This document shows positions 1 through 64,000 of a stretch of 64,000 bases of DNA, piece by piece. This DNA comes from an uncultured Bacilli bacterium. GTDB taxonomy: Bacteria; Bacillota_I; Bacilli_A; ML615J-28; CAG-313. The DNA lies in the NCBI GenBank assembly GCA_944326155.1, contig CALVCV010000006.1, positions 1 to 64,000 of the forward strand. Direction: 5' to 3'. The notes under the pieces were generated by a model that saw only the letters and a list, made by a program, of their open reading frames with translations, was not told the origin of the DNA and made no database searches. Each line of letters begins with the position of its first letter. Within the stretch, counting starts at the first letter, position 1. A program made the translations under genes and the position numbers.

Positions 1-43
1 CTGATATAACTTATCTTATATTTATTTGATCGAAAAGTAGTAG

Positions 44-286
44 CATATAGAATTTCTAAATTTAATGATAATCAATTCCATATGCGAGTCAGTAGGTATT
101 CAGATTTCAATGAGTCGCAAGGGAACACCGCTTGATGATTCTCCAATGGAAAGTTATCATAGTATTCTTAAAAAAGACACTTTATATAATAATTATATCA
201 CAAATTTAGAAGAATATATAGCAATTGTAGAAGATTGGATAGAATTTTATAATACAAAAAGAATTAAAAATAGGAAGAGAAAATAA
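44..286 (+). mobile_element. 3' remnant of an IS3/IS150-type transposase
   Basis: The reading frame open from 44 encodes only the last part of an IS3-family DDE transposase (integrase core). The run SMSRKGTPLDDSPMESYHS matches the conserved region around the catalytic Glu (usually SRKGNCYDNAPAESFF), and the end IEFYNTKRI matches the usual YN..R terminal motif. The zinc-binding N-terminal part and the first two catalytic Asp are absent, and an in-frame stop lies at 41-43, so this is a dead fragment, possibly cut by the window edge plus a mutation. It marks the left side as a recombination-prone region next to the toxin remnant. The family call is by motif memory. Confidence 0.8.
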
Positions 287-302
287 TCTCTTCCTTTTAT
301 TT
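272..302 (+). terminator. Rho-independent terminator overlapping the transposase stop
   Basis: Perfect 9-bp stem (272-280 with 287-295), a 6-nt loop that contains the TAA stop, and a T-rich tail. Confidence 0.75.
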
Positions 303-338
303 AGACATAAGACTTATTTTATCTGTGAACTAATATTA

Positions 339-950
339 ATGCAATATTTAAATGCAGATAATATTGAAAATATTACTCCAAGTGAAGTCAATGCTTTAGA
401 TAGACACGCTATAACACTTGATAATAGTATCACTTATGAAGAAAATGAAAGTACAATATTTACAGATACTGAGCTTTATCCAGATCCAACAGATTATACA
501 TATGAAATAATAGATGGAAAAATTAATGAATTTAAAAACTTATTTAAAGATGAAAATAATGATAATATAAGAGATGAAGAATTCACTGAACATTTTATTT
601 TTTCTTTTTGGATAGCTATTAATAATAACAATAGAAAAACAATGAAAACAATTTTAAGATATACAATTAATGGGGTTACACATACAGGTGAAGCTATAAT
701 TAACAATATTGCCTCAGGTTCTTGGAGACAAGTTTCAATTCCTATAAAATTAGGTTTAGAGCAATTAAGTTTAAATTCAATGGAATTATTGTTTGAAGTG
801 GAAGAAAAGGAAATGAATATTCAAATTGCTGAATTAAAAGTTATGAAAGGTGTGATTCCTCATTTATTAATTGATAATACAAAAATAGAATCAGGGACAA
901 AATTGTGTTATTGTATTGATGATGTATTTTATAAATGGATTTACAACTAG
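339..950 (+). CDS. Hypothetical protein, probable fragment of a YD/RHS-type polymorphic toxin
   Basis: 203 codons, no ribosome binding site before the ATG and no signal peptide. The middle (about residues 85-170) has the pattern of a beta-sandwich ligand-binding module: a hydrophobic/aromatic strand FIFSFWIAI, then TILRYTINGVTHTG, then SGSWRQVSIPI, then an alternating strand ending in QIAELKVMKG. Modules of this kind sit in the N-terminal or central part of large secreted RHS/YD-repeat proteins. The frame ends 35 bases into the next one, whose start is equally ill-defined. I infer that a large internal deletion fused two pieces of one toxin gene and that this piece is no longer expressed as such. 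It could instead be a small free-standing protein. Confidence 0.4.
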   Translation: MQYLNADNIENITPSEVNALDRHAITLDNSITYEENESTIFTDTELYPDPTDYTYEIIDGKINEFKNLFKDENNDNIRDEEFTEHFIFSFWIAINNNNRKTMKTILRYTINGVTHTGEAIINNIASGSWRQVSIPIKLGLEQLSLNSMELLFEVEEKEMNIQIAELKVMKGVIPHLLIDNTKIESGTKLCYCIDDVFYKWIYN

Positions 951-1773
951 TGCATTAATGTTTTGTGCAAGTCAAGCAGTTACAGCTTTATCAAAAGCAG
1001 CTAGTTCTAGATGCTCAACACCTAGTAAATGCTTTATTGTAGGAACCTTAATTCTAACTGCATTTGGTAATAAAAAAATCGAAGATATTGAAATAGGTGA
1101 TGAAGTTTGGGCATACGATGAAGAAACTGGTGATAAGGCATTAAAGAAAGTTACAAAATTATTTAGAAATAAAACAAAAAAATTGGTTAATTTATTATTT
1201 GAATTTGAAGATGGTAGAATTGAAAAAATAGTATGTACAGAAGGACATCCATTCTACGTAAATAATTTAGGGTGGATAAAATCGATTGATATACTTGAAA
1301 ACGATTCAGTATTAATGTATAATGATAGTGTTGTAAATGTTATCAGAAAAGAAGTTGAAGAATTTGATGAAGAAGAAACTACATATAATTTTGAAGTAGA
1401 GGGTTATCATACATATTATGTTGGGGAAAGTCATCTATTAGTTCATAATGCATGTGGTGATGGTATTGAGGCGGATTTAGGTAACAAAGCCGAATATGCA
1501 TTTGGAAATGCAAAAGGTAGTCCGCATAATATTCAAAGAAGTCAAGCGAATTCAACTCAATTAAGAAAAATAGGCATAAATGATAATGATGTTGGAAGAA
1601 AGATTTTTTCTGATCATTTTAAAAATGCCTTTGATGCTAATAAAAAACTAATTATGGGCAATTCTGGTAGGACAAAGATAAATTCTTTAATCGCAGGTCC
1701 TGGAGGATTCAGAGGAGTTGAATCAGTGTGGGAAGGAAATAAACTAATTACATTTATGTTTTTTGGAGAATAA
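919..1773 (+). CDS. Orphan C-terminal module of a polymorphic toxin: Hint pretoxin domain plus toxin domain
   Basis: A short hydrophobic, Ala-rich stretch is followed by a Hint (hedgehog/intein) domain from about residue 38 to 175. The first Cys is in CFIVGTLI, block B has CTEGHPFYV, and the domain ends GYHTYYVGESHLLVHN, where the terminal HN is the usual self-cleavage point in PT-HINT proteins. The last ~110 residues are the released toxin: HNIQRSQANSTQLRKIGI, GRKIFSDHF, then GPGGFRG and VWEGNKLITF. I recognise this as a recurrent CT domain of RHS/WapA-like toxins, probably a nuclease, but cannot name the family. The long RHS core and secretion signal that should precede Hint are absent, and the start is uncertain (TTG 916, ATG 919 or 922, none with a ribosome binding site). 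The gene therefore looks like a displaced orphan toxin cassette, with the immunity gene directly behind. Confidence 0.72.
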   Translation: MMYFINGFTTSALMFCASQAVTALSKAASSRCSTPSKCFIVGTLILTAFGNKKIEDIEIGDEVWAYDEETGDKALKKVTKLFRNKTKKLVNLLFEFEDGRIEKIVCTEGHPFYVNNLGWIKSIDILENDSVLMYNDSVVNVIRKEVEEFDEEETTYNFEVEGYHTYYVGESHLLVHNACGDGIEADLGNKAEYAFGNAKGSPHNIQRSQANSTQLRKIGINDNDVGRKIFSDHFKNAFDANKKLIMGNSGRTKINSLIAGPGGFRGVESVWEGNKLITFMFFGE

Positions 1774-1774
1774 A

Positions 1775-2266
1775 ATGATTAAAATCGAAAAAGTTAGTGA
1801 TTATATATTTGAAGAGCAAAAAAATGAATTTAATTTGATTATAGGCAGTTATGCTTCTTATAATGAATACTATTTAGTAGAGATACTTTTTGACAATTCT
1901 AAAATAAAAATTGGGTTGCAGGTTATCACTGGTGGTATTTCTCCTAATGTTATAATTAATAATAATAAAATATTAATTACAGCTGGACAATTTTTTTACA
2001 TTTGTAATAAAAATTGTGATGTTATAAAAGAGTATTGCTGTGATGCATCTGTATTTGAGATGAAATTGTTATTAAATTATTTAATTGTGTATAATGAAAT
2101 TGATATTATTTGTTTTGATAAAAATATGGATTTTTTGTGGAAAAGGGAATTTGACGATTTAATTGATATATGCTTAATTATGGATGATTTTATTAAATTA
2201 AGTTGTAATAATGAGGATATTATTATTAATTTAAATGACGGTTCTTTTAAATTTATGAATTCATAG
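1775..2266 (+). CDS. Probable immunity protein for the preceding toxin
   Basis: 163 aa. The start is ATG 1775 because GGAG at 1765-1768, inside the toxin's last codons, is correctly spaced; a TTG at 1763 is possible but lies upstream of that site. The first base of the ATG is only 2 nt past the toxin stop, the tight coupling usual for toxin-immunity pairs. The protein is acidic, cytosolic, without signal peptide or membrane helix, and built of short beta-strand-like segments with several Cys (ICNKNCDVIKEYCCDAS) and a WKREF turn, as in small WD/beta-propeller-like immunity proteins. I do not recognise the family; the function is inferred from position. Confidence 0.5.
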   Translation: MIKIEKVSDYIFEEQKNEFNLIIGSYASYNEYYLVEILFDNSKIKIGLQVITGGISPNVIINNNKILITAGQFFYICNKNCDVIKEYCCDASVFEMKLLLNYLIVYNEIDIICFDKNMDFLWKREFDDLIDICLIMDDFIKLSCNNEDIIINLNDGSFKFMNS

Positions 2267-2287
2267 GATATATTTATAAGGTGTAAT

Positions 2288-2353
2288 ATGAATTTAATTA
2301 TTGATTTTATAAAAGAAGTAAAAAAAGTATATAAAGTAAATGAAACAAGGTAA
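2288..2353 (+). CDS. Tiny ORF between immunity gene and NTase gene (21 aa), possible gene remnant
   Basis: ATG at 2288 is preceded by AAGGTG. It encodes a Lys-rich helix (MNLIIDFIKEVKKVYKVNETR would be the whole product). It may be the beginning of a second, deleted immunity gene; nothing shows that it is functional. Confidence 0.2.
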   Translation: MNLIIDFIKEVKKVYKVNETR

Positions 2354-2377
2354 TGGTTTTAATAGATAATTAGAATT

Positions 2378-3238
2378 ATGGGACAAGATCATTTAATAAA
2401 TAAATTGAAGTACAATATTAATATTATATATTTTGTGAAAAAAATTATAAATGAAACAATTGTGCAAGAAAGAATTAAAGAAATAGTATATGATAAATTT
2501 ACTTGTTTAACTAATCAAGAATTATCTATAAAAAGATTTGATAATTCATTTAAATACATTATAAATAATATTCATCAAACATTTAATATAGAAATGATTA
2601 TTCAATCTTATTTTATGTTAACAAATGAACTTTTTGATAATGACATCGCTACAAAATTAATAGAACTATATTACAAAAATATTGATGTTGCCACACATTC
2701 TTTAGCAGCTTTACTTCATCTTTATATTATTAATAATATAGAAAAAAATAATGTAGAATTTGCTTTCTTAATATCTAATTACATAATGTTAAAAAAAGGT
2801 AGATGGTTTTTGATGCCTTATGAATATTGTCATAATGATTATAGACAGTCAATTGAAAATAATGATTTATCTAGTTTGATTAGAATTTTTTATGATATAG
2901 AATTAGTTAAAAATGACAAAAGACCGTGCTTATTATCAAGAGATGCAGTAATTAAAAAGGTAAAATCTTTAAAAAAAGAGTTACTCTATAATTATAATAT
3001 AGAGAATTTGTATTTGTTTGGTTCGTTTGCAAAAGGAAACAACACAGATAAAAGTGATTTAGATTTTGTTGTGATTTTTAATGAATCATTAATAAATAAA
3101 GAAAAAAATGATATGATTAATAACATGAAGAATTATTTGAGTAATGAGTTTGATTGTGATGTTGATTTATTAGATTTTAACTACGCACTAAATACTTTTG
3201 ATAAATCACAAATGGAATATTTAATTACATTAATATAG
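2378..3238 (+). CDS. Nucleotidyltransferase-domain protein with a helical, Fic-like N-terminal region
   Basis: 286 aa. The C-terminal ~95 residues are a minimal nucleotidyltransferase fold: GSFAKG at about 215-220, SDLDFVV at about 225-231 giving two catalytic Asp, and a third acidic strand CDVDLLDF near 270. The first ~190 residues are helical. The stretch ATHSLAALLHLYIIN, then about 12 residues later YIMLKKGRWFLMP and Y..SIENNDLSSLIRIFYD, has the spacing of the Fic core helices. The HPFxxGNGR catalytic loop between them is replaced by an unrelated sequence, so AMPylation activity by that part is unlikely. The ribosome binding site is weak. Fic-NTase fusions exist in bacteria; whether this one is a toxin, an antitoxin or an antibiotic adenylyltransferase cannot be told. 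It sits behind the toxin-immunity pair in the same orientation. Confidence 0.55.
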   Translation: MGQDHLINKLKYNINIIYFVKKIINETIVQERIKEIVYDKFTCLTNQELSIKRFDNSFKYIINNIHQTFNIEMIIQSYFMLTNELFDNDIATKLIELYYKNIDVATHSLAALLHLYIINNIEKNNVEFAFLISNYIMLKKGRWFLMPYEYCHNDYRQSIENNDLSSLIRIFYDIELVKNDKRPCLLSRDAVIKKVKSLKKELLYNYNIENLYLFGSFAKGNNTDKSDLDFVVIFNESLINKEKNDMINNMKNYLSNEFDCDVDLLDFNYALNTFDKSQMEYLITLI

Positions 3239-3245
3239 TTAATAT

Positions 3246-3290
3246 AAAGACTTTTGTACCAATGTGAATTGATGCAGGAGTCTTTTCCTC
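3246..3290 (+). terminator. Possible terminator after the NTase gene
   Basis: 7-bp stem AAAGACT (3246-3252) with AGTCTTT (3279-3285), a long 26-nt loop, then a T/C-rich tail. The long loop makes it weak. Confidence 0.4.
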
Positions 3291-3295
3291 TATAT

Positions 3296-3370
3296 GCAAC
3301 ATTTACAATGTAAACTATTAAACGTGCAACTTTTATAATTGAAACTATCAAATATGAAACATTACGCAGT
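3296..3370 (+). repeat. Five tandem 15-nt degenerate repeats
   Basis: The pentamer (G/T)(C/A)AAC recurs exactly every 15 nt, at 3296, 3311, 3326, 3341 and 3356, each followed by an AT-rich decamer; units one and three share about three quarters of their bases over a 30-nt double period. No ORF covers it. It looks like either the multiple transposase-binding repeats found at the ends of some insertion sequences or an iteron-like protein-binding array. No element is recognisable next to it. Confidence 0.5.
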
Positions 3371-3392
3371 ATACACACATTAAAGTACTATG

Positions 3393-3422
3393 AAAAGTCT
3401 TCTACTAATGAAGGCTTTTTTT
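3393..3422 (+). terminator. Rho-independent terminator
   Basis: 10-bp stem (3393-3402 with 3410-3419, one G-T pair), 7-nt loop, T7 tail. It stands after the 15-nt repeats with no gene directly before it, so it may end a lost gene or element. Confidence 0.65.
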
Positions 3423-3843
3423 GCATTTTAGGGGTATTTTCATCAATATAAAGTGAAGTGATAAGAAGTGCTATCAAGAGGATAAAGTCATTATTTATTA
3501 TAAAATAATATTAGAATAGGATAAAGTAAAGGATAGTATGTTGTAATATTAAATGAGAACACATAGTAGAAAGTATATTTAGAAGATATGTAAGTGGAGA
3601 TACCTTTTAACAAATGGTGAATGTCCCATACTGATAAACTAAAAAACAAGAAAAGAAGTTTGTTTTCATTAAGTACAATTTAAAGTAGGTTAAAAAAAAT
3701 ACATAGGAAATGCAATAGAGATATCCTAAGTATTATAAGTTAAAAAATATTTGATATAGTATAAACTAAATGAGTGAATTATAATAATATAAGAGGATTA
3801 TCAAAGATAGATAAAGGTAGATTTCAAGTAAATAGCAATTGGT
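3423..3843. other. Gene-less stretch
   Basis: About 420 bases without an ORF above roughly 30 codons, no hairpin-plus-T-run and no RNA gene that I can see. It is probably decayed coding DNA of the accessory region; no parent gene is recognisable. Confidence 0.5.
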
Positions 3844-4413
3844 TTAGATTAAACTACAAACTATAATTCCTAAAATAGCACATATTAAAATGGTAAATAT
3901 CGCATTAAGATTTTTCTTAAATATTTTTTTTAATATGAATGAAATAGTCATAATAATAAACAAAATAATCATTGAAGCAAGATTAAATTGAAAGGATGAT
4001 AAATTTATATATCCTATTGACTTTGCAAGTAAAATGAGTCCAGTAGAAAGAATTAAACCAAGAACGACACTATTTATTCCTAAAAAGGCAAACTTAACAT
4101 ATTTGTTATCCATAATATGAGTAAAAAATTTAGCAATTAAAAGAATGATAATAAAAGAGGGAAGGGTTACCCCAATCGTTGCCACGAGTGAACCGAGAAA
4201 ACCAGAATGAATTGAACCGATATAGGTAGCCATATTAATTGCAATAGGTCCTGGAGTTGATTCACAAATACCAATAAAATTGTAGAATTGAGTTTCGCTT
4301 AGCCAACCATATTTTAAAACTGTTTCTTTTAATAGTGGAATCATTGCATATCCACCACCAATTGTAAAAAAACCAATTTTCAAAAATTCGAAAAATAAAA
4401 GAAGTAGCTCCAT
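3844..4413 (-). CDS. Chromate transporter half-protein, second gene
   Basis: 189 aa membrane protein of the CHR family (short-chain type, one CHR domain per protein). Start ATG at 4413, with GGAAAGGAAAAC upstream; a longer frame reading to 4626 runs inside the neighbour and is not used. Family marks: FFTIGGGYAMIPLL near the N-terminus, then the GICESTPGPIAINMATYIG signature, then four to five hydrophobic helices. It overlaps the first half-gene by one base (TAATG), so the two are co-translated and expected to form a heterodimer. CHR proteins export chromate in proteobacteria; in anaerobic gut-type organisms the substrate of the short paired form is not settled. Confidence 0.88.
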   Translation of the reverse strand: MELLLLFFEFLKIGFFTIGGGYAMIPLLKETVLKYGWLSETQFYNFIGICESTPGPIAINMATYIGSIHSGFLGSLVATIGVTLPSFIIILLIAKFFTHIMDNKYVKFAFLGINSVVLGLILSTGLILLAKSIGYINLSSFQFNLASMIILFIIMTISFILKKIFKKNLNAIFTILICAILGIIVCSLI

Positions 4414-4976
4414 TATAATGTTTTCCTTTCCTTTATCATTGATAATATAATACCGAGTACTGCTCCAATTAAAATTAAAAATATTGAAGAAAAGTTTAAA
4501 GCAAATAAATCTAGAAGAACCATTATGAATATTACACTTATAATAATGATTTTTTGCCATATATTTTTCTTCATTTTTATAAACATATCTATCCCTGCTT
4601 TGGTTATTAAATAAGCGACAGCACATTTTATTCCTACAAAGGCATATTGGACATAAAGGTTTTTCATTAATTTGTTTAAAAACAAACTAATTATAAATAT
4701 GAATAAAAAAGCAGGAAATATTACACCAAGAGTTGAAAGCATACTACCCAATAATTTTCCTTTTTTATAGCCAATAAAAGTTGCGAGGTTAATTGCAATA
4801 GGGCCAGGGGTAGACTCGGCAATGCCACATATTTCTAGCAATTCATCATTAGTTATCCACCTCTTTTTTTTCACTACAATGTCATTTAATTGAGCAATCA
4901 TTGCATAACCACCACCAAAGGTAGTTGCTCCTAATTTTAAAAATGTTAAAAATAAATCTAGATAAATATTCATCAC
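4413..4976 (-). CDS. Chromate transporter half-protein, first gene
   Basis: 187 aa, CHR family. The CHR motif pair is TFGGGYAMIAQL near residues 20-31 and GIAESTPGPIAINLATFIG near 50-68, followed by hydrophobic helices. A strong GGAGG lies 7 nt before GTG 4976 and 10 nt before ATG 4973, so either may be the start; GTG has the better spacing. It is the promoter-proximal member of a two-gene operon transcribed away from the DUF134-NifX gene. About 45 percent of the first 100 residues look shared with the second half-protein, consistent with an old duplication. Confidence 0.88.
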   Translation of the reverse strand: MMNIYLDLFLTFLKLGATTFGGGYAMIAQLNDIVVKKKRWITNDELLEICGIAESTPGPIAINLATFIGYKKGKLLGSMLSTLGVIFPAFLFIFIISLFLNKLMKNLYVQYAFVGIKCAVAYLITKAGIDMFIKMKKNIWQKIIIISVIFIMVLLDLFALNFSSIFLILIGAVLGIILSMIKERKTL

Positions 4977-5313
4977 TCATTTTCCTCCTTGAGACTAAAG
5001 TAATTGTATCTTACAAATCATTATATCTATAAACGCTAAGAGTTTTTCTCGTTTATGTTTTAGTAATAATCTAATATGTTTACAATTATACGTAAAATCC
5101 TATATAATTTTGTAATTGAATTTATTATACCACTTGTATAAGTATAAGTAAACTATTATAATTTTATAAAGTGATGAAAAAATTGATAAAGAATGTAATG
5201 AATACTAAATAATACAACAAAGGATATCAGTTGATTTTATTTATTATCTTGACTTAAGAAACATAAGAATGATAGTGAAAAATAGAATTATAAATATTAA
5301 AAACACATAATTA

Positions 5314-5342
5314 TTGACATATGTCATAAATAAGAGTAAAAT
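5314..5342 (+). promoter_or_regulatory. Sigma-A type promoter of the DUF134-NifX gene
   Basis: TTGACA (5314-5319), 17-nt spacer, TAAAAT (5337-5342), 21 bases before the ATG. Confidence 0.75.
5315..5326. promoter_or_regulatory. Palindromic operator overlapping the -35 box
   Basis: Perfect 12-bp palindrome TGACATATGTCA laid over the -35 hexamer. The downstream gene begins with a helix-turn-helix domain, so autoregulation is the simplest reading (inference). Confidence 0.55.
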
Positions 5343-5363
5343 CATATTAAAGGAGAAAACTTT

Positions 5364-6131
5364 ATGCCTAGGCCATTTAAGAAAAGATTTATTTGTCAAG
5401 AACCAAAATTTAAAAGATTTAATTGGATAAATAATAATGAAAAGATTACACTAACAGTTGATGAATTTGAGGTAATTAGATTGATTGATTTTGAGTCACT
5501 TACGCAACTTGAATGTGCAGAACAAATGCAAGTTGCTAGAACAACTGTGCAATCAATGTATGATAAAGCTAGAAAAATAATTGCTGACGCACTTGTTAAT
5601 GGCAAACAAATCATAATTGAAGGTGGAGAGTATCAATTGTGTGAGCACTATCAAAGTGGTTGCAAACATGGTTGTGGCAAAAAGTGTCAATTTCTAAATC
5701 TAAAAAATGAAAAGAAAGGTCTAAATAATATGAAAACTTTTATAGCAGTTACTTATGAAAATGGAAATGTATTTCAACATTTTGGTCACACAGAAGAGGT
5801 GAAAATTTATGAAATAGAAGATAAGAAAATAGTATCTTCAAAAATCTTATCTACCACTGGCTATGGTCATGGAGCTTTAGCAACTTTTTTGAAAAATAAT
5901 AAGGTTGATGTACTAATTTGTGGTGGTATTGGTGGGGGAGCTCAAGCCGCCTTGATGAATGCAAATATATCTTTTTTTGGCGGTGTAACTGGGAAAGCTG
6001 ATGAAGTTGTGGAAGCATATGTCAAAGGAACTTTAGAGTATAATCCAGATGTAAAGTGTAATAACCATGAAAATCATAGCGGACATAATCATAGTTGTAG
6101 CGGAGAAAATTGTGCCAAAGAACATTGTTAA
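5364..6131 (+). CDS. DUF134 DNA-binding domain fused to a NifX/NifB-type (dinitrogenase cofactor) domain
   Basis: 255 aa. Residues 1-~105 are DUF134: MPRPFKKRFI start, then a sigma-70 region 4-like helix-turn-helix (LTVDEFEVIRLIDFE, LTQLECAEQMQVARTTVQ) and a Cys-rich end (CEHYQSGCKHGCGKKC). Residues ~122-235 are a dinitrogenase iron-molybdenum cofactor-type fold (FIAVTYENGNVFQHFGH, CGGIGGGAQAALMNANI, GVTGKADEVV). The last ~25 residues are a His/Cys-rich tail. Stand-alone versions bind metal clusters or small Fe/Mo cofactors. Here the ligand domain is probably a sensor for the repressor half, since no nitrogenase genes are nearby. AAAGGAG precedes the start with 7-nt spacing. The gene is monocistronic, between its own promoter and a terminator. 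Confidence 0.88.
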   Translation: MPRPFKKRFICQEPKFKRFNWINNNEKITLTVDEFEVIRLIDFESLTQLECAEQMQVARTTVQSMYDKARKIIADALVNGKQIIIEGGEYQLCEHYQSGCKHGCGKKCQFLNLKNEKKGLNNMKTFIAVTYENGNVFQHFGHTEEVKIYEIEDKKIVSSKILSTTGYGHGALATFLKNNKVDVLICGGIGGGAQAALMNANISFFGGVTGKADEVVEAYVKGTLEYNPDVKCNNHENHSGHNHSCSGENCAKEHC

Positions 6132-6144
6132 CATGAAATTATTT

Positions 6145-6180
6145 AAAAAGTCATTAAAATTTTTAGTGACTTTTATTTTA
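6145..6180 (+). terminator. Rho-independent terminator
   Basis: AAAGTCATTAAAA pairs with TTTTAGTGACTTT (one G-T), followed by a T-rich tail. Confidence 0.75.
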
Positions 6181-6404
6181 CAAAATTTTTATAAAGCGCT
6201 GAACATCTTTCATCAAATTTTTATAATTTATATGTAAATATAATGAATGAAAGTTTTTGAAGTTACTTGTTAAAAATACCCATATATTGTTTAAGATAGG
6301 ATTGAGATTATTTTTAAAAATAAAATGAAGTAGTAGTATTCGTATTTTTTAAAATTTATCATTGGTCTTTGTTAATTAAATAATTTTGATAAAATAAATG
6401 AAGA
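6181..6404. other. Gene-less stretch between convergent genes
   Basis: AT-rich, no ORF, bounded by the two terminators of the convergent genes. Nothing else seen. Confidence 0.6.
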
Positions 6405-6443
6405 AAAGCATCACGAATCAATGATGCTAGATTAATGATGCTT
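6405..6443 (-). terminator. Terminator of the vWA gene
   Basis: On the minus strand AAAGCATCA at 6443-6435 pairs with TGATGCTTT at 6413-6405, followed by a T-rich run. The loop itself holds a further GATGC copy. Confidence 0.6.
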
Positions 6444-6458
6444 TCCGTTAAATTAGTA

Positions 6459-7844
6459 TTATGATAAATTGGTTAGAACTGTATCACAACAATTAAAGTC
6501 ATAGTCTATGTAATTAGCAATGAAGCTTACTCTAAACTTTCTAGGTGTGCACATCATATTGAATGAATTGGTAACGTTTAAATCTTCTGGTAGGACAAAT
6601 TTAATACATTTGATAAGTATATCTTGACAAGTATTTTGAGTATGGGCTGGTATGGTTAGAACTTTAAATCCTCTTTTATATTCTACATCAAAATCATCCA
6701 CTTCATTTAACATAACTGCTAAGGCTACTCGTTTATTTGGACAAACGTTTTTAATTGTAGTATCAATTTGAACAATTCTACCTAAAGAAGTTAGTTCAAT
6801 GTCGCCTGCATCAAATTCAATAGAATCTTTGCAACCAGTTATTTCTAAATCAACCTTTGTAGGACATGGTTCTGTGATTACAGTGTCATTACATTCAACT
6901 AAAATACTTGGATCTGGGAAGGTTACTACATTTCCTTCAGAATCGGTATAAGCAATATCTTCATTGACTTTTATTTCACCTGTGCAAGGTCCAATATGTT
7001 TAGCGGTAAACTCTAATATTGCACCTTCAGAACCGGTTACACCTAGTTCATCAATTTTCCATTCAACAGTTTTATTATTTAGTTTTGTAGCATTACCAAT
7101 ATTTGGTGTATCAATATCAGTTATTTCAAAACAATCATTTATTGTATCTGTAAGTACAATATTTGTTGCGCCAGTTTTAGAAATATTTTTTGCTAGATCT
7201 GCAAAAATATTTTCTAATTCTTCATTATCAGGGGTAATAACTACATAAGCACTGTTAGGATCTGATGACCAATCATTTAATGCATTTACATCAATTCCGT
7301 CTTGTCCAAATAAACCAATACTATAAATAATGATTCCTTGTGATTTAGCCAATGTAGCAACAGTATTAGGGTTGCCACCTGCTGTAGTTAAACCGTCGGT
7401 AAACATTATCATTACTTTTGCATTTGCTGATGTTGGATCAAATAATTGTAATGCTTTTGTAAAGGCATCTGCATGGTTTGTAGACCCGGATGCGGATAAA
7501 TTATCTACAGCTATTTTTAAGTCATTAACAGATGTAATGAGTTGGGTATCTTGAGTAGCTGTTGTTGCAAAACTTACAATACCAATTCTACTTCCACCTC
7601 CTATTTGTCCATCATGTGAGCTATTTGTAGATTCATCAATAATATCAATAAACTTTTTAACTCCATTCTTTAAATTTGCAAGTGCACTTCCAGCCATGCT
7701 ACCCGATCTGTCTAAAATTAAAACTATATCTGTAGGATTGCTTACAATATCAGGCGAAGCGGTTAAAGATAGAGTAACTTTAAATGTTTCATTGCATGTT
7801 ATACTAGTTGCATTAACTTGCTTGTTGGAATTTGTTATTCCCAT
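6459..7844 (-). CDS. von Willebrand factor A domain protein with a Cys-rich beta C-terminus
   Basis: 461 aa. The vWA domain is at about residues 38-225 with a complete MIDAS: DRSGSM, then the Thr/Asp pair in GSTNHADAF and FTDGLTT. After it comes a DUF11-like beta-sandwich (NIVLTDTINDCFEIT, VEWKIDELG) and a Cys-rich segment (ECNDTVITEPCPTKVDLEITGC) ending in another beta region (~350-461). There is no signal peptide, lipobox or membrane helix, although proteins of this build are usually exported, so it may stay in the cytosol or leave by a route not visible here. AAAGGAATTGATAAA precedes the ATG. It is monocistronic. The binding partner is unknown. Confidence 0.8.
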   Translation of the reverse strand: MGITNSNKQVNATSITCNETFKVTLSLTASPDIVSNPTDIVLILDRSGSMAGSALANLKNGVKKFIDIIDESTNSSHDGQIGGGSRIGIVSFATTATQDTQLITSVNDLKIAVDNLSASGSTNHADAFTKALQLFDPTSANAKVMIMFTDGLTTAGGNPNTVATLAKSQGIIIYSIGLFGQDGIDVNALNDWSSDPNSAYVVITPDNEELENIFADLAKNISKTGATNIVLTDTINDCFEITDIDTPNIGNATKLNNKTVEWKIDELGVTGSEGAILEFTAKHIGPCTGEIKVNEDIAYTDSEGNVVTFPDPSILVECNDTVITEPCPTKVDLEITGCKDSIEFDAGDIELTSLGRIVQIDTTIKNVCPNKRVALAVMLNEVDDFDVEYKRGFKVLTIPAHTQNTCQDILIKCIKFVLPEDLNVTNSFNMMCTPRKFRVSFIANYIDYDFNCCDTVLTNLS

Positions 7845-8205
7845 TTTATCAATTCCTTTCTAAATCTATGGTAGATTCATTATATTTTATGAATGAAGCA
7901 AAAAAAGGTATGGGGGAATAAAATATAAAATAATTTTTTATTAAAAAAATGATTATATAACAAATTTTTCATTCATGTTGCTATTGATAAGGCCTATTTT
8001 TCTTTCATAAATGATTCTATTATTGATAAAATAGTTGAAAAGAATCAACATTTAGTGTATAATAATAAAGCAGAATGTAATTTTATATGGTTATTGTTTT
8101 TTTCATTATTTCCTACTTTATATTAAAAAACCAAAAAATAAAGTATAACAAATAAAAAATGAATAGTTTGAAAATGAATAATAGTAGGATTAAATGGTGA
8201 TAGCA
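7845..8205. other. Divergent intergenic region before the broken alkyltransferase gene
   Basis: 361 bases with no ORF. It contains the near-consensus promoter at 8035-8063 and an inverted repeat (TACTTTAT around 8115 with ATAAAGTA around 8137) in the leader between that promoter and the pseudogene. Nothing else recognised. Confidence 0.5.
8035..8063 (+). promoter_or_regulatory. Near-consensus promoter upstream of the alkyltransferase pseudogene
   Basis: TTGAAA (8035-8040), 17-nt spacer, TATAAT (8058-8063). It leaves a leader of about 135 nt before the pseudogene start. Confidence 0.7.
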
Positions 8206-8514
8206 ATGAATAAAGAAAAATATGAAAAGGTATTGTATTTGACTTATTCTCTAATAGAAGAAATTCCTGAAGGAAGGGTTGTTACTTATGGGTAGGTTGC
8301 CAAATTAATAGGTAAAGAAAATCATTCTCGATTTGTAGGTAGGGCTTTGAAAATGTCTCATTTATATGGTGAATATCCTTGTCATCGTGTAGTGAATCAT
8401 AAAGGAAGAGTTGTAATTGGTTAGGAAGAACAAATTACACTGCTAAAAACAGAAAATATTGCATTTAAAGATGAATAACATGTTGATTTAAATAAACATC
8501 ATTGGAAAATCTAA
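8206..8514 (+). pseudogene. Alkyltransferase-like / O6-alkylguanine-DNA alkyltransferase C-terminal domain, broken by three stops
   Basis: Read through its stops, the 102-codon frame is a complete MGMT/Atl-type DNA-repair domain: IPEGRVVTYG-stop-VAKLIG, the helix-turn-helix RFVGRALKM, the active-site motif YPCHRVV, then VIG-stop-EEQITLLKTENI and a C-terminal VDL...W. The stops are TAG 8293-8295 (family expects Gln), TAG 8422-8424 (family expects Trp, the G-W-E-EQ motif) and TAA 8476-8478. Each differs from the expected codon by one C-to-T or G-to-A transition. TAG and TAA end other genes here, so recoding is unlikely; this is a recent pseudogene whose frame and active-site Cys are otherwise intact. 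Confidence 0.85.
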
Positions 8515-8528
8515 ATTTGAGATTTTTT
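8506..8528 (+). terminator. Terminator after the alkyltransferase pseudogene
   Basis: AAAATCT / AGATTTT stem, 7-nt loop, T6 tail, overlapping the original stop codon. Confidence 0.75.
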
Positions 8529-8556
8529 AAAATATCAAGAATATAGTGGTAAGGGT

Positions 8557-10125
8557 ATGAAAAAAATATTAAAGTATGAATCAAAAAGAAAAATAAATAA
8601 ACAAAGAATAAAATTCTTTTTAACAAAAGGTAAAGCCATTAATGTATTATTAGTTTTTGCGACTACCATTTATATTATAGCCAATAGTATTAAACAAATC
8701 ATTGATACCATCAATAAAAATGGACTTACTTTTGTGTTTGCAACTGCATCTCTTGTTGCGGCAATATTTGCTTTAATAGCTCAAATTATTAAATTTGCCA
8801 TTGATTGGCAAAAGTTTTTTTCACCTATTGCTCATGTATATGAATATGGAAAACAAATAAATAAAGCATATGTACTAGATAAATTCTTTGATAAAAATAA
8901 TCCTGCTTTATCAACTAAAGCTATTAAAAGTGGCTATGTTGTTGAAAAAAGAGAAAATTCTAGTTATATATATTCATCTAAAGTAAACAAATTATTATTT
9001 AATGGCGAATATGATTTAAAAATTAAGGTTCAAAACAAAGTTGTTACTGAAGAAGAGCAGATTGTACTTGCTTCGATTTTACAAAAATATGTTATGTCTA
9101 AAGCGAATATTTACAATGATCAACTATTTGGCCAAGTTACTGATTTATTAGTTGACCTCCCAAGTAAGATAGTTTTAAATAAGACATGTTATTTTAGTAA
9201 CAAAGCAACAAATGATATTGTTTATTCAAAATTTTTATCAAGAAGTAAACAGTCTTATGAATTTAATGGTTATAAGTTTAGTATAGATTCTTTTAACCAT
9301 TTATATGATTTAGTTGATTCTAATGCTGCAAATATTATAGGTGTATCCACGATTTTATTAACAAAAGATAAACATATTATATTATCGATTCAAAATAGTA
9401 GTAGTGATGAATCAGCAGGTTTGATTGTTGCAACAGGATCTGGTTCTGCAATTATCAAAGATTATAAGAAAAGCCAAACGTTTTATAAATTTTTAACAAC
9501 GGGTATGGAAAGAGAATTAATCGAAGAAACTTCTAATTCTTTACGTTATCAAGATTTATCTTTTTGGTTTAGACTATTTTGTCATTCTACGGTAAAAAAG
9601 TATAAAAAACAAGAACAAAATTTACAAATGCGACTTAAAAAACTATTTAAACCTAATAGCACAAAAGTATATTGTTACAATCGTATTTTGCACAGGGGTG
9701 GTAAGCCTGACTTTTTTGGTATTACTAAGCTTGATGCAACAGTAGATGAGGCTAAAGCCTTTGTGAATGAGTGTAATCATCATACCAAGATGCTAATTCA
9801 AAATGAATTGAATTTATTAATAGGTAAAGATGAAAAGAAAATTACTCAGACTTTAGCAAAATATGACGCAATGATGGAAAAGTTAAATGCGGGTATCATT
9901 ATAGAAGATGGTCAAAATGTGATTAAAACTTATCTTGAATTTAAAAAAGAAGTATTAAAAGGGACAAAACAAAAATATAGGCCATTGGAATATGAGACAT
10001 TAGGCATGTTTGTGATAGACTTAAATAAGATTAAAAAATGGCCTGTTTTAAGCGATAATAATGTTGTTTCTTTACAAGTAGATTATATGATAAAATGTCT
10101 ATTAAAAGTGGTTGACAAAATCTAA
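8557..10125 (+). CDS. Membrane-anchored Nudix-like protein of unknown function
   Basis: 522 aa. Two N-terminal transmembrane helices (about residues 27-49 and 57-85) follow a basic start, so the bulk is cytosolic. Around residues 250-345 there is a Nudix-like region: a strand VSTILLTKDKHIILSIQN, AGLIVATGSGS, and then GMERELIEETSN, which fits the REUxEE core of the Nudix box. The Glu that normally precedes the box by eight residues and the box Gly are not in place. A long insertion and a helical C-terminal part (to 522) include a second conserved-looking block, YETLGMFVIDL. Known Nudix enzymes cleave nucleoside diphosphate linkages; activity here is open. It has its own terminator and stands alone. 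I do not recognise an orthologue. Confidence 0.5.
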   Translation: MKKILKYESKRKINKQRIKFFLTKGKAINVLLVFATTIYIIANSIKQIIDTINKNGLTFVFATASLVAAIFALIAQIIKFAIDWQKFFSPIAHVYEYGKQINKAYVLDKFFDKNNPALSTKAIKSGYVVEKRENSSYIYSSKVNKLLFNGEYDLKIKVQNKVVTEEEQIVLASILQKYVMSKANIYNDQLFGQVTDLLVDLPSKIVLNKTCYFSNKATNDIVYSKFLSRSKQSYEFNGYKFSIDSFNHLYDLVDSNAANIIGVSTILLTKDKHIILSIQNSSSDESAGLIVATGSGSAIIKDYKKSQTFYKFLTTGMERELIEETSNSLRYQDLSFWFRLFCHSTVKKYKKQEQNLQMRLKKLFKPNSTKVYCYNRILHRGGKPDFFGITKLDATVDEAKAFVNECNHHTKMLIQNELNLLIGKDEKKITQTLAKYDAMMEKLNAGIIIEDGQNVIKTYLEFKKEVLKGTKQKYRPLEYETLGMFVIDLNKIKKWPVLSDNNVVSLQVDYMIKCLLKVVDKI

Positions 10126-10134
10126 AAAAGTACA

Positions 10135-10175
10135 AAAAAGTGATGTTTGAAGAAAAAAACTGCATCACTTTTTTT
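10135..10175 (+). terminator. Rho-independent terminator
   Basis: Perfect 11-bp stem (AAAAAGTGATG / CATCACTTTTT), 17-nt loop, T-run. Confidence 0.85.
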
Positions 10176-10211
10176 ATTGTCAAATTTTGCAAAAATATAT
10201 AAACATTATGG

Positions 10212-10240
10212 TTGACATTTATGAAGAATATACGTATAAT
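10212..10240 (+). promoter_or_regulatory. Consensus promoter of the pot operon
   Basis: TTGACA (10212-10217), 17-nt spacer, TATAAT (10235-10240): a perfect sigma-A match. It lies 60 nt before the regulator's start. Confidence 0.85.
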
Positions 10241-10260
10241 ATTAGAGTGTTTAGAAATAG

Positions 10261-10275
10261 TAAACTAAAAGTTTA
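10261..10275. promoter_or_regulatory. Palindrome in the pot leader, candidate operator
   Basis: TAAACT-AAA-AGTTTA, perfect 6-bp arms, about 15 nt downstream of the expected transcription start. It is placed where a repressor would block elongation; the first gene of the operon encodes an XRE repressor (inference). Confidence 0.45.
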
Positions 10276-10300
10276 TTTTAATAAAACAATAGGAGTAGAT

Positions 10301-10834
10301 ATGACAATTGGAAATAAGATTAAAAATTTACGAAATCTTTGTCAATTGACTCAAGAAGAACTAGCCGATCGTTGCGAGTTAACAAAAGGATATATTTCTC
10401 AATTAGAAAACGATTTAACAAGTCCTTCAATTAGTACTTTGACGGATATTTTAGCTGCTTTAGGTAGCAATCTTCATGACTTTTTCCAAGAAGAAGAAGA
10501 TCCTCAAATAGTTTTCACTAAAGATGATTATTTTGAAAAAACTACTGATAATGTGAAAACAATATGGCTTGTCCCTAATGCTCAAAAAAACGAGATGGAA
10601 CCTATTTTATGTGAGTTAAATGCGGGGGCTGAAGCAACGCTTGATATGCCTCATGAAGGCCAAGAATTTGGCTATGTCTTAGAAGGTGGTATCACAGTTG
10701 TTTATGGTAGTTATCGGTATATTTGTAAAAAAGGAGATACTTTCTACTTTACAACAGATAAAAATCATTATATTTATAATCATACATCAAAAATTGCAAA
10801 AGTGATTTGGGTTAGTAGCCCACCGAATTTCTAA
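10301..10834 (+). CDS. XRE-family regulator with C-terminal cupin domain, pot operon regulator
   Basis: 177 aa. Start ATG 10301 with AGGAG 5 nt upstream; an earlier TTG frame from 10187 covers the promoter and is rejected. Residues 5-60 are a Cro/CI helix-turn-helix (IKNLRNLCQLTQEELA, LTKGYISQLENDLTSPS). Residues ~105-175 are a small cupin barrel (MPHEGQEFGYVLEGGITVVYG, KKGDTFYF). This domain pair is typical of PuuR-type regulators that sense polyamines or amino acids. Its position, 18 nt before potA in the same transcript, makes it the likely polyamine-responsive repressor of its own operon. Confidence 0.88.
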   Translation: MTIGNKIKNLRNLCQLTQEELADRCELTKGYISQLENDLTSPSISTLTDILAALGSNLHDFFQEEEDPQIVFTKDDYFEKTTDNVKTIWLVPNAQKNEMEPILCELNAGAEATLDMPHEGQEFGYVLEGGITVVYGSYRYICKKGDTFYFTTDKNHYIYNHTSKIAKVIWVSSPPNF

Positions 10835-10852
10835 TTATCTTGGAGGAATATG

Positions 10853-12079
10853 ATGGAAAAAAATAAATTAATTGAATTAAAAAATATTGTGAAATCATAT
10901 GATGGCGAAGTTGTTGTGGATCATATGACTTTATACATAAGAGAAAATGAATTTATTACCCTTGTTGGACCTTCGGGATGTGGTAAAACAACAACTCTTA
11001 GAATGATTGGTGGTTTTGAAAAACCTGATAAAGGCGAAATTATTATGAATGGTCAAGTAGTAAATGATTTGCCACCGCATAAAAGACCAATTAATACGGT
11101 TTTTCAAAAATATGCTTTATTTCCTCATCTAAATGTCTATGGAAATGTTGCCTTTGGTTTAAATAATAAAACATATGCAGAATTAATGGAATTTTATACT
11201 GAAGAAAAAGTAATGGCTCAAGTGGCAAAACTTTATCCAGGACTTGATTTAAAAGATAAAGTTTCCAAAAGGAAGCTTAGAAAGTCGATTAATTCTTTGA
11301 TTGATGAAAGTGTAAGAAATGCTTTAAAATTAGTAAATTTAGAAGGTTATGAAAAAAGAAAAGTTGATTCTATGTCAGGCGGTCAACAACAGCGTATTGC
11401 AATTGCAAGAGCTATTATTAATCGACCTAAAATTTTACTTTTGGATGAACCTCTTGCAGCTCTTGACTTAAAACTTCGTCAAAATATGCAATATGAATTA
11501 AAAGAAATGCAAAGAAAATTAGGTATTACTTTTGTTTTTGTTACACATGATCAAGAAGAAGCTTTGACAATGAGTGATACGGTTGTTGTTATGAGTAAAG
11601 GAATTATTCAACAAATAGGTACACCACAAGATATTTATAATGAACCCAAAAATTCTTTTGTTGCGAACTTTGTTGGTGAAAGTAATATCATTAAAGGTCT
11701 ATATACTGCTCATAAAGAAGTTACATTTATGGGACAATCCTTTGAATGTGTAGATGAAAATTTTGCAATTGGTGAAGAAGTACAAGTAGTTATTCGACCA
11801 GAAGATTGGGATGTTGTACCACTTGAACAAGCAAAACTTGTAGGTCGTGTAGATGCTTCAGTATTTAAAGGGGTTCATTTTGAACATTGTGTTATTATTC
11901 AAGGTAAAGAATTAATTGTTCATACATATGAATTTGTCAAAGTCGGCGAACAAATTGGCTTAAATGTTGATCCATATGAGATTCATTTGATGAAAAAAGA
12001 AAAAGTAAATGCCGAAACAGTATTAGAAGAAATTTTAAATGCAGAAGAAGGAATTAACAAAGATGAAACGATTCAGTAA
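10853..12079 (+). CDS. potA: Spermidine/putrescine ABC transporter ATPase PotA
   Basis: 408 aa. ATG 10853 is preferred over ATG 10850 since GGAGG is then 6 nt away rather than 3. ABC ATPase with Walker A GPSGCGKTT, Q-loop in NTVFQKYALFPHL, signature SGGQQQR, Walker B ILLLDEP and H-loop VTHDQEEAL, followed by a TOBE-type domain with the IRPED motif. Between the Q-loop region and the signature lie about 55 extra residues (from NNKTYAEL to RKSINSL), absent from E. coli-type PotA and predicted helical and charged. I recall similar insertions in mollicute PotA proteins. It energises polyamine import with PotBC and PotD. Confidence 0.95.
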   Translation: MEKNKLIELKNIVKSYDGEVVVDHMTLYIRENEFITLVGPSGCGKTTTLRMIGGFEKPDKGEIIMNGQVVNDLPPHKRPINTVFQKYALFPHLNVYGNVAFGLNNKTYAELMEFYTEEKVMAQVAKLYPGLDLKDKVSKRKLRKSINSLIDESVRNALKLVNLEGYEKRKVDSMSGGQQQRIAIARAIINRPKILLLDEPLAALDLKLRQNMQYELKEMQRKLGITFVFVTHDQEEALTMSDTVVVMSKGIIQQIGTPQDIYNEPKNSFVANFVGESNIIKGLYTAHKEVTFMGQSFECVDENFAIGEEVQVVIRPEDWDVVPLEQAKLVGRVDASVFKGVHFEHCVIIQGKELIVHTYEFVKVGEQIGLNVDPYEIHLMKKEKVNAETVLEEILNAEEGINKDETIQ

Positions 12080-12893
12080 ATTATCTATACCATATTTAAT
12101 TTGGATGTCGCTTTTAGTATTAATTCCGATTGCAATTTTAATTATTATGGCTTTTCAAGAAACCAAAGGAATTAAAATTTTTGAAGGAAAACTTACTTTT
12201 AATAACTTTAAAGTACTTGTTGATGATTATTTTATTGAATCACTATGGCTTTCTTTTTTGTATTCAGGTATCTCGACGGTTTGTTGTATTTTTATTGCTT
12301 ATCCCATAGCATATATTATTGCTAGATCACATTTTAATAATCGCTTTTTAGTTTTATGCTTTTTGGTACTTCCTATGTGGTCAAATACACTACTTAGAAC
12401 AAAAGCAATTGCTAGTTTATTTATGGAAGGAAATATTATTTCTTCCATGCTAGCAAAAATTGGTCTTGAATTACCAACTCTTGATTTATATGGCAAACCT
12501 TTGGGGGTGATTATTGGCATGGTTTCGATGTATTTACCATTTATGATTTTACCAATTTATACAGTTTTAGAAAAAATTGATAAATCACTATATGATGCAA
12601 GTGATGATCTTGGCGCAAATACTTTTAAGACTTTTTGGAAAGTTACGTTTCCATTATCATTAAAGGGTATTGTAACTGGTATTATTTTAGTTTTTTTACC
12701 TTGTGCTACAGGATTTGGTATTGCTGAAGGGCTTGGTGAATCTGGATTAATTGGTACGTTCATTCAACAAAATTTTGGTAATAATATTACTTATGGTGTA
12801 GGTGCGTTAGTATCCATCGTTATTTTAATTATTATTACAGCTTCATTATTTATTGTTGGTAAAGTTGATAAAGAAGGAGAAACCTTGTTATGA
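12063..12893 (+). CDS. potB: Spermidine/putrescine ABC transporter permease PotB
   Basis: 276 aa from ATG 12063, overlapping the end of potA by 17 nt; a longer frame from 12039 lies wholly inside potA and is not needed. Six hydrophobic helices. The cytoplasmic EAA loop that docks on PotA is visible as YDASDDLGANTFKTFWKV. It pairs with PotC to form the membrane channel. Confidence 0.93.
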   Translation: MKRFSKLSIPYLIWMSLLVLIPIAILIIMAFQETKGIKIFEGKLTFNNFKVLVDDYFIESLWLSFLYSGISTVCCIFIAYPIAYIIARSHFNNRFLVLCFLVLPMWSNTLLRTKAIASLFMEGNIISSMLAKIGLELPTLDLYGKPLGVIIGMVSMYLPFMILPIYTVLEKIDKSLYDASDDLGANTFKTFWKVTFPLSLKGIVTGIILVFLPCATGFGIAEGLGESGLIGTFIQQNFGNNITYGVGALVSIVILIIITASLFIVGKVDKEGETLL

Positions 12894-13744
12894 GTAGAGT
12901 AAAAAAGATTAGTTCTATTCTATTGAAAGTTGTTTTTATTGGTATTGCTGTAATATTAATTTATATGCCAATTGTTGTTATTGCTTTACAATCTTTTAAT
13001 GGTTCTAAAAATAATGAAATTTTTACTGAATTTTCTGGTAAATGGTATGGAGGACTTTTTTATCCAGAAGGGTTTTTAGAAGGAAATGATGTACAAAATG
13101 CAAGTGATTTACAAGAAGCCATTGTCAATACTCTTATGGTTACCACTTTATCGACTATAATTTCTACAATTTTAGGTGTTATCTTTGCAATTGGAATTCA
13201 TTCTTTATCGAGAAAAAAAAGACAAAGAATGATACTATTAAATAATGTACCAATCATAAATGCTGATATTGTAACAGGTGTTACATTGATGATTGTTTTT
13301 TCCATTATTTTTTCTGAGTTAGGATTTACAAGTTTACTTTTATCTCATATTTTCTTTTGTATTCCATATGTGGTATTAAGTGTTTTACCAAAATTATCAG
13401 AAATAGATAATAATTTATATGATGCAGCAGTTGATTTAGGGTGTAATTCAGTAAAAGCCATTTGGAAAGTCATTCTACCTGCTATTAAATCAGGAATTAT
13501 TATGGGAATGCTTTTGGCTTTTACGATGAGTATTGATGATTTTACGATTAGTTTTTTTACAGGAGCAAGAATCTTCAATAACGTTTCAATGATTGTTTAT
13601 TTGAGAAAAGGTAAGGCATTATCGCCTAGTGCTTATGCGTATAATACGATTTTAACCTTTGGCATTTTATTTGTTCTTATTGGGTATAACATATATATTC
13701 ATTTTAAAAATAATAAAAAAAATATTAAAAATGCGTCTAAATAA
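12890..13744 (+). CDS. potC: Spermidine/putrescine ABC transporter permease PotC
   Basis: 284 aa, ATGA overlap with potB. Six predicted helices. The EAA loop is YDAAVDLGCNSVKAIWKV, followed by the family motif MSIDDFTISFF. The first periplasmic-side loop (~residues 35-75) is somewhat extended (FNGSKNNEIFTEFSGKWYGG), as is usual for PotC. Confidence 0.93.
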   Translation: MSRVKKISSILLKVVFIGIAVILIYMPIVVIALQSFNGSKNNEIFTEFSGKWYGGLFYPEGFLEGNDVQNASDLQEAIVNTLMVTTLSTIISTILGVIFAIGIHSLSRKKRQRMILLNNVPIINADIVTGVTLMIVFSIIFSELGFTSLLLSHIFFCIPYVVLSVLPKLSEIDNNLYDAAVDLGCNSVKAIWKVILPAIKSGIIMGMLLAFTMSIDDFTISFFTGARIFNNVSMIVYLRKGKALSPSAYAYNTILTFGILFVLIGYNIYIHFKNNKKNIKNASK

Positions 13745-13797
13745 AAAAGGTTAATTATATTTGTTATATAAAAATGAAATAATAGGAGGAATAATAA

Positions 13798-14904
13798 ATG
13801 AAAAAAGTAATTTTATGTTTTAGTATTTTATTTTTAAGTTTAGTTGCTTTAACGGGTTGTAAGAAGAAACCCAAATTATATTTATTAAATTGGAATGAAT
13901 ATTTAAATGGCGATTTAGTAAAAAAGTTCGAAGAACAATTTGATTGTAAAGTTGTTCAACTTGCAAGTGAATCAAATGAAGATATGTATACAGTTATTAG
14001 TAATGGTCAATATCCAGTTGATATTGCTATTCCTTCTGATTATATGATTCAAAAACTGGCAAATGAAAAACTATTAAATCAACTTGATTTTAGTAAAATG
14101 TCAAATTATCAAAGTGATATGTTTGATGAAAACTTAGCTAATTTAAGAGCATCTTATTTTGAAGGTAATGAATCTTATGCGGTACCATATTTTTGGGGTA
14201 CCATTGGAATTATGTATAATGATCGTACACCAGGCCTTGAAGAAGTAATTCAACAAAATGGTTGGGATGTTTTCTTCGATGAGACATTAGTAGATAAAAA
14301 TCAAGTAAAAATGGGAATGTATAATAATCCACGTGATGCGATTGCAGTAGCAGAATTATATCTTGGTTATAGTTTAAATACAACCAATAGTGATGAATTA
14401 ACAAATGTTCAAAATCTTTTGGTTAAACAAAATCAAACTTTTGATGTAAAATATGCGGCAGATGATCTAAAAAAATGGGTTGCTGGTGGCTTAAATTTAG
14501 ATTTTGCAATTGTATATTCAGGCGATTTCTTTGATCAATTATATATTTTAGAAGAAGATGGTTCAGATCAATATATTAACATGTATGTACCAGATAATAC
14601 TAATTTATATTTTGATGCAATGGTTATTCCTACTACTTCTAAAAACACTGATCTTGCATATGAATTTATTAATTTTATGCTTGATACTGATAATATTGTT
14701 GAAAATGTGTCTTATGTTGGTTATTGCCCTTGCACAAAATTAGCAATTGAAGCATTGCAAAATGATGAATATTATGCAGATTTGTTAGAAAAATATCCTG
14801 TATTTTATCCAGGTAATACCAAAAATGGTGAAGTATATAGAGATTTAGGTGATGATATTTATCGTAGACTTACTGAAATCTATAATGCAGGACGAAATGC
14901 ATAA
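13798..14904 (+). CDS. potD: Spermidine/putrescine-binding lipoprotein PotD
   Basis: 368 aa. Signal sequence with lipobox ALTGC (Cys at about 21), so it is lipid-anchored by the Lgt encoded at 58848. The mature part begins as polyamine-binding proteins do (LYLLNWNEYLNGDLVKKFEE). It carries the family motifs YPVDIAIPSDYMI, VPYFWGTIGIMYN and, near the C-terminus, AYEFINFMLD. GGAGG lies 10 nt before the ATG. Last gene of the operon, set 53 nt behind potC so that it can be translated separately. Confidence 0.95.
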   Translation: MKKVILCFSILFLSLVALTGCKKKPKLYLLNWNEYLNGDLVKKFEEQFDCKVVQLASESNEDMYTVISNGQYPVDIAIPSDYMIQKLANEKLLNQLDFSKMSNYQSDMFDENLANLRASYFEGNESYAVPYFWGTIGIMYNDRTPGLEEVIQQNGWDVFFDETLVDKNQVKMGMYNNPRDAIAVAELYLGYSLNTTNSDELTNVQNLLVKQNQTFDVKYAADDLKKWVAGGLNLDFAIVYSGDFFDQLYILEEDGSDQYINMYVPDNTNLYFDAMVIPTTSKNTDLAYEFINFMLDTDNIVENVSYVGYCPCTKLAIEALQNDEYYADLLEKYPVFYPGNTKNGEVYRDLGDDIYRRLTEIYNAGRNA

Positions 14905-14931
14905 AAGTTAAATTAACATTTTAAAATAAAA

Positions 14932-14980
14932 AAGCACCTTAAGCATAGTTCTAATAGAGGATACTAAAGAGGTGTTTTTT
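14932..14980 (+). terminator. Terminator of the pot operon
   Basis: 8-bp stem AAGCACCT / AGGTGTTT (one G-T), long loop, T-run. Confidence 0.6.
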
Positions 14981-15029
14981 TATGGGAATAGATTTTATCT
15001 AAAAATAAATATTTTATAATAGAGAAGTC

Positions 15030-15057
15030 TTGCAATTTTGTAGAAATATGTTATAAT
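15030..15057 (+). promoter_or_regulatory. Promoter of the amidase-psuG operon
   Basis: TTGCAA (15030-15035), 16-nt spacer, TATAAT (15052-15057). Confidence 0.7.
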
Positions 15058-15080
15058 ATTATTGAAAAGAAGGTGAAACA

Positions 15081-17207
15081 ATGAATAAAAAATTAATCTC
15101 CATTTTAGTGATTCTATTTGCTCTTATTTTAATACCTAGTTGTAAAAAAGAGCATGTTCACGAATGGCAAAATGCAACATGTACTGAGGCAAAAATATGT
15201 AAAACATGTGGTGCAACCGAAGGAAAACCTTTAGGACATACTTATGATAATGATTGTGATGACACATGTAATGTTTGTGGGGCTAAAAGAATAGCAAACC
15301 ATCAATTTGTTCCCGCAACATGCACTGAACCAAAATATTGTTCAATATGTGGTGTAACTGAAGGAGAACCACTTGGTCATACATGGATTGAGGCAACATA
15401 CACAACCCCTAAAACTTGTGATACATGTGGTGCAACTGAAGGTAGTGATTTAATTACTGAAACGCTTAAACCTTTTGTGCCAGATAGTACTTCTGAAAGA
15501 CTTAATTTACCAACTACTATTTTAAATGGAAGTGTAAAATGGACTTCGCTTGATAAAGATATTATGTTAGATGATGGTATAATCGTCGCAAATGATTTAA
15601 AGCGAAATGTTACACTTCAAGCTGATGTTGAAATTGATGGAAACAGTTATGTAAGAACTTTTGAAGTAGGTGTAAACAGTGTTAGCGTATCAAAAGGTAA
15701 ATATGACGTTGCTTACAAATATTATGCGAGTAAATTATCTAATGTACTTGTTAAAGATGCTACTTTAATTACAAAAGATTATAATGGATGTAGTGTTTTT
15801 TATCTGAGCCTTGATGAAAATGTAATTACCTCAGATGGTAAAATTACTCAAAGTACAGAAGAAAAAACTACTATTATGAATATATATGTTATTCAAAAGG
15901 GTATTGCAATATTATATCCTACTGAAGTAACAGTCGCTTCATTTACAGCAGATCAAAGAATCAATTTTTCTAAAATAATTGTTGATCAAATTATTGATGA
16001 ATTCCAAGCTGGTACAAGAACTAGTTTACCACTTGTAGAAGAACAATATGGTGTGGAGTTAAAATGGAATGCAAATGTTCCTGAATTTTTAGTTTTAGAA
16101 GATAAGATTTTAACACCTATCCAAAAAACTGATGTACGTTTAAATTGTACATTAAAATATGGGGATACATCTTTAACTATTGACTATAATTTGACAAATG
16201 TAGGTGGTTATATGAGTGAAGAAGAATATATTACTGAACTTGTAAAATATATGAGTAAAATAGAATTAAAGGGTTCTATTAATCACTTACATCCTGAATA
16301 CAATGATGAATTATTCTTAGATTATCAAGAAAGAATTAATTCATATGGTGTTTTAAATTTAGCTATACCTACTAGTCCAGATGTCAATACCGAATATTTA
16401 ATTGATACAAATAGAACTGATTTTAAAAATAGATTTTTTGGTTCTGGTTCACTTGGTACAATTACAAAACCTGCTGTTTCACAAAACTACTTAAATAATA
16501 AATTCTATGAAGGTTATCAAATGCCAAATACTAGCAATGTTTTGTGGATTACAATCCATGAAAGTGCAATGACTTTAGAAGGACAAACTGCTCAATTTTT
16601 AGCACAGGTACAATATCGCTATGCTTTTGAACAAGAAAATGCAAGAGAGGCTTCTTGGACTTATCAAGTTGACGCATATGGCATTTACCAAAGTTTTGCT
16701 GACGATGTAGTTTGTTGGCATGCAGGTGATGGAACAGGTACACCTGGTACAGGCAATAACAATGGTATTGGTATTGAAATGTGTGTAAATCGTGATGGTA
16801 ATTATGAGGGTACGCTTGCTAATAATGCAAAACTTGTTGCCTCATTAATGTTAAAATATAATTTAAATTTAGATAATGTAAAACGTCATTATGATTTCTC
16901 TGGTAAAGAATGTCCAAGTTATCTAATTAGAACTGGTCGCTGGGAAGAGTTTGTTGAAATGGTAAGGAAAGAATATTTAATTCAAAAATACTTAGCAGGC
17001 GCAACAGTTGAATATCAACTATCAACTAGTGAATATGCAACAACTGAAGAAGTATTAAGTAATTTATTTATTAAAGGTGGAAATGGTCTTTGGTATAATA
17101 AACCAGTAACTGTCGAAACAGATGTTAATTTTGAAATTATTGTTGTAAAAAATGGTCATCAATATAAAGCATCTTCAGTTATTAAATTATTACCTGATCA
17201 ACAATAA
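15081..17207 (+). CDS. Lipoprotein N-acetylmuramoyl-L-alanine amidase with CxxCG repeats
   Basis: 708 aa. Signal sequence with lipobox LIPSC. Residues ~24-135 hold three to four imperfect repeats of H-x-W/F...ATCTxxKxCxxCGxTEGxPLGH, pairs of Cys that can form zinc-ribbon-like knuckles or disulfides. Ig-like beta segments follow. The C-terminal ~180 residues are an Amidase_2 domain: WITIHES (zinc His), VVCWHAGDG, NGIGIEMCVN and VKRHYDFSGKECP (second zinc His and the third ligand). It cleaves the amide between MurNAc and the stem peptide, outside the cell. A short distance behind follows psuG. The enzyme may serve wall turnover or attack on other cells' walls. Confidence 0.88.
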   Translation: MNKKLISILVILFALILIPSCKKEHVHEWQNATCTEAKICKTCGATEGKPLGHTYDNDCDDTCNVCGAKRIANHQFVPATCTEPKYCSICGVTEGEPLGHTWIEATYTTPKTCDTCGATEGSDLITETLKPFVPDSTSERLNLPTTILNGSVKWTSLDKDIMLDDGIIVANDLKRNVTLQADVEIDGNSYVRTFEVGVNSVSVSKGKYDVAYKYYASKLSNVLVKDATLITKDYNGCSVFYLSLDENVITSDGKITQSTEEKTTIMNIYVIQKGIAILYPTEVTVASFTADQRINFSKIIVDQIIDEFQAGTRTSLPLVEEQYGVELKWNANVPEFLVLEDKILTPIQKTDVRLNCTLKYGDTSLTIDYNLTNVGGYMSEEEYITELVKYMSKIELKGSINHLHPEYNDELFLDYQERINSYGVLNLAIPTSPDVNTEYLIDTNRTDFKNRFFGSGSLGTITKPAVSQNYLNNKFYEGYQMPNTSNVLWITIHESAMTLEGQTAQFLAQVQYRYAFEQENAREASWTYQVDAYGIYQSFADDVVCWHAGDGTGTPGTGNNNGIGIEMCVNRDGNYEGTLANNAKLVASLMLKYNLNLDNVKRHYDFSGKECPSYLIRTGRWEEFVEMVRKEYLIQKYLAGATVEYQLSTSEYATTEEVLSNLFIKGGNGLWYNKPVTVETDVNFEIIVVKNGHQYKASSVIKLLPDQQ

Positions 17208-17217
17208 GGCGTATATG

Positions 17218-18135
17218 ATGATGCAATATTTAAAAATTAGTAAAGAAGTTTTAGATGCTATTGCAAAACATATTCCAGTAGTTGCTTTAGAATCAACTAT
17301 AATTTCACATGGAATGCCTTATCCTCAAAACTTAAAGACAGCTCTAAATTGTGAAAAGATTATTAAGGATGCAGGCGCCATGCCCGCAACCATTGCCATT
17401 ATCAAAGGTCAACTTTGTGTAGGGTTAACTAAGGAAGAATTAAGCTATCTTGCAAAAGCAGGTAAAAAGGTTATCAAAACTTCTAGACGTGATATTCCTG
17501 TTATTGTTTCAAAAGGTTTAGATGGGGCAACAACGGTTAGTGCAACCATGTATATTGCGAGTTTAGCTGGTATTGCTATTTTTGCGACCGGTGGCATTGG
17601 TGGTGTTCATCGTGGTGCTGAACTAACTATGGATATTTCGGCTGACTTAGATGAATTTTCTAAAACAAATGTTGCGGTGGTATGTGCGGGAGCAAAAGCT
17701 ATTTTAGACTTAAATAAAACACTTGAATATTTAGAAACTAAAGGAGTTCCTGTTATCGGTTATAAAACAAGTATTTTACCCGCATTTTATACTAGAAAAA
17801 GTCATTGTAGTGTAGATTATCAAATGGATAGTTCAGAAGAAATTGCCAAGATGCTAAAAGTAAAATGGGATTTAGGATTAAATGGTGGTGTTTTAATTAC
17901 TAATCCGATTCCTGAAAATGCTTCTCTTGATGAAAAACTGATGAATGATGCTATTGATAAAGCCTTAACCGAAGCAGAAGAAAAAGGTATTAAAGGTAAA
18001 GAGATTACTCCATACTTATTAGAAAGTGTAAAAAATATTACCGAAGGGAAAAGCTTGCAAGCAAATATTCAATTAGTATATAATAATTGTTTATTAGCTG
18101 CTCAAATTGCCAAAGCTTACCAAAAATTACAATGA
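17218..18135 (+). CDS. psuG: Pseudouridine-5'-phosphate glycosidase PsuG
   Basis: 305 aa. Three ATGs stand in a row (17215, 17218, 17221); AATAAGG at 17203-17209 suits the first two. The protein aligns over its length with PsuG: VALESTIISHGMPYPQN (catalytic Glu), an ATIAIIKG strand, the KTSRRDIP lysine, GATTVSATM, FATGGIGGVHRGAE, and VITNPIPE-like ITNPIPENA. It splits pseudouridine 5'-phosphate into uracil and ribose 5-phosphate. The usual partner PsuK (kinase) is not in this window. Translationally coupled to the next gene by ATGA. Confidence 0.95.
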   Translation: MMQYLKISKEVLDAIAKHIPVVALESTIISHGMPYPQNLKTALNCEKIIKDAGAMPATIAIIKGQLCVGLTKEELSYLAKAGKKVIKTSRRDIPVIVSKGLDGATTVSATMYIASLAGIAIFATGGIGGVHRGAELTMDISADLDEFSKTNVAVVCAGAKAILDLNKTLEYLETKGVPVIGYKTSILPAFYTRKSHCSVDYQMDSSEEIAKMLKVKWDLGLNGGVLITNPIPENASLDEKLMNDAIDKALTEAEEKGIKGKEITPYLLESVKNITEGKSLQANIQLVYNNCLLAAQIAKAYQKLQ

Positions 18136-18803
18136 AATTTAAGACTTTTTTAGCCATGTATAAAAACATTATTATTCTTGTTTGGTGGTTGATGATTCTT
18201 GTAATATTTAAAATTTGGAATAATTTTGTTTTTGAAAATGGTAGTTCATTATTATTTGTCTTTTTAATTGTTGTATTACCTCTTACCCTTTATATTTTTG
18301 GTATTGTTTATAAAAATAGTCTTCTAAAACAAAAATCATTAAAGAAAAAACCTTTATTTGAAAATATTCAAAGTGACTATGAAGCAAACAAGTTACAAAA
18401 AATATTTAGTGATGAAATTGAGAAACTAAAATTAAATGTAGAAAAAAAAGAAGAAAAAATTATGTTACACAATAATCAAGTAGCAATTGTTTTTGAAAGA
18501 CATTATAGTCAAATAAAACTAATTCAAACGAAGGTAGTTTATTACTTTTATTATGGTACTCATTTTACGAGCATAACATCATTTGATCAAAAAATGTTGC
18601 AATTTCATTCACCAAATTATTTATATAACCAAGTAAAAATGCAACTTGCAAAACTACTTGAATGCTCCCTTACATATATGGAAAATAAAAAATGTTATAA
18701 ATTAATTGATAGCACAACTAATAAGGTATTATATGATAGTGCCAAAAAGCCAAAAGCAAAACAAAAATATAATAAAGTAATCCAAATTGAATTATTAAAA
18801 TAA
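18132..18803 (+). CDS. Small two-helix membrane protein of unknown function
   Basis: 223 aa from ATG 18132, overlapping the psuG stop (ATGA); a longer upstream frame is inside psuG. Two hydrophobic helices at about residues 12-30 and 38-58, then a Lys-rich cytosolic part of about 165 residues with alternating beta/helix character (NNQVAIVFERHYSQIKLIQTK). Its position and the plan of two N-terminal helices plus soluble domain recall YcxB-like membrane proteins, but I see no diagnostic motif. Last gene before a strong terminator. Confidence 0.6.
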   Translation: MKFKTFLAMYKNIIILVWWLMILVIFKIWNNFVFENGSSLLFVFLIVVLPLTLYIFGIVYKNSLLKQKSLKKKPLFENIQSDYEANKLQKIFSDEIEKLKLNVEKKEEKIMLHNNQVAIVFERHYSQIKLIQTKVVYYFYYGTHFTSITSFDQKMLQFHSPNYLYNQVKMQLAKLLECSLTYMENKKCYKLIDSTTNKVLYDSAKKPKAKQKYNKVIQIELLK

Positions 18804-18833
18804 AACTTTCTAGTAAACTAGAAAGTTTTTTTA
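18802..18833 (+). terminator. Rho-independent terminator
   Basis: AAACTTTCTAG / CTAGAAAGTTT perfect stem, 4-nt loop, T7. Confidence 0.9.
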
Positions 18834-18851
18834 AATTTTATAAGTATTTTA

Positions 18852-18879
18852 TTTGCAATTAGTTTTAAAATATTATAAT
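18852..18879 (+). promoter_or_regulatory. Promoter of the copper operon
   Basis: TTTGCA (18852-18857), 16-nt spacer, TATAAT (18874-18879). Confidence 0.6.
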
Positions 18880-18888
18880 ATATTACTG

Positions 18889-18917
18889 CATACCCATACA
18901 CTGGAGGGGAGGGATAT
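18889..18917. promoter_or_regulatory. Candidate CsoR operator overlapping the copA ribosome binding site
   Basis: ATACCC (18890-18895) and GGGATAT (18911-18917) flank a G-rich core, an unusual GC cluster in this AT-rich DNA. Known CsoR operators have the form TACCC...GGGTA around a G-tract. The right arm is imperfect, so this is tentative. Confidence 0.4.
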
Positions 18918-18920
18918 ACG

Positions 18921-21185
18921 TTGATAAGAAAAAAATTTAGTGTAGAAGGCATGACTTGCGCAAGCTGTAGTGCCCATGTCGAACATGATGTTGCCTCTGT
19001 AAAAGGAGTAAATCATGTAGAAGTAAGCCTCATGACAAATTCAATGATTGTAGAATATGATGAAACAATTATAAATGAAGATATGATTATGAAGGCTGTT
19101 GCAGATGGAGGCTATTTAGCCAAACCATATATAAAAAATCGTCAATTAAATAGCGATAATCAAAGAGTAGAAAAGCGAAAATTAAAAAATTTAATTTCTT
19201 CAATCGTATTAATGGTTATTCTAATGTATTTTTCAATGGGTTCAATGTTACATTTACCACTACCCAAAATTTTTGAAAATTACCAATATGCTTATTTAAA
19301 TGGCTTAATTCAACTTGCTTTATTGATACCAATTATAATTTTAAATAAACACTATTTTACAAGTGGTTTTAAAAGATTATTTAAACTTTCTCCTAATATG
19401 GATTCATTAATTGCTTTAGGCTCTGGAGCAAGTTTAGTGTATGGCCTTTTTGCTTTAGTGATGATTGTCATAGGTATTAAAAAGTATGATATAGACTTAA
19501 TTCAAAGATACCATATGGAGTTATACTTTGAATCAGCAGGTATGATACTAACCCTTGTTTCACTTGGTAAATATTTTGAAAATCGGTCAAAACGTAAAAC
19601 AACGCAAGCCATTAGTAAACTACTTGATTTAACACCTAAAACGGCTGTTTTATTGCAAGATAATCAGGAAGTACAAATTAATGTAGATGATATTAAGATC
19701 AATGATGTTTTACTTGTTCGTCCAGGTAGTGTGATTCCTATTGATGGCAAGGTTATTGATGGCATAAGTAGTGTTGATGAATCTACATTAACTGGTGAAT
19801 CGATGCCCGTTTTAAAAGAAAAAACAAGTTTGGTAAAAAGTGGGACGACCAATATTAATGGTATTTTAAAAATAATGGCCACATGTGAAAGCAATGATAC
19901 AACTTTACAAAAAATTATTGATTTAGTTGATGCAGCAAGTAATTCTAAGGCTCCAATTGCTAGATTAGCTGATAAGATAAGTTTATATTTTGTACCTTTT
20001 GTGATAGGAATTTCTATTTTAACTTTCATTATTTGGATGATTATCAAGAAAGATTTTGAATTTAGTCTTGCAAGAAGTATTTCAGTTTTAGTTATTTCTT
20101 GTCCTTGTGCATTAGGCCTTGCAACCCCTGTTGCAATTATGGTAGGAACATATAAAGCTGTAAATTATGGTATTTTAATTAAGTCAGGTGAAAGTTTAGA
20201 AACCTTACATAAAGTAGATACCATTATTTTAGATAAAACAGGAACTATTACATATGGTAAACCTCAAGTTACAGATATGATTGCTTATGACATAAGTGAA
20301 GATGAGCTCTTAAAAATTGCGTATTCTTTAGAAAAAAATTCTGAACATCCACTTAGTTATAGCATCAATCAACTTGCTATTTCAAAAAAAATTGATTCTT
20401 ATGAAGTCATAAATTTTGAAAGTATGTTAGGTAAAGGAATTAAAGGTACCATCCATAATCAAGAATATTTTATTGGAAATAATAATTTTATGAATCAAGC
20501 TTACGATCAAAAAACTTACCAAGAATTAGTAAATAAAGGTAAAATTGTTATATTTGTCTTTACAAAAAATCAAGTTTTAGGTATGATTGCTTTAAAAGAT
20601 GAAGTGAAACCAACAACTATGGAAGCTATTTCACAATTTAAAACTTTACAAATTAAACCCATTATGTTAACAGGCGATGGTGAAGCAACCGCAAGCGTGA
20701 TTGCAAAAGAGTGTGGTATTGATAAAGTCATAGCAAGAGTCTTACCTGATGAAAAAGCAAAAGTTGTTGAAAAAGTAAAAGCACAAAACAAAGTAGTCGC
20801 GATGGTTGGAGATGGTATCAATGACTCTGTTGCTTTAACATTAGCTGATGTTGGAATTGCAATGGGTGGTGGTACTGATATTGCAATTGAATCAGCAGAA
20901 GTTGTTTTAATGAAAAATGATTTATCAGAAGTGGCAACTGCGATTTATCTTAGCAAAAAAGTAATTTCCAATATTAAAATGAATTTATTTTGGGCCTTTT
21001 TCTATAATATTTTATTTATACCGATTGCGGCAGGAGTATTATATGCACCATTTAAACTTACACTTAGTCCAATGATTTGTGCCCTTGCAATGAGCCTAAG
21101 TTCAATTTGTGTTGTTTTAAATGCATTAAGAATTAATAATTTTAAAAAGGAGAAAATAAAAAATGAAAAAAGTTATACAAATTAA
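18921..21185 (+). CDS. copA: Copper-exporting P1B-type ATPase CopA
   Basis: 754 aa, TTG start: GGAGGGGAGGG lies 7 nt upstream and no ATG precedes the metal-binding motif. One heavy-metal-associated domain at residues 1-70 (GMTCASC), membrane helices, actuator TGES, the ion-site motif CPC in ISCPCALGLATP, phosphorylation motif DKTGTIT, the nucleotide-domain HP (NSEHPLS) and the hinge GDGINDS. CPC with a GMTCxxC domain marks Cu(I) export. It is the first gene of copA-copZ-csoR, so it is likely derepressed by copper. Confidence 0.95.
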   Translation: MIRKKFSVEGMTCASCSAHVEHDVASVKGVNHVEVSLMTNSMIVEYDETIINEDMIMKAVADGGYLAKPYIKNRQLNSDNQRVEKRKLKNLISSIVLMVILMYFSMGSMLHLPLPKIFENYQYAYLNGLIQLALLIPIIILNKHYFTSGFKRLFKLSPNMDSLIALGSGASLVYGLFALVMIVIGIKKYDIDLIQRYHMELYFESAGMILTLVSLGKYFENRSKRKTTQAISKLLDLTPKTAVLLQDNQEVQINVDDIKINDVLLVRPGSVIPIDGKVIDGISSVDESTLTGESMPVLKEKTSLVKSGTTNINGILKIMATCESNDTTLQKIIDLVDAASNSKAPIARLADKISLYFVPFVIGISILTFIIWMIIKKDFEFSLARSISVLVISCPCALGLATPVAIMVGTYKAVNYGILIKSGESLETLHKVDTIILDKTGTITYGKPQVTDMIAYDISEDELLKIAYSLEKNSEHPLSYSINQLAISKKIDSYEVINFESMLGKGIKGTIHNQEYFIGNNNFMNQAYDQKTYQELVNKGKIVIFVFTKNQVLGMIALKDEVKPTTMEAISQFKTLQIKPIMLTGDGEATASVIAKECGIDKVIARVLPDEKAKVVEKVKAQNKVVAMVGDGINDSVALTLADVGIAMGGGTDIAIESAEVVLMKNDLSEVATAIYLSKKVISNIKMNLFWAFFYNILFIPIAAGVLYAPFKLTLSPMICALAMSLSSICVVLNALRINNFKKEKIKNEKSYTN

Positions 21186-21372
21186 TGGTATGAAATGTGA
21201 ACATTGTGTAGCAAGAGTAAAGGATGCTTTAAGTAGCCTATCTAGTATTAAAAAAGTAAAAGTTAATCTTGAAAAAAAAGTAGCAGTAATCCAAGGTGAT
21301 GTAGATGATGCTATTCTTAAAGATATAGTTACAAAAGCTGGATATGAAGTAGTATCGATTTTAGAAAAATAG
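21163..21372 (+). CDS. copZ: Copper chaperone CopZ (heavy-metal-associated domain)
   Basis: 69 aa, single ferredoxin-like HMA domain with metal site GMKCEHC at residues 6-12. AAAAAGGAG precedes the ATG within the end of copA, and the genes overlap by 23 nt. It carries Cu(I) to CopA or to the CsoR repressor in the cytosol. Confidence 0.92.
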   Translation: MKKVIQINGMKCEHCVARVKDALSSLSSIKKVKVNLEKKVAVIQGDVDDAILKDIVTKAGYEVVSILEK

Positions 21373-21382
21373 GGATGAGGCA

Positions 21383-21649
21383 ATGAGAGCAGATAAAAAA
21401 CAAGTACTTACTATTTTAAATACAGCTAAAGGTCAAATTAATGGCATTGTCAAAATGATTGAAGAAGATAAGTATTGTATCGATATTTCTAATCAATTAC
21501 TTGCGGTAGAGGCACTCATTAAAAAAGCCAATCAAGAAGTCATCAAAGGACATCTTGAAGGATGCCTAAAAGAAGCAATTATAAATGGTGAAGATTTAAA
21601 TCAAAAAATAGATGAAATTATGAAAACCATTGCTAAGATGTCTAAATAA
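21383..21649 (+). CDS. csoR: CsoR-family metal-sensing repressor
   Basis: 88 aa all-helical protein. The metal-ligand set of CsoR is visible: Cys in DKYCIDI and, 25-30 residues later, the His and Cys of GHLEGCLKEAI (H-x3-C). Start ATG with GGATGAGG upstream. Its location as the last gene of the operon means repressor is made along with the exporter, a negative feedback loop. A copper role is inferred from the neighbours; related proteins sense nickel or persulfide. Confidence 0.9.
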   Translation: MRADKKQVLTILNTAKGQINGIVKMIEEDKYCIDISNQLLAVEALIKKANQEVIKGHLEGCLKEAIINGEDLNQKIDEIMKTIAKMSK

Positions 21650-21698
21650 AAAAAAGAAATAAATCTTTACCATTAAATGAAGATTTATTTCTTTTTTA
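21649..21698. terminator. Bidirectional terminator between csoR and the convergent gene
   Basis: Stem of about 16 bp (AAGAAATAAATCTT / AAGATTTATTTCTT) with A- and T-runs on both sides. Confidence 0.9.
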
Positions 21699-22181
21699 TT
21701 CAATACATAAAGCATAAAAACTAAATTCAGGGAGTGTAAGTTCTTTTTTAAGAGCCATTTCATCATTACAATTGTAACAAAAAACAACCTTATCTTGTAA
21801 TTCAGGTGGTAAAATAATTGTTATATCTTTATTATTTTGATTAATAATAAAATAGAAAGTATCAATCCTTGTCACTAAATTATGTTTTCCAACTTCAAGA
21901 AACTCAACATACATATTTTTGATATTTCTTGTTAAATCGTTTAAATAGTTTAGATAGGGGTTATTATTCTTTTTTAGATCTTTAAACAATTCATGTTTAC
22001 AAAACCAAAGAATCAGTAATGCATTCATTTTTTCATCCATTTTTGTTGTTTCTTTATAACTAATGATAAAATTTTGAAAAGCGGTTTTATCGTTGATTTC
22101 AAGATGTTCTATTTTTAATAAATAATCAATTAAATCGATTTTTAAATTTACAAAATCTTCTAACAAATTTTGGATTACCAT
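21696..22181 (-). CDS. Hypothetical protein, alpha-helical N-terminus and beta C-terminus
   Basis: 161 aa, AAAGGAGATAAGTGT before the ATG. The first ~100 residues are helical. The last ~60 (FYFIINQNNKDITIILPPEL, VFCYNCNDE, TLPEFSFYALCIE) have the strand order of the small beta domain that closes glycoside hydrolase family 13 enzymes, but no catalytic barrel is present. The FCYNC pair could bind metal. It is convergent with csoR and divergent from tdk. Unknown role. Confidence 0.5.
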   Translation of the reverse strand: MVIQNLLEDFVNLKIDLIDYLLKIEHLEINDKTAFQNFIISYKETTKMDEKMNALLILWFCKHELFKDLKKNNNPYLNYLNDLTRNIKNMYVEFLEVGKHNLVTRIDTFYFIINQNNKDITIILPPELQDKVVFCYNCNDEMALKKELTLPEFSFYALCIE

Positions 22182-22317
22182 ACACTTATCTCCTTTATTT
22201 AATGATATTGTATATTATTTTGAAAAAAAAAGCAAGCATAATATATGAACATTCTACTTTTAAAAAAATCTAAAATATAGTATAATAAAAAAGTTATATG
22301 GGAAGAGGTGATAAAAG

Positions 22318-22911
22318 ATGGATTTATATTGCAAAGATGGGTGGTTAGAAGTGATATGCGGTTGTATGTTTGCAGGGAAAACCGAAGAATTAATTCGTCG
22401 CATCAATCGTATTAAATATGCTAAAAAAGATATTATTGTTTTTAAACCAATAATTGATGATCGATATGACAAAACACAAGTTGTATCTCATTCCAATCAA
22501 CGAGTAGATTCAATTCCCATTAAAAATGCGAAAGAAGTTTTCAATTATTTAGATAAACTTCCTTATGCTGTTGCCTTTGATGAAGCACAGTTTTTTGATG
22601 AAGAATTAGTTGTTGTTATTGATCAGTTAGCAGACGCCGGAGTAAGAGTTATTGTGGCTGGTCTTGATCAAGATTTTAGAGGTAACCCTTTTGGTATTAT
22701 GCCAATTCTACTTGCAAAAGCTGAATATGTAACGAAGTTACAAGGTATTTGTATGGTTTGTGGGGCTCCTGCAACTCGTACTCAAAGAATTATTGATGGT
22801 AAGCCTGCTTATGATGATGATCCGACAATCCTTGTTAGTGCGAAGGAAAAATATGAATGTAGATGTCGTCATCACCATCAAGTATTAGTGAGAAATCAAA
22901 ATGGGAAATAA
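22318..22911 (+). CDS. tdk: Thymidine kinase
   Basis: 197 aa type II thymidine kinase: P-loop GCMFAGKTEELIRR, catalytic Glu in FDEAQFF, zinc Cys pair CMVCG and a second half ECRCRHHH (His replacing the usual last Cys), and the lasso loop GKPAYDDDPTILV. Phosphorylates thymidine for salvage. AGAGGTG lies 7 nt upstream of the ATG. Overlaps tadA by 11 nt. Confidence 0.95.
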   Translation: MDLYCKDGWLEVICGCMFAGKTEELIRRINRIKYAKKDIIVFKPIIDDRYDKTQVVSHSNQRVDSIPIKNAKEVFNYLDKLPYAVAFDEAQFFDEELVVVIDQLADAGVRVIVAGLDQDFRGNPFGIMPILLAKAEYVTKLQGICMVCGAPATRTQRIIDGKPAYDDDPTILVSAKEKYECRCRHHHQVLVRNQNGK

Positions 22912-23410
22912 TCTAGATACCTATTTTATGTGGGAAGCTCTAAAAGAAGCGCAAAAAGCCTTCCGAAAGGATGAAGTACCAGTAGGTTGTATTCTTGTTA
23001 AAGGTGATAAGATTATAGCAAGAGCACATAATCAAAGACAAAAAAAGCATGATGTTTTAGGCCATGCAGAAATTCTTGCCATCAAAAAAGCTAGCAAAAA
23101 ATTACATGCTTGGATTTTAGATGATGTTACCATGTATGTTACACTAGAACCATGTCTAATGTGTGCAGGAGCCATTTTACAAGCTAGAATTGCAAAAGTT
23201 ATTTATGCTACAGCGGAAAATAAATTTGGTGTTCTTGAAAGTAAAATGCAACTTTTTAGTAAAGATGGACTTTTTAATCATCATGTTTATGTTCAAAAAG
23301 GTCCGTTGCAAGATGTATCAAGTACGCTTTTGAAACAATATTTTAAAGAAAAAAGAAAGATTGATAAACAAAAACCCAATCATAAAAGATTGACAAAAAA
23401 CAAAAAATGA
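22901..23410 (+). CDS. tadA: tRNA-specific adenosine deaminase TadA
   Basis: 169 aa. Deaminase motifs HAEILAI (zinc His and proton-shuttle Glu) and PCLMCAGAI (two zinc Cys), with the TadA RNA-binding end ARIAKVIYA...FGVLES. Converts A34 to inosine in tRNA-Arg(ACG). It has an extra Lys-rich C-terminus (~15 residues), and the promoter of the SRP RNA gene lies inside its last codons. Confidence 0.95.
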   Translation: MGNNLDTYFMWEALKEAQKAFRKDEVPVGCILVKGDKIIARAHNQRQKKHDVLGHAEILAIKKASKKLHAWILDDVTMYVTLEPCLMCAGAILQARIAKVIYATAENKFGVLESKMQLFSKDGLFNHHVYVQKGPLQDVSSTLLKQYFKEKRKIDKQKPNHKRLTKNKK

Positions 23411-23418
23411 GATATAAT
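23390..23418 (+). promoter_or_regulatory. Perfect promoter of the SRP RNA gene, inside tadA
   Basis: TTGACA (23390-23395), 17-nt spacer, TATAAT (23413-23418). Strong stable-RNA type promoter; the -35 overlaps the tadA coding end. Confidence 0.9.
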
Positions 23419-23451
23419 ATAAACGTAGTAGGGGATAAATAAAATAATAAG

Positions 23452-23567
23452 GAAATCTCAACTTAGATACCTTCATCCAAGGTTCCATGGTGAACCAGGT
23501 CAGGTCATGATCGAAGCAGCCTTAAGCTAATGTAACTTGTGGGTGGGGGGATCTAAGTTGAGATTTT
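23452..23567 (+). ncRNA. ffs: Small-type signal recognition particle RNA (4.5S RNA)
   Basis: The conserved apical domain is visible: GGTGAACCAGGTCAGGTC, a short loop, then GAAGCAGCC, the Ffh-binding asymmetric and symmetric loops. The ends pair over about 16 bp (AAATCTCAACTTAGAT / ATCTAAGTTGAGATTT), and the 3' arm runs into T6, serving also as terminator. The length is about 115 nt, so there is no Alu domain of the long Bacillus scRNA. Together with Ffh it targets membrane proteins. Confidence 0.92.
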
Positions 23568-23590
23568 TTATAAAAAGGAGGGTATTTGTT

Positions 23591-25366
23591 GTGAAAAAGT
23601 TATATTTTTTTGTTGCCTTTTGTCTTATTTGTTTATGTTTTTTTACTGGTTGTAAAAAGCAATATAATATTACTTTTGATGCTAGTGGTGGAATCTGTGA
23701 TGTAAAAACACAAACTTATAAAAAAGGTGATTATGTATCAAAACCAAATGATCCTGTAAAAGAAGGGTATACGTTTTTATACTGGGAAAAAGAGGGTATT
23801 GCTTACGAATTTAATGAAGCAGTAGAAAGTGCTTTTACACTAGTTGCGAAATGGCAAATTAATACTTACACTATTATATATGATACAGATGGTGGTTCTT
23901 ATCTTGAAGATGAAGTAGTCACTTATGGTCAAACGATTTCTGAAACTCAACCTACAAAAGAAGGATATGAATTTAAAGGATGGATGCTAGATGGTGTGAT
24001 GTATGACGTGAATACCCCTGTTAAAAGTGATTTAATTTTACTTGCTATTTGGGAAAAGACCCAATATATTGTTACTTTTGATGTTGATGGTGGTGAAAGC
24101 CTTGCTCCATTAAAAGTGAATGAAGGTGAATCTTTGGGTAAAATGGTACCTGTTAAAGAACATTATAGTTTTGTTTGTTGGTTGTTAGATGGAAGTGAGT
24201 ATGATGTCAATCAACCTATCACTTCAAATATTACTTTAGTTGCATTGTGGAAAGAAGATTATAAGGTAACTATTCATTATAATAATGGTGATCCAAACTT
24301 AATTTTATATGCTAAAGAAGGACAAAGTATTAGTTCTTTAGGTGGTATTGATGAACCAGTAAAAGAAGGATATGAATTTATTAATTTTTATTATGATGAA
24401 GATTTTACAAGTGCTCTATTAAATTATGCTAAAATTACAAATGATATTGATATATATGCTAAGTTTAGTAAGATTTATTATATTACCTATCATCTTGATG
24501 GAGGAACGACGAAAGATGATTTACTTACTAATTATATTGCAGAAGACGTAGAATCAAGAGAAATCGATTTACTAATACCTGAAAAAAAGGGTTATTTCTT
24601 TAGAGGTTGGCATGAAGAAATTGATTTTAGTGATGGCAATTTTTATAAATTAGAAAAGGGTTTGGCAAGAGATATCACTTTATATGCAAAGTGGGAAGAA
24701 GCAACTTTACAAAATGCTTATTTAAGCATTTTAGGTGATAGTATTTCAACATATAAAGGCTATATTCCAGGCGGTTTTAGTCATTTTCCATATTATGCAG
24801 ATTTTGAATCAGGTGGTAGAATTACAGTTGATCAAACTTGGTGGAAAATTACTCAAAATGCTTTAGGTTGTAAGTTAGGAGTGAATAATTCTTATAGTGG
24901 TACTTGTGTAATGAGCAAATATGGCTATATGACTTCAGCTGAAACTATTTCAAGACTTCAATATTCTGTTCGTTTTGATAATCTTCCACCTGACATTATG
25001 ATTATTTTTATGGGGAATAATGATGCACTTGTTGAAAATTTAAATACTGATGAATTTGCTGTAAGTTATCGTAAGATGTTGGAAAATATATATTATTTAT
25101 ATCCTAATGTACAATTATTCTTATGTACAGTATCTTATGAAGTTTATTTTGTAGGTAAACCATATTATCAAGAACATTTGCTAGTAACAACCGAAGTAAA
25201 TCGTATTATTCAGTCTTTAGCTGAAGAATATCAATTGCCAGTAATTGATTTTCAGAATGCATATCATGATCAGTCTTATTTATATGATACAATTCATCCT
25301 AATGAACTTGGTATGAAGGCTCTAGCAGATGTTGCAATTGATGCTATTACGAAATTTTATGGATAA
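23591..25366 (+). CDS. Lipoprotein with InlB-type B-repeats and a C-terminal SGNH/GDSL hydrolase
   Basis: 591 aa from GTG 23591, chosen because AGGAGG lies 8 nt upstream; longer frames run back into the SRP RNA. Lipobox FTGC. Residues ~25-375 hold about five Listeria-Bacteroides (Flg_new/InlB B) repeats, each with the pattern ITFDxxGG...K.GY.F.gW...f...I..ditL.AkW. Residues ~385-591 are a SGNH hydrolase: ILGDSIST (nucleophile Ser), the Gly in YSGT, the GNND block and DTIHPNE (catalytic Asp/His). It is an extracellular esterase or lipase-like enzyme, perhaps on polysaccharide acetyl groups; the substrate is unknown. Confidence 0.9.
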   Translation: MKKLYFFVAFCLICLCFFTGCKKQYNITFDASGGICDVKTQTYKKGDYVSKPNDPVKEGYTFLYWEKEGIAYEFNEAVESAFTLVAKWQINTYTIIYDTDGGSYLEDEVVTYGQTISETQPTKEGYEFKGWMLDGVMYDVNTPVKSDLILLAIWEKTQYIVTFDVDGGESLAPLKVNEGESLGKMVPVKEHYSFVCWLLDGSEYDVNQPITSNITLVALWKEDYKVTIHYNNGDPNLILYAKEGQSISSLGGIDEPVKEGYEFINFYYDEDFTSALLNYAKITNDIDIYAKFSKIYYITYHLDGGTTKDDLLTNYIAEDVESREIDLLIPEKKGYFFRGWHEEIDFSDGNFYKLEKGLARDITLYAKWEEATLQNAYLSILGDSISTYKGYIPGGFSHFPYYADFESGGRITVDQTWWKITQNALGCKLGVNNSYSGTCVMSKYGYMTSAETISRLQYSVRFDNLPPDIMIIFMGNNDALVENLNTDEFAVSYRKMLENIYYLYPNVQLFLCTVSYEVYFVGKPYYQEHLLVTTEVNRIIQSLAEEYQLPVIDFQNAYHDQSYLYDTIHPNELGMKALADVAIDAITKFYG

Positions 25367-25406
25367 AAAAAACTCAATTTAGAGAGTATCTAAATTGAGT
25401 TTTTTA
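25367..25406 (+). terminator. Rho-independent terminator
   Basis: AAAACTCAATTTAGA / TCTAAATTGAGTTTT perfect stem, short loop, T-run. Confidence 0.92.
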
Positions 25407-25466
25407 ATTTAAAAAACGGAAAAATACATTTTATTTCGTATCTATATTGCGAAAGGAGATATAAAT

Positions 25467-27440
25467 ATGAAAAAAATAAGCATTGTTTTAATCTTAATTT
25501 TACAATTGATAATTGTCAATCCGTTACTTCAAAAGGTAGATGCTGCAAGTGTAGAGGATGTAGGTAAACCGATTATTTTATTACAAGGAGAAAATTATAG
25601 TCAATATTTAACATATCCTGGATACACCATTATCGAAAATAATGTCAACTTTAACAAATGTGGTCTTTATAAAATAAAGTATGAAAATGAAGAAAATCAA
25701 ATAACAATTGAAAAAAAAGTATATGTCAAATCACGTGAAGAATTAGTTTCTGGGAATAACTATAATGAAAAGTTTTTTACCTTATTTAATAAAGAAAATA
25801 TTGCAAAAGTGCAAGAAGTAAAAAAAGTGGATGACACTTATTACATCAGTTATTTAGAAGAGGTAGAAGATGAATCGTTTAATTTAAAATTTGTCAAAAT
25901 AACCAATAATCATATTGATTATGAAAGAGTAATTGTTGCAAATGTGAAGGGTCGTATTGTTGACTTTTTAATCAATGCCAAAAAAGAAGCAATTCTTTTA
26001 GTTGAGCACGAAAGAACTGGTTTTGGGCAAGAAGTATATATATACATGTTAGATGAAAATGGTAATTTAATCAATATTGTAAGATATATTGGTGAAAAAA
26101 TAGAAAAAGCCAAAAAAATCTTAGAAGATGAAGAAAATTACTATGTCATTATAGAAACCACTTCAGAAACTTTACAAAATAACAATATTAATCATGACTA
26201 TCAAAGTATTGCAATTTTTGCGTATAACAAAAGTACCAAAACGAATTCTTATTTTCAAAGTATAACTGCTACTGGTAATTTAGAAGTGGTTGATGCAATA
26301 ATTGCCAATCGTGCAATATATATATTAACTAAAATGTATAATAAAGATGTACAAATGCAAGAGTTTAAAATACATGAATTAGATGTACGTAATTTAGAAA
26401 AAATAAATGAACAAATTTTTTTGACAACCTTGGCCGAAAATCCAAAGCAGATGATAACAAATGAGGTTGGCGATATCTATATTATAGGTAGTGATTATGT
26501 GGATAACGCTTATGTTAATAAACTATATAAATTAGAAAAAGATCTTAAAAAAGAACTGATTTTTCAGTATCAATATCCCGGAGTTGCAAATTTTAATTTA
26601 GTTGATGCTTTAGCAGTTGGTGATAACCAAGTAATTATGCTATATAATTTACTCAATCAAAAACAACCAAATTCATATGGCTATTTATATCAAATTATTC
26701 AAGATGGCAAAGTTATTGGACAAATTGAAGATTTTAAAATAAATATGTATGTTGAAAAATTGATTTTATCCAATGAGTTATTATTTATTCATCAGGATAA
26801 GATTTATATAGATCAAATTAGTAATGCTATTTTTCAGTTATTAGATGAAAATATTGATATCAAAATTGATAGTGATATTGTTTATCCTACGCTTTATATT
26901 AATGGTAAAGAAGTACTTATTGATCAAAATAAATCAGATATTAATTACGATACAGATTTATTTGGTAAATACTTAAATTACTATTATTATACAAATGAAA
27001 ATGTTGATGTTATTGTATATGGTAATATCACGGTATTACCAAATATAAATGTTAAGCAAGAAGAAATTTATGATAATAATTTTTGCTTACAATTTAATGG
27101 GGATGGATTTTTAAACAATTATAAAATTACATCAGGATATCAAATAACTACGCCTGGTAAATATCAGTTAGTAGTAAAAGGAAAAGATGAAACATTACAT
27201 ATGGATTTTTGGGTTGAAGAAATTTCTACACAAGATATTATCGAAATACCGAATGAATTAGAAGTCAATATCACAGAAAAAAAACTATCAACTGAGTCAA
27301 GTATAAACGTGAACAATCATATTGATGAAAATAGCATAGAAAAAAAAGATGATAATAACGAAATTTGGACATTACTTATACCTATTTGTACAGTGGTATT
27401 ATTTATTGTGATTGTTGCACATAAAAAGGAGTTAAAATGA
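25467..27440 (+). CDS. Secreted, C-terminally membrane-anchored protein with Ig-like and propeller-like regions
   Basis: 657 aa. Signal peptide (residues 1-~27, ending VDA-AS) and a C-terminal helix (LLIPICTVVLFIVIV) followed by Lys, so the protein is displayed on the cell surface. An Ig-like domain follows the signal (GKPIILLQGE, then GLYKIKYENEE); residues ~105-460 have repeated strand sets of beta-propeller type (DIYIIGSDY, IYILTKMYN); a second Ig-like region (~470-610) ends before a low-complexity linker. No enzymatic motif and no LPXTG. ATGA overlap with the next gene, which has the same plan. Function unknown. Confidence 0.65.
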   Translation: MKKISIVLILILQLIIVNPLLQKVDAASVEDVGKPIILLQGENYSQYLTYPGYTIIENNVNFNKCGLYKIKYENEENQITIEKKVYVKSREELVSGNNYNEKFFTLFNKENIAKVQEVKKVDDTYYISYLEEVEDESFNLKFVKITNNHIDYERVIVANVKGRIVDFLINAKKEAILLVEHERTGFGQEVYIYMLDENGNLINIVRYIGEKIEKAKKILEDEENYYVIIETTSETLQNNNINHDYQSIAIFAYNKSTKTNSYFQSITATGNLEVVDAIIANRAIYILTKMYNKDVQMQEFKIHELDVRNLEKINEQIFLTTLAENPKQMITNEVGDIYIIGSDYVDNAYVNKLYKLEKDLKKELIFQYQYPGVANFNLVDALAVGDNQVIMLYNLLNQKQPNSYGYLYQIIQDGKVIGQIEDFKINMYVEKLILSNELLFIHQDKIYIDQISNAIFQLLDENIDIKIDSDIVYPTLYINGKEVLIDQNKSDINYDTDLFGKYLNYYYYTNENVDVIVYGNITVLPNINVKQEEIYDNNFCLQFNGDGFLNNYKITSGYQITTPGKYQLVVKGKDETLHMDFWVEEISTQDIIEIPNELEVNITEKKLSTESSINVNNHIDENSIEKKDDNNEIWTLLIPICTVVLFIVIVAHKKELK

Positions 27441-29671
27441 AAAAAATATGTATCATCAGTTTATTATTTTGTAGTATGTTGTGTACTTGTGTAACTTTTG
27501 TTTTTGCAAAAGATGATAATAGCAAGGCTCCTCAATTTTTTGAAGAAGTAAATAAAAAGACTTATCTTGAAAATACCAATCACTTTTTACTTTTAGAAAA
27601 TAATATATATAACAATAACGGTCATTTTTATATCTTAAATTATCAAATTGAAAAAGAGGGAAAATTAATACGTTTTTTAGATACAAAAGAATATTTATAT
27701 TTATTATATTTTGATGATGTATACTACCTTGAACAGCTTTCTACGGAAACGAAAAAAAGTAAAATCATTACTTTTAATCAAAAAATAAATGATATAGCAG
27801 TTACCAATAATGCCATTTATTTAGTAGGTATGTCAAATGAGGATGCAATTATCTACCGATATGATTTAGAATTAAATTTATATAATATGTATACATTTGG
27901 TGGAACAAGATATGAAGAGTTTATTAAGATAGCAAAAATAGATAATTTTATCTATTTATTTGGTTATAAAAGTGGTATTAGTCATAATAGCATTTTAAGC
28001 AATGTAGGTAATACCGAAGATATTAAACCTTTTATTATTCAAATTGATGAATCATATAAAATTTTTGCAAGTTATTATATCAATGAGCATACAGCATATG
28101 AAACGTTTCAAAGTATCATTATTCACGATAAAAGCATGTATTTTTTAGTAAAAACACAAGATCAAAATTATTATCAATATAGCCTTGACAGTATGTTAAA
28201 CACAAAAGAACGTTATCAGGTACCATCGGATTTTATGTTTGAAGAACTGTATTTAGTAGATAGTTACAAAATTGAAAAGCAAAAAGTATATATATATCAA
28301 AAAAATAAAACTTTATACTATGGTATCTATACCAATCAATTTGTACACGAATATATGATTGATACCCTAGTAGATAAAATTAATCAAGTATTTATCAATC
28401 AAGGTAATTTAGAAATTTACACAAAGATGAATCATGATATTGTAAAGTATCAAGTTTCAATGTATTATATTAACAAATTACAAGCAAAAACCATTTCTCA
28501 AAATGATGATACTTATCTGGATACTGATCATTTTGATGTGCAGTCCTATTTCGAACCTCTAGAATTTAGTTATGATTATGAAAATAACCATGATATTTTA
28601 TTAAATATTGCAAATGATTATGTCGCAACTTATGTAGCAACAAAAGAAGATGGTAAAAAAATTTATATTGAAACACCATATCATGTACTACCATATCTTA
28701 ATATTATCAATCAAGGTATCTATCCTAAAGGATACAAACTGATTTTTAGCGATGAACTCTATTTGAATGAAGAAAAAGTATATAATGGTGAAACACTTTT
28801 AAATAGTGGAGAAAATCAAATTATCCATAAGGTGAAAGGGAAATCTTTGACCTATACGATTTATGTTTATGATACTTATTATAAAGATTTTTTTGTAAAT
28901 GCTAAAGATACTAATATTACTTTAAATCAAGGAGATAGATATATATATCACCTTGACTTATCTTTTTATAAAGAAGTAAAAGATATAGTGGTAAATGGTG
29001 AAAAGTTTCCTTTTAGACAAATTGAAAACACGCTTATTTTAGAATTTATCGCAAGTGAATATGGTATTAAAACTTATCAAATAGAATTGATTAATTTTAA
29101 TGATAATAGTTGTTATTTAATAGGCGAAAAACTTACTATTAAAACCAAAAAACAATTGCCAATTCTAGATATTTATTATCAAGATAATAGTATTGAATAT
29201 AGTATTATTGATTCTGATTCAAGTATTAATGATATTTTAGTTAAATATTATTTAGAAAATACTTTGATGAAAGTAGATAGACTTTATTTAGAAGATAAAA
29301 CAATAAGCCTTTTAAAAAATACAGATCAAATTGAAGTTGTTTTGCAATACGAAGATGGAACAAAAAATTTATATGAAGAAAAATTATTTGCCATCCATGC
29401 AACTACTAAGAAAAAAAGTGAAGCTATATTTCATATCAACATTGAGGTTTCAAAAGGTAAAGTTAGTCAAATTTTATTAGAAGATTTCGATATGAAAAAA
29501 GTAGATTTATCATCAGCTTATGTTGAAAATCTTGCGTTTACTAGTGCGATTACACCACAACAAAATTCTATCATGTTTTATATATCATTTATCAGTACAG
29601 GTGTAATTATTATCATTTGTACAGTGATTTTAATTATTAAAAAAAATCAAATTAGCAAAATAAAAAGTTAA
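27437..29671 (+). CDS. Second large surface protein, same architecture as its upstream neighbour
   Basis: 744 aa. Signal peptide (1-~24, VFA-KD), then WD-like/propeller strands (~30-340: NAIYLVGMSNED, FIYLFGYKSGIS), Ig-like regions (~410-690) and a C-terminal helix (YISFISTGVIIIICTVILIIKK). AAGGAG lies within the end of the preceding gene, and the stop/start overlap ATGA means coupled translation, so the two probably form one complex at the surface. Sequence identity to the neighbour is low but the domain order is shared, suggesting an old duplication. No known family recognised. Confidence 0.65.
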   Translation: MKKICIISLLFCSMLCTCVTFVFAKDDNSKAPQFFEEVNKKTYLENTNHFLLLENNIYNNNGHFYILNYQIEKEGKLIRFLDTKEYLYLLYFDDVYYLEQLSTETKKSKIITFNQKINDIAVTNNAIYLVGMSNEDAIIYRYDLELNLYNMYTFGGTRYEEFIKIAKIDNFIYLFGYKSGISHNSILSNVGNTEDIKPFIIQIDESYKIFASYYINEHTAYETFQSIIIHDKSMYFLVKTQDQNYYQYSLDSMLNTKERYQVPSDFMFEELYLVDSYKIEKQKVYIYQKNKTLYYGIYTNQFVHEYMIDTLVDKINQVFINQGNLEIYTKMNHDIVKYQVSMYYINKLQAKTISQNDDTYLDTDHFDVQSYFEPLEFSYDYENNHDILLNIANDYVATYVATKEDGKKIYIETPYHVLPYLNIINQGIYPKGYKLIFSDELYLNEEKVYNGETLLNSGENQIIHKVKGKSLTYTIYVYDTYYKDFFVNAKDTNITLNQGDRYIYHLDLSFYKEVKDIVVNGEKFPFRQIENTLILEFIASEYGIKTYQIELINFNDNSCYLIGEKLTIKTKKQLPILDIYYQDNSIEYSIIDSDSSINDILVKYYLENTLMKVDRLYLEDKTISLLKNTDQIEVVLQYEDGTKNLYEEKLFAIHATTKKKSEAIFHINIEVSKGKVSQILLEDFDMKKVDLSSAYVENLAFTSAITPQQNSIMFYISFISTGVIIIICTVILIIKKNQISKIKS

Positions 29672-29698
29672 AAGTTTACTTCAAATAAGTAAACTTTT
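29670..29698. terminator. Rho-independent terminator
   Basis: AAAAGTTTACTT / AAGTAAACTTTT perfect stem, 5-nt loop, T-rich tail. Confidence 0.85.
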
Positions 29699-29705
29699 AT
29701 TTCTT

Positions 29706-29734
29706 TTGTAAAAAAACAAAATATATGTTATACT
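29706..29734 (+). promoter_or_regulatory. Promoter of the dnaE-glk-pgcA-pgi operon
   Basis: TTGTAA (29706-29711), 17-nt spacer, TATACT (29729-29734). Confidence 0.6.
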
Positions 29735-29762
29735 ATATATGTATAAGGAAGGAGGATCTAGC

Positions 29763-31367
29763 ATGTTTAACCAATTATATATTCAAACGGAATATTCTAT
29801 TTTGCAAAGTACATGCAAATTAGAGCCTCTAATGGAAGTTTTAGTAAATGATCATGTAGCATCTTGTGCAATTGTTGATGAAGGCACGATGTATGGTACG
29901 ATTAAATTTTATAAAGCTTGTAAAAAAAATAAGATTAAACCCCTAATTGGTCTAAAGGTCGATTATCTATATGATGATGTAAAAAGTAGTATTTTACTTT
30001 ATGCTATAAATACCTTTGGTTATAAAAATTTAATGAAAATATCAAGTAGAAGTAGGTTAAATGAAGGACTTGTTGATTTTGAATATTTATCCAAAGCATC
30101 CTTAGGCTTACTTGCTATTATTCCTTTTAATGAATCGATTCTAATGAAATATCATATGCATCATGATTCATCAACTGCTTTACAAATAGCAGAACTCTTA
30201 AAACACACTTATGATATATGTTATATTGGCTTACCAATTCCACAAGCCTTAAAAGAGGTTGATTTTGATGAAATCTATTATTTTTATCATAATGAAGGCT
30301 TTCCAATAGTTGCCTTGCCCAAAGTTAGTTATATTAATTCAACAGACATTGATGCTTACATTACGGTTAAATCAATTCGAATGAATGCGACTTTATATGA
30401 GCCAAATGATGCGGAAAAGTATTACTACTTGCTTTTGCAAGATGAGGCAGAATTTTTATATAAAGACTACCCTGATTTAATATATGAAACTGAAAGAATC
30501 GCATCAATGTGTAATGTTGAAATTGAATTTGGTCATTATCAACTACCATCTTATGAATTTGGACTTGATACCAAAGCATACTTACAAGAGTTGTGTCTTT
30601 TTGGCCTAAAAAAAAGGTTACAAAATCTAAGTTATCCTTATGATTACCAAGCATATTCAAAGAGGTTAACTAAAGAATTAGAAATTATTCACCAAATGGG
30701 ATATGATGATTATTTCTTAATCGTTTATGATTATGTAAAGTTTGCGAAAAAAAATAATATTTTTGTTGGTCCCGGAAGAGGATCAGCACCTGCTTCTTTA
30801 GTGAGTTATTCTCTTGGCATTACAGAAATTGATCCGCTTTATCACGAATTATTATTTGAAAGATTTTTAAATCCAGAAAGAATTTCGATGCCAGATATTG
30901 ATATTGATTTTCCTGATGATAGACGTGATGAAGTTATTCGTTATGTGGGTAGTAGATATGGTAAAGAACGAGTAGCCCATATAGTTACTTTTGGTACTTT
31001 TAAAATGAAATTGGCCATTAATGATTGTGCTAGAGTCTATAAATTACCAGAACAATATATGAAGGAAATTAATAGATGTTTGCAAAATGATACTTCATCA
31101 AAGATAGTAGTATCATTAAAAGATGCTATCAATAATAATCCTGAATTACAACAACTAATGGATCAATTTGATAGCATTAGAAAAGTAGTTGAAATTGCTT
31201 CAACCATTCAAGGTATGCCACGAAATATTTCAACACATGCGGCAGGAATAGTAATCACAAAATATGATTTGGTGAACTATACACCACTTGATGAGGGACT
31301 TGATGATATATATCAGACCCAATATGAAGCTAGTGATTTAGAGGATTTAGGACTTTTAAAAATGGAT
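29763..31367 (+). CDS. dnaE: DNA polymerase III alpha subunit DnaE, exon 1
   Basis: First 535 codons. ATG 29763 is taken because AAGGAAGGAGG precedes it; an ATG at 29739 lies before that site. The N-terminal PHP domain has lost metal ligands: the usual HxH at the start is YIQTEYSILQS here, so proofreading by PHP is unlikely. The polymerase core has GPGRGSAPASLVSY (near residue 336) and PDIDIDFPDDRR (near 377, two catalytic Asp). The exon ends exactly after the codon for D in GLLKMD, at 31367. Unspliced message would run only six more codons to a TAA. With exon 2 the protein is 1012 aa, near the short end for DnaE. It is the replicative or lesion-type polymerase of low-GC bacteria. Confidence 0.93.
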
Positions 31368-32180
31368 GTGCGAATTGTTTGTTAATGAAAAAAGCTAGAA
31401 ATAGAAACAAGTTAACAGAATAAGTAAAAAGATACTTATTTAACTATTAGTTTGATTAGGATGGTGAAATTCCATCTACGAGGCAAGGCTGATGCCTCAC
31501 TCCCTGAGACTCCGATATGCTTTTTAGTCTTAAAGCGAAAAAGTATAAAGCTCGGTGAAGGCGGCTAAAACGAATTCTTATTAATAAGAAAACAAAGTAA
31601 GTCGGGGGTCCTATAAAAGTAATATGCTGACACACCAGGAACCGTCGTAGGAAAGGCTCATAAAAAATTTCTATTAGAAAAGGTTGCAATGCTAGTATTA
31701 TCCGTTGCTAGCATGTTTATATCAAAAAGATATAAGTTCTTTTTTCTTCAGCAATAAAAAAAAGAATGGCCTATGAGTTAAAGACGGCAGCTAAGTTACT
31801 ATAGTAAAAGGATAAAACGAATGGAACAATTGAGCCTCGAAAGAAAATGGTAAGATGTTTAAGCATTGATGTTTCTAATAAGTAGGAAATGACTTATGTA
31901 TTCGAGAGTCAGCAGCCCATAGTACTGTTGAAGCGGTGTAATGACCGCCAAGGGAAGGGGCATAGCCAATAATACAATTATATCAAAATAAAAAATAATT
32001 TATTGTAATACCTTAATTTGATAAAAAAATCGTTTCTATTTTGATATAACTGAATAGTAGTTGAAATAACTATTATTAATGGTGAAACGCCGTATGCGGT
32101 GAAAGTCGCACGTACGGTGTGAAGGAGGGGAAAAGAGCACCTAGCAGGTAAGGCTGAGGCTGACTCTTACCTATTCCTAT
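31368..32180 (+). mobile_element. ORF-less group II intron inside dnaE
   Basis: 813 nt. It starts GTGCG (group II consensus GUGYG) and ends AT (consensus AY). Domain V is at 32087-32120 (CGCCGTATGCGG-TGAAAG-TCGCACGTACGG core, with AGTCGC bulge region) and domain VI follows (AGGTAAG...CTTACCT stem, 32147-32172), with a likely branch-point A at 32173, 7 nt before the splice site. Domain IV is a bare AT-rich hairpin with 13-bp perfect arms (31978-31990 with 32037-32049). No ORF of intron-encoded reverse transcriptase/maturase size exists. Exon pairing: EBS1 in the loop of a 7-bp hairpin (31690-31714) and EBS2 at 31614-31620. Removing it joins KMD to FLGLKNLTNIA in frame. Confidence 0.95.
32087..32120 (+). 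ncRNA. Group II intron domain V (catalytic hairpin)
   Basis: 34-nt hairpin with outer stem CGCCGTA / TACGGTG, the GAAA-type apical loop (GTGAAAGT) and the expected bulge, the most conserved part of group II ribozymes and directly diagnostic. Confidence 0.93.
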
Positions 32181-33614
32181 TTTCTAGGTCTTAAAAACTT
32201 AACTAATATTGCGAAAACAATTGAACTAATTCAAAAAGATAATCCGTCTTTTGTCTTACCTAAAGTAGAAGATGATTCAAATACATATATGATGCTTGCA
32301 AAAGGCGATGTAAGTGGTGTTTTTCAATTAGAATCTGAAGGAATGAAAAAGGTAATTATAAATCTTAAAACATCAAGTTTTGATGATATTGTTCATGCCC
32401 TTGCCTTATATCGTCCAGGACCAATGAGCATAATTCCACAGTTTATTAGAAGAAAATTTAAAGAAGAAAAAGTAGAATATCCTCATCCTGATTTAGAACC
32501 AATTTTAAAAGAAACATATGGTATGATTGTTTATCAAGAACAAATCATGTTAATTGCTTGCAAATTTGCGGGATATAGTCTTGGTAGAGCTGATATCCTA
32601 AGAAGAGCTGTATCAAAGAAGAAAAAAGAAGTCTTAGAACGTGAAAGAGAAAGCTTTGTTAGTTCCTCTATTGCTCAGGGTTATTCTGAACACGATGCTA
32701 ATGTAATTTATGATTATATCGTTAGATTTGCTGATTATGGTTTTAATAAAGCACATAGTGTTTCTTATGCTAAAGTAGCCTATTTGACAGCTTATTTAAA
32801 ATGTCATTATTTTAAATATTACTTTTCAACTTTAATGACATCATTTATGGGAAGCACAACTGATATCTTAGATTACACAAAACAATTACTTGCCAAAAAT
32901 ATCAAAGTAAATGGTCCATCAATTAATAAAAGTAATGATATTTTTAGTGTTTTCGATAATGAAATTTATTTTCCACTTAGCATCATTAGAGGTCTTGGTA
33001 TAGTAAAAACAAATGAAATTTTAATAGAAAGAAAAAATAAAATTTTTAGTGATTTTGAGGATTTTGTTAATCGTTGTAAAAATATACTATCTTTTTCTTT
33101 AATTGAAAATGTGATTTATAGTGGGGCTTTAGATGAGTTTCATTTATCTAAAAAAGCCATGATTGAAAGTTATCAAAGAATTATTGAAAAAAATACCTAT
33201 ACTTTTATAAAAGACGTTGTGAATAAAAATTATATTAGTGAAGAATATAGTTATGGTATTTTAAAAGAAAAAGAATTAGAAGTTTTAGGTCTTAATTTAC
33301 AATATGACTTTTTTAAACAGTTTAGTGGACTATATGAAAAATATCATATGGTTAAAATTGCTAAATTGCAAGTAAATAGAAAAAGCACAACAATTGGTAT
33401 AATTAAAAAAATTAAAGAAATTAAAACAAAACAACAAGAAAGCATGGCTTTTATGGAGATTGAGGATGATATATCCACTATTGAAGTGGTGGTATTTCCT
33501 AGAACGTATCAATCCTCATTACCACTTACAAAAGATATGATTATAATGGTAACAGGAAATTTACAAAAAAGAGAAAAAATGCAACTGGTTGCCGATGTGA
33601 TAAAAAAAATATAG
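32181..33614 (+). CDS. dnaE: DNA polymerase III alpha subunit DnaE, exon 2
   Basis: 477 codons in frame with exon 1. It begins FLGLKNLTNIAKTIELI, the continuation of the conserved finger motif, then GVFQLESEGMKK, ALYRPGPM, the YQEQIM block and FNKAHSVSYA of the polymerase domain. A helix-hairpin-helix region follows, and a C-terminal OB-fold (about the last 90 residues, IGIIKKIKEIKTKQQESMAFMEI). The clamp-binding end is not obvious. An internal ATG at 32289 could give a fragment only. It is followed 12 nt later by the glk gene with its own AGAGGTG. Confidence 0.93.
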   Translation, partial: FLGLKNLTNIAKTIELIQKDNPSFVLPKVEDDSNTYMMLAKGDVSGVFQLESEGMKKVIINLKTSSFDDIVHALALYRPGPMSIIPQFIRRKFKEEKVEYPHPDLEPILKETYGMIVYQEQIMLIACKFAGYSLGRADILRRAVSKKKKEVLERERESFVSSSIAQGYSEHDANVIYDYIVRFADYGFNKAHSVSYAKVAYLTAYLKCHYFKYYFSTLMTSFMGSTTDILDYTKQLLAKNIKVNGPSINKSNDIFSVFDNEIYFPLSIIRGLGIVKTNEILIERKNKIFSDFEDFVNRCKNILSFSLIENVIYSGALDEFHLSKKAMIESYQRIIEKNTYTFIKDVVNKNYISEEYSYGILKEKELEVLGLNLQYDFFKQFSGLYEKYHMVKIAKLQVNRKSTTIGIIKKIKEIKTKQQESMAFMEIEDDISTIEVVVFPRTYQSSLPLTKDMIIMVTGNLQKREKMQLVADVIKKI

Positions 33615-33626
33615 AGGTGAATAAAT

Positions 33627-34502
33627 ATGAGAGTGCTATGTTTTGATATTGGTGGGACTAATGTAAAATTTGGTGTAATTGAAGATGAAAAATTTTTAGA
33701 AAAAGGCTTGTTTGATACCAATGCTGATCTTGGCAAAGAACATTTAACGAATATCTTAGTTGCTATGGCTAAAAGCATGAAAGAGAAATATCAAATAGAA
33801 GGCGTTGGTATATCTTGTGCTGGTAGTGTTAATTTTGAAAAAGCTTATATTAGTATTGCACCTGATGCTTTACCAAGTTTTTCTAATTGGGATTTTAGAA
33901 AAATTTTTAAAGAAAGTGTTGATCTTGATTGTGTAGCTGATAATGATGTCAATTGTTTTGCCAAAGCTGAATGTGTAAATGGGGCTGGAAAAGATTTTGA
34001 TCATTTTATTGTTATTACTGTAGGAACTGGTATTGGTGGAGCAATTGTTATGAATGATCAAATTTGGCGTGGTAAAAATTATAATGCAGGCGAAGTGGGC
34101 AGAGTATTAATAGGCAATGCTAAATGGGAAAGCGTTGCTTCGACTTCAGCTTTAATTAAAGAAGCCAGAAGAGCAGGTCTTGATGTACATAATGGTATAG
34201 AATTATTCCAATTATATGATAGTCATGATGAAATTGCTATTGCGGTAGTCAATCGCTTCTATGATTTACTTGGAGTTGGAATGGCAAACTTGGTATATGT
34301 ATACAATCCGGAGGCAATAATTATTGGTGGTGGGATTTCTAAAAGAGAATCATTTGCTTCGACAGTTGAAAAGTATATGAATTCGCATCTATCATATGGT
34401 TTTCGCAACACTGCCCAAGTTTTATGTGCAAGTTATAGAAACGATGGTGGTATGCTTGGTGCATATTATAATTTTGTTGAATATAAAAAGGAGAAAAAAT
34501 AA
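33627..34502 (+). CDS. glk: ROK-family sugar kinase, probable glucokinase
   Basis: 291 aa. Phosphate-1 motif CFDIGGTNVKFG, catalytic Asp in VADNDVNCFA, phosphate-2 TVGTGIGGAIV and the adenosine motif IIIGGGIS. The usual ROK zinc motif CxCGxxGC after the GE-x-G (NAGEVGRVLIGN) is absent, so this belongs to the zinc-less subgroup. Substrate inferred as glucose from the operon partners pgcA and pgi; N-acetylmannosamine is possible. TAATG overlap with pgcA. Confidence 0.85.
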   Translation: MRVLCFDIGGTNVKFGVIEDEKFLEKGLFDTNADLGKEHLTNILVAMAKSMKEKYQIEGVGISCAGSVNFEKAYISIAPDALPSFSNWDFRKIFKESVDLDCVADNDVNCFAKAECVNGAGKDFDHFIVITVGTGIGGAIVMNDQIWRGKNYNAGEVGRVLIGNAKWESVASTSALIKEARRAGLDVHNGIELFQLYDSHDEIAIAVVNRFYDLLGVGMANLVYVYNPEAIIIGGGISKRESFASTVEKYMNSHLSYGFRNTAQVLCASYRNDGGMLGAYYNFVEYKKEKK

Positions 34503-36211
34503 TGGATCAAAAAACTTTAGAAAAAGTAAAACAATGGGAAGATTTTGAAGAATTAGATGAATCTTTAAGACAAGAATTACAAGCAATGAAAGGCAATGAA
34601 GATGCCTTAATGAATGCTTTTCATAACGATATTGCTTTTGGTACTGGTGGTCTTCGGGGTATTTTAGGTGTAGGAACTGATAGAATGAATATATATGTTG
34701 TTCGTAAAGCAACATTAGGATTTTTAAATTATATGATGAAAGCTTACCCTGATATTAAGAAAATGGGTGTTGCTATTTCATATGATTGTCGTAAAAATTC
34801 TTACTTATTTGCGCAACATGCAGCAGAAATAATTGCTAGCCGTGGTGTTAAGGCATATTTATATACCTCAATTCGTTCAACTCCACAACTTAGTTTTACT
34901 GTTAGGAATTTAAAATGCGCTGGCGGAATTATGATTACAGCAAGTCACAATCCACCAATTTATAATGGATATAAAATTTATGATCATAATGGATGCCAAT
35001 TAGTACCAGAACTTGCAGATAAAGTTATTGAGGAAATCAATAAAATTGATGATATGTTCCATATTCCATCTGAAAATTTTGCAACCTTAGTTGAAAAAGG
35101 TTTAATTCAAATGATTGATTCTGAAGTGGATGAAGCCTATGTTGAAAGAGTAAAACAAATTAAAGTAAATGAAGTTTTAAAAAATAATATTAAAATTGTA
35201 TATACTCCACTTCATGGTACTGGTGCTAGTCATATGGTTGATATACTTACATCATGTGGTTATACTGTTTATCCAGTAGAAGAACAAATGATACCAGATG
35301 GTAATTTTACAACTTTAAAGTCGCCAAATCCTGAAGAAGCAAGTGCCTTTGAATATGCAATTCATTTAGGTAAAAAAGTCGATGCTGATATCTTAATTGC
35401 AACTGATCCTGATGCTGATAGAATGGGGATTGCCGCAAAAGATGATAGTGGTAAATATGTTTTACTTACTGGTAATCAAACTGGAGCTATTTTACTGGAT
35501 TATCTTGGTAAATATAAAAAACATGATAAGAAAGCTTTGGTTTTTAATACTATTGTTACATCTAATTTTGCAAAAGCTATCTGTGATAAATATGGCTTAG
35601 AACTTGTTCAAACTTTAACAGGTTTTAAATATATTGGTGAGCAAGCAGCTAAAATTGAAAATGATAAAGATAAAGAATTCTTCTTTGGTTATGAGGAATC
35701 TTATGGATATGTTGTTGAAGATTTTGTAAGAGATAAAGATTCTTTCCAAGCTTCATTATTACTTGCAGAAGTTGCATCTTTTTATAAAGCAAAAAATAAA
35801 ACTTTAATTAATGTTTTATATGATTTGTTTAATGAATATGGTTATTATTTAGAAGGTGTTCATAATATTGCTCTTGCGGGAATAGAAGGAAGTAAGCAAA
35901 TTGAAAAAATTATGAGAACATTCCAAAATATGCAATTGAAAGAAATTGCTGGTTCACATATTCAAATTTTTGAAGACTATGATAAATTAGAAAAATTTGA
36001 AAATGGTAAAGTATCTAAACTTACTCTTCCACAATCTTTCGTTTTAAAATATATTTTTGATGATGGTGGTTGGTTTGTTTTAAGGCCATCAGGAACTGAA
36101 CCAAAATTAAAAATTTATATTGCAATTAAAGGTTCATCATATGAGCAAGCTCAAGAATTTATTAATAATTTAAAAAAAGCAATTCTTGCAATTATTGAAA
36201 ATATTAAATAG
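34502..36211 (+). CDS. pgcA: Phosphoglucomutase / phosphomannomutase
   Basis: 569 aa, alpha-D-phosphohexomutase family. Phosphoserine loop TASHNPP, metal loop DPDADR, sugar-binding FGYEESYGY and phosphate-binding [12 protein letters not shown], in the normal order and with the length of Bacillus PgcA. Interconverts glucose 6-phosphate and glucose 1-phosphate, feeding UDP-glucose for glycolipid or wall polymer. Flanked by glucose kinase and isomerase genes. Confidence 0.94.
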
Positions 36212-36222
36212 AAGGTGAAAAA

Positions 36223-37545
36223 ATGAAAGTTAGTTTAAATTATAAAAACGTGCTTAAATTTGTATCAGAAGAAGAAATTAAAAATAATGAAAAAGCAACT
36301 TTAGTAGCTTTAGATACCTTATTAAATAAAAAAGGTGCTGGTTCTGATTTTTTGGGATGGATTGAATATGCAAAAAACTATGATAAAGAAGAATTTGCTA
36401 GAATTAAAAAAGCAGCGGCTAAAATTCATGCTAATAGTGAAGTATTAGTAGTAATTGGAATTGGTGGATCATATCTTGGGGCAAAAGCAGTTATTGAAGC
36501 GCTTAAACCATATTTTTGTCAAAAGAAAGATTTAGAAGTAATTTTTGTTGGTAATAATTTATCATCCACTTATGTTGCTGAATTGCTTGCATATGTAAAA
36601 AATAAAGATTTTTCTATTAATGTTATTTCTAAATCAGGTACTACAACAGAACCTGCCATTGCTTTTAGATTATTCAAAGAATTATTAATTGAAAAATATG
36701 GTATAGCTGCCAAAGAACGTATTTTTGCAACAACTGATAAAGCAAAAGGAGCATTAAGAGAACTTTCAACAACAGAAGGTTATGAAACATTTGTGGTTCC
36801 TGATGATATTGGTGGTAGATATTCATGGTTTACAGCTGTAGGACTTTTACCAATTTGTGCGAGTGGTATTGATATTGATGAATTGATGAAAGGAGCAAAT
36901 GATGCCTATAATGATTGTAAAAATACTCCATATTTAGAAAATAGCAGTTTGCTTTATTCAAGTATTAGAAATTTACTTTATCAAAAAAAGAAATGTATTG
37001 AAGTACTTGTTAATTTTGAACCTAAATTATCATATATTAGTGAATGGTGGAAACAATTATATGGTGAATCTGAAGGTAAAGATCATAAAGGATTGTTCCC
37101 TGCAAGTTTAGTGTATTCTACTGACTTACATTCAATGGGTCAATATATTCAAGATGGAATGCGCATTATGTTTGAAACGATTTTAAATATTCAAAATCCT
37201 GAAACCGATTTTACATTAAAAAGTGAAGAAAATAATTTAGATGGTTTAAATTTTTTATCCGGTGTTAACTTTGATAGTGTTGCAAAAAAAGCAATGCAAG
37301 GTACAATTCTTGCCCATGTTGATGGTGGTGTACCTAATCTTGTTTTAGAAATGGAAAAAATGGATGCCTATCATCTTGGTTATTTACTATACTTCTTTAT
37401 GTTTTCTTGTGGTATATCAGGTTACATGTTAGGTGTTAACCCTTTTAATCAACCTGGTGTGGAAAATTATAAAAAGAATATGTTTGCTCTTCTTGGCAAA
37501 CCAGGTTATGAAGAACTTCGCAAAAAACTTTTAGAAAGATTATAA
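36223..37545 (+). CDS. pgi: Glucose-6-phosphate isomerase
   Basis: 440 aa, the compact Gram-positive type. Motifs [39 protein letters not shown] (with Arg) and, near the end, [16 protein letters not shown] (catalytic Glu/His/Lys region). Links glucose 6-phosphate to glycolysis. GAAGGTG lies before the ATG; last gene of the dnaE operon. Confidence 0.95.
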
Positions 37546-37551
37546 TAAATC

Positions 37552-37588
37552 AAGGAATAAATTTATTTTAAATTTATTCCTTTTATTA
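37552..37588 (+). terminator. Terminator of the dnaE-pgi operon
   Basis: AAGGAATAAATTT / AAATTTATTCCTT perfect stem, 5-nt loop, T-rich tail. Confidence 0.88.
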
Positions 37589-37689
37589 TATTTTTAATAT
37601 CTAAATAATGTAAACCTTTTTATAAGCATAAAATAAAAAAAACTTTAAAAAAAGGGTATAATAAATAGCATATAATAAAGGAGAAATAT

Positions 37690-39090
37690 ATGTCAGAATC
37701 AGCAATTAAAAAAAGACCACGTTATGAAATAGATATGACAAGTGGTAATTTCTTTAAAAAAATTGTATTTTTTTGCATACCATTAATTTTTACTGGTATT
37801 TTACAATTATTGTATAATGCGGCAGACTTAATTGTTGTAGGACAATTTAGTGACAAGCCAGATGCACTTGGAGCAGTAGGATCTACTTCAGCTTTAATTA
37901 ACTTAATTGTTAATTTATTTATGGGACTATCAGTTGGTTCTAATGTTATGTGTGCTAGAAGTTTCGCAGCAAAAGATTCTAATAAACTATCTAGAGTAAT
38001 TCATACATCAGTTACTATAAGTGTAATTAGTGGTTTTTTTCTTGGTATTATTGGTTTTATTTTTGCAAAAAATTTCTTACAATTAATGGATAATCCAATT
38101 GACCTTGCTGTAGTGTATTTAAAAATATATTTTTTAGGTATGCCTTTTAACATGCTGTATAATTTTGCTGCCAGTATTTTAAGAGGTGTTGGTGATACAA
38201 AACGTCCATTATATTATTTGTGCATATCAGGTATGGTAAATGTTGTTTTAAATATTGTATTTGTAGCTACTTTTGGTATGGATGTAGATGGTGTTGCTAT
38301 TGCTACTGTAATATCACAAATTATTTCTTGTATATTGATTATGAATTGTTTACTTAAGACTAAAGAAATTTATAAATTTTCTTTTAAAAAGATTCATATT
38401 CACAAAAAAGAATTAATTGAAATTACTAAAATTGGTCTACCAGCAGGTATACAAGGTTCTATTTTCTCTATTTCTAATGTATTAATTCAATCATCTGTTA
38501 ATAAATTTGGTGCAGTTGCAATCAATGGTAACTCAGCCGCCCAAAGTATTGAAGGTTTTGTTTATACCGCAATGAACTCTGTATATCACTCAGCACTTGC
38601 TTTTGTTGGCCAAAATGTAGGTGTTAAGAAGTATCATAATATTAATCGTATTGCTTGGTATTGTTTGCTATTTGTTACGCTAGTAGGGGTCGTAATGGGT
38701 GGTGGATTATTCTTATGTGGTGAATATGTAACTAAAATTTATACCGATGTTCCTGGTGAAATTGAAGTATCTTTAATTCGTTTACATTATTTATGTTTAC
38801 CTTACTTTTTATGTGGTATTATGGATGTCATGGTTGGTGTATTACGTGGACTTGGTTATTCATTAACCCCAATGGTTGTTTCAATAATTGGTGTATGTGT
38901 ATTTAGAGTTGTTTGGATATACTTGGTATTTTATCGTGTAACAAATTTTTCAAATGTAAATGATTTACATTATTTGTATGTTTCATATCCAATATCATGG
39001 ATAGGAACTTTTGCGGTACACTATATTATGTATAGAATTGTGTATAGAAGATTATTAAAAAGAGCTAAATTAGAAATGGTACTAGAATAA
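37690..39090 (+). CDS. MATE-family efflux transporter
   Basis: 466 aa, twelve hydrophobic segments in two related halves. MATE marks: FCIPLIFTGILQLLYNAADLIVVGQFS in the first half (shown here as key run IPLIFTGILQLLYNAAD), IGLPAGIQGSIFS opening the second, and LRGVGDTKRPLYY. Antiporter of drugs or metabolites driven by Na+ or H+; substrate unknown. AAAGGAG precedes the ATG. TATAAT-like boxes lie at 37657 and 37671 but no -35 is convincing. Confidence 0.9.
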   Translation: MSESAIKKRPRYEIDMTSGNFFKKIVFFCIPLIFTGILQLLYNAADLIVVGQFSDKPDALGAVGSTSALINLIVNLFMGLSVGSNVMCARSFAAKDSNKLSRVIHTSVTISVISGFFLGIIGFIFAKNFLQLMDNPIDLAVVYLKIYFLGMPFNMLYNFAASILRGVGDTKRPLYYLCISGMVNVVLNIVFVATFGMDVDGVAIATVISQIISCILIMNCLLKTKEIYKFSFKKIHIHKKELIEITKIGLPAGIQGSIFSISNVLIQSSVNKFGAVAINGNSAAQSIEGFVYTAMNSVYHSALAFVGQNVGVKKYHNINRIAWYCLLFVTLVGVVMGGGLFLCGEYVTKIYTDVPGEIEVSLIRLHYLCLPYFLCGIMDVMVGVLRGLGYSLTPMVVSIIGVCVFRVVWIYLVFYRVTNFSNVNDLHYLYVSYPISWIGTFAVHYIMYRIVYRRLLKRAKLEMVLE

Positions 39091-39122
39091 AAAAACTTGT
39101 GAAAAAATCACAAGTTTTTTTA
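39088..39122. terminator. Bidirectional terminator between the MATE gene and pcp
   Basis: AAAAAACTTGTGA / TCACAAGTTTTTT perfect stem with A- and T-runs, shared by two convergent genes and overlapping both stop codons. Confidence 0.92.
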
Positions 39123-39677
39123 TAAATTTTGAATTGTTATATCAATAGCTTTTATCATATGATCAATTGATAAGTGGTATGTGGGATTAGGAAAATGAAT
39201 AAAAAGACAAGAAATTTTAGGGTAGTAATACATCACTTGATAATATAGGGCATTACAAATATAGGATCCTGCATCCGTACTAATTTGCGATTGAACTAAA
39301 TTTGTGAAAAGGAGATTTTGTAAATAATTAATAGGGAAAATGGAAGTAATTTTACTTGGACCATTTTCAATAACTTGATGATTTGGAGTACGGATTTCAT
39401 CTAATGGATCAATAGAGCGACCAACATAATTCTTGGCTTCTAATTCCAAAGATATTTTCCTTCTACTAATAGCCTCACCACATAGTAAAATCACATCAGG
39501 TTTTTCTTCTTCGATTGTTTTTTTAATTGCTAAAAAAGAAGAAACTAAACTAACTGGTAGTGTTTGTTTGATTATTATAAAAGGCATATTGCTAGTATCT
39601 AGTTTATCTACTACTTCTTTTGAAACATTAGTTTCGCGATTGTCAAATGGTTGGAATGCAGTTATCAAAAGTTTCAT
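39120..39677 (-). CDS. pcp: Pyroglutamyl-peptidase I (pyrrolidone-carboxylate peptidase)
   Basis: 185 aa, slightly shorter than the usual ~205-215. The opening LLITAFQPFDNRETN replaces the usual vTGFdPFgge..N. The triad is preserved: Glu in SLELEAKN, Cys in GSYICNALYY, His in CLFIHFPN. Removes N-terminal pyroglutamate from peptides in the cytosol. The family's RIPDN loop is changed (GRSIDPLDEI), so specificity may be altered. Start ATG with GAGGTG upstream. Confidence 0.88.
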   Translation of the reverse strand: MKLLITAFQPFDNRETNVSKEVVDKLDTSNMPFIIIKQTLPVSLVSSFLAIKKTIEEEKPDVILLCGEAISRRKISLELEAKNYVGRSIDPLDEIRTPNHQVIENGPSKITSIFPINYLQNLLFTNLVQSQISTDAGSYICNALYYQVMYYYPKISCLFIHFPNPTYHLSIDHMIKAIDITIQNL

Positions 39678-39694
39678 TTTATCACCTCATAAAT

Positions 39695-39722
39695 ATTATA
39701 TCATAGCTTAAATTAATTTCAA
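39695..39722 (-). promoter_or_regulatory. Promoter of pcp
   Basis: On the minus strand TTGAAA (39722-39717), 16-nt spacer, TATAAT (39700-39695). Confidence 0.65.
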
Positions 39723-39824
39723 AACCTTTTGTTTTATTATACGAAAATTTCCTAAATTTTGACTAAAAAATTAATTAGCTTCACAAGGTATTAAAAATTA
39801 TCTAAAGAAAAAAGTCAACAAAAC

Positions 39825-39853
39825 TTGAAAAAATAGCAATCATATGTTATAAT
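39825..39853 (+). promoter_or_regulatory. Promoter of the groES-uvrA operon
   Basis: TTGAAA (39825-39830), 17-nt spacer, TATAAT (39848-39853). No CIRCE inverted repeat is present near it, so HrcA control is not evident. Confidence 0.75.
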
Positions 39854-39879
39854 AAATTTAATATGGAGGAATGTGATTT

Positions 39880-40131
39880 ATGATTAAAGCAACTCGTAAT
39901 AATGTAATTTTACAAAAAAAAGTAGAACAAGGACAAAAAGGAATTTATATGCCTAATATGGGAGATGATAGTTACATTGTTTTAGATATAGGAGCTGATG
40001 TTTTGTCTATACAAGTTGGGAATGAGGTCGTATTAGATAAAAGTCCCAAATTGTTTAAATTTAAAATGCAAGACTATTATATTACAAACGTTGATAACAT
40101 TATTGCCATTGTGGAGGTAGATTATGAGTAA
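39880..40131 (+). CDS. groES: Co-chaperonin GroES, short and divergent
   Basis: 83 aa against the usual ~95. The fold signature is retained (NVILQKKVEQGQKGIYMP, GNEVVLDKS, YYITNVDNIIAIVE). The mobile loop that docks on GroEL is KGIYMPN, where IVLP/IVI is usual, and the roof-loop region is shortened. TGGAGGA lies 9 nt before the ATG. Overlaps groEL by 8 nt. Confidence 0.85.
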   Translation: MIKATRNNVILQKKVEQGQKGIYMPNMGDDSYIVLDIGADVLSIQVGNEVVLDKSPKLFKFKMQDYYITNVDNIIAIVEVDYE

Positions 40132-41716
40132 TAAATTATTGTTTTCTTCTTCAGCACGAGAAAAAATGAGTTTAGGAGCTAAGACTTTAGCAAATGCGGT
40201 AAAAGTTACTTTAGGTCCTAAGGGAAGAAATGTCGTTATTGAACAAGATTTTGGTTCACCACTGATTGTCAATGATGGTGTTACGATTGCAAAATCAATT
40301 ACGTTAGAGGATAAATATGAAAATTTAGGTTCATCGATTTTAATTGAGGCCGCAACCAAAACCAATGATTTAGTTGGTGATGGCACTACTACAGCAATTC
40401 TTCTTACTTCAACAATGATTGAAGAAGGAATGAAACAATTACAAAATGGTGCGAATCCTGTTGTATTACGTAATGGCTTAAATTATTATTTAACATATAT
40501 TCATCAAATGATTGATGAAGTATCCACTCCTGTAAAATCAAGTGATGATTTAGAAAAAATTGCTACTATTTCATCAGGTTCGACAGAAATAGGTAAATTA
40601 ATTCGGGAAGCATATCAAAATGTTGGCCAAGATGGAATTATTACAATTGAAGAGTCACAAGGTCTTGAAGATTATCTTGATGTTGTAAAAGGATATTCTT
40701 TTGATCGTGGCTTTTTATCAGGCTATATGGCTAATAATGATGCAAAAAATGAAGCGGTTTTAGATAAACCATTTGTACTTGTTACTGACAAAAAAATTAT
40801 TAGTATGCAAGAGTTACTACCTTTCTTAGAAGAAACTATCAAAAGAAGTAAACCTTTATTCATCGTATGTGACGATATCGAACAAGAGGTTTTAGGTGCC
40901 CTTGTTGTGAATAAATTACGAGGTGTATTCAATGCGGTAGTGGTAAAAGCTCCATCTTTTGGTGAAAGAAAATTAAAACAATTAAAAGATATTTCAATTA
41001 TTACAGGTGCCCAAATCGTCGATTCTAGTATTGGTATGGAACTTACAACTAGTGATGTCAGTGTCTTAGGACTTGCTGAAAAGATAATTGTTTCTAAAGA
41101 ACAAACAATTATTATTAGTAATTCAGAATTAGGGGATAGCATTAATTTGTATGCTCAGTCTTTACAAAAAGAACTAGCAAATACGACAAGTGAGTATGAT
41201 AAAGAAAAATTACAAGAAAGAATTGCCAAAATTTTAGGCGGTATTGCACAAATTAAAATTGGTGCTGAAACGGAAATTGTTTTGAAAGAAAAAAAATTAC
41301 GAATTGAAGATGCTTTAAATGCCACGAAGGCCGCAATGAAATCCGGTATTATTGAAGGTGGCGGTAAAGTTTTGTATCATATAGCAAATCAGTTAAAACA
41401 AATTAAAGTTTCACCATCATATAATCAAGCAAGAGAAATTCTAGAAGTGGCATTACAGATGCCTTTTAAACAAATTTGTGAAAATGCTGGTGTTGACTAT
41501 CAAAAAATATTAGATCAAGTAAAAGATAATTTATGGTATGATGCCTTTACTGATAAGATGGTAGATATGAAAGCATCTGGTATTATTGATCCTGCTAGCG
41601 TTGAAAAAAGTGCGATTATGAGTGCAATTAGTGTTGCTGGCATATTTTTAACAACTGAGTGTGCCATTATAAATGAAGAAAAAAAATCAGCCGTAAGTGA
41701 GGAGAATTTATTATAA
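40124..41716 (+). CDS. groEL: Chaperonin GroEL
   Basis: 530 aa. Canonical N-terminal motifs: LANAVKVTLGPKGRNVV, the ATP loop GDGTTTAILL, and GGGKVLYHI in the second half. The C-terminus ends AIINEEKKSAVSEENLL with no Gly-Gly-Met tail, and the equatorial DPA region reads IIDPASVEKSAIMSAISVAG. The missing tail and the reduced GroES suggest a chaperonin under relaxed or changed selection. Translationally coupled to both neighbours. Confidence 0.95.
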   Translation: MSNKLLFSSSAREKMSLGAKTLANAVKVTLGPKGRNVVIEQDFGSPLIVNDGVTIAKSITLEDKYENLGSSILIEAATKTNDLVGDGTTTAILLTSTMIEEGMKQLQNGANPVVLRNGLNYYLTYIHQMIDEVSTPVKSSDDLEKIATISSGSTEIGKLIREAYQNVGQDGIITIEESQGLEDYLDVVKGYSFDRGFLSGYMANNDAKNEAVLDKPFVLVTDKKIISMQELLPFLEETIKRSKPLFIVCDDIEQEVLGALVVNKLRGVFNAVVVKAPSFGERKLKQLKDISIITGAQIVDSSIGMELTTSDVSVLGLAEKIIVSKEQTIIISNSELGDSINLYAQSLQKELANTTSEYDKEKLQERIAKILGGIAQIKIGAETEIVLKEKKLRIEDALNATKAAMKSGIIEGGGKVLYHIANQLKQIKVSPSYNQAREILEVALQMPFKQICENAGVDYQKILDQVKDNLWYDAFTDKMVDMKASGIIDPASVEKSAIMSAISVAGIFLTTECAIINEEKKSAVSEENLL

Positions 41717-43317
41717 TGACTGATTATCAAACAGATATGAATAAAAATCAAGAAAATTTACAAGAGGTGAATCGTTTAAGAGAGGAAAATCACTTTTTAA
41801 AAGAAGAGGTAAGAAGATTAAATGCTAGAATTTCAGGACTCAATTCAGCTAATCCTAATGTTGCCATTAATTCACCTTTATTTGAGTATTATATTAATCG
41901 TTATAATGAAATTCATGCCTATGTTTTAAATTCGAGGATTAGTATTTTAGATGAAGAAATTAAAAAATTAGAAGAAAATTATGAAGAACTCACTTCTCGC
42001 GAAGATATGTTAGGTGATATTGCTAAAAAAAATCAAGATATTACCAATCAAATTCATTTATTAGATGAAAGAATTAAACAAAATGAAAATTACTTTAAAG
42101 AAAAAAGTAATGCTTTTGACTTAATTGCTAGTGATGTAACTGATTTAGAAAATAATATATATAATGCAACACTTGATTATTATAACAATTTATTAAGTAA
42201 GTTAAGTATTGGTAATAATGAAGATACTCTTGAATATATGAATTTTATTGTTGACGTTCTAAAATATACTTTATATGATGAAGTTGTTAAATATTTGATA
42301 GATGCCAAAAATGCTTTGGCTAAATTAGATGATTTAAATACGCTACAATATGAAATTAAAAATCAAAATGTTATTCTTGAAAATGAAAAAAATATTTTAG
42401 CAAATAGTATTGAAGTGATTTCTTTTGAAGAAACCGAAAAAAAGTTAGATGCAATTGCTTACGAACTCAGTACGAAAAAAACTACTAAAACAGAGTTGTT
42501 AGAATTATTTGATAAATTAAAAAAAGAAAATACTAAAAATATTAAAGATGAAATTAAACACTTTCAAATTTTAGAATATACCAATCAACAAATTGCTTTA
42601 AAAATGGATGATATAGTGTTAAATTATAAAAATACTTTATCGAATGTAGATACTGAATCAAATATTTTATTGAATAAACAATTAACACTTAAAAAATTAA
42701 ATGAAAAATTAGATAGTATTAAACCTTTTAAAGAAAAGTATGATCAACTTAGTGAGGAGTATAATCAAATACAAGCAATGTATCAAACCATTTCCAAAAA
42801 TATTGATGAAATAGAAAATTATATTTCAGCAGCTAAAAAGGTTGTCAATGCCAATCAATCTTTTGCGAAAACCATTAAAGAGTACTCAGAATGCAAATTT
42901 AAACTTAATTCCATTCAAATGAGTCTAGATGCGATATTGATTAGAGAAAAAAGTCTTGCAGAAACAAGAAAACAAATTTTAAATAATCCATATGGTAAAA
43001 CCGATTTAATTAAAATTGATGAAGAATTAAAGTTAGTTCAAGAAAGCATTGAAAGTTTTAAAATTGAAAGTAGACAAATTGAATCGAAAATCTATCAATT
43101 AAAAGAAACTGAACAAGACTATAAAATTATAACGATATATGAAGAATGTTTACTTTGCGAAGCCAAACTTCCTACTTTGTATGATAAACAAAGAAATTTT
43201 AGTTCACTTATAAGTGATAAATATGTTGAGGTTTCTGCTACGAAATCTAAATGTAATGGCTATGATGAACTTATAGAACAAATTGAAGAAGTTGAAAATG
43301 AAATTAACAATATCTAA
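41716..43317 (+). CDS. Long coiled-coil cytosolic protein of unknown function
   Basis: 533 aa, TAATG overlap with groEL. Almost entirely heptad-patterned helix (EVNRLREENHFLKEEVRRL at the start; further coils to residue ~520), rich in Lys, Glu, Asn and Ile, with no signal peptide, membrane segment or Walker motif. A CxxC-like pair occurs in YEECLLCEAKLP near residue 475. SMC/Rad50-like coils without ATPase heads, or a structural/cell-division scaffold, are both possible. Conserved function unknown. Confidence 0.7.
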   Translation: MTDYQTDMNKNQENLQEVNRLREENHFLKEEVRRLNARISGLNSANPNVAINSPLFEYYINRYNEIHAYVLNSRISILDEEIKKLEENYEELTSREDMLGDIAKKNQDITNQIHLLDERIKQNENYFKEKSNAFDLIASDVTDLENNIYNATLDYYNNLLSKLSIGNNEDTLEYMNFIVDVLKYTLYDEVVKYLIDAKNALAKLDDLNTLQYEIKNQNVILENEKNILANSIEVISFEETEKKLDAIAYELSTKKTTKTELLELFDKLKKENTKNIKDEIKHFQILEYTNQQIALKMDDIVLNYKNTLSNVDTESNILLNKQLTLKKLNEKLDSIKPFKEKYDQLSEEYNQIQAMYQTISKNIDEIENYISAAKKVVNANQSFAKTIKEYSECKFKLNSIQMSLDAILIREKSLAETRKQILNNPYGKTDLIKIDEELKLVQESIESFKIESRQIESKIYQLKETEQDYKIITIYEECLLCEAKLPTLYDKQRNFSSLISDKYVEVSATKSKCNGYDELIEQIEEVENEINNI

Positions 43318-43975
43318 GAAATTAAAAACAATTTTACCAGATTTTACTGTATCAGCTTACACCTTTGACTTGTTAGAACAGAATAACGAAAATGTATTAT
43401 CAGAAGATATTACGAAAGCTTTTTATGATATCACAAAAAAATATCAAGCGATGTATACATTAACTGATGTTGTCAATATTTTACGTATCAAACAAACAAG
43501 AGATGGTTATAAAGCACTTGGTAAAGATCCTTCTCATACACGTCCTGCATGTGAGGCGCTTTTAAGAAGAATAATTAAAGATGGTATGATTTATCGACTT
43601 GGTAATGTAATTGATATTGGTAATCTAATTTCTTTATACTTTTTAAAAAGTGTATGTGTCGTTGATTTAGATAAAATTGTTGGGGATATATATATCCGTG
43701 AAGGTAGGGCGGATGATGAATATAGTGGAATCAACCGTGGTAAGATTAATGTAGAGCATCTTCCCTTATATACTGATGATGTATCACCTTTTGGTAATCC
43801 AACAAGTGATACAATACGTACAGCTATTACATCAAAAACCAAAAGAGTTTTAATAATGTTAATTCATTTTAATCAAGAAAACGTGGTTATAGATGAATTA
43901 GCAATGCTCCACATTTTAAATCAATATTTAGAAATTAAAAACTTATGTAAAATTAATTATGAGGAGAAAGATTAA
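43298..43975 (+). CDS. B3/B4 tRNA-binding domain protein (PheT-type editing fold)
   Basis: 225 aa from ATG 43298, inside the end of the coiled-coil gene (20-nt overlap); a TTG at 43283 is a weaker alternative. It matches the stand-alone B3/4 domain proteins: [23 protein letters not shown], the IGNLISLYF strand, then [19 protein letters not shown]. In PheRS this domain clears mischarged Tyr-tRNA; free-standing copies are thought to hydrolyse mis-acylated tRNA or bind amino acids. It sits directly before glnS, which fits a translation-quality role. Confidence 0.88.
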
Positions 43976-43976
43976 T

Positions 43977-45620
43977 ATGATGAATGATAATTCCAATTTT
44001 ATCAAAACAATTATGAAAAACGAATTAGAAAATGGTGTTGTAGACCACATTTTAACTCGTTTTCCTCCTGAACCTAATGCCTATTTACATATAGGTCATG
44101 CGAGAGCAATCATTATGAATTTTGAACTTGCTAAATGTTTTAATGGGGCAACTAATCTGCGTTTTGATGATACCAATCCTTCAAAAGAAGATACTGAATA
44201 TGTAGATGCTATTAAAAAAGATATTGCTTGGCTTGGATACGAGCCTAAAGCGATTAATTATGGTTCAAATTATTTTGATGCTACGTATGAAAAAGCATTG
44301 CTTTTGATTAAAAAGAATTTAGCTTACGTCGACGATTTAGATCAAGAAACTTTAGCAAAATATCGTGGTTCAATCAATGAACCAGGTATTCCTTCTCCTT
44401 ATAGAAATAGAACAATAGAAGAAAACTTAAAACTTTTTGAAGAAATGAGAATGGGTAAATATGCTAATGGTGAAAAAACCCTTAGAGCTAAAATTGATAT
44501 GTCAAGTCCAAATATTAATTTAAGAGATCCAGTTATTTACCGTATTATGCATATCACTCATCATCAGACTAAAGATAAATGGTGTATTTATCCAATGTAT
44601 GATTTTGCACACCCTCTTCAAGATGCTTTTGAAGGAATTACCCATTCACTTTGTAGTATTGAATTTGAAGATCATAGACCACTTTATGAATGGGTAATTA
44701 ATAATTGCGAAGTTGAGGCCAAACCACGACAAATTGAATGGGGACGTCTTGGTATTACCCATATGATTATGAGTAAAAGATATTTAAAACAATTAGTTGA
44801 TGAACATTATGTTACTGGCTACGATGATCCAAGAATGCCAACGCTTGTTGGTTTAAGAAGAAGAGGTTTTACACCTAATGCAATTAAAAACTTTATCTTA
44901 TCAACAGGCTTATCAAAGATTAATTCAACTGTTGATTATGGTATGTTAGAACATTTCTTAAGAGAAGATTTGAAATTAACTACAACAAGGCCAATGGCTA
45001 TTTTGAATCCTTTAAAAGTAGTGATTACTAATTATCCAAGTGATCGAATTGAATATGTTGATGCTGTAAACAATATGGAAAATGAAAGTCTAGGCACTCA
45101 TAAGATGGCTTTTGGTCGTGAAATCTATATTGAACAAGAAGATTTTTGTGAAGTTAAACCAAATAAGCATTGGAAAAGACTTGCTAAAGATGTGGAAGTT
45201 CGTTTAATGCATGCTTATTTTATTAAATGTAATGAAGTCATTAAAGATGAAAATGGTAATATTATAGAAATTCATTGCACATATGATCCAAAAACGAAAT
45301 CTGGTTCCGGCTTTAATGAAAGAAAACCAAATGGCACCATTCATTATGTTGAAGCAACAACAGCCTTAAAAGCAAGATTTAATCTTTTTGAACCACTTAT
45401 TATGGATGAAAAAGTCTCTACTCAAAATTTTAAAGAACGTTTAAATCCTAATTCATGGCAAACATGTGAAGGATTTGTTGAAGCTGTATTGAAAGATACA
45501 AAACCAATGGATAAATATCAATTTATTCGTAATGGCTATTATACAACTGACTATCAAGCAAAAGGAGATAAGTTGGTTTTTAACCGCATTGTAGGTTTAA
45601 AATCATCTTTTACAGCATAA
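43977..45620 (+). CDS. glnS: Glutaminyl-tRNA synthetase
   Basis: 547 aa from ATG 43977 (GAGGAG 10 nt upstream). Class I synthetase: [16 protein letters not shown] contains [14 protein letters not shown] is the GlnRS/GluRS-type motif, and VMSKR-like [12 protein letters not shown] is the KMSKS loop. The C-terminal anticodon-binding beta-barrels are present ([17 protein letters not shown]). Full-length GlnRS of the bacterial type. Most low-GC Gram-positives use GluRS plus GatCAB instead, so this enzyme was probably acquired by the lineage. Confidence 0.95.
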
Positions 45621-45621
45621 T

Positions 45622-47715
45622 ATGGAAAATCCGGATTATTTAACAAACTTAAATAAAGAACAACTTGAGGCAGTCAAAACTGTAGAAGGTCCGGTAATGG
45701 TTTTTGCGGGAGCAGGAACAGGAAAAACAAAAACCTTAATTTCAAGAATCATATATATGATTAATGAATGTGGTATTGAACCTTATCATATTTTAGCTAT
45801 TACTTTTACCAAAAAAGCAACTAACGAAATGCGTGAACGATTAAAAAATCAAATAGGCGACAAAGCTATGATGGTTCACATATCAACCATTCATTCTTTA
45901 TGTGCTAATATTTTAAGAAGAAATGCTCAATATGTTGGTTATGGTCGTAATTTTGAGGTCATTGATGAAGAAGATCAAGTAAAAATCTTAAACGAAATTT
46001 ATAAAAAGGCTGATTTTAATCGCAAAGTTTTATCACCAAAAGTTGCAATTAAAGCTATTGGTGATTATAAAAACAATTCTTGTGGGGAATTTGTTGGTCT
46101 TTTAAAAAATGTCTATGAATTATATCAAAATTATTTATTAGAAAATAATATGATGGATTTTGAAGATTTGCTTGTTTTAACTTATAAATTATTAAAAGAA
46201 AATCCTCCTATTTTAACATTTTATCAAGAAGAATTTAAATATATTTTAGTTGATGAATTACAAGATACAAATGTTGTGCAATATGATATTATCAATTTAT
46301 TATGTGAGAAATATGAAAATATTTTTGCGGTCGGTGATGATGACCAAAGTATTTATTCTTTTAGAGGTGCCAAAATTGAACATATGATGGATTTTAAAAA
46401 AGATCATCCAAAAGCTAAAATTATTAAATTGATTGAAAATTATCGTTCAACTAATATGATTTTAAAAGGTTCAAATGCTGTAATTAAAAATAATAAAATT
46501 AGGGAACCTAAAGAATTATTTAGCCAAAAAGAAGGATCAAAGTCTGATGTCACAATTCAAGAAGCATACTATTATGAAGATGAGGTAAAATATGTAACGA
46601 ATGAGATTATGTCACTTGTTAATCATGATGGATATGCTTATAGTGATATTGCAGTTATATATCGTAATGGTGCACTATCTAGAAATTTTGAAATAGCCTT
46701 TATACAAGAAAAAATACCGTATAATATTTATGGTAGTTTTGCTTTTTTAAAACGTAAAGAAGTTAAAGATATGATTAGTTATTTACGTTTTATTGCTTCA
46801 CCTTGTAAAATGGTTCATTTTAAACGAATAATTAATGTGCCAAGTCGTGGTGTTGGTGAAAAAACAATTGAAAAATTACAAGAATATATGAAAGAGTATA
46901 ATTGTGATATTCTTTCGTCAATTGATATTTTTAAAGAAAAAAATGCAACTTCTAAGACTGAAGCTTTACTAGATTTTAAAGCAATGATTGAAGATTTGAC
47001 CGAAGCGTTAAAAGCAAAACCATTACCTGAATTTTTTGATTATATGCTTGAAAAGACAGGTTATATGGAAATGTTAAAAGAAGAAGCCGAAGTAGATGAA
47101 ATAAATCGAATTGATAATGTTAAAGAATTTAAATCAATTTTATATCAAATCGAATATAATAATTTAAATCAAGATTTATCACGTATAGAAAAAGTTGAAA
47201 TTGGACTTGATGAACTATTATTAGATATTTCTGGACTTGATGATCATTCAACTGATGGTGTGATTTTATCAACTATTCATTCGGTAAAAGGTCTTGAATT
47301 TAGAGCCGTTTTTGTTATTGGCTTAGAAGAAGGTATTTTTCCTGCTATTCGCGAAGAAGTAGACATGGAAGAAGAAAGACGTGTTGCCTATGTTGCTTTT
47401 ACAAGAGCTAAAGAGAAGTTATATCTTACATGTTCTGCTAGACGCTTGATATATGGTCGTCTTGTTAGAAATCCAAAATCTCGATTTTTAATGGAATATT
47501 TAAAAGCAGAGGAAGTAAAAAAAGCTGTTGAAGAAAAGAAAGTAAGCATTGCAACACCAGGCGAAATTGAAATTGGCTCAAGAGTTAATCATAAATTTTT
47601 CGGTAATGGACTCGTTATTGCAAAAGATGATTATTTTGTACAAATTTTATTTGATAAAGATCAATCTATTAAAAAAATTTCTAAAGGACATCCAACTTTA
47701 ACAAAGATTGCATAG
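45622..47715 (+). CDS. pcrA: DNA helicase PcrA/UvrD
   Basis: 697 aa superfamily 1 helicase. Motif I AGAGTGKTKTL, motif II DELQDTN, motif III GDDDQSIYSFRGA, motif IV ENYRS and motif VI VAYVAFTRAKEKLYL; the C-terminal end has the usual PcrA KOW-like sequence (GSRVNHKFFGNGLVI). Unwinds DNA in repair and displaces RecA and RNA polymerase. One base separates it from glnS and none from the next gene. Just upstream of ligA, as in many Bacillota. Confidence 0.95.
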   Translation: MENPDYLTNLNKEQLEAVKTVEGPVMVFAGAGTGKTKTLISRIIYMINECGIEPYHILAITFTKKATNEMRERLKNQIGDKAMMVHISTIHSLCANILRRNAQYVGYGRNFEVIDEEDQVKILNEIYKKADFNRKVLSPKVAIKAIGDYKNNSCGEFVGLLKNVYELYQNYLLENNMMDFEDLLVLTYKLLKENPPILTFYQEEFKYILVDELQDTNVVQYDIINLLCEKYENIFAVGDDDQSIYSFRGAKIEHMMDFKKDHPKAKIIKLIENYRSTNMILKGSNAVIKNNKIREPKELFSQKEGSKSDVTIQEAYYYEDEVKYVTNEIMSLVNHDGYAYSDIAVIYRNGALSRNFEIAFIQEKIPYNIYGSFAFLKRKEVKDMISYLRFIASPCKMVHFKRIINVPSRGVGEKTIEKLQEYMKEYNCDILSSIDIFKEKNATSKTEALLDFKAMIEDLTEALKAKPLPEFFDYMLEKTGYMEMLKEEAEVDEINRIDNVKEFKSILYQIEYNNLNQDLSRIEKVEIGLDELLLDISGLDDHSTDGVILSTIHSVKGLEFRAVFVIGLEEGIFPAIREEVDMEEERRVAYVAFTRAKEKLYLTCSARRLIYGRLVRNPKSRFLMEYLKAEEVKKAVEEKKVSIATPGEIEIGSRVNHKFFGNGLVIAKDDYFVQILFDKDQSIKKISKGHPTLTKIA

Positions 47716-48432
47716 ATGAAAAAGATTGTAATTTTAATTCATGGTTATTTAACAGATTTTAATGATTTTGGTAATTTACCAAAATCATTAATTAAATTAT
47801 ATGATTATGTTGTTTTAATTAGTTTACCAGGCCATGGTAGATATCATAACTTAAAACAATTCAAGGTTCAAGATACAATTCAGTGTGTTGAAGAAGAACT
47901 AGAATATTATAGTAAACAAGGTTATGTTGATTTAATAGGTTATTCTCTAGGAGGAGCTTTAGTAAGATATCTTTGTGTGAAATATAAAATCATTCGTAAA
48001 GCCGTTCTCGTTAGCCCTGCTACTTATTATTTTAGCCCTTTATTTGCATTTGCTAAAATGAAATATGTGTTGGGTGCCAAAACTAAAGAAGAGAGAAAAG
48101 CTCATTATCAAGAAATCAAAATGAATAATCATATTTCTTATCGAATTGTACGTAGACATACCATTAAACGTTTTAAAATTGATAATGGAATTGTTTTTTG
48201 TAAACTTGTGAAAAGAATTAATAAGATTAAAGGCTTTAATCCTTCCGCAACTTTAATTATATGGGGTAAATTAGATGAACTTGTACCACAAGCTTCAATT
48301 CAATTTTGTTATCATAATTGTATCAATGCCAATAAAGAAATTGTAATGATTGATGGTGTTGGTCATGTGATGTTACGTAGTAGTAAAGAAAAATTAATAA
48401 TAGATAAAATTATCAAATTCTTAGATAGGTAA
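47716..48432 (+). CDS. Alpha/beta hydrolase
   Basis: 238 aa. Oxyanion region LIHGYLTDFNDF, nucleophile elbow GYSLGG, acid in WGKLDELVP, catalytic His in GVGHVML. No signal peptide. Starts immediately after the pcrA stop. Carboxylesterase or monoacylglycerol lipase-type; substrate unknown. Confidence 0.85.
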   Translation: MKKIVILIHGYLTDFNDFGNLPKSLIKLYDYVVLISLPGHGRYHNLKQFKVQDTIQCVEEELEYYSKQGYVDLIGYSLGGALVRYLCVKYKIIRKAVLVSPATYYFSPLFAFAKMKYVLGAKTKEERKAHYQEIKMNNHISYRIVRRHTIKRFKIDNGIVFCKLVKRINKIKGFNPSATLIIWGKLDELVPQASIQFCYHNCINANKEIVMIDGVGHVMLRSSKEKLIIDKIIKFLDR

Positions 48433-50436
<2,004 letters not shown>

Positions 50437-50462
50437 ATAAATAAACTTTAGAAAGGATACAT

Positions 50463-53303
50463 ATGGATAGTGGAAAAATTATTATAAAAGGGGCTAGAGA
50501 GAATAATTTAAAAAATATTAATCTTGAAATTCCTCGCAACAAATTAGTTGTAATGACTGGTGTTTCTGGATCTGGTAAAAGTTCTTTGGCTTTCGATACC
50601 ATATATGCAGAAGGACAAAGAAGATATGTTGAAAGCCTTTCGGCTTATGCTCGTCAATTTTTAGATAATGTGGATAAACCAGATGTTGATTCGATTGAGG
50701 GTTTATCACCAGCCATCTCAATTGATCAAAAAACAACAAGTCGTAATCCCCGTTCTACTGTTGGTACGGTTACGGAAATTTATGATTATTTAAGATTACT
50801 TTACGCAAGAATTGGTCATCCTATATGTCCTACACATCATATCGAAATTACTTCACAAACCATTGAACAAATGTGTGATAAGATTTTGTCTTACGATGAA
50901 GAATCGAAAGTTAGTATTTTAGCGCCGATTGCTGAAGGACGAAAAGGTACATTTGAAAAAACACTAGAATTACTTCGCAAAGATGGGTATTCTAAAGTTA
51001 TTATAGATGATGATATGTATGAATTAGATGAAGATATCAATCTAGATAAAAATAAAAAACATAATATCTTAGTTGTAGTAGATCGTCTAAAGATTAAAAA
51101 TGAAATTAGAAGTCGTATTTATGAATCATTGGAAACCGCATCTAATTTGTCAGATGGTATTATTTATGTAGATGTGAATGATGAAAGATTATTGTTTTCT
51201 GAACATTATGCTTGTCCATTTTGTGAATTTACAGTTGGTAAATTAGAGCCTACACTTTTTTCTTTTAATTCACCACTTGGTGCATGTCCTGTTTGTCATG
51301 GTCTTGGATTTATTTCAACAATTGAACCCTCATTATTAGTTACAGATGAAAATTTATCAATTGCGGATGGAGCCATTCGTTATTTAAAAAATATTATTTT
51401 TACTGAGAACTTAGAATGGCAAATGTATAAAGCTTTATTTGATTATTATCATATTGATTTATTTAAGCCTTATAAAGATTTATCCGATGAACAAAAAGAT
51501 ATTATTTTTAATGGTTCTAAAGAACCGATTAAATATGAAATTCATTCTAGTGGTGGCATTACGATGCGCAAAAATAAAGTGATTGAAGGCCTTGCTACTT
51601 TAATTACAAGAAGATATTCAGAAACATCTTCTTCTATGCAAAGAGACTACTATGGCTCATATATGAAAGAAGTAACTTGTCCACATTGTAATGGAAAAAG
51701 ACTATCAGAAACTGCATTGTCTGTAAAAGTTGGTGGTAAGAATATATATGAGTTTACTCAAATGTCGATTATGCAAGCTTTAGATTTTATCGATAATTTA
51801 AAACTTTCTATTCTAGAAACAAAAATTAGTAATTTAGTGATTAAAGAAATTAAAAATCGTTTATCATTCTTAAAAGAAGTAGGCTTAGAATATTTGACTT
51901 TATCAAGAAGAGCAGGAACTCTATCTGGCGGTGAAGCCCAAAGAATTAGACTTGCAACCCAAATTGGTTCGAAACTTACTGGTGTTTTGTATGTACTTGA
52001 TGAACCTTCTATTGGGCTTCATCAAAGAGATAATCATAAATTGATTGAAGCTTTGAAAGAAATGCGAGACTTAGGGAATACTTTAATTGTGGTTGAACAT
52101 GATGAAGAAATCATGCATGAATGCGATTATATTGTTGATATTGGTCCTTATGCAGGTGTTCATGGTGGCGAAGTTGTGGCTATAGGAACCCCTGAAGAAA
52201 TTATGGCCAATACGAATTCCATTACGGGTGATTATCTCAGTGGTAGACGTAAAATCTTAGTACCAAAAACGAGAAGATCTGGTAATGGTAAAGCTTTAGT
52301 GCTTCATGGTTGTAAAGCACATAATTTAAAAAATATTGATGTAAGTATTCCTTTACAAAAATTTGTTTTGGTTACTGGTGTATCAGGAAGTGGAAAATCT
52401 ACTTTGGTTAATGATATTTTATATAATTCTATTGCCAACAAACTTTATAAAACTAAAAACGAAGTTGGCCAACATGATTATATAGAAGGTTTAGATGCAA
52501 TTGATCGTGTTATCAATATTGATCAAGCGCCAATTGGTAGAACACCAAGAAGCAATCCAGCTACCTATACTGGGGTTTTTGATCCAATTCGTGATTTATT
52601 TGCGACAACTATTGAAGCCAAAAAAAGAGGCTATACAAAAAGTAGATTTTCATTTAATGTCAAAGGCGGTAGATGTGAATCTTGTGGTGGTGATGGTGTC
52701 ATACGTATCTCGATGAATTTTTTGCCAGATGTATATGTTCCATGTGAGGCTTGTCATGGTTCGAGATACAATAGAGAAACTCTAGAGTGTAAATATAAAG
52801 ATAAAAGTATTGCGGACGTATTAGATATGACAGTTGATGAAGCAATGGACTTCTTTCAAAATATTCCAACCATTTATCCTAAAATTAAAACAATGCATGA
52901 TGTAGGACTTGGATATGTTAAACTTGGTCAAAGTGCTACTACTTTATCAGGAGGAGAAGCTCAAAGAGTTAAATTATCAAGTGAGTTGCATAAAAAAATT
53001 ACTGATAAAACGATTTTTATTTTTGATGAACCAACAACTGGTCTTCATACATATGATGTAGATCGTTTGATGAAAATGATTGAGCATATTGTGGATATGA
53101 AAGCAACTGTTGTAGTTATTGAACATAATTTAGATGTCATTAAACTTGCTGACTATATAATTGATTTAGGACCTAATGGTGGTGATGATGGCGGACAAAT
53201 TATCGCAACCGGCACTCCAGAAGAAGTAATGGAAAACGAAAATTCCTATACAGGGCAATTTTTAAAAAAAGTCTTAGTTGGAGATTGGTCTAAAAATATC
53301 TAA
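50463..53303 (+). CDS. uvrA: Excinuclease ABC subunit A
   Basis: 946 aa. Two ABC modules: first Walker A TGVSGSGKSSLAF, second TGVSGSGKSTLVN; signatures LSGGEAQRIRLA and LSGGEAQRVKL; zinc fingers CPFCEF...CPVCHGLG and CESCGGDG...CEACHGSRY. The UvrB-binding and damage-binding insertions are in place. Last gene of the groES operon, followed by a terminator; uvrB and uvrC are elsewhere. GAAAGGATAC precedes the ATG. Confidence 0.96.
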   Translation: MDSGKIIIKGARENNLKNINLEIPRNKLVVMTGVSGSGKSSLAFDTIYAEGQRRYVESLSAYARQFLDNVDKPDVDSIEGLSPAISIDQKTTSRNPRSTVGTVTEIYDYLRLLYARIGHPICPTHHIEITSQTIEQMCDKILSYDEESKVSILAPIAEGRKGTFEKTLELLRKDGYSKVIIDDDMYELDEDINLDKNKKHNILVVVDRLKIKNEIRSRIYESLETASNLSDGIIYVDVNDERLLFSEHYACPFCEFTVGKLEPTLFSFNSPLGACPVCHGLGFISTIEPSLLVTDENLSIADGAIRYLKNIIFTENLEWQMYKALFDYYHIDLFKPYKDLSDEQKDIIFNGSKEPIKYEIHSSGGITMRKNKVIEGLATLITRRYSETSSSMQRDYYGSYMKEVTCPHCNGKRLSETALSVKVGGKNIYEFTQMSIMQALDFIDNLKLSILETKISNLVIKEIKNRLSFLKEVGLEYLTLSRRAGTLSGGEAQRIRLATQIGSKLTGVLYVLDEPSIGLHQRDNHKLIEALKEMRDLGNTLIVVEHDEEIMHECDYIVDIGPYAGVHGGEVVAIGTPEEIMANTNSITGDYLSGRRKILVPKTRRSGNGKALVLHGCKAHNLKNIDVSIPLQKFVLVTGVSGSGKSTLVNDILYNSIANKLYKTKNEVGQHDYIEGLDAIDRVINIDQAPIGRTPRSNPATYTGVFDPIRDLFATTIEAKKRGYTKSRFSFNVKGGRCESCGGDGVIRISMNFLPDVYVPCEACHGSRYNRETLECKYKDKSIADVLDMTVDEAMDFFQNIPTIYPKIKTMHDVGLGYVKLGQSATTLSGGEAQRVKLSSELHKKITDKTIFIFDEPTTGLHTYDVDRLMKMIEHIVDMKATVVVIEHNLDVIKLADYIIDLGPNGGDDGGQIIATGTPEEVMENENSYTGQFLKKVLVGDWSKNI

Positions 53304-53309
53304 TTTATA

Positions 53310-53336
53310 AAACCCTAGTTACTAGGGTTTTTTTTA
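53310..53336 (+). terminator. Terminator of the groES-uvrA operon
   Basis: AAACCCTAGT / ACTAGGGTTT perfect stem with a single-base loop, T8. Confidence 0.92.
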
Positions 53337-53381
53337 AAAAGTATAATGTGTAAAAATTAAATGATTTATTAGGTACTATTT

Positions 53382-53410
53382 TTGACTTTCAATAGATCTT
53401 ATGATAAAAT
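53382..53410 (+). promoter_or_regulatory. Promoter of the marR-ABC operon
   Basis: TTGACT (53382-53387), 17-nt spacer, TAAAAT (53405-53410). Confidence 0.8.
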
Positions 53411-53430
53411 AGTTGTAAACGCAACTATTT
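53407..53430. promoter_or_regulatory. MarR operator overlapping the -10 box
   Basis: AAATAGTTG-TAAACG-CAACTATTT: perfect 9-bp arms with a 6-nt spacer, covering the end of the -10 and the transcription start. The match to the size and symmetry of MarR sites, 19 nt before a marR gene, is strong. Confidence 0.85.
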
Positions 53431-53448
53431 AAAATATAAGGAGGTACT

Positions 53449-53889
53449 ATGACAACTCTAATGCGACAAATTAATATAATTGGAAGGTGTGCAGCAAGTT
53501 ATAGAAATGCAAAATTTAAAGAATTAAATCTTTGTTCTGTTCATCACAGTTATATTCTTAATATTTGTAAAAATCCTGGTATATCGCAGGAGGCTTTAGC
53601 AAAACACATCTATGTTGACAAAAGTAATGTAACAAGGCAAGTAATGGCTTTAGAAAAACTTGGTTATCTTAAACGTGCTCAAAGTCAAAAGGATAAAAGA
53701 ATTATTGAAATTTATCCGACTGAAAAAGCATTTAAAATATTCCCATATGTAAAAAAAGTAGTTGATTTTTGGAATGAATATATAACTCAAGATTTAAATC
53801 CTGAAGAATTAGAACTACTAATGAAAATGCTTGAAAAAATAGCTGATCGCGCAAAACAATATTATGATAAACAGGAGGTAAAAGACTAA
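53449..53889 (+). CDS. MarR-family transcriptional regulator
   Basis: 146 aa winged helix: recognition region GISQEALAKHIYVDKSNVTRQV, wing RAQSQKDKRIIEIYPTEK, helical dimer ends. Cys occur in GRCAASY and LNLCSVHH near the N-terminus and might sense oxidants. It starts an operon with two ABC exporter genes (next ATG adjacent to its stop) and has a perfect operator in front, so it most likely represses its own operon until a drug-like ligand is bound. Confidence 0.92.
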   Translation: MTTLMRQINIIGRCAASYRNAKFKELNLCSVHHSYILNICKNPGISQEALAKHIYVDKSNVTRQVMALEKLGYLKRAQSQKDKRIIEIYPTEKAFKIFPYVKKVVDFWNEYITQDLNPEELELLMKMLEKIADRAKQYYDKQEVKD

Positions 53890-55617
53890 ATGAAATTGAT
53901 TTTTAAATACATTCAGCCATACATTGGTGCAATGTTAATTGGCTTATTGATTAAAATGACAGGAACATTAATCGAACTTGCTCTACCATATATTTTAAGT
54001 TATATTATTGATGAAATTGTTCCTAATGATGGTAGACTATCAATGATTGTTTTTTGGGGAGCCATCATGGTTTTATGCGCCTTAATTGCTCTTTTATGTA
54101 ATGTAAAAGCCAATCGTATGGCATCTAAAGTAGCAAGAGAATGCACTAGAAAAATTAGACATAATCTATTTTATAAGACGATTACACTTTCTGGAAAGCA
54201 ACTAGATTATTTTACTATTCCTTCATTAGAATCAAGATTAACAACAGACACTTATAATGTCCAAAATTTTATTGGTCGTATACAACGTCTAGGGGTTAGA
54301 GCACCACTATTACTTATGGGTGGAATTATTGTTACATTAATTATGGATGCTCATTTATCATTAGTAATGATAGCAATCTTACCAATCATTTTTATGGTTG
54401 TTTTATTTATATCACTAAAAGGGGTAAAATTATATACTAATGTCCAAACTTCCATTGATAATATGGTTAGGGTAGTAAGAGAAGATTCTCAAGGAATTAG
54501 AGTCATTAAAGCTTTATCAAAAGTAGAAACTGAACAAAAAAGATATGATTATGTAAATAAAAAATTGGTTTCAGCTGATAAAAAAGCATCGCTTACATTA
54601 GGATTTGTCAATCCTATCATGAATCTTTTAATGAATTTAGGTATAACTTTTGTTGTTTTAATTGGCGCACAGCGGGTAATGAATATGCAAACTGAACCTG
54701 GCAAGATTGTTGCTTTTACGCAATACTTTACAATGATTTCTACAGCCACCCTTTCTATTACTAGAATCTTCATGATGTTTACAAAGAGTACTGCTTCGGC
54801 AAGTCGAATTGCTGAAGTAATGGATACTAAAAAAGATTTGGTTGTTTTAGATCAAGAGATGATGCCTATTGTAAAAGATGATACATATATTGTTTTTGAT
54901 CATGTTTGCTTTTCATATAATCAAACTAAAGATAATTTAAAAGATATTAACTTCACATTAGATAAAGGTAAGACCTTAGGTATTATTGGAGCAACCGGTA
55001 GTGGAAAAACTACAATTATCAATTTATTAATGCGTCTTTATGATGTAGATAGTGGTTCTATTAGAATTAATGGTCAAGATGTTAGAACAATACCAGAAGA
55101 AAAATTGCATACGCTTTTTGGTGTAGCTATGCAAAATGATTTTTTATACTCAGATACCATTTTTGAAAATATTCGTTTTGGCAGAAATATAGAAAAAGAA
55201 GATATTAAAGAAGCAACTAAAATTGCGCAAGCTTTTGATTTTATTAATTCTTTTCCTGAAGGATTCAATCATGTCTTATCACAGAAAGCTACTAATATTT
55301 CTGGTGGTCAAAAACAAAGATTATTGATTGCAAGAGCTCTTGCCAATAAACCTAATATTTTAATTTTAGATGACTCTTCATCTGCTTTAGATTATAGAAC
55401 GGATGCCAATCTTCGTAAAGCAATTTCGCAAAATATGAAAGATACAACAACTATTATTGTTGCACAAAGAGTAAGTTCAGTTATGAATGCTAATCTCATC
55501 ATTGTTTTAGAAGAAGGCGAAATTATTGGTATGGGTACGCATCAAGAATTAATGGAACATTGTAATATATATAAAGAAATTAGTGATTCACAGATGGGAG
55601 GTAGTTTTATTGACTAA
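53890..55617 (+). CDS. Heterodimeric ABC exporter subunit 1, degenerate catalytic site
   Basis: 575 aa: six-helix transmembrane domain then nucleotide-binding domain with Walker A GATGSGKTTI, signature ISGGQKQR and Walker B ILILDDSSSALD. The residue after the Walker B Asp is Asp where the catalytic Glu is normal, the hallmark of the non-catalytic half in LmrCD/BmrCD-type pairs, while its signature is intact. AGGAGG lies in the end of marR. Partner of the next gene. The substrate is a drug or lipid, unknown. Confidence 0.92.
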   Translation: MKLIFKYIQPYIGAMLIGLLIKMTGTLIELALPYILSYIIDEIVPNDGRLSMIVFWGAIMVLCALIALLCNVKANRMASKVARECTRKIRHNLFYKTITLSGKQLDYFTIPSLESRLTTDTYNVQNFIGRIQRLGVRAPLLLMGGIIVTLIMDAHLSLVMIAILPIIFMVVLFISLKGVKLYTNVQTSIDNMVRVVREDSQGIRVIKALSKVETEQKRYDYVNKKLVSADKKASLTLGFVNPIMNLLMNLGITFVVLIGAQRVMNMQTEPGKIVAFTQYFTMISTATLSITRIFMMFTKSTASASRIAEVMDTKKDLVVLDQEMMPIVKDDTYIVFDHVCFSYNQTKDNLKDINFTLDKGKTLGIIGATGSGKTTIINLLMRLYDVDSGSIRINGQDVRTIPEEKLHTLFGVAMQNDFLYSDTIFENIRFGRNIEKEDIKEATKIAQAFDFINSFPEGFNHVLSQKATNISGGQKQRLLIARALANKPNILILDDSSSALDYRTDANLRKAISQNMKDTTTIIVAQRVSSVMNANLIIVLEEGEIIGMGTHQELMEHCNIYKEISDSQMGGSFID

Positions 55618-57388
55618 TTATAAAAAGAAAAGTCGCATCTTTGGACGCCTTTTGATGTATATGGTTAAATACTGGTATTTAACCATCTTAGCTTTAATTT
55701 TTTCACTTTTTGCCAATTACCTTGCCCTACTTGGTCCAAGATTCTTAGGAAATGCAATGGATGCAATCTCTAATGAAAAAGGAGTATTAATGAATGAGGT
55801 TCTATATAATTTTTGGCGCATGTTGTTTTGTTATGTTTTATCTTTTATCCTTATTTATTCTTTAAATGTGGTAATGGTTATTCTTGGTCAAAAGATTACT
55901 TATTTAATGCGTAAACAACTATTTAATAGATTAACAATTTTACCAATTGCTTATTTTGATAGTCATCCAACAGGTGATATAGTAAGTCGTATTTCTTATG
56001 ATATTGATACTGTTAATGCTAGTTTATCGACAGATTTAATTCAAGTTGTTACAAGTATATATACTGTTTTGGGTTCTTTATATTTTATGATTATTATTTC
56101 TAAACCGCTTATTTTAGTATTTGTTATTACAGTACCAATTTCAATTCTATTCACTAAGATGAAGGCTAAAAAAGTACAACCCTTGCACCGTATTCATTCA
56201 CGAAAATTAGGTGAATTAAATGGGTTTGCAGAAGAGATGTTATCAGGAGCTAAAACCATTGGTGCATATTATCAGTATGATAATATTACTAAAAAATTTG
56301 ATCAAAAAAATAATGAAGCAGTTGAAGCTTATTATAATGCAGAATATTATGGAGCTATTATTGGACCTTCAGTTAATTTTATAAATAATTTATCCATTTC
56401 TTTGGTTATGATTTTTGGTGGCATATTATATTTATTATCTCAACAGGGGATTGTTGGTGAAGATTCTTTATGGTTTATAAAAATTGGTGGAATCACTCAG
56501 TTTGTCTTATATTCTAGAAAGTTTGCAGGACCAATTAATGAATTTGCTAATATTATTAGCGAATTTCAATCAGCTTACACAGCAGCTGAAAGAATTTTTA
56601 GAATTATAGATGAAGAACCTGAACCTCTTGATAGTAAAAATGCAATCAAGTTAGTCGATATTGATGGTGATGTTAAACTAGAAGATGTTTCATTTGGCTA
56701 TTTACCCAATAAAATGATTATTCATAATCTTAGTTTTCATGCAAAACCAGGTAAGACCATTGCAATTGTTGGACCAACAGGTGCTGGTAAAACCACAATT
56801 ATCAATTTATTAATGCGTTTTTATGATATAAATAGTGGTCAAATATTAGTAGATAATCAAGAAATATCAAGTATTATAAGAGATAATCTTCGTGCATCTT
56901 ATACAATGGTTTTACAAGATACTTGGCTTTTCTATGGTACGATTTATGATAACATTGTCTATGGGGCAGAAAATGCCACCTTAGAAGATGTAGTTGCTGC
57001 AGCAAAGGCAGCTAAAATTCATTCTTTCATTGAACAATTACCAAACGGCTATTATACACTTTTATCAGATGATGGTATCAATATTTCAAAAGGGCAAAAA
57101 CAATTAATTACAATTGCAAGAGCAATGTTACCAAGAACTAAAATGTTGATTTTAGATGAAGCAACATCAAACGTAGATTCAAGAACAGAAATTCAAATTC
57201 AAAATGCCATGGGAGAATTGATGAAAAATAGAACTTGTTTTGTTATTGCACATCGTCTATCTACAATTCAAAATGCAGATTTAATTTTAGTAGTAAAAGA
57301 TGGTAATGTAATTGAAAAAGGTACACATGAAGAATTGTTAAATCAAGGTGGTTTTTATGCTAGTCTATTTAATTCTCAATTTTCTTAA
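55610..57388 (+). CDS. Heterodimeric ABC exporter subunit 2, catalytic half
   Basis: 592 aa from TTG 55610 (GGGAGG 8 nt upstream); an earlier start inside gene 1 is not needed. Walker A GPTGAGKTTI, Walker B MLILDEATSNVD with catalytic Glu, but signature ISKGQKQL where LSGGQ(Q/R)Q(R) is expected. So the complete ATP site uses this Walker B with the signature of subunit 1, and the other site is dead. Overlaps gene 1 by 8 nt; coupled synthesis fits an obligate heterodimer. Confidence 0.92.
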   Translation: MTNYKKKSRIFGRLLMYMVKYWYLTILALIFSLFANYLALLGPRFLGNAMDAISNEKGVLMNEVLYNFWRMLFCYVLSFILIYSLNVVMVILGQKITYLMRKQLFNRLTILPIAYFDSHPTGDIVSRISYDIDTVNASLSTDLIQVVTSIYTVLGSLYFMIIISKPLILVFVITVPISILFTKMKAKKVQPLHRIHSRKLGELNGFAEEMLSGAKTIGAYYQYDNITKKFDQKNNEAVEAYYNAEYYGAIIGPSVNFINNLSISLVMIFGGILYLLSQQGIVGEDSLWFIKIGGITQFVLYSRKFAGPINEFANIISEFQSAYTAAERIFRIIDEEPEPLDSKNAIKLVDIDGDVKLEDVSFGYLPNKMIIHNLSFHAKPGKTIAIVGPTGAGKTTIINLLMRFYDINSGQILVDNQEISSIIRDNLRASYTMVLQDTWLFYGTIYDNIVYGAENATLEDVVAAAKAAKIHSFIEQLPNGYYTLLSDDGINISKGQKQLITIARAMLPRTKMLILDEATSNVDSRTEIQIQNAMGELMKNRTCFVIAHRLSTIQNADLILVVKDGNVIEKGTHEELLNQGGFYASLFNSQFS

Positions 57389-57458
57389 ATAAAAATTAAT
57401 GAAACAGATAAGAATTATAAAAAATAAAATATCACATAAAATATGAATAGTAACAATA

Positions 57459-57487
57459 TTGAAATATATTTGGAGATATGATATAAT
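57459..57487 (+). promoter_or_regulatory. Consensus-like promoter whose -10 overlaps the vanZ start
   Basis: TTGAAA (57459-57464), 17-nt spacer, TATAAT (57482-57487). Transcription would start around 57494, past the vanZ ATG at 57486, so it would better serve hprK and the genes beyond, or a shorter VanZ. Confidence 0.55.
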
Positions 57488-57950
57488 GAATAATGCCTTA
57501 ATAATAGTATTACTAGTTATGATGTTTTGGTTTTGCTTGAATCAATTGTTTCAAATTACAAAAAAAAGACATATAATATTTTATATTGTGATATATATTA
57601 TTTTACTATATTTTGTTTTATTTCATCGTGATCGTTTAGATGAAAATAAATATAGTGATGGTAAATATATTATCAAATGGATTCATTTGATTTTTACAAA
57701 CAAAATTATTTTTATAAATTTAATTGGTAATGTTGTTATTTTTGTTCCTCTAGGTATATTTTTAAAAATATTTCGTATTCAATTTTTAAAAGGATGTTTG
57801 TTTAGTTTAGTTTTTATTATCTTTATTGAAAGCTTGCAATATGTAACAAAAAGAGGTATTTTTGATATTATTGATATATTTTTAAATATGCTAGGAACAA
57901 TTATTGGATATATGTTTATAAGAAAAAAAAGAGGTATAAGAAATGAGTAA
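57486..57950 (+). CDS. VanZ-family membrane protein
   Basis: 154 aa with four predicted transmembrane helices. VanZ marks: an FINLIGNVVIFVPLGIFL block, then ESLQYVTKRGIFDIIDIFLN (ESxQ...GxFDxxDxxxN pattern) and the closing LGTIIGYMF. Start ATG 57486 with TGGAG 10 nt upstream. VanZ proteins are linked to teicoplanin tolerance or lipid II-related functions; here it lies before hprK, overlapping it by 8 nt. The true start is open because of the overlapping promoter. Confidence 0.8.
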   Translation: MNNALIIVLLVMMFWFCLNQLFQITKKRHIIFYIVIYIILLYFVLFHRDRLDENKYSDGKYIIKWIHLIFTNKIIFINLIGNVVIFVPLGIFLKIFRIQFLKGCLFSLVFIIFIESLQYVTKRGIFDIIDIFLNMLGTIIGYMFIRKKRGIRNE

Positions 57951-58845
57951 TGTGATTGTAAAAAATATTGCAGAAGAATTAAAATTAGAAGTTATCTATG
58001 GAAATAGTTTTTTAGATAATAAAGTTTTAAAAATGATGTCTAGTAGACCTAGCGTAGAAATTTATTCAGGTTATTTTGATTACTTCGAAAGTGATCGCAT
58101 TCAAGTTATTGGTACAAAAGAATTAACTCTTTTCAATATGCTTGATGAAAATATAAAAAAAGAAAGAATTGAAAAATTGTTTTCCTATAATTCACCAGCA
58201 TTTGTTTTTACAAAAAACGTAGATGCACCTAAAGAATTTGTGGAAGCATCTGTTGCTCATCAAATCCCCATTTTAAAAAGTAAGGCTTCAACTTCAGGAT
58301 TTATTGGTGAATTGACAGTTTATTTAAAGAGTAAACTTGCACCTCGTGTTATCACAAAAGGTTCAATGATGGAAATTTATGGTATTGGTGTTTTAATTAC
58401 TGGCGAAGATGGTGTTGGTAAAAGTGAAACTAGCCTTGACCTTATTAAAAAAGGTCATATTATGATTGCGGATGATATGACACAAATGTATCAATCCGAA
58501 CCAGGCATTATTGTCTGTGAAGCAACAAAACAAAGAAAAAGCCTCATGGAAATTAAAAATTTAGGTATGATTAATATTGAACAAATCTATGGTATTGGTG
58601 CTGTTCGCAATCATAAAAATTTACAATTAGTTGTAGAATTGGTGAAAAAGACAACTGATGATACAAATAAGGTAACTTATTTTGATACAACTCTACCAAA
58701 AATTGAAATTGAAGTTGAAGCAGGACGTAATATTGCAGCCCTTATTGAAACAGCAGCGCTTAACTATCGTTTAAAATTAATGGGTAAAGATGCAAAAAAA
58801 GAATACGAAAAACGAGTTAGAAATTCAATTTTGAAAGAAGGGTAA
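57943..58845 (+). CDS. hprK: HPr kinase/phosphorylase
   Basis: 300 aa. N-terminal regulatory domain then a kinase domain with P-loop GEDGVGKSETSLDL at about residue 152 (Asp in place of the usual Ser after the first Gly-x) and the family signature EIKNLGMINIEQIYGIGAVR. Phosphorylates HPr at Ser46 in carbon catabolite control. AGAGGT precedes the ATG. First of the conserved hprK-lgt cluster. Confidence 0.94.
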   Translation: MSNVIVKNIAEELKLEVIYGNSFLDNKVLKMMSSRPSVEIYSGYFDYFESDRIQVIGTKELTLFNMLDENIKKERIEKLFSYNSPAFVFTKNVDAPKEFVEASVAHQIPILKSKASTSGFIGELTVYLKSKLAPRVITKGSMMEIYGIGVLITGEDGVGKSETSLDLIKKGHIMIADDMTQMYQSEPGIIVCEATKQRKSLMEIKNLGMINIEQIYGIGAVRNHKNLQLVVELVKKTTDDTNKVTYFDTTLPKIEIEVEAGRNIAALIETAALNYRLKLMGKDAKKEYEKRVRNSILKEG

Positions 58846-58847
58846 AA

Positions 58848-59945
58848 ATGAGTTCTCTTAATATTTTCCAAATATTAACAGATTTAAGACCAGAATTTGA
58901 TCCAAGTTCTAAAATTGCTTTTAGTATTTTTGGGATTGATATTGCATGGTATGCAATAATTATATTATCAGGAGCTGTAATTGCTACTCTTTATGGTTAT
59001 TATCGTTTTGGTAAGCCATTAGGTTTGAATAGTGATACGGTTTTTACCGGATTTGTTATTGGCCTATTATGTGGCGTAGTGGGTGCAAGGTTATATTATG
59101 TTATTTTTAGCGCATCTAGTGGTGAGGCTCATTATAATAGCATTATTGAAATAATAAGTCCAAGAGGTGGTGGTTTAGCCATTCATGGTGGAATTATTGC
59201 GGGAGCTATCTTTCTATTTTTATATTGCAAAAAAAAGCATATCAAATTACTTTATTTACTAGAAATTGCAATGCCTCTGATTCTATTTGCACAAGTGGTA
59301 GGTAGATGGGGAAACTTCATGAATCAAGAAGCTTTTGGTGGTTTAGTGCAAGTAAGCGAATTGGATAATTTGGGTGTGTTAACAAGTACTACAATCCTAC
59401 CTGATTCAGTTTTGCTCGCTCAACGTGAAGCTTTATCACATTTATTAGTTCCTGAATTTATTATCAATCGTATGTATGTTAGAAGTAGTACAGCTTCAGG
59501 ATTTATATGCGCTGGATATTATTATCCTACTTTCTATTTTGAATCGATGGCCAATTTACTTGGTATTGTTATATATATGATTGTAAGAAAACATTGGAAA
59601 AAAATCTTAGTTGGTGATGGAATTAGTTTCTATTTAATATGGTATGGTATTGTTAGATTATTTATTGAATTAATGAGAACAGATCCTTTATTGCTTGGAA
59701 AAACAGGAATTAGAGTAGCAGTTTTAACTTCAGTTATATATATAATTTTAGGCATTATCTTGGCAATTGTAAGAAGAGTTTTAAAATATAAAATGATTTC
59801 ATGCAAAGAGGCAATTTATGATAAAAATTCTTCAATTGTTGAAAAAGGGTATGAAATGCCTAAAGAACCATTTATATTTCAAAAGATTATAGATTTATTT
59901 AAAAAGAAAGATTCTAAAAAAGATGGTACAAAAGATAATGAATAA
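58848..59945 (+). CDS. lgt: Prolipoprotein diacylglyceryl transferase
   Basis: 365 aa, seven hydrophobic segments. Motifs RGGGLAIHGGIIAGA and VGRWGNFMNQEAFG, then the LWY-type ending SFYLIWYGIVRLFIE. A ~60-residue insertion after the GRWGNF motif (from GLVQVSEL to the FYFES strand) and a charged C-terminal extension distinguish it from short Lgt proteins. Attaches diacylglycerol to the lipobox Cys of the PotD, amidase, SGNH and LolA-like lipoproteins found in this window. Confidence 0.94.
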   Translation: MSSLNIFQILTDLRPEFDPSSKIAFSIFGIDIAWYAIIILSGAVIATLYGYYRFGKPLGLNSDTVFTGFVIGLLCGVVGARLYYVIFSASSGEAHYNSIIEIISPRGGGLAIHGGIIAGAIFLFLYCKKKHIKLLYLLEIAMPLILFAQVVGRWGNFMNQEAFGGLVQVSELDNLGVLTSTTILPDSVLLAQREALSHLLVPEFIINRMYVRSSTASGFICAGYYYPTFYFESMANLLGIVIYMIVRKHWKKILVGDGISFYLIWYGIVRLFIELMRTDPLLLGKTGIRVAVLTSVIYIILGIILAIVRRVLKYKMISCKEAIYDKNSSIVEKGYEMPKEPFIFQKIIDLFKKKDSKKDGTKDNE

Positions 59946-60579
59946 AAAAGTAATCATTTTTGATTGTGATGGTACTTTAGTAGATACCTTTTTATTAATT
60001 GAAAAAACGGTATTGAAGACGTTCGAAGAGATGTTGCCGAATTATCCTTTAACTTTAAAAGAGGTACATCATTTTTTTGGGCCATATTTAAATGATTCTT
60101 TTAAAAAATATGCAAAAAATAAAGAAGAAGTTATAAATTTAGTTGAGTGTTATAGACGTATCAACGCAAAGTTGATGCCTATTTATATCAAGTCATATAA
60201 CGGAATTAAAGAACTATTAGAAAATTTAAAAAAGAAAAATTATATACTGGCTATTGTTTCAAATAAAGAAACCCAAGCAGTAATTAAAAGTTTACAATTT
60301 TGTCAAATTGATGATTATTTTGATTTAATTATAGGGGCAGAAAAATTAAAATTTGCCAAACCTAACCCAGATGGTATATATCAAGTATTAAGACAATATC
60401 CAAGTGATGATGCCTATATGGTTGGTGATGCAATTACCGATATTCAATCAGGAAAAGATGCACATATTAAAACGATAGGTGTTACTTGGTGCCAAACAAG
60501 CAAGGATGATTTTATAAAAATGGGCGCTACTTTTGTGGTAGATCAGCCTGATGAAATATTAAAAATAGTAAGTGAGTGA
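59938..60579 (+). CDS. HAD-superfamily phosphatase (phosphoglycolate/pyrophosphatase PpaX-like)
   Basis: 213 aa from ATG 59938, eight nt inside the end of lgt; an ATG at 59923 has no better site. HAD motif I FDCDGTLVD, motif II VSNKE, Lys in KFAKPNPDG, motif IV VGDAITDIQSG. In Bacillus, ppaX follows lgt and removes pyrophosphate released by HprK phosphorylase activity, so this is likely its counterpart; sequence alone shows only the Gph/PpaX class. Confidence 0.85.
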   Translation: MNKKVIIFDCDGTLVDTFLLIEKTVLKTFEEMLPNYPLTLKEVHHFFGPYLNDSFKKYAKNKEEVINLVECYRRINAKLMPIYIKSYNGIKELLENLKKKNYILAIVSNKETQAVIKSLQFCQIDDYFDLIIGAEKLKFAKPNPDGIYQVLRQYPSDDAYMVGDAITDIQSGKDAHIKTIGVTWCQTSKDDFIKMGATFVVDQPDEILKIVSE

Positions 60580-61489
60580 TAAAAAAGTGTATGATGTAAT
60601 AATATGTGGCTCAGGACCTGCAGGAATGTCAGCAGCATTATTTTTAAAGCGTGCTAATTTAAACATTATGGTTATTGAAAAAGCTACTCCAGGTGGTAAA
60701 TTAATTAGTACAGAGTTAATAGAAAACTATCCTGGTTATATTGAAAATACGGGTATTGATTTAGCAATGATTATGTATCGTCAGACAAAGCATTTTAAAA
60801 TTCCGTATACTTTTGCGGAAGTATTGAGTATTGAAAAATTAGCAGAAGAACATTTTTTAGTTCATACAACAAATGGTGATTTAGAATCTAAAAAAGTAAT
60901 TTGGGCAGCTGGAACTATTGCGAAATTATTAAATGCGAAAAACGAACAAGAATATGTTGGCCGTGGCATTAGTTATTGTGCAATATGTGATGGTAGTTTT
61001 CATGAAAAGCAAGATGTTGTGGTAATAGGTGGAGGTAACTCTGCTTTAGAAGAAGCCCTCTATTTAGCAAAAATTTGTAATAAAGTAACTGTCGTTACAA
61101 GAGGTCATGAATTTAGAGCAGATAAAGTTTTACTTGAAAAAGCAAGCAATAATGAAAAAATGGTTTTAATTGCTCATCATGAGACGATTGCTTTTGATGG
61201 TGGAACACTACTTGAAAAAGTTGTTATAAGAGATCGTGATACAGGTGAAATTACTGAACTTGATGCAAAAGGTGCTTTTATCTATATTGGATTTACTCCA
61301 TCAAGTACCATTTTAAACAATTTTGATATTTTAAATGAAGACAAATACATTGTTGTTGATCGCAATGGCGAAACAAAAGTAAAAGGTCTCTATGCGGCAG
61401 GCGATTGTATCGAAAAACCAATTCGCCAAATCGCAACAGCGGTTGCGGATGGTATCTCTTGTGCTTCAGCCATTATAAAGATGTTTTAA
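60572..61489 (+). CDS. trxB: Thioredoxin reductase
   Basis: 305 aa, GTG 60572 overlapping the HAD gene by 8 nt with a weak ribosome binding site. FAD motif CGSGPAGMSAAL, redox pair CAIC in YCAICDGSF, NADPH motif VVIGGGNSALEEALYL and closing GLYAAGDC. Complete, normal length. Part of the whiA cluster, as in other Bacillota. Confidence 0.94.
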   Translation: MSDKKVYDVIICGSGPAGMSAALFLKRANLNIMVIEKATPGGKLISTELIENYPGYIENTGIDLAMIMYRQTKHFKIPYTFAEVLSIEKLAEEHFLVHTTNGDLESKKVIWAAGTIAKLLNAKNEQEYVGRGISYCAICDGSFHEKQDVVVIGGGNSALEEALYLAKICNKVTVVTRGHEFRADKVLLEKASNNEKMVLIAHHETIAFDGGTLLEKVVIRDRDTGEITELDAKGAFIYIGFTPSSTILNNFDILNEDKYIVVDRNGETKVKGLYAAGDCIEKPIRQIATAVADGISCASAIIKMF

Positions 61490-61490
61490 T

Positions 61491-62438
61491 ATGAGTTTTG
61501 CAAGCGAAGTTAAAAAAGAATTGCTAGCTTTAGAGGATGTTTCTTCATGTTGTAAAAAAGCAACTATTTTAGGAGTTTTACAAGGTGGAGCAAATATTGT
61601 CTTTTATAACAAAGGTATTAAAATTGTTGTTAAATCACATTTAATTGCTACTATTCAAAAAACAATATCCTTATTAAAAGAAAATTATCAAATTAAGGCA
61701 ACAATCAAATATGGAAATGGTGATAATCTAAATAAGTTAAGATATTATTTCTTGGAAATTACTGGTGATGTAGAACAAATTATTAAAGATTTTGATTTAT
61801 CACCCCTAGTAGAAATAAATCAAGCCCAAAAATTTATCCAGAATGATTGTTGTAAAAAAGCTTTTTTAAGAGGTATGTATATCATCAAAGGTTCAATTAA
61901 TGATCCTAGGAAAAATTGTTATCACTTTGAGATTACTTGCAAAAATTATGAACTTGCAACTTTAGTTAAAGAAATATTTGTTACAAATCAAATTGATGCT
62001 AAAATTCGCGAAAGAAAGACGGGATATGTTGTTTATATTAAAAAAAGTGAAGATATTTCATCTGCTTTAGCTTTAATGGGTGCATCAGCTGGTGTTTTTT
62101 ATTTTGAAGATTCAAGAATTGTTCGCGATATTTCAAATATGGCAAATCGAATGGCTAATTGTGATATTGCTAATGTTAAAAAAAGTACTGATGCTGCACA
62201 AAAACAATTGAAGGCAATTGAATTTATCAAACAAAATGGGCATTTTAATAAAATGCCTTTGCGTTTACAAATGATTGCTACTATGCGTGAAGATTATCCA
62301 GATGGTACTTTAGAAGAACTAAGTGAATTCTCAGATAAAGTTTTTGGTAAAAAACTATCCAAATCAGGGATTAGTCATTGCTTAAAAGCTTTAATGAATC
62401 AATATGAAGAGTTATCAAATAAAAAAGTTAAGAATTAA
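61491..62438 (+). CDS. whiA: WhiA-family DNA-binding protein
   Basis: 315 aa. N-terminal LAGLIDADG-like fold (SFASEVKKELLAL start), and C-terminal helix-turn-helix (GTLEELSEFSDKVFGKKLSKSGISHC). In Gram-positives WhiA affects cell division and chromosome segregation. It stands directly after trxB (2 bases); the rapZ and yvcK genes that normally separate the two in Bacillota are missing. Stop codon lies in the terminator stem. Confidence 0.92.
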   Translation: MSFASEVKKELLALEDVSSCCKKATILGVLQGGANIVFYNKGIKIVVKSHLIATIQKTISLLKENYQIKATIKYGNGDNLNKLRYYFLEITGDVEQIIKDFDLSPLVEINQAQKFIQNDCCKKAFLRGMYIIKGSINDPRKNCYHFEITCKNYELATLVKEIFVTNQIDAKIRERKTGYVVYIKKSEDISSALALMGASAGVFYFEDSRIVRDISNMANRMANCDIANVKKSTDAAQKQLKAIEFIKQNGHFNKMPLRLQMIATMREDYPDGTLEELSEFSDKVFGKKLSKSGISHCLKALMNQYEELSNKKVKN

Positions 62439-62455
62439 TTCTTAACTTTTTTATT
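62421..62455 (+). terminator. Terminator of the hprK-whiA operon
   Basis: Perfect palindrome AAAAGTTAAGAATT / AATTCTTAACTTTT followed by TT, holding the whiA stop. Confidence 0.9.
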
Positions 62456-62471
62456 TACATAATTTTTATTC

Positions 62472-62705
62472 TTATGCATCGTAACTATGCTTATAGGAAT
62501 ATTCTTCATCTACATCTGGTATTGCCCATGATACTGCCGCAACCACTGCAGCAATCCCAACTAGAGTATATATAATACGCGAAATAATGACACTAAAACC
62601 ATCAAATAAGAAAGCTACAAGGTTAAAGTCAAAAAGACCAATAAGACCCCAGTTTAAGCCACCAATGATTAAGAATACTAAAGCTATATTTCGTATAATT
62701 TTCAA
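62472..62705 (-). CDS. DUF378 small membrane protein
   Basis: 77 aa with two helices (about 5-30 and 38-62). The DUF378 signature GLNWGLIGLFDFNLVAFLF is clear, and IIYTLVGIAAV follows. Small inner-membrane protein of unknown role. Starts with TAGGAGG on the minus strand (62715-62709); divergent from the lipoprotein gene. Confidence 0.88.
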   Translation of the reverse strand: MKIIRNIALVFLIIGGLNWGLIGLFDFNLVAFLFDGFSVIISRIIYTLVGIAAVVAAVSWAIPDVDEEYSYKHSYDA

Positions 62706-62849
62706 AATAATTACCTCCTATTACAAATTTACAATAATATTATGAACCAATATCAGAAAAATAACAATGGTAAAATCTAGTGAAATTATTTAAATCATTG
62801 TCATTTTTTTAAATATTTGTGAATAAAATTTAACGTGTGAGGTAATGAT

Positions 62850-63854
62850 ATGAAAAGAACAATTTTTAAATTATTTTTAATTATCAATATATTGATAGCG
62901 ATTAGTTTTGCTACAGGTTGTAAGAAAAATAAACCAGTTGATGAAACTTTTCCTGAATTGGTCAATAAATTAACAAGTTATAAACTTGTAGGTACGCTTG
63001 AATCCAATTTTCCAAGTGGGACTAAAGAATGTAATGTGACTACTTATTATCAATCTCCTAATATGTATCGTGTTGAATTACAAAACCCTAACACGATTGA
63101 GACCCAAATTATGATTAAAAATTCAAATGGTGTTTTTGTTTTAGTGCCTAGTATCAATAAAACTTTTAAAGTTAATACTTCTTGGCCGGCAAATTCTAGT
63201 TATCCTTATTTATTACAATCTATTAGTAACGATATTATTAGTGATAGTAATATGATAACCAAAAAAGAAGGAAATAATACTATCTTAGAACTAAAAGCTA
63301 AACTTTTTAATAATGATCAAAATACGACGCAAAAGATTATTTTTGATGAAAATAAAATGCCAAAAGAAGTTTTATTATATGATGAAAATCAACATTTATT
63401 AACCCACTTTGTTGTAAAATCAGTAGAATTAAATGTATCTTTAGATCAACAATTATTTAAAACAACAGAATCATTAGAAACATTAAATGTGTATTATAAA
63501 GAAAATCCAGTTGAACATGATCGTCTTGTTGCTTATCCAACATATTTTCCTGATGGTACATCTTTAGAAGAAGAAGTAATTACGGGAGATGTAATGAATA
63601 AATTTGCTATTATGAAGTTTAGTGGGTCAACTAACTATACAATCATCCAAAAATTTTTAAATGATTCAGATACACAAGTTGTTGAATATGTAAATGGTGA
63701 TATATATGTGATGAATGGTTCATTTGTTTTTGTCAATGATAATAATATTGTTTTTTATACAAATGGTGTTCAATATACAATTGCATCAAATGAAGTAAGT
63801 ATCATGGAAATGATTAAAATGGGTGATTCTTTCCTTACATCAAATATTAAATAA
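62850..63854 (+). CDS. LolA-like lipoprotein (COG2834-type)
   Basis: 334 aa. Lipobox FATGC. The mature part has the half-barrel strand pattern of LolA/GerS/YdcC-like proteins: LVNKLTSYKLVGTLE, TTYYQSPNMYRVELQN, TQIMIKNSNGVFVLVP, and a second beta region with FFPDGT-like TYFPDGTSLEEEV. In Bacillus relatives (YdcC) it is linked to sporulation and often lies before alr; the gene beginning at 63948 could not be checked. Function unproven. Confidence 0.75.
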   Translation: MKRTIFKLFLIINILIAISFATGCKKNKPVDETFPELVNKLTSYKLVGTLESNFPSGTKECNVTTYYQSPNMYRVELQNPNTIETQIMIKNSNGVFVLVPSINKTFKVNTSWPANSSYPYLLQSISNDIISDSNMITKKEGNNTILELKAKLFNNDQNTTQKIIFDENKMPKEVLLYDENQHLLTHFVVKSVELNVSLDQQLFKTTESLETLNVYYKENPVEHDRLVAYPTYFPDGTSLEEEVITGDVMNKFAIMKFSGSTNYTIIQKFLNDSDTQVVEYVNGDIYVMNGSFVFVNDNNIVFYTNGVQYTIASNEVSIMEMIKMGDSFLTSNIK

Positions 63855-63859
63855 AATAC

Positions 63860-63892
63860 TATCACATACTATAATAGTATGTGATTTGTTTT
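63860..63892 (+). terminator. Rho-independent terminator
   Basis: ATCACATACTA / TAGTATGTGAT near-perfect palindrome followed by a T-rich tail. Confidence 0.8.
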
Positions 63893-63901
63893 TCATAAGT
63901 G

Positions 63902-63930
63902 TTGATAAAATAACTAAAATATGATATAAT
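63902..63930 (+). promoter_or_regulatory. Promoter of the last (partial) gene
   Basis: TTGATA (63902-63907), 17-nt spacer, TATAAT (63925-63930). Confidence 0.7.
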
Positions 63931-63947
63931 AAATAATGGTGATTAAA

Positions 63948-64000
63948 ATGAACAGTAAAATAATAAAATATTTATTTATAGTATTCGCTATTATATTATC
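63948..64000 (+). CDS. N-terminal start of a membrane or secreted protein (cut by the window)
   Basis: ATG 63948 after GGTG. Only 17 residues are visible: MNSKIIKYLFIVFAIIL, a Lys-rich start then a hydrophobic run, so it is a signal peptide or first membrane helix. Partial; no call possible. Confidence 0.55.
   Translation, partial: MNSKIIKYLFIVFAIIL

Follow-up and report, generated by a model that had tools for sequence, protein, structure and literature searches.

The dnaE locus and its intron

The window analysed here, a 64-kb stretch of DNA, carries on its forward strand a dnaE gene for the alpha subunit of DNA polymerase III (Pol III) that is split into two exons by an 813-nt insert (31368-32180, +). 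Exon 1 (29739-31367, +; 543 codons) ends in ...GLLKMD, exon 2 (32181-33614, +; 477 codons and a stop) starts with FLGLKN, and both match NCBIfam Pol III alpha profiles. Joining 31367 to 32181 yields an uninterrupted DnaE of 1021 amino acids with no codon lost, and the two exon ends occupy consecutive profile positions (554/555 of TIGR00594 and 557/558 of NF004226). In an unspliced message, translation would stop after 548 codons.

The insert has all the parts of a group II intron and is of type IIB. It begins with GTGCG and ends with TAT, which places the GUGYG and AY boundary motifs of group II introns at the exact in-frame exon junction. An Rfam scan of the 64-kb window gives matches to RF02004 (group II D1-D4; 31439-31616, 59.2 bits, cut-off 34.5, E 4.5e-10) and RF00029 (domain V/VI; 32085-32180, 57.9 bits, cut-off 40, E 8.9e-9), both above the curated cut-offs, on the same strand and in the correct order. 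The predicted fold of the intron is 3.8 standard deviations more stable than that of shuffled sequences. Within the domain I core (31439-31616, +), the stretch TATAAAGCTCGGTGAAG near position 31546 contains the 4-nt bulge AAGC, of the AARC type that, near epsilon', marks subclass IIB (PMC12350094). Domain IV (31965-32078, +) consists of about 114 nt of AT-rich hairpins. The RF00029 alignment places the catalytic hairpin of domain V at 32085-32122 (+) and domain VI at 32124-32178 (+), with A32173, the eighth base from the 3' end, as the predicted branch point. The only other gathering-level Rfam match in the 64 kb is a bacterial small SRP RNA (RF00169, 40.6 bits, just over the cut-off) at 23464-23558.

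None of the three forward frames is open for more than 46 codons within the intron, and a search of domain IV for a remnant of a gene for an intron-encoded protein (IEP) gave nothing beyond chance apart from an 18-nt stretch adjoining domain V. Since its own reverse transcriptase (RT)/maturase is absent, the insert is not a mobile group II retroelement. An earlier sequence-only reading of the locus had proposed an ORF-less group II intron in dnaE, with GTGCG and AT ends, a domain V hairpin at 32087-32120 followed by domain VI, a bare AT-rich domain IV and an exact KMD/FLGLKN junction. All of these features are confirmed here, and the covariance-model search that it suggested as a check gives the two Rfam matches described above. 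By every sequence feature examined the insert is a group II intron, and it is predicted to splice.

Position of the insertion and role of the host gene

The last residue of exon 1, D543, aligns to D555 in chain 2hnh, the solved E. coli Pol III alpha (numbering read off the alignment), and D401 and D403 of the E. coli protein align to an upstream PDIDID motif of the window DnaE. We take D401, D403 and D555 to be the three catalytic aspartates of the E. coli enzyme. The intron therefore splits dnaE at the codon boundary directly after the third catalytic aspartate.

The sequence-only reading had called dnaE the replicative polymerase gene and had named a second intact dnaE elsewhere as evidence against itself. 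No second dnaE is present in the genome; the remaining DNA_pol3_alpha matches all belong to a single PolC gene, which is intact and encodes about 1510 amino acids. DnaE is a replicase, as that reading held, but with a full PolC also encoded it is the second replicase here, one of two replicative polymerases. In B. subtilis, the polymerase activity of DnaE is essential beside PolC (PMC5627055), so the spliced dnaE message is presumably needed; by this analogy, the window dnaE is probably essential.

Empty sites in relatives

The junction region of dnaE was matched in 39 of the 43 genomes of the order, and it is split in the window genome alone, the other 38 being uninterrupted. Four of these belong to the same genus; their unsplit dnaE genes are 75-81% identical to that of the window around the junction, and the blast alignments inspected show no gap there. 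When a sample of species genomes was scanned for the pattern GLLKMD-GTGYG, one of 395 genomes from the class of the window organism contained it, namely the window genome itself, as did one of 391 genomes from the Clostridia, that of the MAG RGIG8724 described below. Six pattern matches in viral contigs all lie in non-coding sequence or in unrelated reading frames.

Most bacterial group II introns are found outside housekeeping genes (PMC4424553), and our full-text search of open-licence papers returned no group II intron reported for dnaE or for DNA polymerase III. The sequence-only reading, which had called an ORF-less intron in a polymerase gene rare, is supported with two corrections, the presence of PolC and the sharing of the site.

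A maturase-encoding relative at the same dnaE site

Scanning species genomes for a domain V pattern identified 15 loci. Among them is a dnaE intron in the MAG Clostridia bacterium RGIG8724 from water deer colon (locus L089, JAGASD010000006.1), for which the papers searched contain no description. It interrupts dnaE at the same base (GLLKMD/GTGCG...TAT/FLGLRTL), matches the window intron in four blocks of 73-83% identity and, at 72% identity over the aligned core, is the closest relative found; seven other members of the family that were compared reach 53-59%. The two dnaE introns form one clade against the other family introns, with 98% ultrafast bootstrap support. They also share the design of the EBS1:IBS1 pairing, and each is present as a single copy in its genome. 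They differ in domain IV, where the 2875-nt RGIG8724 intron encodes, at the position of the 114-nt ORF-less domain IV of the window copy, a 620-aa IEP that scores above the TIGR04416 cut-off for group II RT/maturases. The window intron is ORF-less, as originally described; its site is shared with a maturase-bearing intron.

The dnaE genes of the two hosts are only 49% identical in nucleotides and 39% in amino acids, which argues against sharing of the intron by vertical descent, and the empty sites in relatives exclude that route as well. The introns are far more alike than their host genes, and they occupy one site in distant hosts, with empty sites in relatives. This shows horizontal spread of the intron to the dnaE site, and a maturase-bearing relative at the same base explains the origin of the window intron. 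Most likely, the window copy has since lost its protein gene. We infer this order, insertion before loss, by parsimony: loss in the window lineage is the simpler course because most of the family members found encode an IEP. Less probably, the ancestor was ORF-less and the IEP was gained in the RGIG8724 lineage instead, a course that fits less well with the predominance of IEP-bearing forms among the other members.

Other sources of the intron were considered and rejected. Its blastn matches in phages and plasmids lie mostly in domain V, with some in domains I-III, and those in phages AR9, LPJP1 and MarsHill are much weaker than the match to the RGIG8724 intron (54% over the core for MarsHill). 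The introns of genome G054 reach 87% identity, confined to domain V, and are part of conjugative elements.

A group II intron also occurs at a second conserved site in dnaE, in a Clostridium MAG (JARKVD010000031.1; reverse strand, about 1972-3650 of the reversed locus), where it splits VYQ/EQVM in phase 1. Its ORF matches LAGLIDADG_3 (PF14528, 31 bits) and no RT, and an in-frame stop divides it from an upstream HTH-like ORF. Group II introns with LAGLIDADG proteins are known only from rRNA genes in an earlier review (PMC4424553). A further related, IEP-bearing intron (locus L123, G308:C92) appears to lie in a gene for a UvrD-type helicase, with an exon 2 of ...EEITAVTFTNQAAAEM.

Guide pairings and maintained helices

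The predicted EBS1 (ATCCGTT; 31700-31706, +) forms part of the loop of a hairpin. It pairs in 7/7 positions, one of them a wobble, with IBS1 (AATGGAT; 31361-31367, +), the last seven bases of exon 1 (-7 to -1). At the equivalent position the RGIG8724 intron has GTCCATT, which likewise matches its own IBS1 in 7/7 positions. In seven of eight family introns the EBS1 neighbourhood complements the intron's own, differing IBS1; we estimate a chance expectation of about 0.2 per intron for a 6-mer complement.

The predicted EBS2 (TTAGAA; 31674-31679, +) is complementary in 6/6 positions to IBS2 (TTTTAA, -14 to -9; 31354-31359, +). Just upstream of the same conserved stretch, the RGIG8724 intron has TAGGGG for an IBS2 of TCCTTA. 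Both exons encode GLLKMD, yet neither EBS2 suits the exon of the other host; each matches only its own. The chance probability of each match is about 1-3%. The EBS2:IBS2 pairing is tentative and less certain than EBS1:IBS1.

The window intron has 219 helix pairs in its centroid fold, of which the RGIG8724 intron keeps 178; in 41 of these, both bases have changed. When partners are slid as a control, 79-95 pairs are kept; the count is based on the window intron's own predicted fold, which favours it somewhat. The guide pairings and the 41 both-side changes indicate a maintained ribozyme, and 31368-32180 is very probably a functional splicing intron.

Two other readings can be weighed against these data. 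Since the genome is a draft, the intron might have been wrongly joined into dnaE during assembly or binning. We regard this as extremely improbable: a related intron occupies the same site in an independent MAG, the exons lie on one contig, in frame and with no base lost, and the guide sequences of the intron fit this very exon. Alternatively, the intron may be dead or dying, with dnaE effectively disrupted and the work done by PolC. The presence of PolC would allow this, but neither exon is broken by a stop and both align from end to end, the catalytic core is intact, as are the pairings at the splice site, the helices co-vary, and PolC does not make DnaE activity dispensable in B. subtilis; a dead intron is improbable.

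Search for a maturase

The genome assembly comprises 1.44 Mb in 37 contigs and is estimated to be 96% complete. The only domain V detected in it is that of the dnaE intron. A search with RVT_1 returned one RT, and no group II maturase was found in the assembly. This RT is encoded by two overlapping ORFs (130 and 214 aa, with a possible frameshift) at about 31-33 kb of contig C10. A PRTase-CE protein is encoded next to it on the downstream side, the arrangement seen in type III-A retrons. Given its PADLOC match to RT_III-A and its PRTase-CE partner, it is not a group II RT. The IEP of the RGIG8724 intron, used as a query, has no match in the window genome or its genus, and among 41 relatives its sole match, in genome G015, is 35% identical. 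The whole-genome search for a maturase gene and further intron copies that the sequence-only reading had called for thus returns neither. Within the 96% complete assembly the genome encodes no IEP, and as far as this assembly goes the window intron is an orphan ORF-less intron.

The intron may instead splice with a maturase supplied in trans by another group II intron that the draft assembly has missed, in a chromosomal gap or on a plasmid or mobile element. ORF-less introns are rare in bacteria and nearly always live beside related IEP-bearing introns, with the Clostridium tetani intron C.te.I1 as the sole exception (PMC4424553), and a maturase gene could sit in the missing part of the 37-contig assembly or on an unbinned plasmid. 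The lack of a second domain V, a group II RT or a match to the RGIG8724 IEP in the assembly, and of any close IEP in the relatives, speaks against this source and makes it unlikely. An IEP usually serves only the intron that encodes it, which also counts against a maturase acting in trans.

Comparison with other ORF-less introns

C.te.I1 self-splices in vitro (PMC3919590) and shares with the window intron the orphan, ORF-less situation in a genome without an IEP. In contrast to the window intron, it is found in a surface-layer gene region, has a choice of several D5/6 motifs and a shifted 5' splice site, splices hydrolytically and has no EBS2. The layout of the window intron is standard, with one domain V/VI and a predicted EBS2, and its host is a replication gene.

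Six ORF-less introns have been described in phages (PMC12350094). Those of jumbo phages such as Listeria phage LPJP1 belong to the same RF02004 family and have related domains III and V. However, an IEP-bearing intron that is likewise present in LPJP1 may act in trans, the host genes are phage genes, and the similarity to the window intron is much lower than that of the RGIG8724 intron. That study has also reported related introns in phages AR9 and MarsHill, where they carry homing endonucleases and lie in the gene for the beta' subunit of the virion RNA polymerase.

Two recA introns of Streptohalobacillus salinus DSM 22440 (1715 to about 2530 and 2851-3728 of the reversed locus) belong to the same ribozyme family, lie in a conserved DNA-metabolism gene and look ORF-less; they differ from the window intron in their host gene and are only 53-55% identical to it. 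A weakly similar RT-like ORF, with 27% identity to a group II IEP, is encoded downstream of them. The combination seen in the window is unusual, in that an orphan intron of standard anatomy resides in a probably essential gene and has a protein-bearing twin at the same site.

Proposed mechanism and implications

We propose that a IIB-type intron, once equipped with an RT/maturase, was acquired horizontally and homed into the active-site motif GLLKMD/FLGL of dnaE. The protein gene would then have been lost from domain IV, and a splicing-only element would have persisted. In the transcript, the intron would fold into a ribozyme whose EBS1 and EBS2 hold the end of exon 1. The predicted branch-point adenosine of domain VI would attack the 5' splice site, exon 1 would attack the 3' splice site, and ligation would give an mRNA for full-length DnaE. 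As no group II maturase was found in the genome, folding must on this model be intrinsic or aided by the host, possibly through general RNA-binding proteins or helicases.

Under this model, an intron in a probably essential replication gene would splice in vivo without any maturase, by means of the ribozyme and general host factors. DnaE output would depend on splicing and could be tuned by it, and the intron, with its protein-bearing twin in another class, may represent domestication caught in the act. Because a maturase may be concealed in the draft genome, we assign this reading a probability of only about 0.4.

The window intron breaks two rules drawn for bacterial group II introns (PMC4424553), namely the company of an IEP and the avoidance of housekeeping genes, and the product of dnaE is not plausibly dispensable. 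In two classes of Bacillota, introns have homed to the active-site DNA of dnaE, whereas group II introns showed no bias towards conserved sites in an earlier analysis (PMC2814812). A pair of introns inserted at the same base, one with and one without its protein, permits direct tests of what a maturase contributes and of how splicing-only introns of the organellar type arise. If splicing is indeed maturase-free, the intron would rely on its ribozyme and on host factors, as organellar introns do.
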